Positions 1-35,693 of a DNA stretch of 35,693 bases are shown piece after piece. A program made the position numbers and the translations under genes. How positions within the stretch are numbered: position 1 is the first letter of the stretch; each line of letters begins with the position of its first letter. Under the pieces are notes generated by a model. It was not told the DNA's origin, ran no database searches, and saw nothing but the letters and a program-made list of their open reading frames with translations. Source of the DNA: Gallionellaceae bacterium (GTDB lineage Bacteria; Pseudomonadota; Gammaproteobacteria; Burkholderiales; Gallionellaceae); NCBI GenBank assembly GCA_030834965.1, contig JAUQWW010000085.1, forward strand, positions 1 through 35,693. The letters are read 5' to 3'.

Positions 1-1
1 G

Positions 2-24
2 CCCTCCCCCTGCAAGGGGGAGGG
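2..24. repeat. GC-rich REP-like palindrome
   Basis: A near-perfect hairpin, with a C-rich arm ending in CCCCC, a short TGCAA loop and the complementary G-rich arm. The same sequence style recurs at 1515-1613, 34020-34060 and 35401-35465, so this is one member of a dispersed extragenic palindrome family. The window edge cuts any partner copy on the left. Confidence 0.7.
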
Positions 25-94
25 AACCGATGTGCCAGGTTTTTTGGTTTTACTCGTTTGAAACGACTGCCGGAACAGCCAAACCTTACTGAGT

Positions 95-113
95 CCCCCA
101 GCATAGCCGGGGG
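95..113. terminator. possible weak hairpin downstream of the MFS gene
   Basis: CCCCC at 95-99 pairs with GGGGG at 109-113 around a nine-base loop, just past the stop of the minus-strand transporter gene. No convincing U-run follows on the minus strand, so it may be only an mRNA-end stabilising hairpin. Confidence 0.3.
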
Positions 114-128
114 TTTACCCAACTTAAA

Positions 129-1421
129 TTAAAATTCTGGCCTTAACGCAGCACGCCTCCCGCGCCTGACATTCACCCCTGACAGGATCGCCAATCCCAC
201 GAGAAAATAACTGCCGGTAATCAATATGGCCAGGCGATGGTCGCCTTGCGAAATCCAGCTTACCAGACCGTAAGTCACCGGCCCCAATATTGACGAAAGC
301 TTCACCGCCAGCCCCCACAGCCCGAAAAACTCGGCGCGCCGCGTGGCCGGGCTCAACAGCCCCACCAGCGCCCGCCCGGCGGATTGGCTGGCGCCCATGC
401 AGATTCCCGCGAGGTTTGCGGCGGCCCAGAACATGCCGTGGCCTTGCGCAGCCCAGGCCAGGCCGACCATTACGATCCAGCCGGCCAGCGTCAACGCGAT
501 GGTGAGAATATGGCCGATGCGGTCTTGCAGATGACCGAACAGAAAAGCGCCGACGGCAGCGGTGATGTTGACCACGAAGATCAGCATGATGGTTTGCTGA
601 GTCGTGAAGTGCATCGCCTGTTGCGCATAGATCGCAGCGAGCGTGATCACCGCCTGGATGCCCGCCTGGTAAAACACGGTGCATATCAGAAAGCGCCGCA
701 GGTCACGGTAATTCCTTGCGTGATCGAGTGTTTGTTTGAGCCGCGCAAAGGATTCCTGAGCAAGGTTGAGCCCTTGCAGATGCGGCTGCGGCACGGCGCG
801 TTCCTTGAGGAACAGGAAGGTGGGCAAACTGGAAATCGCGAACAGCACGGCGGTAATCAGCATGGTCACCGGCACGAAATCCGCAGCCTGCTGGCCACGT
901 GCCTGCGCCCACGTCACGTATGCGAGGCAGGCGCCCAAGCTGACCAGGCCGCCGACATATCCCAGGCTCCACCCCCATCCGGATACCTTGCCAAGCGCGC
1001 GCCCGCGCGCCAGCTCCGGCAGGAAGGCCGCCACCAGGCTTTCGCCGCTTCCGAAAAAGAAATTGGAAAGCACGATCAGCGGAATGGCGAGCCACAGGCT
1101 GCCCGGTCCCGCAAACGCGAGCAGCGCTGTAAACACGACACAGCCGATGGTGGTCAGCGCCAGCAGCTTCTTCTTGGCGGCATACGCATCCGCATACGCC
1201 CCGATGACCGGCGCAGTGATCATGATCGCAGCATAGGAAACTGCCAGCGCGCCCGTCCACGCGAACGTCGCCCACGGCTGGTTGCCCGCCACCACCGAGA
1301 CGAAGTAGGCATTGAAAATGGCGGTGATGACCACCGTGGTGTAGCCAGAGTTGGCGAAGTCGTACATGGCCCACGCCCATACTTCGCGGGGCGTGACGGT
1401 TTTGGCTAGGGAATGGCGCAT
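129..1421 (-). CDS. MFS transporter, UMF1 (Atg22-like) family
   Basis: A 430-residue polytopic inner-membrane protein with about twelve hydrophobic segments. The N-terminal region around residues 12-40 (WAWAMYDFANSGYTTVV) is the hallmark opening of the UMF1/Atg22-like branch of the major facilitator superfamily, and the length is normal for that family. The substrate cannot be read from the sequence. The gene diverges from a very large acyl-activating/acyltransferase gene, with about 240 bases and a REP pair between them. In E. coli the MFS flippase LplT sits beside the Aas acyltransferase/ligase, so a role in lysophospholipid or lipid import is an attractive but unproven analogy. The ATG at 1421 has no strong Shine-Dalgarno sequence. 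Confidence 0.85.
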   Translation of the reverse strand: MRHSLAKTVTPREVWAWAMYDFANSGYTTVVITAIFNAYFVSVVAGNQPWATFAWTGALAVSYAAIMITAPVIGAYADAYAAKKKLLALTTIGCVVFTALLAFAGPGSLWLAIPLIVLSNFFFGSGESLVAAFLPELARGRALGKVSGWGWSLGYVGGLVSLGACLAYVTWAQARGQQAADFVPVTMLITAVLFAISSLPTFLFLKERAVPQPHLQGLNLAQESFARLKQTLDHARNYRDLRRFLICTVFYQAGIQAVITLAAIYAQQAMHFTTQQTIMLIFVVNITAAVGAFLFGHLQDRIGHILTIALTLAGWIVMVGLAWAAQGHGMFWAAANLAGICMGASQSAGRALVGLLSPATRRAEFFGLWGLAVKLSSILGPVTYGLVSWISQGDHRLAILITGSYFLVGLAILSGVNVRRGRRAALRPEF

Positions 1422-1514
1422 GGTTTTTCTTGACGGTCGTAAGCGAGCGGCGGATATTGTTGACCATTACCGCAATAAACCCAAACAATTCATTAGCGCC
1501 TTGGTATCCGACCA

Positions 1515-1613
1515 TCCCCTCCCCCATGCAGGGGGAGGGCCAGGGAGGGGGTAGAAGCCCCAACTCTTCACTATTCTACCCCCATCCTAACCTTCCCCCT
1601 GCGAGGGGGAAGG
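1515..1613. repeat. REP doublet (REPIN-like) in a divergent intergenic region
   Basis: Two GC-rich palindromes, at about 1515-1538 and 1590-1613, lie in inverted orientation. Each has C-rich and G-rich arms around TGCA or TGCGA. The inner flanks are also inverted copies of each other: GGGAGGGGGTAGAA at about 1542-1555 against TTCTACCCCCATCC at about 1573-1586. The whole block could therefore fold into one long cruciform, which is the architecture of a REPIN. It separates the divergent MFS gene from the acyltransferase fusion gene. An open frame runs through it into the downstream gene, but that frame is not a convincing N-terminus. Confidence 0.75.
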
Positions 1614-1660
1614 AATTGCACCGGCGAGATACGGTTTTCCTGGAGCAAGCGAGGGAGTGC

Positions 1661-4492
1661 ATGGTGAACGCGCGGAACGACACTTCCAGCACGCTGCTGA
1701 CCATCATCCGGCAGCTCGCCGCCGAGTTGCACGCGCGTCCCGAAACAGCCATTGCAGCGACCCTGGACAGCTCACTGGAACGGGATCTGGGCTTCGACAG
1801 CCTCGGGCGGGTGGAACTACTCACGCGCATCGAGCAAACCTTCGGGGTCAGCCTGCCGGAACAGGTATTTGCCACTGCCGAAACGCCGCGCGATTTGCTG
1901 CAGGCGGTTCTGGCCGCCGCGCCTGCCACGGTGCCAACCACGGACGTGCAGAGAATCGAAGCCCCGGTGTGGGTGCAGGCCGTACCGACGGATGCGGTTA
2001 CACTGCCGGAGGTGCTGGATTGGCATGTGCGCGCGCATCCGGAGCGCACGCACATTACGCTGCTGGACTCGGAGGGAAACGAAACCGCATTGTCCTATGC
2101 CGCGCTGCACGACGGCGCACAGGAAGCCGCTGCGGGACTGCTGGAACGCGAAGTGCAGCCCGGCCAGTCCGTGGCGATCATGCTGCCCACCAGCCCCGAA
2201 TATTTCTGCTGCTTCCTCGGCGTGCTGCTGGCAGGTGGAGTCCCCGTTCCCATCTACCCCCCTGCCCGCCCCGCACAGATCGAGGACCATCTGCGACGCC
2301 ATGCAGGAATACTCTCCAACGCGCGCGCCACCATGCTGATTACGGTATCCGAGGCGAAGCCCGTGGCGCGGCTGCTGCGCGCACAGGTGGAATCGCTGCG
2401 CATGATTGTCACGATGGCCGAGCTATCCGGGGTCGGCCGCGCGCCAGGCATCCCGCTCAAGCCAGAGAACATCGCGCTGATCCAGTACACCTCCGGTAGC
2501 ACCGGCAATCCCAAGGGGGTCGTGCTGACCCATGCAAACCTGCTGGCAAACATCCGCGCAATGGGGCAGGCGGTGCAGGCCAGTTCCACGGACGTGTTCG
2601 TGAGCTGGCTGCCGCTGTACCACGACATGGGCCTGATCGGAGCCTGGCTGGGCAGCCTGTACCATGCTTTCCCGCTGGTGGTGATGTCGCCGCTCAGCTT
2701 TCTGGCGCGCCCGGAGCGCTGGCTGTGGGCGATCCACAAGCACCGCGGCACGCTTTCCGCCTCCCCCAACTTCGGCTTTGAGCTGTGCCTGCGCAAGATC
2801 CCGGATGCGGCTCTCGAAGGGCTGGACCTGTCGAGCTGGCGCATGGCCTTCAACGGCGCCGAGCCAGTCAGCCCGGAAACCATCGCCCATTTCGCGCAAC
2901 GCTTCGGCCGCTACGGCTTGCACCCGCAGGCGATCGCGCCGGTATACGGGCTGGCCGAATGTGCGGTGGGGCTGGCGTTCCCGCCGCCCGGACGCGAGCC
3001 GCTGATCGACTGCATCAGGCGCGACAGCTTCATGCGCACCGGCCATGCGGAACCCGCCGGCAGCGATGAGGCGGATGTGTTGCGCATCCCGGCATGCGGA
3101 CACCCGCTTCCCGGCCACGAGATCAGGATCGTGGATGCCACCGGCCACGAACTGGGCGAACGCATGGAAGGGCATCTCGAATTCAAGGGGCCGTCCGCTA
3201 CCAGCGGCTACTTCCGCAACCCGGAGCAGACACGACTGCTGTTTCACGGCGAATGGCTGGACTCCGGCGATTTCGCCTATCTGGCAGAGGGCGACATCTA
3301 CCTGACCGGCCGATCAAAAGACATCATCATTCGCGCCGGGCGCAACATCTACCCCTATGAACTCGAACAAGCCGTGGGCAATATCCCCGGCATCCGCAAA
3401 GGCTGCGTCGCGGTTTTCGGCAGCCCGGACCCCGCGGCCGGCACCGAGCGCCTGGTGGTGCTGGCCGAAACACGCGAGACCGCACCCGCACAACTGGAAC
3501 CTCTGCGCGAACGGATCAACGCGCTGACGCTGGACATACTGGGGACGCCCGCGGACAACATCGTGCTCGCGCCGGTCCACACCGTGCTCAAGACATCGAG
3601 CGGCAAGATCCGGCGCGCGGCCTGCCGTGAATTGTTCGAGAAAGGCGCAGCGCCTGCGCGTGCGGTATGGTGGCAGGTCGCGCGTATCGCATGGGCCGGC
3701 ATATTGCCGCAGTTGCGCCGCGGTGCCCGCGTGGCAGCGGATGTCAGCTATGCCGCATATACCTGGGTGCTGTTCTCTCTGCTCGCGCCTCCGACCTGGC
3801 TGGCTGCCGTTCTGTCGCCCCGCCCCGCCTGGAGCTGGGCGGCAAGCCGCACGAGTGCGCGGCTGTTTGCGCGCCTGACAGGAACACCCATTCTGGTCCG
3901 CGGCCTGGAAAACCTGACACCCGACACACCCTGCGTGCTGGTGACCAACCATGCCAGCTATCTCGATGGTATCGTGCTCGTCGCCGCCCTGCCGGGCAAA
4001 CTCAGCCACGCCGGATACTTCAGTTTCGTGGCCAAGCGCGAACTGGTGGAGAGTTTTATTCCGCGCATTTATCTTGAGCACATCGGTTCGGATTTCGTCG
4101 AGCGGTTCGAATCACAGCGCAGCGTGGAAGACGTGAAACAAGTCGCGCTCTCCCTGCAATCCGGTCGCAGCCCGGTGTTTTTTCCGGAGGGCACATTCAG
4201 CCGCATCCCCGGCCTGATGCCATTCCGCATGGGCGCATTCGTGGTCGCTGCCGAAGCAGGCGCACCTGTCGTACCGGTGGCCCTGCGCGGCACCCGCTCC
4301 ATCCTGCGCGACGGCCACTGGTTTCCGCGCCGCGGCATCATCAGCGTTACGATAGGCAAACCGATTGCACCCGACGAAAAGGGCTGGGCTGCGGCCATAC
4401 ACCTGCGCAACACGGCCCGCGCAGAAATCTTGCGCCGGTGCGGGGAGCCTGATCTTGCGCCGGGAGCGACAGAGGAGCAGGCAGAGGTTTAA
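1661..4492 (+). CDS. trifunctional acyl carrier protein - fatty acyl-AMP ligase - PlsC acyltransferase fusion
   Basis: A 943-residue fusion. Residues 1-85 are an acyl carrier domain with the phosphopantetheine site LGFDSLGRVEL (Ser47). Residues about 110-690 are an adenylate-forming ligase of the fatty acyl-AMP ligase type, with YTSGSTGNPKG at 276-286 and VYGLAE further on. Residues about 740-930 are a PlsC/LPLAT acyltransferase with the NHASYLD motif (Asn763, His764, Asp769) and PEGTFSR (Glu843). The expected chemistry is activation of a free fatty acid, loading onto the fused carrier, and transfer to a lysophospholipid or lysophosphatidate at the membrane. E. coli Aas has related acyltransferase and ligase domains in the opposite order and no carrier domain. 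I place the start at ATG 1661, or GTG three bases on, behind GAGGGAG. The open frame extends upstream to 1430 only through REP sequence. Confidence 0.88.
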   Translation: MVNARNDTSSTLLTIIRQLAAELHARPETAIAATLDSSLERDLGFDSLGRVELLTRIEQTFGVSLPEQVFATAETPRDLLQAVLAAAPATVPTTDVQRIEAPVWVQAVPTDAVTLPEVLDWHVRAHPERTHITLLDSEGNETALSYAALHDGAQEAAAGLLEREVQPGQSVAIMLPTSPEYFCCFLGVLLAGGVPVPIYPPARPAQIEDHLRRHAGILSNARATMLITVSEAKPVARLLRAQVESLRMIVTMAELSGVGRAPGIPLKPENIALIQYTSGSTGNPKGVVLTHANLLANIRAMGQAVQASSTDVFVSWLPLYHDMGLIGAWLGSLYHAFPLVVMSPLSFLARPERWLWAIHKHRGTLSASPNFGFELCLRKIPDAALEGLDLSSWRMAFNGAEPVSPETIAHFAQRFGRYGLHPQAIAPVYGLAECAVGLAFPPPGREPLIDCIRRDSFMRTGHAEPAGSDEADVLRIPACGHPLPGHEIRIVDATGHELGERMEGHLEFKGPSATSGYFRNPEQTRLLFHGEWLDSGDFAYLAEGDIYLTGRSKDIIIRAGRNIYPYELEQAVGNIPGIRKGCVAVFGSPDPAAGTERLVVLAETRETAPAQLEPLRERINALTLDILGTPADNIVLAPVHTVLKTSSGKIRRAACRELFEKGAAPARAVWWQVARIAWAGILPQLRRGARVAADVSYAAYTWVLFSLLAPPTWLAAVLSPRPAWSWAASRTSARLFARLTGTPILVRGLENLTPDTPCVLVTNHASYLDGIVLVAALPGKLSHAGYFSFVAKRELVESFIPRIYLEHIGSDFVERFESQRSVEDVKQVALSLQSGRSPVFFPEGTFSRIPGLMPFRMGAFVVAAEAGAPVVPVALRGTRSILRDGHWFPRRGIISVTIGKPIAPDEKGWAAAIHLRNTARAEILRRCGEPDLAPGATEEQAEV

Positions 4493-4589
4493 ATGATGAA
4501 CGACCGAGGCGTGCCAAGCGGAATTTCACAAGTTGTCAAAACCATTCTTCATGCTGTCGCCAGTTCATTTACGCGCTTCCAGACCGTTT

Positions 4590-5279
4590 CTACCAAACAC
4601 CGGGTATCAATCGATATACCGTCTTCTGCATGTATTCGCGATATCCCTTGAGGTCCCTGATCATCACACGTTCCTCGTCCAGAATTCTGGCAACCAGCAA
4701 AAAGACAATTCCCAGCGCGGGGATCATTGCCCAATACGACCCCAACGCCAACGGCGAAAAGATGAACATCAGCGATTGCCCAAGATACATCGGATGCCGG
4801 ATTAATGCATAGGGGCCGCTGCTGATAACTTTCTGGTCACGTTCCACCTCAACAATGCGGGATGCGTGAGGATTTTCCCGGAAGACAAGGAACACAATGC
4901 CGTAGCCGAGCAATACCAGAATATCGGCAACGATTACCACACCAACGGGGACATGCGACCACTCAAAACGCTTGTCAAAACCGGGCAGCAAAAAAGCGAG
5001 AAAAAAGCTAAAAAAGGCGAGCGTGATGATGCGCTTTTGCGCCGATTCTTTTTCTTTCAACCTCATTCTGCGTTCCAGCAACTCAGGATTGTTTTTAAGC
5101 AAATACGCCAGAACAAACATCATGGGGATAAAGAGGACCGCCAAATATGTCCAGGCTTCCCAGAAGGCAAGCGTACCGGCCGACAGGAACAGCATGGCGA
5201 TCAGCACAGGGAAAGCGATGATGAGCCGTGAAAAAACCAATTTCAGCAACTGGCCTTTTGACAGCTGATTATTACGCAT
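4590..5279 (-). CDS. isoprenylcysteine carboxyl methyltransferase-like membrane methyltransferase
   Basis: A 229-residue integral membrane protein with four to five hydrophobic segments. The C-terminal half carries the ICMT/PEMT-type signature GPYALIRHPMYLGQ, followed by an ILDEERVM segment, which binds S-adenosylmethionine in this superfamily. Bacterial members methylate small lipids or isoprenoid-like acceptors, but the acceptor here cannot be named. The start is placed at the second of two adjacent ATG codons (5279), behind GGAGAG on the minus strand. An open frame reaches back to 5390 without family-like sequence. It converges with the acyltransferase fusion gene, with 97 non-coding bases between the two stops. 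Confidence 0.8.
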   Translation of the reverse strand: MRNNQLSKGQLLKLVFSRLIIAFPVLIAMLFLSAGTLAFWEAWTYLAVLFIPMMFVLAYLLKNNPELLERRMRLKEKESAQKRIITLAFFSFFLAFLLPGFDKRFEWSHVPVGVVIVADILVLLGYGIVFLVFRENPHASRIVEVERDQKVISSGPYALIRHPMYLGQSLMFIFSPLALGSYWAMIPALGIVFLLVARILDEERVMIRDLKGYREYMQKTVYRLIPGVW

Positions 5280-5646
5280 CATCTCTCCATGATTAATCGA
5301 ACCTGAACCGTCGGCATTAAGCGGCCGCTGAACGTCGCGCAACCTGGCCGCAAGGCAGATATAGGGCGGTGTTGGTGCTGCCATGCGCAAGAAACACAGC
5401 CCAGCGGGCCGCCGAAAAAGCAGTACCCGTCAGGAATCCGCGGGCTCTTGTGCACGCGCTATCCAGCTGCAGATGAATTCACTTCCGGTATCGATGGGCG
5501 AATGGTCAAGAGGCAGACAGCGGCGTGTCAATTCGTGCGCAATATCACGCACTTTCCAGGCGAACGCTTGAGCCAGCCCCGGTAGGGGCTGCAAGCATGG
5601 TCGGGGCGCATCAACAAGCCAAAGTCTTGAATTCTTGGGCGCACCG
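5280..5646. other. intergenic stretch holding a gene remnant
   Basis: Between the methyltransferase start and the YqhA stop there is no intact gene. The middle (5430-5595) is the HD-GYP gene remnant described separately. The remaining flanks, 5280-5429 and 5596-5646, show no recognisable feature apart from the GGAGAG ribosome-binding site beside 5282. Confidence 0.6.
5430..5595 (-). pseudogene. decayed C-terminal fragment of an HD-GYP-type gene (paralogue of 7070-8362)
   Basis: The minus strand reads about 50 codons in one frame, ending at a TGA (5430-5432). They match the last residues of the intact gene at 7070-8362: GLAQAFAWKVRDIAHEL against GLAQEFVSKVRDIEHEL, then PIDTGSEFICSWI against SIDTGDEFIRSWI. 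The DNA is also visibly alike, for example ATCCAGCTGC followed by GATGAATTCA. There is no plausible in-frame start, no HD or GYP motif, and upstream similarity fades at about 5595. It appears to be the 3' stub of a duplicated gene whose front was lost. A plus-strand open frame here is only its shadow. Confidence 0.8.
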
Positions 5647-6186
5647 CTAGTGCGCTGCCTGCGGGTGGCTCATCAATCGATCGATGTAGGCAATCGAAAT
5701 CGCAGATACAATAAAAGCCGTATGGATGACCGTCTGCCACAGCAAGGTTTTCTCATCCAAGTTGGGTGCATTGATGAATGATTTCAGCAGGTGTATGGAA
5801 GAAATGCCGATGATGGCCGTGGCAAGCTTCACTTTCAGCACGTTGGCATTGACATGCGATAACCACTCCGGCTCGTCCGGATGCCCTTCCAGGTTCAGGC
5901 GGGAGACGAAGGTTTCATAGCCGCCGACGATGACCATGATGAGCAGGTTGGAAATCATCACCACGTCGATCAGCCCGAGCACGATGAGCATGATCGCTTC
6001 TTCGGTAAGCGTCCTTATGCCCATGACCAGGTGTTCCAGTTCGACCATGAAGTGCACGACATACACGCATTGTGCAATGATCAGGCCAAGATACAGCGGG
6101 ACTTGCAGCCAGCGGCTGCCAAAAAGCACCGTGGTGAGCACTTTGCCGCGTTGCTCGGCGGGTGGAGTGGTGGGAGGTATATTCAT
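5647..6186 (-). CDS. YqhA family (UPF0114) inner-membrane protein
   Basis: A 179-residue protein with three to four membrane segments. It aligns well from memory with E. coli YqhA: SRWLQVPLYLGL near the N-terminus, a central GGYETFVSRL segment (E. coli has SGYENFVSQL), then ISSIHLLKSFINAPN and a C-terminal YIDRLMSH. Length is slightly above the 164 residues of YqhA because of an N-terminal extension rich in Pro. The molecular function of the family is not established. It lies upstream of the HD-GYP remnant and downstream of a cupredoxin gene on the same strand, with about 130 bases between YqhA and the cupredoxin, so co-transcription is possible but not shown. Confidence 0.88.
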   Translation of the reverse strand: MNIPPTTPPAEQRGKVLTTVLFGSRWLQVPLYLGLIIAQCVYVVHFMVELEHLVMGIRTLTEEAIMLIVLGLIDVVMISNLLIMVIVGGYETFVSRLNLEGHPDEPEWLSHVNANVLKVKLATAIIGISSIHLLKSFINAPNLDEKTLLWQTVIHTAFIVSAISIAYIDRLMSHPQAAH

Positions 6187-6319
6187 AATTATTGAACTCG
6201 TGTCATTGGAGGTAATGCGCGTGATTTTATCGCATCAATGTGAAACCTGCGGCGTTAAATTGCTGCTGGAAGTTTGAACAGCAGGAAGAGCTTTCTGCGA
6301 GGCTTTCAAGCTGCCAAGT

Positions 6320-6769
6320 TTATTGAACTTGGTCGAGCGCCTTGGCAAAGCGGTTTTTGTTCATCACCATGGTAGCGCTCTCTTCCGTCGCTATTTTTTT
6401 GGCTTCCTCCAGGTTGATTGCTTTACCGACCTGTACGACGCCGACCATGCCCATGTCTTTATGGGCATCGCAGACATAAAGATAAATGCCTTCTTTTTCG
6501 AGCTTTACCCGGAATTCCTTGTCGAAGGAGCTTTTCCAGGGCTGTGCACCAGAGGGAGCAAGCAGGCTGCGGCTGTTGTGTCCAGGGTTGGCGGGACTGA
6601 AAACAATAGTGTCGTTGACGTTCGCCTTGACAAAAGATGGCTCGAAAGCAAGCTTGCCTTCTGTTGGCGAGCTGTCAGTCATCTTGATCTGGATGTCGGC
6701 GGCATTGACTGAGATTGCGCAAAGCGCGCAGCTCAGAGCGGCAACGATCTGGGTTCTGAGTGGGTACAT
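6320..6769 (-). CDS. pseudoazurin-like periplasmic blue copper protein
   Basis: A 149-residue precursor with a signal peptide ending near VNA-ADIQ (about residue 23). The type 1 copper ligands of the pseudoazurin/plastocyanin fold are all present: His64 in NPGHNSR, then Cys100, His103 and Met108 in VCDAHKDMGM, with the C-x2-H-x4-M spacing typical of pseudoazurin. It should carry electrons in the periplasm, for example to a cytochrome, denitrification or oxidase system, but no partner is encoded nearby. AAGGAGAA sits about five to seven bases before the ATG. The roughly 35-residue C-terminal tail beyond the copper domain also occurs in pseudoazurins. Confidence 0.88.
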   Translation of the reverse strand: MYPLRTQIVAALSCALCAISVNAADIQIKMTDSSPTEGKLAFEPSFVKANVNDTIVFSPANPGHNSRSLLAPSGAQPWKSSFDKEFRVKLEKEGIYLYVCDAHKDMGMVGVVQVGKAINLEEAKKIATEESATMVMNKNRFAKALDQVQ

Positions 6770-7069
6770 GGATATTCTCCTTCAAATTGTCGGCAAAATG
6801 ACCATCGGTACGCGTCCCCACAGGATGGTGAACTTGGCAATAGCACAGTATGCTGCAATAGGGGGCGAATCACGATTTTACGCCGTTTGACAGTCAATCC
6901 AAACATTGCGGCGCTTAAAATTTACATGCAGCAGTTTTCGATGGTTTTCCATGATGATTTGCGCAGACAAAACGCAGGGCTGATTGCACATTAACCCAGA
7001 AAATCGTTGGGGTCGGTCCGTATATTTTCTCGACGGAACGAAATCTTGAGCATCAACGAAAAATGATGA
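6770..7069. other. 300-base intergenic region upstream of the cupredoxin gene
   Basis: This region lies between the HD-GYP stop and the cupredoxin start. It is locally AT-rich at about 6890-6960 and should contain the cupredoxin promoter. I could not identify a convincing sigma-70 pair, FNR box or terminator, so I make no specific regulatory claim. Confidence 0.4.
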
Positions 7070-8362
7070 TCAGGAAGCCGTCAGCTTTAGTGCACGCTTG
7101 ATCCAGCTGCGGATGAATTCATCTCCGGTATCGATGGAAGGCTGATCAAGTGACGGCCAGCGGCGTTTCAATTCGTGTTCGATATCACGCACCTTGCTGA
7201 CGAATTCCTGAGCCAGTCCCTGCAACTCCAGCGCCTCCAGCGTATCGTCGCAGAACATCTCGGCGATCATCTCCGTGCGGTTGAAGTTAAGGCCGGCGTC
7301 TTCCAGTGCACACTTCAGCATATTGATACGCTCATTCAGGAAAATCAGCCGCTTGCTGTCTGTGCAGCCCTGCATTTGGTACTGATAGTCCCTGTCCCAG
7401 GCCGAAAATTGTTCAGCCATCTTTTGCACAATGCCTTGCAACTTGCCGATGCCCACAGATTTGGCCGCGGCCTCTTCCTTGTCTGATTCCAGCACGGAAA
7501 GTATGTGGCCGATGGCAGCTGCATCGAGCTGGTGATGCATATTGAGCTTGAGCATGATCCTGATGCGGCTCGGTTCGGCATCTGCTCCGGAACGATACAG
7601 GCTGCTCACCACTTCAGCCACGGCCAGAAGCCTGCCAAGCCGGCCAAGTTTTTTCTGGTTGATGCCGCTCGGATAGCCGCTGCCATCCAGTCGTTCGTGG
7701 TGCTCCAGTACTGCTGTGCTGACCATCGGATGATATAAATCCGGGAACTCCTGGAGAATCAGAAAAATGGTAAGCGGGTGGGCATAGATGTGTTTGCGCT
7801 CAGACATGGATAGCGAATCCCTGCGCCCAAGCAACTCCGGCTCAATATGCAACTCACCCAGGTCATGGAATATTCCTGCCGTAACCAACTGGATCGATTG
7901 TTGCGTATCGAGTCCTATCTGATGGCCGAGAAAGCCGCAGATGAGTGCGGTTTCCACGCCGTGAGAAAACATTTCTTCCATCCTGTCGCGCGCCACGGCA
8001 AGCTTGAAGCCCAGTGGGGCATTAAGCTGGACCTTGCCTACGGCCTCTGCCAGCGAAAAATTCTCGGGCAAGGTGCGGTGCACGCGTTCAAACAATGGGT
8101 GCTCATGAAGAATTCTCTGCGCAAGTTCAGACAGATCGGAGGAGCTAACCGGATTGCTAATGGAAAGACTTTGCTCAAGGGGAGCGTTTAGCTTGTGGCA
8201 GATGATGCGCTCGTACATCGTGCTGTTGATGCGCGCTCCGGCACTTAGCAGCTTGATGCCATTCTGGGAATAGATATCATGGCTGGCGACGATATCGCGT
8301 GTATCGCCCAATTCGGTGACATGCTTCTTATAGTGCGGGTCGTCTTGTTGCTCTTGAGACAT
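7070..8362 (-). CDS. HD-GYP-type phosphohydrolase (putative cyclic di-GMP phosphodiesterase)
   Basis: A 430-residue cytoplasmic protein without membrane segments. The HD-GYP core occupies about residues 125-265: His134, the HD pair at 166-167 (FHDLGE), His195, HHE at 221-223 and DGSGYP ending in GYP at 229-231. These are the metal-binding and signature residues of the family that hydrolyses cyclic di-GMP. One departure is Glu in place of the usual Lys after HD-x-G. The N-terminal 100 residues and the C-terminal 170 residues are unassigned. A 50-codon copy of its C-terminus survives as a remnant at 5430-5595. The ATG at 8362 lacks a strong ribosome-binding site. Confidence 0.85.
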   Translation of the reverse strand: MSQEQQDDPHYKKHVTELGDTRDIVASHDIYSQNGIKLLSAGARINSTMYERIICHKLNAPLEQSLSISNPVSSSDLSELAQRILHEHPLFERVHRTLPENFSLAEAVGKVQLNAPLGFKLAVARDRMEEMFSHGVETALICGFLGHQIGLDTQQSIQLVTAGIFHDLGELHIEPELLGRRDSLSMSERKHIYAHPLTIFLILQEFPDLYHPMVSTAVLEHHERLDGSGYPSGINQKKLGRLGRLLAVAEVVSSLYRSGADAEPSRIRIMLKLNMHHQLDAAAIGHILSVLESDKEEAAAKSVGIGKLQGIVQKMAEQFSAWDRDYQYQMQGCTDSKRLIFLNERINMLKCALEDAGLNFNRTEMIAEMFCDDTLEALELQGLAQEFVSKVRDIEHELKRRWPSLDQPSIDTGDEFIRSWIKRALKLTAS

Positions 8363-8564
8363 GTTGTCACATGGAAACAGGTTGTCTGGATTATACCCGA
8401 TCCATTCCTCTCACAATTGCACGCCTTCCTTGGCAACTGGCGCATGGAAAGTTTGATGATCAGAGCGGCACCGTCGCAATCTGCATTACAAATTCTGCCT
8501 GTTCGCCTACACTATCGAATGTCCTGATGCGGCATCAATTTTCTGACCTCGATCCCATGAAAAC

Positions 8565-9323
8565 ATGAAACATCAAAACACCAGACAATGCCTGATATTT
8601 GCCCATCGCGGCGCCAACAGGGAAGCGGCAGAAAACACCCGCTCCGCGTTCGACACGGCGCTGAAATATGCCATCGACGGAATGGAGACGGACGTACAAC
8701 TCTCCCGCGACGAAGTTGCCGTGCTCTGGCATGACCGGTTCCTCGACAAGGTCGGCCTTCCTGACAAACACATAGACGATTTCGATTATGCCCAGTTGCA
8801 GGCGATGAACTTTGCCGCGCATTTTTCCCCGGGAGCAGATCCGCAAGGCATTATGACACTGAAAGAATTCCTTGATGCCTACCGCACACGCTGCCGCTTG
8901 CTGGTCGAAATCAAGAACCGCGAATGGGAAATCCCCTCCCGCCATGAAATCAAGGTGCGGCACACCCTGGACATGGCCGGAACGGTCAATAACGATGCGA
9001 TCATCGTTTCCTCGTTCAACCTCGCCAGCTTGGCCTATGCCCATCGGTACAGACCGGAGTTTCCGCTGGTTTACAACTTCGAGCCCGAGCAGACACTGGA
9101 AGATGCGCGGCGTGTTTTAACCGAGCAGCCTTTCCTGCACGGGCTGTGCCTGCCCATAGAATCTCTGGATGATGCAATGGTCAAGCTGCTGCGCGCTCAC
9201 GGCAAGACCATCGCGGTTTACACCTGCAATAGCGAAGAGGAAATCGACCAGGCGCTGCAATCGGAAGTAGACATTCTCATCAGCGATCTCCCGCAAAAAG
9301 CCCTGCAGATGAGAGATGCATGA
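8565..9323 (+). CDS. ugpQ: glycerophosphodiester phosphodiesterase
   Basis: A 252-residue cytoplasmic enzyme without a signal peptide, which fits the UgpQ type rather than periplasmic GlpQ. Catalytic and metal residues of the GDPD TIM barrel are visible: HRGAN (His14, Arg15), ENT at 23-25, the METDVQLS segment (Glu41, Asp43), LWHD (His56) and the later VEIK. It cleaves glycerophosphodiesters to glycerol 3-phosphate and an alcohol. Its stop overlaps the start of the next gene, glycerol-3-phosphate dehydrogenase, in an ATGA, which places product and consumer in one operon. Confidence 0.88.
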   Translation: MKHQNTRQCLIFAHRGANREAAENTRSAFDTALKYAIDGMETDVQLSRDEVAVLWHDRFLDKVGLPDKHIDDFDYAQLQAMNFAAHFSPGADPQGIMTLKEFLDAYRTRCRLLVEIKNREWEIPSRHEIKVRHTLDMAGTVNNDAIIVSSFNLASLAYAHRYRPEFPLVYNFEPEQTLEDARRVLTEQPFLHGLCLPIESLDDAMVKLLRAHGKTIAVYTCNSEEEIDQALQSEVDILISDLPQKALQMRDA

Positions 9324-10897
9324 AGCGCGATTTTTCATCTCTGCTCGACCGTCCGTTCGATCTGCTGGTCTGCGGCGGCGGCATCTACGGCGCGTGGACC
9401 GCCTATGACGCAGCCTTGCGCGGCCTGCGTGTCGCCATCGTCGAGCAACGCGACTGGGCCAGCGCAACCTCCTCCGCCTCGAGCAAGTTGATTCACGGCG
9501 GCTTGCGCTATCTGGAATCCTTCGACTTCAAACTGGTGAAAAAAGCGCTGACCGAACGGCGCATGCTGCTGGAAAGTGCGCCGCATCGCGTGTGGCCGCT
9601 GCGCTTCGGCGTGCCGGTGTACGAGGACAGCCGCATCGGCACGCTGCAGTTGAAGGCTGGCCTGGCCTTGTATGATTTTCTGGCGGGCGGCATCAGCCCG
9701 GACATGGCTCATCGCCACTTCGGCAGCCAAGCCTTCGCCGAACATTTTCCCGCGCTGATCACTGGCGGACTGAAGGGCGGCTTCACCTATGCCGATGCGC
9801 AGACCGACGATGCCCGCCTGGTGCTGGAACTGGTAGACGGCGCGATGTCGGCCGGAGCGGCATGCGTGAATTATTGCAAGCTGACCGGCGTGCTCGAAGT
9901 AAATGGTCAGGCTTGCGGCGCGACGATTCAAGACCAGATCGGCAACACCGACGGAATAATCCTCGCCCGACAAATCGTCTACGCCACCGGCCAATGGACG
10001 ACGGCATCGGAAGAAGGCAGCCAGTGGTGCCGCCTGACCAAGGGCATTCATCTGATCATGCCTGCGGCGCTGGGTGAAGAGGCGCTGCTGCTGACAGCCC
10101 GGTCAGATGGCCGGGTTTTCTTCATGATCCCCTGGTACGGGCTCACGCTGATCGGCACCACCGATACAGATTATCGCGGCGACACCGGGCATGTTGAAGT
10201 CGAAGCGGCAGATATTGCCTATCTGCTTGCCGAGGCCAATCATTACCTCAAGACGCCCTGGAAAGAGCAAGACATTATCGGCAGCTTCGCCGGCTTGCGC
10301 GTACTGAAACAGAACGACAACTCTTCTCCATCCGCCGTCAGCCGCGACTGGGAATTGAAAACCCCAAACAACGGCGTGCATTACTCCATCGGCGGCAAGA
10401 TCACCTCGGCCCGCGAAGATGCTGCGCACATCGTCGATGCGGTATGCGCGCAACTCCGGCTGGATGCGCCATGCCAGACTAAAGGAAAATTGTTTCCCTG
10501 GGCGCCGCAGGAAAATTATTCCGCTTGGTCTGCCGCCGCAGGCGCACAGGCAAGCCGGCTCGGCATCGATCCAGAAAGCGCCAAGTGGCTTATCCGCCGC
10601 CATGGCAAGCGGGTAACCGACATTTTTCACAGCATCGAAGATGATCCACACTTGGCTGAACGCGTCATGCCCGAGCTGCCGTTCATTCACGCCGATCTGC
10701 TGTGGAGTGCCCGCAACGAAATGGCTGTTCATCTGGATGACCTGCTGCGTCGCCGCATGCCGCTGTTGATTCTGGCCAGGCTGACCGAAAGCGATTTGCG
10801 GCGGCTGGCCAACGCTGTCGCCCCCACACTTGCATGGGATGAGGCCGCGCTGAACAAGGAAATCGCAGCGTGTTACCGCCTGGGCGCACACCCATGA
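9320..10897 (+). CDS. glpD: FAD-dependent glycerol-3-phosphate dehydrogenase
   Basis: A 525-residue flavoprotein. The N-terminal dinucleotide-binding loop is CGGGIYGA (Gly19-Gly24), followed by the family segment SSASSKLIHGGLRYLE. The C-terminal alpha domain, from about residue 395, includes RRHGKR. It oxidises glycerol 3-phosphate to dihydroxyacetone phosphate at the inner membrane and passes electrons to quinone. Length matches E. coli GlpD (about 500). It overlaps by four bases both the upstream phosphodiesterase and the downstream FGGY kinase, so translation of the three is probably coupled. Confidence 0.92.
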   Translation: MKRDFSSLLDRPFDLLVCGGGIYGAWTAYDAALRGLRVAIVEQRDWASATSSASSKLIHGGLRYLESFDFKLVKKALTERRMLLESAPHRVWPLRFGVPVYEDSRIGTLQLKAGLALYDFLAGGISPDMAHRHFGSQAFAEHFPALITGGLKGGFTYADAQTDDARLVLELVDGAMSAGAACVNYCKLTGVLEVNGQACGATIQDQIGNTDGIILARQIVYATGQWTTASEEGSQWCRLTKGIHLIMPAALGEEALLLTARSDGRVFFMIPWYGLTLIGTTDTDYRGDTGHVEVEAADIAYLLAEANHYLKTPWKEQDIIGSFAGLRVLKQNDNSSPSAVSRDWELKTPNNGVHYSIGGKITSAREDAAHIVDAVCAQLRLDAPCQTKGKLFPWAPQENYSAWSAAAGAQASRLGIDPESAKWLIRRHGKRVTDIFHSIEDDPHLAERVMPELPFIHADLLWSARNEMAVHLDDLLRRRMPLLILARLTESDLRRLANAVAPTLAWDEAALNKEIAACYRLGAHP

Positions 10898-12285
10898 TTT
10901 CTGCCATCGCGCTTGACCTCGGCACGACGTCGATCAAGGCGGGATTGCTGGATCATGCCGGTGCGCTCAGCAACATCGTTGCATTGCCCGCCCCTTCCCT
11001 TGTGGTCGACGGCGGGCGCTACGAAAGCGACGCATTGGCCTACGCGGAAACTGCCGAGCAGGTGCTTGGCGCATGCCTGGCACAGGCGGGCAGTGCCCCT
11101 CCTCTCGGCCTGTGCAGCCAGCGCTCCTCTTTCCTGATCTGGGACAGGGCCAGCGGGCAGCCGCTCACCCCGCTCATCTCCTGGCAGGACAATCGCGGCG
11201 CAGCCAGCTGCGAGGCTTTGCGGGATTCTGAAAACCTGATCCGCGATTTCACCGGCTTACGCCTGACGCCCTATTATTTCGCGCCCAAGCTGCGCGTTGT
11301 ACTGCAGGATCACCCGGAATGGCGCAAGCGTCTTGAGCGCGGCGAGCTACTGGCCGGCACGCTCGACACTTTTCTGATCTGGCGCTGGACGGGCGGCCAA
11401 CATCATGTCACCGACGCATCGATGGCTGCGCGCACGTTGCTGATGGATATCCGGCAACGACAATGGTCGCCCGCGCTGTGCGATCTTTTCGCCATACCGC
11501 TCAGCATGCTGCCCCGGATCGAACCTTCTGCAGGGCTGAACCTGAACCTAAGGAATGGCCTGAACCTGCAAGCCAGCCTGGGCGACCAATCCGCAGCACT
11601 CATCGCCAGCACCGCCGATGGCAGCACGGAAGCACTCGTCAATCTTGGCACCGGCGGCTTTGTCATACGCTACCTGGCGGAAGGAGAATTCACACGAGAT
11701 GGCTATCTGCGCACCCTGGTCTGGCAGGACAGCAAGCTGCATTCCCATCTCGCGATCGAAGGCACGCTCAATTCCATTGCCGCTGCGCTCGCTCCCTATC
11801 CGGCCGGAGAATGTCGCGTTCAATATCTGGCAGCGGAAGATATCTATTGCCTGGCGGAGCCCAGTGGCCTCGGTGCACCGTATTTCCGCAATGACATCGG
11901 GCTGCGCTTTTCGCAACCAGTCGAACGTCTTGCTCCACGCCAGATTGCCGTCCTACTGCTGGAGGGGATCATTTTCCGCGTGGCCCGCATCCTGGAGGAA
12001 TTTCATCACCAGCACGCTCTCGAGCGCGTCTATCTCTCGGGCGGATTGTCCGAATTGGCCTGTTTGCAACAGGGCGTCGCCCAGTGCGTGCCTTTTGAGG
12101 TGTACCGTTTGCTGCAGAAGGAATCCAGCCTGCAAGGCGCCGCGCTGCTTGCGGCCGGGATGGCGCCGGCCTGCCACAGGGAAGCAGAAAAAGTTGCAGT
12201 GGTGCGCACCGACAATTCACTCCCGGAAAAATACCTGCGCTGGAAGGACTGGTTCGATGCCTTGCTGAATGCAAGGACAGCTTGA
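10894..12285 (+). CDS. FGGY-family carbohydrate kinase, glycerol kinase-like
   Basis: A 463-residue FGGY kinase. The N-terminal phosphate-binding loop is LDLGTTSIKAG, followed by SWQDNRG, the catalytic-base segment GDQSAAL (GlpK has GDQQAAL), LVNLGTGGF and GLGAPYF. These resemble glycerol kinase more than xylulokinase. The substrate is not certain, because overall sequence and the C-terminal half (YLSGGLSELACLQQ) diverge from canonical GlpK. The operon with a phosphodiesterase and glycerol-3-phosphate dehydrogenase argues for glycerol or a related polyol. The ATG at 10894 overlaps the glpD stop (ATGA), and the frame upstream of it is inside glpD. Confidence 0.82.
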   Translation: MISAIALDLGTTSIKAGLLDHAGALSNIVALPAPSLVVDGGRYESDALAYAETAEQVLGACLAQAGSAPPLGLCSQRSSFLIWDRASGQPLTPLISWQDNRGAASCEALRDSENLIRDFTGLRLTPYYFAPKLRVVLQDHPEWRKRLERGELLAGTLDTFLIWRWTGGQHHVTDASMAARTLLMDIRQRQWSPALCDLFAIPLSMLPRIEPSAGLNLNLRNGLNLQASLGDQSAALIASTADGSTEALVNLGTGGFVIRYLAEGEFTRDGYLRTLVWQDSKLHSHLAIEGTLNSIAAALAPYPAGECRVQYLAAEDIYCLAEPSGLGAPYFRNDIGLRFSQPVERLAPRQIAVLLLEGIIFRVARILEEFHHQHALERVYLSGGLSELACLQQGVAQCVPFEVYRLLQKESSLQGAALLAAGMAPACHREAEKVAVVRTDNSLPEKYLRWKDWFDALLNARTA

Positions 12286-12309
12286 GAGGAGTTGCCATAC
12301 AAGGGCAAA

Positions 12310-12945
12310 TCAGAACAGCTCGATGTCGCCGCTCACAGGCTTGGCCTCGATCGTGTTGAGGTACCTGAATTCTTCCTCAATGATGAGATTGTTGTGCACC
12401 GACCGCAGCCGTTTTACCCGGACCTTGCCTGTAGCCGGGAAGTACACCACCATGCGTGGATAGACGTCACCGACATCTTCCGACACGATGTGCAAACCTT
12501 CGGTCTCGATGTAATCACGCACAAAGTTGATATTGCGCATGCCGACATCGGTCATGTTCGCAATGATGCGCCCGCCTCCGAATACCTTGACCTCCAGATT
12601 CTGGCGCTTGCCGCCGTTTTTCAAGATGTCGTTGATCAGGTGTTCCATCGCAAAATTGCCATAGCGGTTGATGACGCTCAGGTGTTCTGATTTCCACCCG
12701 CTCATCTCGCCTGATGCGGGCAGCATGAAATGGTTCATGCCGCCGATGCCGATGACGCGATCACGGATGCATGCCGAGATGCACGAGCCCAGCGTGGTGT
12801 ATATCCCCTCATCGTGCAGCGTGACGTAATATTCACCTGGCATCAGGCGAGCGGCATAAGCCTCATAGGTGTCGTTCCAGCCTCGTTTGATATGCTCAAA
12901 CCCCGGCAAAGCCAGAGGAAGGCGCGACGGAGGAGAGAGGGCCAT
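12310..12945 (-). CDS. cheD: chemoreceptor glutamine deamidase CheD
   Basis: A 211-residue protein. The catalytic cysteine lies in TTLGSCISAC (Cys55) and the catalytic histidine in GGMNHFMLP (His72), and the conserved GGG-RII segment follows. CheD deamidates glutamines on methyl-accepting chemotaxis receptors. The start at 12945 is chosen because AAGGAAGG overlaps the stop of the upstream HDOD gene immediately before it. An open frame reaching 12987 would run into that gene. No receptor, cheA, cheW, cheR or cheB lies in the window, so it is separated from a chemotaxis cluster. The stop converges with the FGGY kinase stop 24 bases away. Confidence 0.9.
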   Translation of the reverse strand: MALSPPSRLPLALPGFEHIKRGWNDTYEAYAARLMPGEYYVTLHDEGIYTTLGSCISACIRDRVIGIGGMNHFMLPASGEMSGWKSEHLSVINRYGNFAMEHLINDILKNGGKRQNLEVKVFGGGRIIANMTDVGMRNINFVRDYIETEGLHIVSEDVGDVYPRMVVYFPATGKVRVKRLRSVHNNLIIEEEFRYLNTIEAKPVSGDIELF

Positions 12946-12952
12946 ACCTTCC

Positions 12953-13810
12953 TTATTTGCCGAGAAAAACTTTTTCGGCCTCGGCAATTCCTGCGCGCGC
13001 CTCGCTCACCGCCGGCTCGATGACTTCTTCGGCCACCAGCCCGGAAAGTTCCCATGCGTGCGGATCAATAGGCGAAACATCGGCAAAATCGAATGTGTGC
13101 ACCTCCGCCATTACTGCGAGCGCATTGGCAATATGCACCAGCGCCGCTTCCACAGGATAACGCTGCGCCTCACGAATATCGTGATGGCAGCCTATGCACT
13201 CCTCCAGCATAGGCGGGAGACGCCACTGGCGCGCCAGCTCGCCGCCCACCTGCGCATGGTCGAATCCCATCGTTTGACGCTCGGCCTGGTAAATAGGCAA
13301 TTCATCCCCGCTTTCCTGCACCCGCTGCAGCACTGCCTTGGCCTGCTCGGGCAAGCGGTTGAAAATCACCAGTTCGCCGATGTCATGCAACAACCCTGCG
13401 GTAAATACCGCTTCGGCATCACACTTGCGCGCCTGCCTGGCCAAGCCGCGGGCAATCAAGGCGCAATAAAGGCTATGGCGCCAGAAGTTCTCCATCGAAA
13501 TCAGGTTATTGGGCAAGTTGGTAAAGGTGCTGGCGATGGCCGTTGCCAGCGCCAGGTTGCGTATCTGGCTGGTACCGATGATGGATACCGCTTTGGGAAC
13601 GGTATCGATCGTGGAAGAAAAACTGTAGAACGAACTGTTGGCAACCCGCAACAAGCGCACGGTAAATGAGGGGTCCTGACTCACCGCCTGGGCGATATCG
13701 GCAATGCTGCTGTCAGGATTTTCAATCAACTGGTTGATGCGTACAAAGACGTCCGGCAAAGTGACCAGCCCTTCTACCCCCTGCACCAATTTAACAATAT
13801 CTGTTTTCAT
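12953..13810 (-). CDS. HDOD domain signalling protein
   Basis: A 285-residue protein whose bulk (about residues 15-215) is an HDOD domain. It has the opening LPDVFVRINQLIENP, then SQDPSFTVRLLRVANSSFY, the AVSIIGTSQIRNLAL segment and a LLHDIGELVIF segment. HDOD proteins are non-enzymatic or unproven relatives of HD phosphohydrolases found in signalling, motility and stress control. The ATG at 13810 is preferred over a GTG at 13819 because GGTGAGGA lies just before it. It is co-directional with cheD, its stop eight bases before the cheD start, so the two are almost certainly one transcript. Confidence 0.87.
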   Translation of the reverse strand: MKTDIVKLVQGVEGLVTLPDVFVRINQLIENPDSSIADIAQAVSQDPSFTVRLLRVANSSFYSFSSTIDTVPKAVSIIGTSQIRNLALATAIASTFTNLPNNLISMENFWRHSLYCALIARGLARQARKCDAEAVFTAGLLHDIGELVIFNRLPEQAKAVLQRVQESGDELPIYQAERQTMGFDHAQVGGELARQWRLPPMLEECIGCHHDIREAQRYPVEAALVHIANALAVMAEVHTFDFADVSPIDPHAWELSGLVAEEVIEPAVSEARAGIAEAEKVFLGK

Positions 13811-14000
13811 AGTCCTCACCTAGTCATGGCACAACGTATTCAATCAACTGTACTTTAGCATGAGCGGGAGTAGAATCGGGGGCGCATTTGAGATGAATTT
13901 TCCCGCCAAATCCCGGCTTTTCCATATCAAACACCTTATCGGTCGTATTTCATGAAAGTTGAATCTGTGACAACCCGGCCTGCCAAGGAGACTGCTTCAA

Positions 14001-14633
14001 ATGCTGCACTGGGCTGATTATGCAAAATTCTTTATGGCGCTCATGGTGATCGTAAACCCTGTCAGTGCAGTGCCATTGTTCGTCAGCATGACGGCCAGCA
14101 ACAGCGAGGCCGAAAAACGCCATATTGCACGCATGGCGAGCATTTCGGTTGCGGTGGTCCTTGTTCTGGCCGCAGTGATAGGCCAGCAGATTCTGGTATT
14201 GTTCGGAATCACCATCGCCTCATTCAAGGTAGGGGGTGCGATACTGATCCTGCTGATGGCCATTTCGATGATGCATGCCACGCCCAGCAGGGAAAAGCAG
14301 ACGCCCGAGGAAGCCAGGGAAGCCGAAATCAAGGAAAGCATTGCCGTGGTGCCGCTCGCAATTCCGCTTCTATCAGGACCCGGTGCAATATCCACAACCA
14401 TCATTTACGCGACCGAACGCTCATCTATGGGGCATCTCGGAGCCATTATCCTGTGCTGCCTGCTGGTTGCCTGCGCGACCTGGCTGGCACTCAGGCTCGC
14501 GACACCTGTGAGCAGATGGCTAGGAGAAACGGGCGTGAACATTGCAATCCGGCTGATGGGGTTGCTGCTGGCAGCGGTTGCCGTGGAAATTTTTACAAGC
14601 GGGTTGGTCGTGCTGCTGCCCGGGCTCAAATAG
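14001..14633 (+). CDS. MarC family (UPF0056) inner-membrane protein
   Basis: A 210-residue protein with about six hydrophobic segments. Family signatures are the N-terminal NPVSAVPLFVS and the central VVPLAIPLLSGPGAI followed by a short charged loop. MarC proteins were once linked to multiple antibiotic resistance, but their transport function is unsettled, so no substrate is claimed. AAGGAG lies about ten bases before the ATG. The next genes downstream belong to an unrelated secreted paralogue pair with its own likely promoter. Confidence 0.88.
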   Translation: MLHWADYAKFFMALMVIVNPVSAVPLFVSMTASNSEAEKRHIARMASISVAVVLVLAAVIGQQILVLFGITIASFKVGGAILILLMAISMMHATPSREKQTPEEAREAEIKESIAVVPLAIPLLSGPGAISTTIIYATERSSMGHLGAIILCCLLVACATWLALRLATPVSRWLGETGVNIAIRLMGLLLAAVAVEIFTSGLVVLLPGLK

Positions 14634-14681
14634 GGTGATATTATACAAATCAGGTGATGCGATTTTGCCGCTTTTGCATTT

Positions 14682-14710
14682 TTGGCTAACCAGATACCCC
14701 CTGCAATATT
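14682..14710 (+). promoter_or_regulatory. possible promoter of the tandem secreted-protein genes
   Basis: TTGGCT at 14682-14687 and AATATT at 14705-14710 are separated by 17 bases and lie just upstream of the first tandem gene. The -10 element is weak, so this is only a candidate. Confidence 0.3.
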
Positions 14711-14728
14711 ATTAGAAAGATGCTTTTT

Positions 14729-15565
14729 ATGTCGATGCTTTCTCATGACTCGATGAAAAAATTTTTGCTTTGCATGATTGCCATCGTTTTATGTCTTCCG
14801 CCCCTCGCCGTCGCGAAACCTTCCCAGTTATCAGTTGCGGAACGAGTAAAAAATATCAAAACAATCACTTCATATGCCGCAAAGGAACAGACCAGCAGGG
14901 AGGCGCTCGCACAGGTTCAACAACTGCTGGAACGCGCGGATGCTGCACTGAAAAAAAATGACCTGAACACTGCGGACAGCCTTTGCACACAGGCCTGGGA
15001 CACATATCAAGCTGCCGTTAAAGCTGCTCAAGCCAAAAACCATAAAGCAAAGGAAGAAAAGGCTCTTGCGACGACAATGGCAAGCGTAAAAGCGTTACTG
15101 AAACAGGCAGAGGACATGGAAAAGGACAATCAGGGGAAAAATTCCGGCCAGATCAAGGAAGTGAAGTCGCTGCTCGCGCAAGCCTCCGCTGCACAAGACC
15201 CAGCCCAGGCCCGCACCATTGCGAATCAGGCATATTCCACTTTAAAAACAATCGTGAAGGATTTCCGAGATGGCAAAACGTTAACGTTCGATCATACTTT
15301 TGCGACGCCCGAACTAAAGTTTGCGGATGAATTGGCGTATAACGATATGCACTTCGGATTGCTGGGGCCCGCACTGGAACAACTCGGCGCCCAGGCCGAT
15401 GCCGAGTACAATGCTCTCGTAAGCAATGCAAAAAAGCTGCGAAAACAGGCAGAACAGTCAGCAAAGCAAAAGGATTATGCTTATGGGATGCGCGACCTCG
15501 TGCAATCTACGAAAGAACTGAAGGAAGCCCTAAATCATATTGGCCTATCTGTGCCGGATCTATAG
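14729..15565 (+). CDS. secreted helical protein of unknown function, tandem copy 1
   Basis: I do not recognise a family. The 278-residue product starts with a signal peptide: MKKFLL, a hydrophobic run, cleavage near VAKPS. The rest is almost entirely Ala/Lys/Gln/Glu-rich predicted helix with no cysteine clusters, metal motif or membrane anchor. The most conserved stretch shared with the next gene is AYNDMHFGLL, then ALEQLGAQADAEYN, with ASVKALLKQ and VKSLLAQA in the middle. The start at 14729 is chosen because it gives exactly the same length and the same eight-residue lead before MKK as the second copy. An earlier ATG at 14720 is possible. It is probably a periplasmic structural, chaperone-like or binding protein, but this is only inference. 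Confidence 0.75.
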   Translation: MSMLSHDSMKKFLLCMIAIVLCLPPLAVAKPSQLSVAERVKNIKTITSYAAKEQTSREALAQVQQLLERADAALKKNDLNTADSLCTQAWDTYQAAVKAAQAKNHKAKEEKALATTMASVKALLKQAEDMEKDNQGKNSGQIKEVKSLLAQASAAQDPAQARTIANQAYSTLKTIVKDFRDGKTLTFDHTFATPELKFADELAYNDMHFGLLGPALEQLGAQADAEYNALVSNAKKLRKQAEQSAKQKDYAYGMRDLVQSTKELKEALNHIGLSVPDL

Positions 15566-15631
15566 CTCTCTCGCGAAAAGTAACTATACATAGCGACATC
15601 TGTCGTTTACTGAAATAAAATGAGGTATGTC

Positions 15632-16468
15632 ATGACAAAACCTTCTACATATTGGATGAAAAAATTATTGCCCGGCATTGTCATCGCGATGCTTTATTCT
15701 CCGCTCATCGCAACAGCAAAACCTTTGCCGCTATTGATCAATGAAAAGATACACAATCTTGAAGCGATCCTGTCCCACGCAGCAAGGAAACATGACAACG
15801 AAGCCGAGTTCGCCAGAATCCATCATATGCTCGAGGAGGCAGAAGTTGCCCTAAAAGCGGAAGACACGGCTACTGCAGAAAAGCTTTATTCCGAGGCATG
15901 GGAAGCCTACCAAGCTGCGGTCAAAACCGCGCAAGCCCAGGACCATAAAGAGAACCGGGAAAAAAGAGTTGCGGCAAAAACGGCAAGTGTGAAGGCATTG
16001 CTCAAGCAGATCGAGGAAATCGACAAGGGAGAGGAAGGAAAGAAATCCGAGCAGATCGAGAATGTCAAATCCCTGCTTGCGCAGGCTGAAGCCGCTGAAG
16101 ACCCGGCTAAAGCGCTAACCCTTGCGAATCAGGCATACTACATGATGAAAATATTGGTGAAGGATGTCCGTCACGGTAAAACGTTAACACTTGACCGCAC
16201 TTCCGCGACGCCTGCGCAGAAATATGCAGACGAAACGGCATACAACGATATGCATTTCGGACTGCTGGACGTTGCATTGGAAAAGCTTCATGCGGAGGCA
16301 GATGCCGAGTACAACAATCTCGTGAACAATGCAAAGGAACTGCGCCATCACGCAGAAGAGGCTGCAGAACATAATGATTTCGAATCCGCGATGAGCAGCC
16401 TCGCGCTCTCCACGAGAGAGATCAAGAAAGCGCTGAAGCATATTGGACTGGCTGTCCCGGGCTTATAG
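15632..16468 (+). CDS. secreted helical protein of unknown function, tandem copy 2
   Basis: A 278-residue paralogue of the preceding gene, alignable over its whole length almost without gaps and by eye more than half identical. The signal peptide (MKKLLPGIVIAMLYSP, cleavage near TAKP) is less conserved than the mature part. Shared blocks include EAYQAAVK, KTASVKALLKQ, VKSLLAQAEAA, ETAYNDMHFGLL and the C-terminal KKALKHIGLAVPGL. Start 15632 has GAGG six bases upstream, while a nearer in-frame ATG at 15620 has none. The 66-base gap after copy 1 allows co-transcription. No enzymatic motif is visible. Confidence 0.8.
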   Translation: MTKPSTYWMKKLLPGIVIAMLYSPLIATAKPLPLLINEKIHNLEAILSHAARKHDNEAEFARIHHMLEEAEVALKAEDTATAEKLYSEAWEAYQAAVKTAQAQDHKENREKRVAAKTASVKALLKQIEEIDKGEEGKKSEQIENVKSLLAQAEAAEDPAKALTLANQAYYMMKILVKDVRHGKTLTLDRTSATPAQKYADETAYNDMHFGLLDVALEKLHAEADAEYNNLVNNAKELRHHAEEAAEHNDFESAMSSLALSTREIKKALKHIGLAVPGL

Positions 16469-16527
16469 CCCCGCGCCCATCATCTACTGCTGTTCGTACG
16501 TGGCCCCTGCCGGGCGCCACAAAACAA

Positions 16528-16551
16528 AACGCCCCGATCACACGGGGCGTT
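16528..16551 (-). terminator. rho-independent terminator of bcp-slyD
   Basis: AACGCCCCG (16528-16536) pairs with CGGGGCGTT (16543-16551) around a six-base loop. On the minus strand it is followed by TTTTGTTTT, so it ends the slyD transcript. It may also help stop the opposing tandem-gene transcript. Confidence 0.8.
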
Positions 16552-16578
16552 ATTACAGGTTAAGTGATCCAACGCAGC

Positions 16579-17064
16579 CTAGTGGTGGTGCCCGCCTTCG
16601 CCGTGGGTATGGCCGTGCGAAAGTTCATCGGCGGTGGCAGCACGCACGCCAGTGACCACGCCTACAAAGTTCAGCGTCTTGCCGGCGAGTGGATGATTGC
16701 CATCTACCGTCACTTCGGTATCCGTAACATCCACCACGGTGTAGAGCGAATAATCGTCATCGTCGCCCCCCTCCACCCCGCCCTCGAACTGCATGCCGAT
16801 GGCTACCTCACCCGGAAACAGATTGCGCGGTTCAACGCGCACCAGATCATGCTCGTACTCACCGAATGCATCATCCGGCTCCATCGTGATATCGAATTTT
16901 GCGCCTACATCCTTGCCTTGCAGTTCCTCTTCCACTACCGGAAAAATACCGTCATACCCGCCATGCAAGTAGCTGATCGGCTCATCGGTTTTTTCCAGCA
17001 AAGTGCCGCTCGCATCAGACAATTCGTAGCGCAGCGACACAACAGTATCTTTTGCAATTTTCAT
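16579..17064 (-). CDS. slyD: FKBP-type peptidyl-prolyl isomerase, SlyD
   Basis: A 161-residue cytoplasmic chaperone and prolyl isomerase. The N-terminal FKBP half begins MKIAKDTVVSLRYEL with ISYLHGGYDGIFPVVE. An insert-in-flap chaperone domain follows at about residues 70-130. The C-terminus is a short metal-binding His-rich tail (HGHTHGEGGHHH). The tail is shorter and lacks the cysteines of E. coli SlyD, which is common in betaproteobacteria. The ATG overlaps the bcp stop by four bases, with AAGGAAG inside the end of bcp as ribosome-binding site, so the two genes are translationally coupled. Confidence 0.92.
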   Translation of the reverse strand: MKIAKDTVVSLRYELSDASGTLLEKTDEPISYLHGGYDGIFPVVEEELQGKDVGAKFDITMEPDDAFGEYEHDLVRVEPRNLFPGEVAIGMQFEGGVEGGDDDDYSLYTVVDVTDTEVTVDGNHPLAGKTLNFVGVVTGVRAATADELSHGHTHGEGGHHH

Positions 17065-17531
17065 TTCAACTTCCTTATCAGATTAAGAATTTCATCGGCA
17101 TGTCCATGCGCATGAACGCCATACAAAGCATGACGCAACTTGCCTTGCTTGTCGATCACGAAGGTTGAGCGCTGTATCGCCGCTGTCTTGTGTCCGTCCA
17201 CTTCTTTGTCATAGAGAACCTTGTATTTTTTACACACCCTGGATTCTGCATCGGACAACAACAGCACGGAAAGACCGTATTTGTCACGAAATTCGGCATG
17301 GCTCAGACATTCGTCACGACTTACCCCGACCACCAGCGTATCAAGTTGCGCAAAGCTGTCGTCGAGCGCACTGAATTCGTTGGCTTCCATGGTGCAGCCC
17401 GGCGTGTCGTCTTTCGGGTAGAAATACAGGACGATATTCTTTTTGCCCAATTGCGCTGCCAAATTGAATGGTTCCATATCTGCATCAAACAGCTCAAATT
17501 GTGGTGCGTCCATTCCGGCTTGCAACTGCAT
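17061..17531 (-). CDS. bcp: thioredoxin-dependent peroxiredoxin, Bcp/PrxQ type
   Basis: A 156-residue thiol peroxidase. The peroxidatic cysteine is in DDTPGCTMEANEF (Cys46). Bcp proteins often have a resolving cysteine five residues on, and here that place is Asn51. Cys75 or Cys100 could substitute, or the enzyme may work as a 1-Cys type. It reduces hydrogen peroxide and organic hydroperoxides in the cytoplasm. Start 17531 is preferred over the ATG six bases earlier because AGGAGG is then at a normal distance, whereas it abuts the first ATG. The stop overlaps slyD, and a shared terminator closes the operon. Confidence 0.9.
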   Translation of the reverse strand: MQLQAGMDAPQFELFDADMEPFNLAAQLGKKNIVLYFYPKDDTPGCTMEANEFSALDDSFAQLDTLVVGVSRDECLSHAEFRDKYGLSVLLLSDAESRVCKKYKVLYDKEVDGHKTAAIQRSTFVIDKQGKLRHALYGVHAHGHADEILNLIRKLK

Positions 17532-17689
17532 ATCCATTCCTCCTGCGCGGTATTCTAACTGATTTCATTTGGCGCAAAAGTATTTTTGTGGCACGTTCTC
17601 AGGCACTCGAATTGCTTTACCAGCAGAACGCAGACGTCTATATTCCACCAGTCAAAAGCAAGCACAAAAAACAAGCGAAAGGCAATCTC

Positions 17690-18178
17690 ATGAGCAGCGA
17701 TCTGCAACGCACTGCATTGAACGGAACGGGGGATTATATCGCCGCGCTGGATACCTTATGCGGCCTGGCGCAACACAATCTAGTCATTTTTGAAAAGGAT
17801 TTCAATGATCTCGGCTTCAATTCCGAGGCACGCCACGACATCTTGCGCGATTTCCTACTCTCCAGTCCTTACAACCGCCTGCACTTGCTGGCGCACAACA
17901 CGCGCCCTCTGACGCAATTCTGCCCGCGCCTGCTGAACTTGCTGCGCCAGTTCAGCCACAACATGCATATTTACCAGACTCCACAGCACCTGCAACACCT
18001 GTCCGATCCCTTTACTGTAGCGGACGAAAGCCATTATGTACGCCGCTTCCATTTTGACGACCCGCGCGGCATCCTGGCGCAGAACGACGCAGAAGGCGCG
18101 CGTACCCTGAAGTCACGCTTTGACGAAATGTGGGCGGCTTCCCATCCGGCTGTTTCTGCGACCACGCTGGGGTTATAG
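17690..18178 (+). CDS. DUF7931-like conserved protein
   Basis: A 163-residue cytoplasmic protein. Its layout, a NLVIFEKDFNDLGF opening, helices around RHDILRDFLLSS and LLNLLRQF, then DESHYVRRFHFDDPRGILAQND, resembles small phospholipase D-fold-like proteins annotated as DUF7931 and often encoded beside or fused to GNAT acetyltransferases. That assignment is from memory and not firm. No catalytic HKD motif is present. Start 17690 has AAAGG upstream. The frame is open much further back, and the stretch from a GTG at 17588 (ALELLYQQNADVYIPP) is protein-like, so a longer product is possible. It is divergent from bcp. Confidence 0.6.
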   Translation: MSSDLQRTALNGTGDYIAALDTLCGLAQHNLVIFEKDFNDLGFNSEARHDILRDFLLSSPYNRLHLLAHNTRPLTQFCPRLLNLLRQFSHNMHIYQTPQHLQHLSDPFTVADESHYVRRFHFDDPRGILAQNDAEGARTLKSRFDEMWAASHPAVSATTLGL

Positions 18179-18338
18179 GCTGCAAAAATACGAAAAAACC
18201 TTAAAATTTATAAAATATGCAAAACCCTCTGGAATTATTTTAATACTCTGATAGAATGCCGCGTCTTCGCAATGGCGCATGCCATGGCGGACCAAATAAT
18301 AAATCCCATTTTCGTAATTTCTCATGAAGGAAAAGTAA

Positions 18339-18560
18339 ATGAAATACTCTGCTCTGGTTGCTGCCCTGTTAGCTCTGACCTTGACCGCCTGCGGCAAGCC
18401 TGCAGAAGCTCCCGCTCCTGCTGCTGAACCAGCACCTGCTGCTGCACCGGCACCGGCACCTGCTGAGCCAGCACCTGCCGCTGAAGCTGCTTCCGCACCG
18501 GCTGAAGCTGCTCCTGCTGCTGAAGCTGCTTCTGCTCCTGCTGCACCAGCAGCGCACTAA
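18339..18560 (+). CDS. small Ala/Pro-rich lipoprotein
   Basis: A 73-residue product with a lipoprotein signal peptide, LTLTAC lipobox and predicted lipidated Cys18. The mature part is almost entirely Ala, Pro and Glu in irregular PAPAAEPAP / EAAPAAEAAS repeats and is therefore extended or disordered. The ATG follows AAGGAAAAG, and a strong terminator lies directly downstream, so the gene is monocistronic. TAGAAT at 18252-18257 may be its -10 box. Function is unknown. Such proteins may act as envelope spacers or wall-contacting tethers, but nothing here proves that. Confidence 0.8.
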   Translation: MKYSALVAALLALTLTACGKPAEAPAPAAEPAPAAAPAPAPAEPAPAAEAASAPAEAAPAAEAASAPAAPAAH

Positions 18561-18579
18561 GCGATTCTGCTGCAAAACA

Positions 18580-18606
18580 AAAAAGCCGACTTACGTCGGC
18601 TTTTTT
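18580..18606. terminator. bidirectional rho-independent terminator
   Basis: GCCGAC (18585-18590) pairs with GTCGGC (18595-18600) around TTAC. A-run and T-run flanks allow termination in both directions. It serves the small lipoprotein gene on the plus strand and the dapA-bamC-MBL operon on the minus strand. Confidence 0.9.
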
Positions 18607-18625
18607 GTTGCGCGTCACATTATTT

Positions 18626-19393
18626 CTATACGACCTCGCACCAGCCCAGCCCTTCCTGTTGGGTCGCCACGGCAATCCAGTCCTCAGTGCAATTCAGCGC
18701 CGCGCTCAAGGCACGCACTGCCAGTTCCCGCGTATTGTTTTTGCGGCTCAGGTGTGCCGCCACGACATGCTGCAGGCGGCTGGTGTCCAGCCTTGCCAGC
18801 AGCGCTGCCGCATCCGCATTGTTCATATGCCCGAAACGTCCGCCGACGCGCTGCTTGAGGCTTGACGGGTAATCACCATTGGCCAGCATGTCGGCGTCAT
18901 GGTTGCATTCCAGCACCAGCGCATCACAGCCGCTCAGCGTCGCTTCGATATGAGGCGTGGAGCAACCGGTATCGGTCAGCACTCCCAGCCGTCTTGCTCC
19001 ATTTCCGAACACGTATTGCACGGGCTCAGCGGCATCATGCGGTACCGCATAAGGCTGTATCTGCAGTTCACCAATGGCGAAAGGCGAATGTGAATCGATT
19101 TCCGTCAGCCTGGGCAGATCGCCCGGAGACTTGAATTGCGCACGCAACGTGCCGTGCGTCAGCCAAACAGGTATGGAATGCTTGCGCGCCAGCCGCATCA
19201 CCCCGGCAAAGTGGTCGCCATGTTCATGGGTGACCACAATGCCGCTGAGATGGTCTGCTGCCAAACCCAGACGCGCCAGGCGCGCACCTGTTTCGGCAAG
19301 GGTAAAACCGCAATCCAGCAGCACAGTGGTCAGACCGGCCTGCACGACCAGTGCATTGCCTTCGCTGCCGCTGCCGAGGGAGGCGAAACGCAT
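18626..19393 (-). CDS. MBL-fold metal-dependent hydrolase (YycJ/WalJ-like)
   Basis: A 255-residue metallo-beta-lactamase-fold protein opening with MRFASLGSGSEGNALVV, typical of the YycJ/WalJ-like phosphodiesterase/exonuclease branch. The zinc site is THEHGDH (His56, His58, Asp60, His61), with later ligands in VPHDAAEP and LTDTG and a terminal AAHLSRKNN. The physiological substrate is unknown; single-stranded nucleic acid ends are a possibility from Gram-positive relatives. It follows bamC by 14 bases and is the last gene of the dapA-bamC operon. Confidence 0.85.
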   Translation of the reverse strand: MRFASLGSGSEGNALVVQAGLTTVLLDCGFTLAETGARLARLGLAADHLSGIVVTHEHGDHFAGVMRLARKHSIPVWLTHGTLRAQFKSPGDLPRLTEIDSHSPFAIGELQIQPYAVPHDAAEPVQYVFGNGARRLGVLTDTGCSTPHIEATLSGCDALVLECNHDADMLANGDYPSSLKQRVGGRFGHMNNADAAALLARLDTSRLQHVVAAHLSRKNNTRELAVRALSAALNCTEDWIAVATQQEGLGWCEVV

Positions 19394-19407
19394 GAACAGA
19401 AACGGCG

Positions 19408-20529
19408 TTATTTGCTCAACTGATTGTACAGCGCGTCAAGAATGCGCTGCGCCTCCGGGTCGCTCGCGCCCTCATCGTTGCTGGCTGCCACTTCTACGCC
19501 TGTGCTGCCTTCGCGTACGATCACCCGGTAGCGCATTGCCTTGCTGTCAGCACTACGCCAGAACGCCAGCTTGTCCAGCACGCCCTGCTTCTTGTCAGCT
19601 TCCGCCACGCGCAGGTAGTACACGCCATTGCCCCGGTCCTTATCCTCCACCACAAGACCGGCACGCTCCAGCGCCAGTCCCAGCTTGCGCCAGCTCTTGT
19701 CGAATGGCTCCGACATCAGAATAGTCCTGCTGCCATTGGCAAGCGTTTGCAGCTTGGGTGCGGCAACCATTCCCGCTGTAGATTCGGCGAATGCCCCTTG
19801 TGCCTGTCCTGCCTGTGCCTGCGCTTCGGCAGCGCCGCCCAGCTTTGCCATCAGCATTTGGAGCATGGTTGCTTCAAGACCTGGATCATTCGGGCGCGAC
19901 TGCCACTTGGAAGAGCTCTGGTCCGCGCTCAACACCTCTTCCTTGCCATAATGGCTGATATAGACTTCTGTCGTATTGCCATCCTTGATGCGTTCGAGGC
20001 GGGTGCGGTACATATCCTTTTCACCGGATGAATACAGATTATCGAGTACCTTGCCAATCACGCTGCGGATGCCGCCCTGCGGTATTTTGGCGCGGTTCTC
20101 TGCCCACTCGGTCTCGATAATGCCTGCCTGCATGTTCTCGGACTTGATCGAAAAACCGTTCTCCTGCCAGAACGCCTTGATCTGCGGCCACACGTTCTCT
20201 GGCTTTTCCTCCACTACCAGCCAGCGCGACGTGCCGCTGCGTTCCATGTGCACATTCTTTGACTGAGGCAACACACCGGAGACTGGCGTGCCCTGCTGTG
20301 CCACACCACCCTTGGCGAAATCGGAATAGCTGGCCGAAGTCTCGCCGCCGTCCGGAATGGCGTACTGGTCCTGTACGCCAGGTGCAGTCAGATCAGGCGG
20401 GATTTCCAACGATGGCGCCTTGGCGGCGCCGGACTTATAGTCGACACGCTTTTCTTCGAGGCTCATGCTGCCGCATCCGGCCAGGATCAGCAGCCAGAGG
20501 GGAAGTACGGTAAGTTGCAATGTCTTCAT
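19408..20529 (-). CDS. bamC: outer membrane protein assembly factor BamC (NlpB)
   Basis: A 373-residue outer-membrane lipoprotein of the beta-barrel assembly machine. The signal peptide ends in the lipobox ILAGCGS (Cys19). An unstructured segment with LEIPPDLTAP follows, which in BamC contacts BamD. Two helix-grip domains occupy the remainder, with WPQIKAFWQENGF in the first and WRKLGLALERAGLVVEDKDR in the second. The start at ATG 20529 gives a proper signal peptide, and an upstream frame to 20568 has none. It follows dapA by 48 bases, the standard order in many Proteobacteria. Confidence 0.92.
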   Translation of the reverse strand: MKTLQLTVLPLWLLILAGCGSMSLEEKRVDYKSGAAKAPSLEIPPDLTAPGVQDQYAIPDGGETSASYSDFAKGGVAQQGTPVSGVLPQSKNVHMERSGTSRWLVVEEKPENVWPQIKAFWQENGFSIKSENMQAGIIETEWAENRAKIPQGGIRSVIGKVLDNLYSSGEKDMYRTRLERIKDGNTTEVYISHYGKEEVLSADQSSSKWQSRPNDPGLEATMLQMLMAKLGGAAEAQAQAGQAQGAFAESTAGMVAAPKLQTLANGSRTILMSEPFDKSWRKLGLALERAGLVVEDKDRGNGVYYLRVAEADKKQGVLDKLAFWRSADSKAMRYRVIVREGSTGVEVAASNDEGASDPEAQRILDALYNQLSK

Positions 20530-20577
20530 GTGCTTCCTAAAATAAATTCCTTGCATCATCCAAACCACTCCTGTCCT

Positions 20578-21453
20578 TCAGATAACGCCCGCCTGGCGCA
20601 TTGCATTTTCTACCACGCCCTGCGCAGCAACAGATAGTGGCGTCAGCGGCAGGCGTAGTGCATTCTTCATTTTCCCCATGCGCGCCACCGCCCATTTTAC
20701 CGGGATGGGATTGGCTTCTACGAACAGGTGGCGATGCAACCCAAGCAAGCGGAAATTGATCTCGCGCGCCTTCTCGACTTCGCCGTTCAGCGCGGCCATG
20801 CACATTTCGTGCATCAATTTCGGCGCCACATTAGCCGTCACCGAAATCGTGCCATGCGCCCCCAGCAGAATCAGCGCCAGAGTGCTCGCATCATCGCCGC
20901 TATACACCGCAAAATCTTTGGGAGCGCGCTGCAACAGATCGCTGCCGCGCTCGATATCGCCAGTTGCATCCTTGATGCCGACAATATTGGGAATCTGCGC
21001 GAGGCGCAGCACCGTGTCGTTGCCCATGTCCGCGCCGGTGCGGCCCGGGACGTTGTATAGGATGTGTGGCATATCCACCGCCTCGGCAATGGCCTTGAAG
21101 TGCAGGTACAAGCCTTCCTGCGTCGGCTTGTTGTAGTACGGCACCACCGTCAGCGAGGCCGCGGCGCCCGCCTTTTTGGAAAAGGACGCCAGTTCGATGG
21201 CTTCCTTGGTGGAGTTTGCCCCCGTTCCGGCAATCACCGGAATGCGGCCGGCGGCATGTTCCACTGCGATCTGGATTAATGACTCATGCTCTTCCACATC
21301 CACCGTCGGCGATTCGCCGGTCGTGCCCACGACCACGATTCCGTCCGTGCCCTGCTCGATGTGGAAATCAATCAGCGCACGGAAAGCGGCCAGATCCAGA
21401 CTCCCGTCCTCGTGCATCGGGGTGACTATTGCAACAATACTGCCCTTGATCAT
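20578..21453 (-). CDS. dapA: 4-hydroxy-tetrahydrodipicolinate synthase
   Basis: A 291-residue TIM-barrel aldolase. The Schiff-base lysine is in GIKDATGD (Lys161), the catalytic tyrosine in [10 protein letters not shown] (Tyr133), and GTTGESPT (Thr44, Thr45) completes the active site. It condenses pyruvate with aspartate semialdehyde in the first committed step of lysine and diaminopimelate synthesis. Length and motifs are fully canonical. It is first in the dapA-bamC-MBL operon and divergent from feoAB. Confidence 0.95.
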
Positions 21454-21519
21454 GGTATTTTAGTGCTGCCTAAAAAACACGCATTCTACCGCAATCCGGC
21501 AGTGCGCCAAAGCTTCGCG

Positions 21520-21547
21520 TTACAAAAACAGGCCTCTATGGAATAAT
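21520..21547 (+). promoter_or_regulatory. candidate feoAB promoter
   Basis: TTACAA at 21520-21525 and AATAAT at 21542-21547 are 16 bases apart, ending 27 bases before the feoA start. I saw no clear Fur box, so iron control is expected from family knowledge but not visible here. Confidence 0.35.
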
Positions 21548-21574
21548 ACTGTTGTCATCACTTCCTGCCACATC

Positions 21575-21808
21575 ATGCCTGCCGTAGCGCTTTCCACACT
21601 TGCCCCAGGCGAGGTTGCCGTCATCGTCGCAATCCATACCGAAGAACCATTGCACCAGCGCCTGCTGGCGATGGGTTTCCGCACCGGCAAACAGATCGAA
21701 CTGATACGCCGCGCCCGCTTTTCCGGCCCCCTGCAAGTGCGCATCGGCACCACCGACATCCTGCTGCGCAGGAATGAAGCAGCGAAAATTTCGGTGCGCA
21801 GGCCATGA
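21575..21808 (+). CDS. feoA: ferrous iron transport protein A
   Basis: A 77-residue SH3-like cytoplasmic protein with the FeoA layout: LSTLAPGEVAVIV, then HQRLLAMGFRTGKQIELIRRA and PLQVRIGTTDILLRRNEAAKI. FeoA supports FeoB-dependent ferrous iron uptake, probably by contacting its GTPase or membrane part. The stop overlaps the feoB start in ATGA. No clear Shine-Dalgarno sequence precedes the ATG at 21575. Confidence 0.93.
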   Translation: MPAVALSTLAPGEVAVIVAIHTEEPLHQRLLAMGFRTGKQIELIRRARFSGPLQVRIGTTDILLRRNEAAKISVRRP

Positions 21809-23592
21809 AACGAATTGCGCTGCTGGGCATGCCCAACACCGGCAAATCCACCCTGTTCAACCGCATGACCGGAGCCGCAGCGCGCGTGGGCAACTGGCCG
21901 GGCATTACCGTCGAATTGCTCGCCGGCAAAATCCTGCTCGGCAGCGACATGATCGAGATCGTTGACCTGCCCGGCATCTACGACCTGCACGGCTTTTCCG
22001 AAGACGAGCAAGTGGTGCGCCACTTCCTGCACGACAACGTGCCCGATCTGGCACTCATCGTGCTCAACGCCACACAGATCGAGCGCCAGCTGAGCCTGCT
22101 GCTGCAGCTCAAGCAGCTCAACCTGAACATGGTGGTGCTGCTCAACATGGCGGACGAAGCCAAAAAATTCGGCATCACCATCGACACCGCAAAGATGACC
22201 GAGGCGCTCGGCATCCCGATCTTTTTGCTGAGCGCAAAATACGGCAACGGCTATCATGAAGCGATGCAGGCCATCACCCGCGCACTGCGCTACACCACGC
22301 CCGGCATGGCCGAAAACCTGCGCGACCAGCTCAAGCCGGACGAGCAGATGGAAAGCGAAATGGCACGCGTGCTGCAGCACTCGGTGCAAGTGCCGGCGCG
22401 CCTGCCGGACAATCTCACCAGCCAGCTCGACCACGTCATGCTGCACCCCTGGTTGGGGCTGCCGATATTCTTCGGCATCATGTACCTGCTGTTTCAGGGG
22501 ATCTTCTTCTTTGGCCAGCCGTTGCAGGGCGCTGTCAACGAGCTGTTCGGCTGGCTCCGCGATGCCGCCGTCGAACCGCTGCTCTCCGGCTTGCCTGCGG
22601 CGCTGCAGGGCCTGCTGCTGGATGGCGTCTACAACGGCATCGCCACGGTCACCGCATTCGTGCCGCTGATCGTGCTGTTCTTCTTGTTCATGGCTATCGT
22701 GGAAGACACCGGCTATTTGTCGCGTGCCGCCTTCCTGATGGATGCGCTGATGGCCAAGATGGGGCTGGATGGGCGCAGCTTCGTCATGTTGCTGATGGGC
22801 TTCGGCTGCAACGTGCCCGCGCTGATGGGCACCCGCGTGATGCGCTCGCGCAGCCTGCGCCTGCTCACCATGCTGGTGATCCCGTTCTCGCTGTGTTCGG
22901 CGCGGCTGCAAGTATTCGTATTCATCACTGCAGCACTGTTCTCCCCCAAAGCTGCGCCGCTGGTGCTGTTCAGCCTGTACCTATTCAGCTTTGCCAGCGC
23001 CATCCTCACTGCGCTGCTGTTCAAACGCCGCTTGCCCAACAATGAGCCATTCGTGCTCGAACTGCCGCCCTACCGCTTTCCCACCATGCGCCAGATGGTG
23101 CTGCGCGGCTGGCACGAGGTCTATCACTTCATCCACCGCGCCGCAAAATTCATCGTGGCCGGCGTGGTGCTGGTCTGGCTGCTCACCCATCTGCCCCCCT
23201 CTGCCGCACCTGCCAGCGCGGACACGTGGGCAGGAATAATAGGCGCCTGGCTGCACCCTCTGTTCGAACCGATCGGCATCACGCCGGAACTCACCATCGC
23301 GCTGATTTTCGGCTTCGTGGCGAAGGAAATCGTGATCGGCTCGCTCGCGGTAATCTACGGCCTGGGCGGAGATGCCCTGAGCCATGCGCTGGCGCAGCAA
23401 CTGGACTGGGTGCAGGCATACAGCTTCATGCTGTTCACCCTGATCTACACCCCCTGCCTCTCCACCATCGCCACCTTGCGCAGCGAATCCAAGCGCACCA
23501 GCTTCATGTGGTTTTCCATCGCCTGGTCGCTGGTGCTGGCATGGGCAGTGAGCTTCCTGTTTTATCAGGGCGCGCGCATGCTTGGATACTGA
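21805..23592 (+). CDS. feoB: ferrous iron transport protein B
   Basis: A 595-residue inner-membrane ferrous iron transporter. The N-terminal G domain has G1 GMPNTGKST (residues 8-16), DLPG (G3) and the FeoB-style NMAD (G4). The membrane part has two gate-type repeats: GYLSRAAFLMDALMAKMGL with FGCNVPA, and the later VAKEIVIGSLAVIYG with the Cys in TPCLSTIATLR. It is shorter than the 773 residues of E. coli FeoB but all core parts are present, as in other short FeoB forms. No feoC follows. Confidence 0.95.
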   Translation: MKRIALLGMPNTGKSTLFNRMTGAAARVGNWPGITVELLAGKILLGSDMIEIVDLPGIYDLHGFSEDEQVVRHFLHDNVPDLALIVLNATQIERQLSLLLQLKQLNLNMVVLLNMADEAKKFGITIDTAKMTEALGIPIFLLSAKYGNGYHEAMQAITRALRYTTPGMAENLRDQLKPDEQMESEMARVLQHSVQVPARLPDNLTSQLDHVMLHPWLGLPIFFGIMYLLFQGIFFFGQPLQGAVNELFGWLRDAAVEPLLSGLPAALQGLLLDGVYNGIATVTAFVPLIVLFFLFMAIVEDTGYLSRAAFLMDALMAKMGLDGRSFVMLLMGFGCNVPALMGTRVMRSRSLRLLTMLVIPFSLCSARLQVFVFITAALFSPKAAPLVLFSLYLFSFASAILTALLFKRRLPNNEPFVLELPPYRFPTMRQMVLRGWHEVYHFIHRAAKFIVAGVVLVWLLTHLPPSAAPASADTWAGIIGAWLHPLFEPIGITPELTIALIFGFVAKEIVIGSLAVIYGLGGDALSHALAQQLDWVQAYSFMLFTLIYTPCLSTIATLRSESKRTSFMWFSIAWSLVLAWAVSFLFYQGARMLGY

Positions 23593-23648
23593 ATCGCCCA
23601 AGTGGTATTATTTTCCGGTTCCATCTTTAATTTTAGGAGTACTTCAAA

Positions 23649-24080
23649 ATGCATAAACTGCTTCGCTCTGCCACGCTGGTCCTGGCCATGATATTGCCGG
23701 CCTATCCCACATTTTCTGCAGCTGCACCTGCCACATCCACGCTTACGAAAACCGATACCAAGGTCGGTACCGGTGCCGAAGCGGTCCCCGGCAAATCGGT
23801 TTCGGTGCACTATACCGGCTGGCTTTACGAGGCATCCAAGCCGAATCACAAAGGCAAAAAATTCGACAGCTCAGTCGATCGCGGCGAAGCTTTTATTTTT
23901 CCGCTGGGCGCAGGGCGCGTGATCAGAGGCTGGGATGAGGGTGTTGCCGGAATGAAAATCGGCGGGAAACGCACACTGATTATCCCTCCTGACATGGCTT
24001 ACGGCGCACGCGGCGCAGGCGGCGTTATCCCACCGAATGCCACACTGATATTTGACGTCGAATTGCTCGGCGTCCAATAG
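23649..24080 (+). CDS. periplasmic FKBP-type peptidyl-prolyl isomerase
   Basis: A 143-residue precursor with a signal peptide (cleavage near FSAAAPA), so it acts in the periplasm. The FKBP domain covers about residues 35-143: [33 protein letters not shown] (split here only for description), [15 protein letters not shown], and the C-terminal [15 protein letters not shown]. It catalyses cis-trans isomerisation of prolyl bonds during folding of exported proteins. AGGAG is upstream of the ATG at about ten bases. A GC-rich hairpin follows the stop. Confidence 0.9.
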
Positions 24081-24089
24081 AGACAAACG

Positions 24090-24122
24090 CAAGGATGGGC
24101 ACGTATTGCGCGCCCATCCTTG
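24090..24122 (+). terminator. hairpin downstream of the FKBP gene
   Basis: CAAGGATGGGC (24090-24100) pairs with GCCCATCCTTG (24112-24122) over eleven base pairs. The U-tail is poor, so termination could be partial or the hairpin may protect the 3' end. Confidence 0.6.
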
Positions 24123-24311
24123 TATTCGCCCCCTTCTCGAATTGCATCAGCCCGCCCGCACAATTCACCTTGATGATGTTCTTGGCAGTCAGGCGGCCCC
24201 GGCTATGCCGCTGATAGACCGGTATAAGATTGGGGTTCAGAATAACGGCACGCGCCACTCCGGTTCATGCTGTTCACAACACAGCAGAAGAAGCACACAG
24301 GGCGCATCGCA

Positions 24312-25418
24312 ATGCTGACCTTCCTGAGCGTAGCCGTATTGGTCTACGGCTTCATGCACCTCTACGCACTCGGCAGGGTGTGGATGGCCTTCCCGCATTC
24401 GTATGGCCTGGCTCTGTCACTGATACTGGCGGGCGTGGTGCTGACCTTCTCCCCGCTGCTTGTCCATTTCCTGGAAAGGCAAAACTGGCACGAGGCCACC
24501 GTCGCCACCGCTTGGGTGAGCTATATGTGGATGGGCTACCTGCTCCTGTTTCTCTGCATCGGCCTAGTCTTCAACCTTGGCCATGCGCTCACCGCACTGC
24601 TGAATTTCAAATGGCCGCTGAGCGCGGCGCTTGAGTTCCGCAGCGTCGGCCTGCTCGCACTCGCAGCGCTGGGCTACGGATTTGTCGAAGCTCGCCATAT
24701 CCAGGTTGAAACAATCAACATCGCCACCCCCAAGCTCGCATCCGGCCGCGTCACCATTGCGCAGATCTCCGACCTGCACCTCGGCATCATGCAGGGGGAT
24801 AAATTTCTCGACCGCGTCATCGCCAAACTGCGCGAGCTCAAGCCCGACATCGTCGTGGCGACGGGCGACATCGTTGACGGGCAAGGCGACAACCTTGATG
24901 CGCTTACCCTGCGCCTGCAATCCTACACACCGCCCCTCGGCGCATATGCCGTCACCGGCAACCACGAATACTTTGGCGGCCTGAACAACTCCCTGCGCCT
25001 GCTGCGCAACGCGGGCTTTACCGTGCTGCGCGGTGGATCGGCCAAGGCAGGCGGCATCACGCTGGTGGGTGTGGATGATCGCACGGCAACAAACGCAGGA
25101 CAGCAAGCCGCGCTGGATACCCGCAAGGCACTCACTTCCGTCAACAAGGATGAGTTCATTGTCCTGCTCAAACACCAGCCGGTGGTGGATAGTGACACAC
25201 CGTTCGATCTCCAGCTTTCCGGGCACATCCATGGCGGCCAGATTTTCCCGTTCGTTTATGTAACGCGTCTGGTCTATCGCGTGCACACCGGCCTCACCGA
25301 ACTGGCCGATGGGCGCAGGCTGTATGTCAGCCGCGGCACCGGCACCTGGGGACCGCCGGTACGCGTATTTGCACCGCCCGAGATTACGCTGATCACCATC
25401 GAAAGCGAAAAGAAATAG
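24312..25418 (+). CDS. membrane-anchored metallophosphoesterase
   Basis: A 368-residue protein with four hydrophobic segments in the first 125 residues, followed by a calcineurin-like phosphoesterase domain. Metal-binding motifs in order are QISDLHLG (Asp154, His156), VATGDIVDG, TGNHEY (Asn217, His218), LLKHQPV and LSGHIHGGQ. This N-terminal membrane plus C-terminal phosphoesterase layout is that of the YaeI/YkuE-type group, some members of which cleave lipid-linked phosphates. The actual substrate is unknown. Start 24312 is chosen because hydrophobic sequence begins there. The frame extends upstream to 24267 without family features. Confidence 0.85.
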   Translation: MLTFLSVAVLVYGFMHLYALGRVWMAFPHSYGLALSLILAGVVLTFSPLLVHFLERQNWHEATVATAWVSYMWMGYLLLFLCIGLVFNLGHALTALLNFKWPLSAALEFRSVGLLALAALGYGFVEARHIQVETINIATPKLASGRVTIAQISDLHLGIMQGDKFLDRVIAKLRELKPDIVVATGDIVDGQGDNLDALTLRLQSYTPPLGAYAVTGNHEYFGGLNNSLRLLRNAGFTVLRGGSAKAGGITLVGVDDRTATNAGQQAALDTRKALTSVNKDEFIVLLKHQPVVDSDTPFDLQLSGHIHGGQIFPFVYVTRLVYRVHTGLTELADGRRLYVSRGTGTWGPPVRVFAPPEITLITIESEKK

Positions 25419-25507
25419 TTGCCGGCTAAAAAAACATGCCCATGCTTTACAAACAATATCACCGCAACCAAGATTATGGGCAGCGTTAACCTGTCAGGAG
25501 AGGATCA

Positions 25508-25939
25508 ATGAACTTTATTTCATGGTCGGTATTCGGCATCCTTTTCATGCTCGCCGAATTCGCCACCGGAACCTTATACATGCTGGCAATCGGGCTGGCT
25601 TTCATCTACCCCGCCATCGCCGAGTATGCTGGCGCCTCCCTTGGCATACAGATCATTGCGCTCAGTGCGGGAATCCTTGTTCACGCGCTGACCGTGAAAA
25701 TCTGGCACAAGCGCAAACCATCCAGCCCGCCTCCGAACATTCATAGTGATGTGGGGCAGCGCGTCGAAGTGATCGAATGGCTCGATGAATGCACCGCCAC
25801 AGTGAAATTTCGCGGCGAAGAATGGCAGGCTGACAAGGCAAAAGCCGAAATGCCCGATGCCGCCTATGGCATCATCCAGTCTGTGCACGGCCACCGCCTC
25901 ATCATCTCAACCGAACTGCCCGCTCACGAGAACACATAG
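25508..25939 (+). CDS. NfeD family membrane protein (short form)
   Basis: A 143-residue protein with three hydrophobic stretches in the first 65 residues and a C-terminal OB-fold NfeD domain (about 75-138; GQRVEVIEWLDECTATVKFRGEEW). It is the short NfeD form that lacks the serine protease domain. Such proteins often pair with a stomatin/SPFH protein, but none is adjacent here. AGGAGAGG lies just before the ATG. Confidence 0.85.
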   Translation: MNFISWSVFGILFMLAEFATGTLYMLAIGLAFIYPAIAEYAGASLGIQIIALSAGILVHALTVKIWHKRKPSSPPPNIHSDVGQRVEVIEWLDECTATVKFRGEEWQADKAKAEMPDAAYGIIQSVHGHRLIISTELPAHENT

Positions 25940-26024
25940 CGAACCTGCTGATCGGACTCAGGGTGGCACAAAAAGCAATTGGAGGCCCGACCTATCAGTA
26001 GACGCCAAGCCAAGGGAGCCCATC

Positions 26025-26594
26025 ATGCAAGCGAACCGATTGTCATTTCTGTGCAATATCCTGAAGCGCTCCATGCTGCTGACTGCGGCATTGCTGCTCG
26101 CCGGATGCACCGGCATTCCCGATGGCGTCACGCCGGTCAGCGGTTTCAGGGTCGATCGCTATCTGGGCACCTGGTATGAGATCGCGCGCCTCGATCATAG
26201 CTTCGAGCGAGGCCTTGTTGATGTCTCGGCCACTTATCAGACCAGGCCGGATGGCGGCATTGATGTACTCAACCGTGGCTACGACCCGGCCAAAAAAGCC
26301 TGGCGCGAGGCCAAAGGCATCGCATATTTCCTCGGCCCCCCAGACATCGCCAGCCTGAAAGTGAGTTTCTTCAAACCATTCTACGGCGGGTATCACGTGA
26401 TGGCGCTCGATCCGCATTATCGCTGGGCCATGGTGGCCGGGCCCTCGCACAAATATTTCTGGATACTTGCACGCACGCCTGACCTGCCCGACGACGTGCT
26501 GAACAACCTGTCGCAGGTCGCGCGCAATGCCGGCTTCGACCTGAACGGATTAATTCGTGTCAGCCATGGCAGCGCGGCGGCCACAGGCAAATGA
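26025..26594 (+). CDS. blc: bacterial lipocalin (Blc-like outer-membrane lipoprotein)
   Basis: A 189-residue precursor with lipobox LLAGC (Cys28). The lipocalin signature YLGTWYEIARLDHSFERGL begins at about residue 47, and later strands include VSFFKPFYGGYHVMALD and YFWILARTPDLPDDV. Blc-type proteins bind fatty acids or lysophospholipids at the outer membrane. AAGGGAG precedes the ATG, while an open frame extends back to 25857 inside the NfeD gene. The stop overlaps the start of the CIA30-like gene. Confidence 0.92.
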   Translation: MQANRLSFLCNILKRSMLLTAALLLAGCTGIPDGVTPVSGFRVDRYLGTWYEIARLDHSFERGLVDVSATYQTRPDGGIDVLNRGYDPAKKAWREAKGIAYFLGPPDIASLKVSFFKPFYGGYHVMALDPHYRWAMVAGPSHKYFWILARTPDLPDDVLNNLSQVARNAGFDLNGLIRVSHGSAAATGK

Positions 26595-27109
26595 GCGTCA
26601 CGCCGATAATCCTGGATGACCGCAGCAGCAACACGCTATCCGCGAGCAATGGAGCGGACTGGAGAGCGATCTCCGATACAGTGATGGGTGGCGTGTCATC
26701 CGGAAGCCTCAAGCCGGCAGTGATGGACGGCCGTGCCTGCCTGCGCTTGACCGGTGAAGTAAGCCTGGAAAACAACGGAGGCTTCGTTCAGGCCAGCCTG
26801 GACTTGAGCGCATCCGGCTTGCTCGATGCCGGCGACCATGCCGGCATCGAGATCGAAGTGTTCGGCAACGGAGAAACCTATAACCTGCATCTGCGCACCG
26901 GCGACACCCGCATCGTCTGGCAATCATACCGGGCGAGTTTTCAGGCAACGCCTAGCTGGCAAACCCTGAGGCTGCCATTCGAAAGCTTCCAGCCACACCG
27001 CATCGACCAGCCTCTTGATAAACACAGGTTGCGCCGGCTGGGTGTGGTCGCCATCGGCAGGAAGATGCACGTGGACATCTGCATCGCCCGATTGTCCCTG
27101 TATAAATAG
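26591..27109 (+). CDS. CIA30 family (complex I intermediate-associated protein 30) protein
   Basis: A 172-residue single-domain protein with CIA30 signatures: WRAISDTVMGGVSSG near the N-terminus, GFVQASLDLSASG, YNLHLRTGDTRIVWQSYRAS and WQTLRLPFESFQP. The fold is a galactose-binding-like jelly roll. Mitochondrial CIA30 assists complex I assembly; bacterial members are uncharacterised, and I infer no specific substrate. There is no signal peptide. The ATGA overlap with the lipocalin gene indicates coupled expression, and no respiratory complex I gene is near. Confidence 0.85.
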   Translation: MSVTPIILDDRSSNTLSASNGADWRAISDTVMGGVSSGSLKPAVMDGRACLRLTGEVSLENNGGFVQASLDLSASGLLDAGDHAGIEIEVFGNGETYNLHLRTGDTRIVWQSYRASFQATPSWQTLRLPFESFQPHRIDQPLDKHRLRRLGVVAIGRKMHVDICIARLSLYK

Positions 27110-27130
27110 TGATCCGGCACGACGAATTTA

Positions 27131-27216
27131 GCCCCGTTCGGGCTGAGCTTGTCGAAGCCTGCCATGAGCCTGTCGAAGTGACCCATGCACCTTTCGACAA
27201 GCTCAAGGCGAACGGG
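27131..27216. repeat. TTCGACAAGCTCA-type inverted repeat element
   Basis: The left arm at 27132-27157 (CCCGTTCGGGCTGAGCTTGT and on to GAAG) and the right arm at 27191-27215 (CTTTCGACAAGCTCAAGGCG and on to ACGGG) are inverted copies around a 33-base centre. The centre contains a further GAGCCTGTCGAAG partial copy. This is the widespread extragenic repeat of many Proteobacteria. It differs from the GC-rich REP family elsewhere in the window. Confidence 0.8.
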
Positions 27217-27316
27217 CTTCAAACATAACTCTGCGCAAACACCTATCGGCTGTGAAAGTAAGAACCCCAGGCTAATCGGCAGCTTCAGCTTGTGTTCCGG
27301 CGTATGGATTCATAAT

Positions 27317-27367
27317 ATGCAGACCGTGATTGAGAAGGAGCGTAAAAATTATGAGCAAGCCACTTAG
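27317..27367 (+). pseudogene. possible C-terminal stump of a BrnT-type toxin gene
   Basis: The frame ending in TAG at 27365-27367 reads MQTVIEKERKNYEQAT. Its KERKNYEQ end resembles the terminal segment of BrnT toxins, which normally precede and slightly overlap CopG-type antitoxin genes. Here the overlap with the antitoxin start is 17 bases. The rest of a roughly 90-residue toxin is absent, and a palindromic repeat lies 100 bases upstream. The match is short, so this is a suggestion. Confidence 0.4.
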
Positions 27368-27617
27368 ACCCATCCCCAAATTCGCCAGCGAGGCAGAAGA
27401 GCGCGCAGTCTGGGAAAAGCACGACTCCGCCGATTACGTGGATTGGGCCAAAGCCAAGCGGGCCGTAATGCCGAACCTGAAACCCACGACCAAGACTATC
27501 TCGCTGCGCCTGCCCCAGCACATGCTGGGCCCGATCAAGGCCGCCGCCAGCACACGCGATGTGCCACATCAATTGCTGATCAAGGTGTGGCTGCAAGAGA
27601 AATTGCATAGCCACTGA
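27351..27617 (+). CDS. CopG/BrnA-type antitoxin, apparently orphan
   Basis: An 88-residue protein of the CopG antitoxin family. The N-terminal toxin-neutralising part is PIPKFASEAEERAVWEKHD with SADYVDW. The C-terminal ribbon-helix-helix is TKTISLRLPQHMLGPIKAAA and then DVPHQLLIKVWLQEKL. It should bind DNA as a dimer and, in an intact system, a BrnT toxin. AAGGAG lies ten bases before the ATG. The toxin gene expected upstream seems reduced to a stump, and no toxin follows, so it is probably a remnant or a free regulator. Confidence 0.82.
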   Translation: MSKPLRPIPKFASEAEERAVWEKHDSADYVDWAKAKRAVMPNLKPTTKTISLRLPQHMLGPIKAAASTRDVPHQLLIKVWLQEKLHSH

Positions 27618-27779
27618 GGTGGGATGCGGGAGTTGCATCCGTTTCCATCAACCTTTCCTATCGCATCACACTGGAGTTTTTGATACACGACGAACAAATC
27701 ATTCCCGCACACGTAGGGAATCATGCCGTGGTGTACTAGCAGACAAATCTGTGCTTCTGATTATTACTCTCAACAACTG

Positions 27780-28685
27780 ATGTCCTCTGCCATTTCCCGC
27801 GACCGCTGGCTGCTCCCACTGGGCCTTTTCATTCTCTCCGTCACATGGGGATACACATGGGTGCTGGCAAAGCAGGGACTGGCCTACGCACCGCCCTTCG
27901 CTTTCGCGGCAGAGCGTTGTGTCGGCGGTGCGCTGGCTTTGTTTCTGGCGCTCAAGCTCATGGGCAGGCCGCTCAAGCTGGTCGCGCCCGGAGCGACGCT
28001 CGCCATAGCCTTGGCGCAAGTGACAGGCTTCATGGTGTTTTCAAACTGGTCACTCGTGGAAGGCGGCCCCGGAAAGACGGCGGTGCTGATCTTCACCATG
28101 CCCATCTGGACGCTGCTGCTCGCCTGGCCGATTCTGGGCGAGCGCATCCGCGGCAAACAGTGGCTGGCCGCTGCCAGCACGCTCACCGGACTGATGCTGA
28201 TCATCGAGCCCTGGAACTTGCACTCCAGCCTGTTCAGCAAATTTCTGGGCGTCATCGCCGCATTGTGCTGGGCCATCGGCACCGTACTCGTCAAACGCCT
28301 GCGCGCCACGCAACAGGTTGACCTGCTCTCCCTCACCGCCTGGCAGACACTGATCGGCGCCGTGCCGCTGGTACTGCTGGCGGCCGTAGTCCCCGAACGC
28401 CCCACCGACTGGTCCGCGTCCTACATCGGCATCCTTGCCTTCATGTCCGTGATCAGCACGGCGCTGTGCTGGTGGCTATGGATCACCCTGCTCGACAGGG
28501 TGGCCGCATGGGAAGCCAGCCTTTCCGTGCTCGGCACGCCGGTGGTGGCGATTGTTTCCTCACGCCTGATGCTGGGGGAGGATTTCAGGTTCGGCGAAGT
28601 GACGGGCATATTGCTCATAGGCGTGGGGCTGGCGCTGTTGTCGCTGATTGGATGGGCTGCCAATCGGCACAGTCCGATGAAGTGA
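27780..28685 (+). CDS. EamA-type (DMT superfamily) transporter
   Basis: A 301-residue inner-membrane protein with ten hydrophobic segments in two EamA repeats. Typical features are SVTWGYTWVLAKQGL in the first segment, PIWTLLLAWPILGERI at the end of repeat one and VVAIVSSRLMLGED in repeat two. Members export amino acids or other small metabolites, but the substrate cannot be assigned. The ATG at 27780 begins the family-like sequence. No Shine-Dalgarno sequence is evident, and the frame is open back to 27723. Confidence 0.85.
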   Translation: MSSAISRDRWLLPLGLFILSVTWGYTWVLAKQGLAYAPPFAFAAERCVGGALALFLALKLMGRPLKLVAPGATLAIALAQVTGFMVFSNWSLVEGGPGKTAVLIFTMPIWTLLLAWPILGERIRGKQWLAAASTLTGLMLIIEPWNLHSSLFSKFLGVIAALCWAIGTVLVKRLRATQQVDLLSLTAWQTLIGAVPLVLLAAVVPERPTDWSASYIGILAFMSVISTALCWWLWITLLDRVAAWEASLSVLGTPVVAIVSSRLMLGEDFRFGEVTGILLIGVGLALLSLIGWAANRHSPMK

Positions 28686-28701
28686 AGCGGTACATTGCCC
28701 C

Positions 28702-28730
28702 TTGCTTAGTTATATAAATACTTATATATT
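28702..28730 (+). promoter_or_regulatory. promoter and likely operator of the HigB/HigA-type pair
   Basis: TTGCTT (28702-28707) and TATATT (28725-28730) are separated by 17 bases. A perfect inverted repeat, TATATAA (28711-28717) and TTATATA (28722-28728), overlaps the spacer and -10 box, as expected for an antitoxin-bound operator. The toxin ATG is at 28737, so transcription would begin at or next to the start codon. Confidence 0.6.
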
Positions 28731-28736
28731 GCATCC

Positions 28737-29060
28737 ATGAAACCGCTCAAGTTCATCGGCTCCAGCGAAGATGATCTGTCCGAATTCCCCAAGGAGGCAA
28801 AGGGCGCGGCAGGGCATGAGCTTTGGCAAGTCCAGCTTGGTTTGATGCCATCGGACTGGAAACCGATGCTGAATGTCGGCACGGGCGCTTATGAAATCCG
28901 CATTCGCGTTCTGGGCGAATGGCGCGTGATTTACGTGGCGAAATTCGCCGATGCGGTTTATGTGCTGCATGCCTTCCAGAAGAAGACACAGCAGACACGC
29001 AAGGAAGACATCGCGCTGGCTGCCGCCCGCTACAAGCAACTCAAGGAGAGTGCAAAATGA
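28737..29060 (+). CDS. HigB/RelE-type toxin (phage Gp49-like)
   Basis: A 107-residue protein of the Gp49-like/HigB branch of RelE toxins. It has KFIGSSEDDLSEFPKEA, then GAYEIRIRVLGEWRVIYVAKF and YVLHAFQKKTQQTRKEDI, in which the Lys/Arg-rich strand corresponds to the RNase-like active surface. Such toxins cut mRNA on the ribosome. It precedes its antitoxin gene and overlaps it by four bases. There is no Shine-Dalgarno sequence, and the promoter position suggests a leaderless message. GTG or upstream alternatives are not evident. Confidence 0.88.
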   Translation: MKPLKFIGSSEDDLSEFPKEAKGAAGHELWQVQLGLMPSDWKPMLNVGTGAYEIRIRVLGEWRVIYVAKFADAVYVLHAFQKKTQQTRKEDIALAAARYKQLKESAK

Positions 29061-29350
29061 AAAAGGAAAAATTCAAAGTCACCGAATCCTGCGGCAACGT
29101 ATTCCTCGACCTCGGCTTCTCGCCTGAAGAAGCCACCATCCTCGCCATGCGCTCCCAACTGATGGGCGAGCTGCGCATCAAAATCCGCGACATAGGATGG
29201 ACACAAGCCGAAGCCGCCCAGGTGCTCGGCATTTCCCAATCGCGCGTCTCCGACCTGATATGCGGCAAGTTCGAGAAATTCAGCCTGGACATGCTGATTA
29301 CGTTGGCGACGCGGGCGGGGAAAAAAGTGGAGCTGAAGCTGGCGGCGTGA
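29057..29350 (+). CDS. XRE-type HTH antitoxin (HigA-like)
   Basis: A 97-residue protein with a helix-turn-helix at about residues 50-75 (WTQAEAAQVLGISQSRVSDL) and the family segment GKFEKFSLDMLITLATRAGK. It matches the HTH_37-type antitoxins that partner Gp49-like toxins. It should neutralise the upstream toxin and repress the palindromic promoter. The start at ATG 29057 overlaps the toxin stop (ATGA). The longer frame back to 28919 lies inside the toxin gene. Confidence 0.9.
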   Translation: MKKEKFKVTESCGNVFLDLGFSPEEATILAMRSQLMGELRIKIRDIGWTQAEAAQVLGISQSRVSDLICGKFEKFSLDMLITLATRAGKKVELKLAA

Positions 29351-29394
29351 TTGCGGAGCAAGAAACCGTGGTCTGCCCCCAATTATTCCATGCT

Positions 29395-30072
29395 TTAAGC
29401 GCCTTCCATTGCCTTCTTCCAGCTGCGGAGAGGGATATGGGTCTGCAGGCGGCGAATGGCACAGTCGGCAAGTTCAGCGTTGATCTCGTGACCCACTGCT
29501 GCGGCAATATCCAGAGTGGCATCCCCATTCAGCTCCTTAAGCCTTTCAATAGCGGCCTGCGCATATGCAACAGGAATCACCGGATCACTCTCTCCATGCA
29601 GCAAGTGCAAGGTTGTTAACTCGGGTGCTTTTTCTGGAAGCTGCGCAAAGCGACCGGAAAATGCCAGGACTCTTCTCACGCCGCCATCATGCGCGATGCT
29701 GAATTCCAGGGCCATGATCGCGCCCTGCGAAAAACCGATCAATGCAGTGTCAGACTGCAAAATATTGAAGCGATCCTGGGCCTGTTTCACCAGCGCATGC
29801 AGACCCGGCATGGCCTCGGCAACCCGCGCTGCCCGATTGTCTTCGGTCACACCGCTTATTGAAAACCATTGGCGGCCATGACCACCGCCATCAAATGGGT
29901 GCGTGCCTTCCGGCAGGAAAAATGCCGCACCTGGAAACACCTCCTTAAGATAATTTGCCAAGGGCACAAGATCAGACGGTTTCGAACCGATACCGTGCAA
30001 CAAAATGAAGAACTGCTTTGCAGGCATAGCGTCGGGCAGCAGTTCGATACCCGGAAAGGTATTTTCAGTCAT
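29395..30072 (-). CDS. ypfH: YpfH-like serine esterase (phospholipase/carboxylesterase family)
   Basis: A 225-residue cytoplasmic alpha/beta hydrolase. The oxyanion-hole segment is FFILLHGIGS, the nucleophile elbow GFSQGA (Ser115), the acid in HGESDPVIP (Asp163) and the histidine in VGHEI (His195), so the triad is complete. Length and the PEGTHPFDGGGHGRQWF segment fit E. coli YpfH and the carboxylesterase family; natural substrate unknown. Start 30072 is chosen because GGAGA lies eight bases upstream, whereas the ATG at 30093 has none. Confidence 0.88.
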   Translation of the reverse strand: MTENTFPGIELLPDAMPAKQFFILLHGIGSKPSDLVPLANYLKEVFPGAAFFLPEGTHPFDGGGHGRQWFSISGVTEDNRAARVAEAMPGLHALVKQAQDRFNILQSDTALIGFSQGAIMALEFSIAHDGGVRRVLAFSGRFAQLPEKAPELTTLHLLHGESDPVIPVAYAQAAIERLKELNGDATLDIAAAVGHEINAELADCAIRRLQTHIPLRSWKKAMEGA

Positions 30073-30307
30073 TAATTTTCTCCAGCGACTCATTTCAACA
30101 TGTTTGCAAGTATGCCGGAAAATTCACATTTGCTAGCGATTGCATGACGTGTGAGTCGGGAGCATGCTGCGTCTGATCGGTGCCGATTGACCTTGATAGG
30201 ATGGGCGGCCAGCCGCCCCAGTGCGATGAAGTAAAGCCGTTACGGAATGAAGGATAAAAAAAGAGTAAGGGCGGTATACTCGGCGGCGAACAATAATTCA
30301 AACCTGA

Positions 30308-30321
30308 CCACCTTAAGTGGT
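30308..30321. other. small hairpin upstream of the nuclease gene
   Basis: ACCAC and GTGGT flank CTTAA, giving a five-base-pair stem about 35 bases before the nuclease start. It could be a regulatory site or chance. The wider 263-base region upstream of the gene shows TATACT at about 30274 but no matching -35 box. Confidence 0.3.
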
Positions 30322-30356
30322 GTTTATTAACAATAAGAGCTCCATAGGACGTGACC

Positions 30357-32576
30357 ATGGAAGATATCCTCGAACGTGTAGGCTGCCCCTCTGCACCGCT
30401 CATTAAGTACCCACGTCCCCCGATCGGCGAAGGCGAGATCAACGCACTAATACACAATCTCCAAGAGGAGCCCACTTTCCGAGGAGTTTGGACTCTCGCA
30501 GACGACTGTTGTCCGGTAGCCATTCTTCACGCGCTAAATGAGAAGAACTTTCGTGCTGCACGTACCAGTATGACTGGTGTTCTTGCATGGAACTGGCCTA
30601 CCCATTTTGGCAAGCTTCTGAGTTTTTCCTTAGTCATGCCAGGAGAGCGCTCTCCCCGAATCTTTGTTCCAGATAACTGCGCTTTGGCACGTGCGGTCTG
30701 TGAGCGTGGATGCATTGCCTTTGCGGTCAGCCATGGCAAGCAACTCTCGCCGTTCTACCTGGCTGATTTTACAAAGCACCCCGAGCACCCCGATATGCTT
30801 GAGGCTCTTCGCGCCGTGCTGCGTTTCGAAAATGATGAGCATTTCCTATTCCGCGACGACGAGATTGCCTTTTGGTTGATGATGTGTGACCCAATGTCGC
30901 ATTGGAATGTCGATCTCCCACTGCAAGATTCGATGCGTGCAAGATGGGCGTTTAACTACGTGCATGTAATCAAACATCTGAATTTAGAGTTGCTGGACGT
31001 CCGCGCTCACGGCGTGTTGAACGATGCGTATGCTAACGATGATGCCCGTGCGAATGCTCCGGTTGTAATGCCATTTTTTGATGAGGTCATGCGTGTCATC
31101 ATTTCGCCATCCACGACAACGGCAAATGCCATCAAGATGGTGAGTTCTGCAATTACTGATCCAACGAAGTTAGGCGACTTGGTTAGCGGAGTATTCACGA
31201 GCTTTAAGAAAGAAGTCCTTGTCGACCAGCTCAAATGGGTAGTTCGCGATCTGCTATGGGCAAGCCTATGGAGCCCCACAGTAACGAAAAGCGGCCTTCG
31301 CCGCCCGTGGCTTGATGGAAGGAACGAATCAGGTGACGTTGTGGTTCGGTACATCGACCTTGATCCCACTGCTTTGGGGGAAGACGCGCGCTGGTATTGG
31401 GCCAGCTTCGAATTCCAGGAGCTATTTGACATAGGGAACGTCATAACGGGCAAAGATGTGCCGATCCCACGAATTCCCTTATATCAACAATTGTCTGATC
31501 TCAAACTCGAATGCACTGAAGCCGAAGCCACAGATGCAATCACGGAGCTCTTGGCCGAGGCACTTGAGAACCGCCAGTGGAGTGTACCTTGGGGAGCGCG
31601 TGTGCAGATTGACGTTGGATCGCTCAAATACCTTGATATCTACGAGATTGAGGGCGAATTCATCGCGCTCTTCCGGGACTTACACGAGCGGTTCATGATG
31701 GTCCCAGTAAACGTGTCAACAGGAAAATATAGCCCTCCATTTATTCTCAAGGCCGAAGAAAACATCGAAGACAAAGACAAAATCGAAGAAAACACTCAGG
31801 CGGCACTAGCGCTTGTTCTCATTGTCGCTTCAGTTGTTCGTGACTTTCTAGTCGTTGAAGATCGTCAGTCACAGTTTGCGGCGAGGCCAGCTAAGCGGCC
31901 CCGCTGCGCTACCAATCAAGCACTGTCGATTATCTATCTACCACGGGTGCGGTATCTAAATCCGGATATCGGAGCATTCCACAAAGCGCTGGCCGGAGAC
32001 AAGCACCATGCGGCGCATAATGTGAATGCACACCTGCGGAAAGCCGAGAAAGCGTCTGCGGAGCAGATGCTGCTCGCGATGCGATACGGTTTTAGTATTC
32101 CGCGCGGTTACACGTTCGTTCGTCCGCACCGCAGGGGCGACGCTGTCACGCAGGAGCGTCAGCGTTTATATCGTAGCCGCTCGGCCTCTGCCATTCTTTA
32201 TCGCGCTCTGGCGAAGGCTCCGTCTGGGTCGCGTCCGGCGTGGTTTGATTTTGAGAAAGACGTCGCCGCAGTACTATCACAGATGGGCCTACGGGTAGTT
32301 CACCAAGCCGCTTCCCGCAACGGCGATGGCGGTGTTGACATCTATGCTCACGACGAGGCTGAAGATCGAGTGTGGGCGATACAGTGCAAGTGCTATGCAT
32401 CTTCGCGGAAGGTTGGTCCAGATGTTGTTCGCGAACTTGCCGGAAGCCTTCATAGATATCCAGAAGGAACACGCGGAATGATTGTGACCACATCATCATT
32501 CACGCTAGGCGCAATTGTGGAGGCTGTAACCCTTAACATCAAAACAATTGACGGCTCGCAATTCTTAGCCCTTTAA
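30357..32576 (+). CDS. large protein with C-terminal Mrr-type restriction endonuclease domain
   Basis: A 739-residue protein. The last hundred residues form a restriction endonuclease-like (Mrr_cat) domain: FEKDVAAVLSQMGL (Glu633), GDGGVDIYA (Asp661), IQCKCY (Gln676, Lys678) and a terminal IKTIDGSQFLAL, the D-QxK version of the PD-(D/E)xK core. Residues 1 to about 480 match no family I know. They end in an acidic linker (EENIEDKDKIEEN, about 467-480) followed by a hydrophobic helix. Residues about 580-593 (IPRGYTFVRPHRRG) form a basic motif before the nuclease. The architecture suggests sensing plus DNA cleavage, as in type IV modification-dependent restriction, but the target is unknown. ATG 30357 has AGGA seven bases upstream; GTG 30351 is an alternative. 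No methyltransferase gene is adjacent. Confidence 0.8.
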   Translation: MEDILERVGCPSAPLIKYPRPPIGEGEINALIHNLQEEPTFRGVWTLADDCCPVAILHALNEKNFRAARTSMTGVLAWNWPTHFGKLLSFSLVMPGERSPRIFVPDNCALARAVCERGCIAFAVSHGKQLSPFYLADFTKHPEHPDMLEALRAVLRFENDEHFLFRDDEIAFWLMMCDPMSHWNVDLPLQDSMRARWAFNYVHVIKHLNLELLDVRAHGVLNDAYANDDARANAPVVMPFFDEVMRVIISPSTTTANAIKMVSSAITDPTKLGDLVSGVFTSFKKEVLVDQLKWVVRDLLWASLWSPTVTKSGLRRPWLDGRNESGDVVVRYIDLDPTALGEDARWYWASFEFQELFDIGNVITGKDVPIPRIPLYQQLSDLKLECTEAEATDAITELLAEALENRQWSVPWGARVQIDVGSLKYLDIYEIEGEFIALFRDLHERFMMVPVNVSTGKYSPPFILKAEENIEDKDKIEENTQAALALVLIVASVVRDFLVVEDRQSQFAARPAKRPRCATNQALSIIYLPRVRYLNPDIGAFHKALAGDKHHAAHNVNAHLRKAEKASAEQMLLAMRYGFSIPRGYTFVRPHRRGDAVTQERQRLYRSRSASAILYRALAKAPSGSRPAWFDFEKDVAAVLSQMGLRVVHQAASRNGDGGVDIYAHDEAEDRVWAIQCKCYASSRKVGPDVVRELAGSLHRYPEGTRGMIVTTSSFTLGAIVEAVTLNIKTIDGSQFLAL

Positions 32577-32638
32577 ACGTAAAAGGTAGCGAAGTCGAAT
32601 GTTTTACACGGAAGCTTGCGAGGGCCGCAACACGGATG

Positions 32639-32965
32639 TTATACGCCAAGCATTCTGCGCGACAGAAGTGTCTGCATGTCGCGCCGACCATCTGCAATGA
32701 GGTAGACAATCACTTGTTTGCCGCTGACCCGATAGATGAGCCGGTAGGGTTTGAAATGTGCCTGACGATATTCGCGGATGCCAAGGGCGAGCAGTTCTTT
32801 GGGATAGGAGCCGCGCTCAGGATAGTCCGCCAATGAGTCGGCTACCTCCATCAGCTTGTCCAGAACGTAATTTGCATTGGCCTGCGTGTCGTTTTCGGCG
32901 ATGTAGTCATAGATCGTTTCAAGATCGCGCTCGGCGCTGTGCGTGAGCAATACTTTGAAGCTCAT
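32639..32965 (-). CDS. RelE/ParE-type toxin
   Basis: A 108-residue RelE/ParE superfamily protein. It opens MSFKVLLTHSAERDLETIYDYI, continues with LADYPERGSYPKELL, and ends in REYRQAHFKPYRLIYRV and VIVYLIADGRRDMQTLLSRRML. ParE members poison gyrase and RelE members cut mRNA, and the sequence does not settle which. Its ATG at 32965 lies ten bases after the antitoxin stop. An open frame back to 33019 runs through the antitoxin end. Confidence 0.9.
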   Translation of the reverse strand: MSFKVLLTHSAERDLETIYDYIAENDTQANANYVLDKLMEVADSLADYPERGSYPKELLALGIREYRQAHFKPYRLIYRVSGKQVIVYLIADGRRDMQTLLSRRMLGV

Positions 32966-32975
32966 TTTGCTGGGA

Positions 32976-33251
32976 TCACTTTTCCGCAATCTTTTTGGAG
33001 CGAAGGCGGCGAGCGACATTTGCGATGGGTGTGGTCTTGCCTTCTGCGATTTCCTGATTGCCCAGTGCCAGTATCTTCAGGAGCGCCAATGTTTCCTGTG
33101 TGTTCTCATAGGTGGCGATGTCTTGCATGACCGCCCTTGCTTCGCCGTTTTGGGTGATCAGCAAGGGTTCGCGGTTTTCCGACAGGTTTTTGAGCACCTC
33201 GGCGGCATTGGCCTTGAGATAACTGATTGGTTTGATGTTTGCCGGGCGCAT
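32976..33251 (-). CDS. Phd/YefM-type antitoxin
   Basis: A 91-residue protein with the Phd/YefM N-terminal DNA-binding fold: IKPISYLKANAAEVLKNLSE, then EPLLITQNGEARAVMQDIATYE. The basic, flexible C-terminus (NVARRLRSKKIAEK) would wrap the toxin. A strong AAGGAGAAGG site precedes the ATG and a good promoter lies further upstream. It is first in the antitoxin-toxin operon, the usual order for Phd/RelE pairs. Confidence 0.92.
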   Translation of the reverse strand: MRPANIKPISYLKANAAEVLKNLSENREPLLITQNGEARAVMQDIATYENTQETLALLKILALGNQEIAEGKTTPIANVARRLRSKKIAEK

Positions 33252-33279
33252 GACCTTCTCCTTAAGGTAGTTCAGACCG

Positions 33280-33308
33280 AATATAGTCTTTTAATGGTCT
33301 CATGGCAA
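33280..33308 (-). promoter_or_regulatory. promoter of the Phd/RelE operon
   Basis: On the minus strand TTGCCA (33308-33303) and TATATT (33285-33280) are separated by 17 bases. AGAC and GTCT flank the -10 box as a short inverted repeat, a possible antitoxin operator. The predicted leader is about 20 bases and contains AAGGAGAAGG. Confidence 0.6.
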
Positions 33309-33416
33309 GTTTGTCATGAGGCCCAAGTGGGTCAGCTCCGTCGCTTGGGTTAAAATAATTACGGTTTTTCCACAATTATTTTCAAACTCACTTTGACTCC
33401 CGCCTCCCGCTCTCCA

Positions 33417-34505
33417 ATGCGTATCACCCACCTCCGCCAACGTCTGCGTGATCTCGGCGCCAAGCCGTGCCACGAGGATCGTCTGCTGCGCGGCTGGAGC
33501 CAGGTCAGCTCGTACGACAGGAAGCACAGTCCCGCAGAGACTTTCTTTCCGCTTGCGCTGCGCAATGAGCTACCCGCCATCGAGGCGGAGTTGAATGGGC
33601 TGGCGCGCCTGCGTAGTGAACATCCCGCCGATCAAGGCATCGCACGGCTGCTGGTGGAGCTGCATGACGGCCAGATGGTGGAGAGCGTGCTGTTGCCGCG
33701 TGGTGGTTTGTGCATATCGACGCAGGTGGGTTGTGCGGTGGGGTGTGTGTTCTGCATGAGTGGCCGCGCCGGCTTGCTGCGCCAGCTCGGCAGCGCCGAG
33801 ATCGTCGCCCAGGTGGTGCTCGCGCGCCGTCGCCGCGCAGTGAGCAAGGTGGTTTTCATGGGCATGGGCGAACCGGCCCACAATCTCGACAACGTGCTCG
33901 AGGCGATTCAGGTGCTGGGCACACAGGGCAACATCGGGCACAAGAATCTGGTGTTGTCCACGGTGGGTGACCTGCGGGTGTTTGAGCGGTTGATGGAGGG
34001 GCTCCCGCTCCCGGGCAAGTCCTCTCCCCAACCCTCTCCCGCAGGTGGGAGAGGGGGCGAACGAAAAAAGCAATCTTCAATTCCTGTGGTCAAACCCGCA
34101 CTCGCCCTTTCGCTGCACAGCACCGATGCTCTACTTCGCGCCAGATTGCTGCCTCGCGCACCACGAATTGCTGTCGAAGAGCTGGTGGAACGCGCCGAGG
34201 TGTATGCGCGCGCCACCGCCTATCCGGTTCAATATCAATGGACGTTGATGGAGGGAGTGAACGACAGCGATACCGAGCTGGAGGGGATGGCCCAGCTCCT
34301 ATCCGGGAAGCACGCGATCATGAATTTCATCCCCTTCAACGCAGTGGACGGACTCGACTATCGCCGCCCCTCGGCGGAACGGATTGCGTATATGGTGGGA
34401 ACGCTTAATCGGCGCGGCATCCTCGCCCGGGTGCGCGATTCGGCAGGGCAGGAGATCGAAGGGGCGTGCGGGCAGTTGCGTGCGCGGGCGGTGAATGCAA
34501 AATAG
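33417..34505 (+). CDS. RlmN/Cfr-like radical SAM RNA methyltransferase with an in-frame REP insertion
   Basis: A 362-residue radical SAM protein of the RlmN/Cfr family. Cys99 in LCISTQVGC corresponds to RlmN Cys118. The iron-sulfur cluster motif is CAVGCVFC (Cys106, Cys110, Cys113). MGMGEP follows. The methyl-carrying cysteine is in EGACGQL (Cys351). Such enzymes methylate adenosine 2503 of 23S rRNA or related sites. The N-terminus differs from canonical RlmN, so it may be a paralogue with another target. About 22 residues (from 201; GKSSPQPSPAGGRGG and on) are encoded by a REP palindrome that keeps the frame and sits before VKPALALSLHSTD. ATG 33417 is preferred to an upstream TTG. Confidence 0.85.
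   Translation: MRITHLRQRLRDLGAKPCHEDRLLRGWSQVSSYDRKHSPAETFFPLALRNELPAIEAELNGLARLRSEHPADQGIARLLVELHDGQMVESVLLPRGGLCISTQVGCAVGCVFCMSGRAGLLRQLGSAEIVAQVVLARRRRAVSKVVFMGMGEPAHNLDNVLEAIQVLGTQGNIGHKNLVLSTVGDLRVFERLMEGLPLPGKSSPQPSPAGGRGGERKKQSSIPVVKPALALSLHSTDALLRARLLPRAPRIAVEELVERAEVYARATAYPVQYQWTLMEGVNDSDTELEGMAQLLSGKHAIMNFIPFNAVDGLDYRRPSAERIAYMVGTLNRRGILARVRDSAGQEIEGACGQLRARAVNAK
34018..34061. repeat. REP palindrome inside a coding sequence
   Basis: CCTCTCCCCAACCCTCTCCC, a short spacer GCAGGT and GGGAGAGGG form a GC-rich stem-loop of the same family as the extragenic copies. It lies fully within the RlmN-like gene and leaves the reading frame open. Confidence 0.75.
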
Positions 34506-34506
34506 C

Positions 34507-34529
34507 CATCGCAAACAAAAACGGCGATG
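34507..34529 (+). terminator. weak hairpin after the RlmN-like gene
   Basis: CATCGC (34507-34512) pairs with GCGATG (34524-34529) beyond the stop, followed a few bases later by a short CTTTT. The stem is only six base pairs, so this is tentative. The rest of 34530-34735 holds nothing recognisable. Confidence 0.3.
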
Positions 34530-34735
34530 CCGGGCTTTTCCCTCTCCCCTGCCCCTCCCATGTAGCGCTCCTTTCGTTTAAGAAACTCCACTTCAAACTG
34601 GATCAATTTAGCGAGGAGGCTTGATTTGGAGCCACGCTGGCCAGATTGGCTAAAACAAGAATTTTGCTTATTTACTTGCCGCACCGTTCAACATACCGTA
34701 AGGGGGAGTGGCTTCGATTAGCAAGGGGGTATGGA

Positions 34736-34990
34736 ATGAGTTTGATCATCTCGTTAATCATAGGCGGAATCGTCGGCTGGCTGGCGAGCATTGTCATGAA
34801 GACCAACGCCCAGATGGGCTTGATTGCCAACGTGCTGGTAGGAGTGGGCGGCTCGCTGCTGGGATTCTGGATCGCCGGGCTGCTGGGCATCGCGCCCGCT
34901 GGCGGCATCCTGCGCTTCGTGGTCGCGTTCGCAGGCGCGGTGCTGCTGATCTTCATACTGGGCAAGCTCGGCATCTTCCGAAAGACGTAA
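34736..34990 (+). CDS. GlsB/YeaQ/YmgE family stress-response membrane protein
   Basis: An 84-residue protein with three hydrophobic segments and the family pattern IIGGIVGWLASIVMKTNAQMG, read in two parts, followed by NVLVGVGGSLLGFWIAGLLG and a C-terminal LLIFILGKLGIFRK. Members are small inner-membrane proteins induced by stress, with unknown mechanism. AAGGGGG is six to seven bases before ATG 34736. The longer frame from 34646 has no family sequence. Confidence 0.9.
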   Translation: MSLIISLIIGGIVGWLASIVMKTNAQMGLIANVLVGVGGSLLGFWIAGLLGIAPAGGILRFVVAFAGAVLLIFILGKLGIFRKT

Positions 34991-35002
34991 CGCGCACCGC
35001 TA

Positions 35003-35344
35003 ATGGACAACTTCAATTTCGATGCGTGGGCAGTGCTGGCGAGAACCGCTCCGGATGAGTTCGAGCGGCAGCGGCGTGTTATTGTCGACAGTCAAATATC
35101 AAATAGTGGCGATGTTCGCCGTCTGCAAGGACTGCAATGCCGCATTGACCTTGAAAGGATACGTGCGCACACTCCGCTGAAATCCTGCCTGCGCCTATCA
35201 ACCCTGATGTGGGATGCATTCGTGGATTTAAATCATTCATTGAACACCTTTGTGGGAAATGATAGTGAATCAACTCGCGCTTCATCCCATTCTGCGAGAA
35301 GCGCAAAGATCATCCAGATGCCAACCGAGCACAAACCACACTAA
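35003..35344 (+). CDS. DUF3135 domain protein
   Basis: A 113-residue cytoplasmic protein with the DUF3135 pattern: FDAWAVLARTAPDEFERQR near the N-terminus, then RRLQGLQCRIDLERIRAHTPL and LSTLMWDAF. The function of the family is unknown. It begins 12 bases after the stop of the GlsB-like gene and may share its transcript. The C-terminal 30 residues (from about ESTRASSHS) are not family-like. Confidence 0.8.
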   Translation: MDNFNFDAWAVLARTAPDEFERQRRVIVDSQISNSGDVRRLQGLQCRIDLERIRAHTPLKSCLRLSTLMWDAFVDLNHSLNTFVGNDSESTRASSHSARSAKIIQMPTEHKPH

Positions 35345-35400
35345 TGATGTTTCCATAATTTATGACAAACACACCCTCACCCGCCGCACTGTTGTGCGTC

Positions 35401-35465
35401 GGCCTCTCCCCGATGGAGAGGCCATATACACCCCCTCCCCCTCGGGGGGAGGGTTGGGGAGAGGG
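35401..35465. repeat. cluster of two REP-like palindromes
   Basis: GGCCTCTCCC...GGGAGAGGCC-like arms form a first hairpin at 35401-35422 (GGCCTCTCCCCGATGGAGAG and CC). A second, CCCTCCCCCTCGGGGGGAGGG-like, lies at 35433-35453 and is followed by TTGGGGAGAGGG. Same family as the other GC-rich copies. It fills most of the non-coding gap between the DUF3135 gene and the final lipoprotein gene. Confidence 0.75.
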
Positions 35466-35574
35466 TCCGCAATCGTGGCGAAGCCACCTGTCATGTATTT
35501 TGAAATCTCAATAATAAAACGGCGACTATTTCTTTCTGGCGAGCTCAATTGGCGTTGACCTATCTATCCTTATC

Positions 35575-35693
35575 ATGAGCAGCATGAAACAAATTTATAC
35601 AGAAGCCCTGACATACGCTCGCCGCAAACATTCCGGATCATTCCTGATTCTGCTCTGCCTCTGGGTTTGCCTTGGCGCAGGTTGCACGTCGCT
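35575..35693 (+). CDS. lipoprotein, 5' part only
   Basis: Only the first 39 codons lie in the window. They encode a basic N-terminus (RRKHSGS), a hydrophobic core FLILLCLWVCLG and a lipobox LGAGC with Cys at about residue 37, so the product is a lipoprotein. ATG 35584 is an alternative start. Nothing more can be said because the window ends here. Confidence 0.65.
   Translation, partial: MSSMKQIYTEALTYARRKHSGSFLILLCLWVCLGAGCTS

Follow-up and report, generated by a model that had tools for sequence, protein, structure and literature searches.

Analysis of a 35,693-nucleotide stretch of a Gallionellaceae genome (the window) revealed a gene for an RlmN-like RNA methyltransferase that carries a dispersed palindromic repeat in frame. 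The same site in this gene is filled by several groups of repeats in related genomes, and some of these inserts are nested. We consider it highly probable that these genes have captured mobile repeats in protein loops that tolerate them. A palindromic repeat of about 62 nt, presumably mobile and with no stop in its reading frame, has entered the RlmN-like gene at a helix-to-strand loop of the barrel. According to this explanation, its translation most likely yields a disordered Pro-, Gly- and Ser-rich loop. The enzyme would remain in use, limiting the survivors to insertions that are in frame and free of stops. The loop would serve as a tolerated ‘safe harbour’. In the family, this loop, a second loop in the same enzyme and single sites in LysA, UvrD and RlmN carry repeats again and again, among them elements within elements. 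The recurrence would reflect structural tolerance more than targeting.

The RlmN-like gene and its repeat

The gene matches PRK14464/NF011034 with 618.7 bits in a profile search, above the cut-off of 422. It scores 209.7 bits against the TIGR00048 RlmN model (cut-off 290) and 116-118 bits against the Cfr models (cut-offs 468-550), and thus reaches neither. Its ATG at 33417 is likely the start; it encodes residue 9, where the family match begins. The closest solved structures are those of RlmN proteins (6fz6, 3rfa). RlmN proper is found separately in the same genome, on C59 (TIGR00048, 457.5 bits, over the cut-off of 290). The earlier note stated that the catalytic cysteines are kept on both sides of the insert, and this holds: the CxxxCxxC motif, Cys107 and Cys359 are all intact. 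The roles of Cys107 and Cys359 are presumably those of their counterparts in E. coli RlmN.

Table 1. Positions of the features in the window
Feature	Position	Strand	Remarks
RlmN-like RNA methyltransferase gene	33393..34505	+	370 codons from TTG; NF011034/PRK14464 match; frame open
Site 1, second hotspot of the gene family (P0001 67-82)	33591..33638	+	normal 48 nt; empty here
Cys107 (LCIS motif)	33711..33713	+	intact
Radical-SAM CxxxCxxC (Cys114, 118, 121)	33732..33755	+	motif intact
ATG junction codon (Met201), 5’ side of site-2 insert	33993..33995	+	comparison with relatives
Site-2 insert, 93 nt / 31 residues (P0001 202-232)	33996..34088	+	most relatives 9 nt / 3 residues
Type-A repeat unit, about 62 nt	34021..34082	+	palindrome plus tail GCGAACGAAAAAAGCAATCTTCAATT; copies in same genome
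Perfect 9-bp inverted repeat	34032..34055	none	arms 34032-34040 / 34047-34055
Cys359 (ACGQL motif)	34467..34469	+	intact
Second copy of palindrome, downstream of RlmN-like gene	35431..35465	-	86% over 36 nt

The site of the insert (site 2) is bounded by FERL, followed by one junction codon, and by VKPALALS. The earlier note expected about 22 residues that are absent from orthologues. Alignment shows that residues are indeed extra relative to most relatives. The size was underestimated, the net gain being 28 residues (31 versus 3). The suggestion that the insert forms a loop is borne out by the AlphaFold model, in which the insert is located between the helix at 186-192 and the strand at 228-232. 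The mean pLDDT from residue 9 is 85.3, and the block value drops to 48 at the insert. The low confidence suggests that the insert is probably a disordered loop. In this fold, helix-to-strand connections are generally on the barrel face opposite to the radical-SAM site.

The palindrome at 34018-34061 has the sequence AGTCCTCTCCCCAACCCTCTCCCGCAGGTGGGAGAGGGGGCGAA. Its stem on its own is only mildly unusual, because such a GC-rich stem (loop 3-8) also arises when the codons of the gene are shuffled, in 67 of 2000 trials. The excess over chance is its repetition in the genome. In the 3.07-Mb genome, 47 matches to 34015-34090 are found (E 0.01 or better; some places counted on both strands), which agrees with the proposal of the earlier note that a genome-wide palindrome has been inserted here with the frame left open. 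REPs are defined by a short palindrome with many copies per genome; here a 9-bp perfect stem is combined with those 47 matches. The GTAG and CGTC tags are absent from both strands of 34018-34061 by direct reading. The single Y1-transposase match found in the genome (G000:C6:20912-21118, PF01797, E 1.2e-7) is partial and over the cut-off; it is a candidate REP-associated transposase.

The tail that follows the palindrome is shared by inserts in several genes. Allowing up to 4 edits, it was found in 16 LysA inserts, 12 UvrD inserts and 11 and 5 inserts at the two methyltransferase sites, and in none of 118 shuffled inserts. The repeat unit is therefore larger than the palindrome. Five other copies in the genome (L196, L197, L201, L203 and L206) have a long common 5’ head on the palindrome, like AACGG.CATGGC...CGCCATGCCCGTT. 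Their 3’ tails are similar to each other and unlike the tail of the methyltransferase copy, which points to a unit of greater length, very roughly 120 bp.

Insertion in genes does not seem rare for this repeat. The earlier note assumed that coding positions are rarely tolerated. This is not supported by a census of 30 copies in the genome, 12 of which are inside conserved genes, with the family match spanning the copy or flanking it on both sides. The RlmN-like gene and 20 others were scanned for families; L200, L202, L203, L205, L206, L207, L208, L209 and L215 were not. Besides the RlmN-like gene, copies are found in AmgK, LysA, UvrD, GlnE, HpnE, MetG and YlqF, in FadE (two match stretches, of which the first is shown), in a FadB-like protein and in a GlcD/Fe-S fusion. 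The linker of a dipeptide ABC transporter contains one as well. Three copies, in AddB-like, RNase II-like and ComEC genes, have a family match on one side alone. Reading frames run across the copies at L008 and L214, with no family match. At L006, L196, L197 and L201, which were scanned, the copies are located near a gene end, outside the matched part. Together, the copies of the repeat suggest that it is mobile.

Recurrence in the family and in other genes

The insertion is not an isolated event: 35 of 97 Gallionellaceae genomes carry an insert at site 2, and 62 do not (family by inference; among the matches listed; genomes with both site-2 anchors present, the window’s genome counted). The gene family has a second hotspot, site 1, which is filled in 30 of 95 family genomes. 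In all, 51 family genomes have at least one insert and 14 have both sites filled; these counts are also among the matches listed. The 148 distinct sequences, our own gene included, comprise 35 with a site-2 insert and 113 without. Two loci, L161 and L170, lost their 5’ side to a contig end. Counts on the N part and the junction are based on 33 inserted sequences. The 35 include L035, whose 66-nt insert has Leu as junction codon and belongs to none of the repeat groups.

The inserts are confined to one part of the gene tree. In the tree of the 148 sequences, every insert is inside one clade of 101 rows, together with Gallionellaceae. The remaining 47 rows have no insert, save for 9 extra nt in L116, L117 and L120. 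Across the order, 37 of 150 genomes were matched at E 1e-60. Of these, 33 are from other families, and each gave one unbroken match with no insert. An assembly artefact is unlikely, because one insert bearer, G049, is a 3.0-Mb genome in a single contig.

Several groups of repeats fill the same site. We assigned groups by peptide motifs and BLAST, the letters being our own. The 35 site-2 inserts include 17 of type A, 6 of type C, 5 of type B, 4 of type E, 2 of type W (WIPAFAGMT) and 1 of no group. BLAST connects members inside each group. Matches between A and E arise solely via the composite L036, and 6 matches between A and C arise via L017 and L033. Judging from these matches, B and W are clearly separate groups, while a C-rich ancestry may be common to A and C. 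Types C and B are dispersed in the genomes that bear them. Type C has 22, 24 and 64 matches in G000, G104 and G045. Type B has 8 matches in G121, 3 in G041 and none in the window’s own genome. The earlier note counted against an insertion any close orthologue that has the same number of residues with unrelated DNA. L022 has 31 residues encoded by different DNA, yet this DNA is another dispersed repeat, and for this reason L022 does not refute the insertion. A type-C copy is also present in the window itself, at 1517-1618, where it occupies a 5’ portion of the frame 1430-4492, which is open. It precedes the fatty acyl-AMP ligase-like match of that frame.

Some inserts contain a second element. 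A nested short repeat is found in 19 of 118 inserts. Three genes are involved, and most of the nested copies occupy a single point within the type-A palindrome. The nested repeat (ACTAGCCATTCGACTAAG...CAAGTCGCTGGTTAT) is present in L174, L238, L268, L305 and 15 more inserts, in frame every time.

Similar patterns are observed in other enzymes. LysA has extra codons at one site in 25 of 50 loci, apparently from one element read in two frames, and UvrD has them at one site in 28 of 50 loci. All 100 of these loci are in frame and have no stop between the anchors. The loci are the best matches to insert-bearing queries among the matches listed (insert in 15 of 30 for LysA and 28 of 30 for UvrD) plus 40 further hand-picked ones, so that the figures describe chosen loci and are not rates. 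The inserts in UvrD L275 and L277 have no likeness to the type-A repeat. In RlmN, 13 of 14 loci have 21-180 extra in-frame nt at one loop, with sequences other than type A; these loci were chosen from 136 matching genomes for a split or long match, and the count is likewise not a rate. In eight genomes (L278-L285), one loop of RlmN proper is occupied by a different insert (like DTLPRSGRLREEAQAALPAPDGSAAP), again in frame.

Reading frame, RNA structure and allele history

All 35 site-2 inserts and all 30 site-1 inserts have lengths that are multiples of 3 and contain no in-frame stop. The other five frames of the same DNA contain 40-61 stops per frame at site 2 and 38-88 at site 1. Out-of-frame gaps were found in none of 187 loci (185 measured at site 2 and 181 at site 1; same-gene repeats included). 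The flanks of inserted alleles are under purifying selection, with a median dN/dS of 0.126 and a maximum of 0.242 (313 pairs, pS under 0.55). The set without inserts (median 0.220) includes outgroups and is not directly comparable with the inserted class. Each of the 33 inserted genes with the N part present has retained its cysteine motifs. Because the frame is kept, stops are absent, the flanks are constrained and the cysteines are intact, the cell most likely uses the gene and translates its insert. The enzyme is presumably unharmed.

These observations bear on two other explanations. If the gene were decaying and the insert a sign of relaxed selection, the flanking dN/dS of about 0.13, the retained cysteines and gaps that are never out of frame would not be expected. 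The genome does contain a second, insert-free PRK14464 gene (G000:C95:28789-29793, L010 and L192, 650.7 bits), which could make the inserted copy redundant. However, this copy clusters with Pseudomonas carbonaria and P. indica (tree support 96) and looks like a separate, horizontal acquisition. Inserts are also found in MetG and LysA, which are genes generally needed for growth. We therefore regard decay as very improbable. The second explanation is that the insert is removed at the RNA level or bypassed by the ribosome, as introns and bypassing elements are. It would need neither an open frame nor freedom from stops, yet all examined inserts have both. No RNA family scores over its threshold and no direct point speaks in its favor, making removal or bypass hardly credible.

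The palindrome could instead be kept as an mRNA hairpin that slows or attenuates translation of the methyltransferase. Perfect inverted repeats of at least 8 bp are indeed enriched. At site 2 they are present in 23 of 35 inserts, compared with a mean of 3.1 after shuffling, and at site 1 in 21 of 30, compared with 3.6. Such enrichment is expected without a role, since palindromes are common among dispersed repeats. The local RNA is predicted to fold with -61.3 kcal/mol, better than its shuffles (z -2.22), of which 6 in 200 reach this level. However, the most stable local structure joins the left arm to the upstream coding sequence and not to the right arm. Pairing between the two gene flanks is slightly stronger in inserted alleles than in uninserted ones (-16.67 versus -15.45 kcal/mol), which speaks for this explanation; against it, the flanks of one allele pair no more stably than permuted combinations do. 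The repeat groups, the insert lengths (66-258 nt) and the stems all vary, and nearly two-thirds of the family genomes, the 62 of 97 among the matches listed, lack a site-2 insert altogether. A scan against RNA families gave one match below threshold (19.7 versus 42 bits). We consider a hairpin function quite improbable. The clean palindrome is not universal among the inserts, which counts against tolerated capture of mobile repeats, the explanation that we prefer, as does the lack of type-B matches in the window’s own genome.

The 5’ border of site 2 revealed an additional feature. Of 33 inserted sequences, 32 have ATG at the junction, compared with 0 of 113 uninserted ones. Of the latter, 93 have a Pro codon at this position. 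The codons next to it are also biased in inserted alleles. Phe is encoded by TTT in 69% at the border versus 10% elsewhere in the same genes, Arg by CGG/AGG/AGA in 81% versus 24%, and Leu by TTG/TTA in 72% versus 27%. No comparable shared block is found on the 3’ side of the site-2 inserts. The shared 5’ border is not predicted by tolerance alone and counts against our preferred explanation.

Two candidate causes of the 5’ block were rejected. It does not appear to be part of another genome repeat, as TTTGAGCGGTTGATGGAG has 4 matches with up to 3 mismatches, the site included, and its reversed control has 3. Pairing between the flanks does not account for the codon block either, with own pairs at -16.67 and permuted pairs at -16.53 (sd 0.42); we do not count the slightly stronger pairing of inserted flanks in its favor.

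A single origin of all site-2 inserted alleles was rejected as well (p-AU 1.1e-71; DNA tree, quick tree). Inserted alleles are scattered almost randomly on the DNA gene tree, with 25 changes against a shuffled mean of 27.7 and 71 of 500 shuffles as low. The starred branches of this tree force at least 10 changes at site 2. In the protein tree, branches with support of at least 95 force no more than 6 changes at site 2; for site 1 the number is 7. Descent with many losses is a poor fit, because uninserted alleles resemble the outgroup state. Possible routes are conversion at the locus and repeated arrivals that keep the border fixed.

The rejection of a single clade, set against an ATG and a biased 5’ codon block shared by 32 of 33, argues for site-directed arrival, by a transposase or by local gene conversion, with an existing repeat or border as the landing pad. 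The position of the nested element, mostly at one type-A point in three genes, is consistent with it, and REPs are described as targets of insertion sequences (PMC1525189, in the part cited here). On the other hand, the one partial Y1-transposase match has no evident connection with the repeat, common ends are not visible among the repeat groups, the shared block is missing on the 3’ side, and the supported branches of the protein tree force 6 changes only. Directed arrival is compatible with tolerated capture, and we think it rather unlikely. A bolder proposal would be that these Gallionellaceae genes have self-renewing landing sites. The border and hairpin of a resident repeat would attract repeats of other groups to the very same bases, and alleles once occupied would move or re-form across species independently of the gene tree, in a homing-like manner, with TGATGGA as the footprint of the machinery. 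If true, conserved enzymes bear fast-changing loops encoded by mobile DNA. We offer it as a speculation with a small chance of being correct. The motif TGATGGA is common to the site-2 border and the 5’ end of several nested-repeat copies, perhaps by chance.

Comparison with known intragenic repeats

Tolerated capture of repeats has precedents. In Rickettsia, 19 reading frames carry palindromic elements, according to the cited part of a review (PMC2229807). It also describes a guanylate kinase that bears such an element and is active, with altered substrate affinity (PMC2229807). In both systems palindromic repeats are located in frame inside conserved proteins, a likeness of description. Here, the hosts are Betaproteobacteria and several groups fill one loop in many species, sometimes nested.

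Intragenic REPs with GTAG/CGTC tags have been reported in open reading frames for UvrD/REP helicase, recBCD and tRNA synthetases (PMC3733652, 2013, as far as cited here). The same source describes REP clusters that encode 43-82 residues in Thauera and R. conorii, and different REPs at about one site in recB of X. campestris and X. oryzae (PMC3733652). Unlike these REPs, the palindrome at 34018-34061 has no such tag, and the recurrence here extends to dozens of genomes, affecting two loops of one gene and no fewer than three additional genes. Enterobacterial RU/ERIC elements, likewise small and mobile, form in-frame fusions with conserved genes (PMC2759123). Their units are longer (103-168 bp), and a shared hotspot is not among the features reported in the cited part of that source (PMC2759123). 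As with insertion sequences that target REPs (PMC1525189, cited in part), a palindrome here provides a fixed-point landing site for another element. In our case the second element is a short repeat and the reading frame stays open.

Our literature search found no paper on Gallionella repetitive palindromic elements and, among the titles listed, none on this case. Protein-coding palindromes in Rickettsia and scattered intragenic REPs were known before. The present case adds one bacterial family in which several conserved enzymes are affected, the same loop is refilled by different groups, and insertions are nested. These natural replicates can indicate which protein loops accept new peptide sequence. 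They also bear on how selfish DNA seeds protein novelty and on whether repeats make target sites for each other. The intragenic repeats described here are a new example, unusually rich, of something already known, a richer relative of the protein-coding palindromes of Rickettsia.
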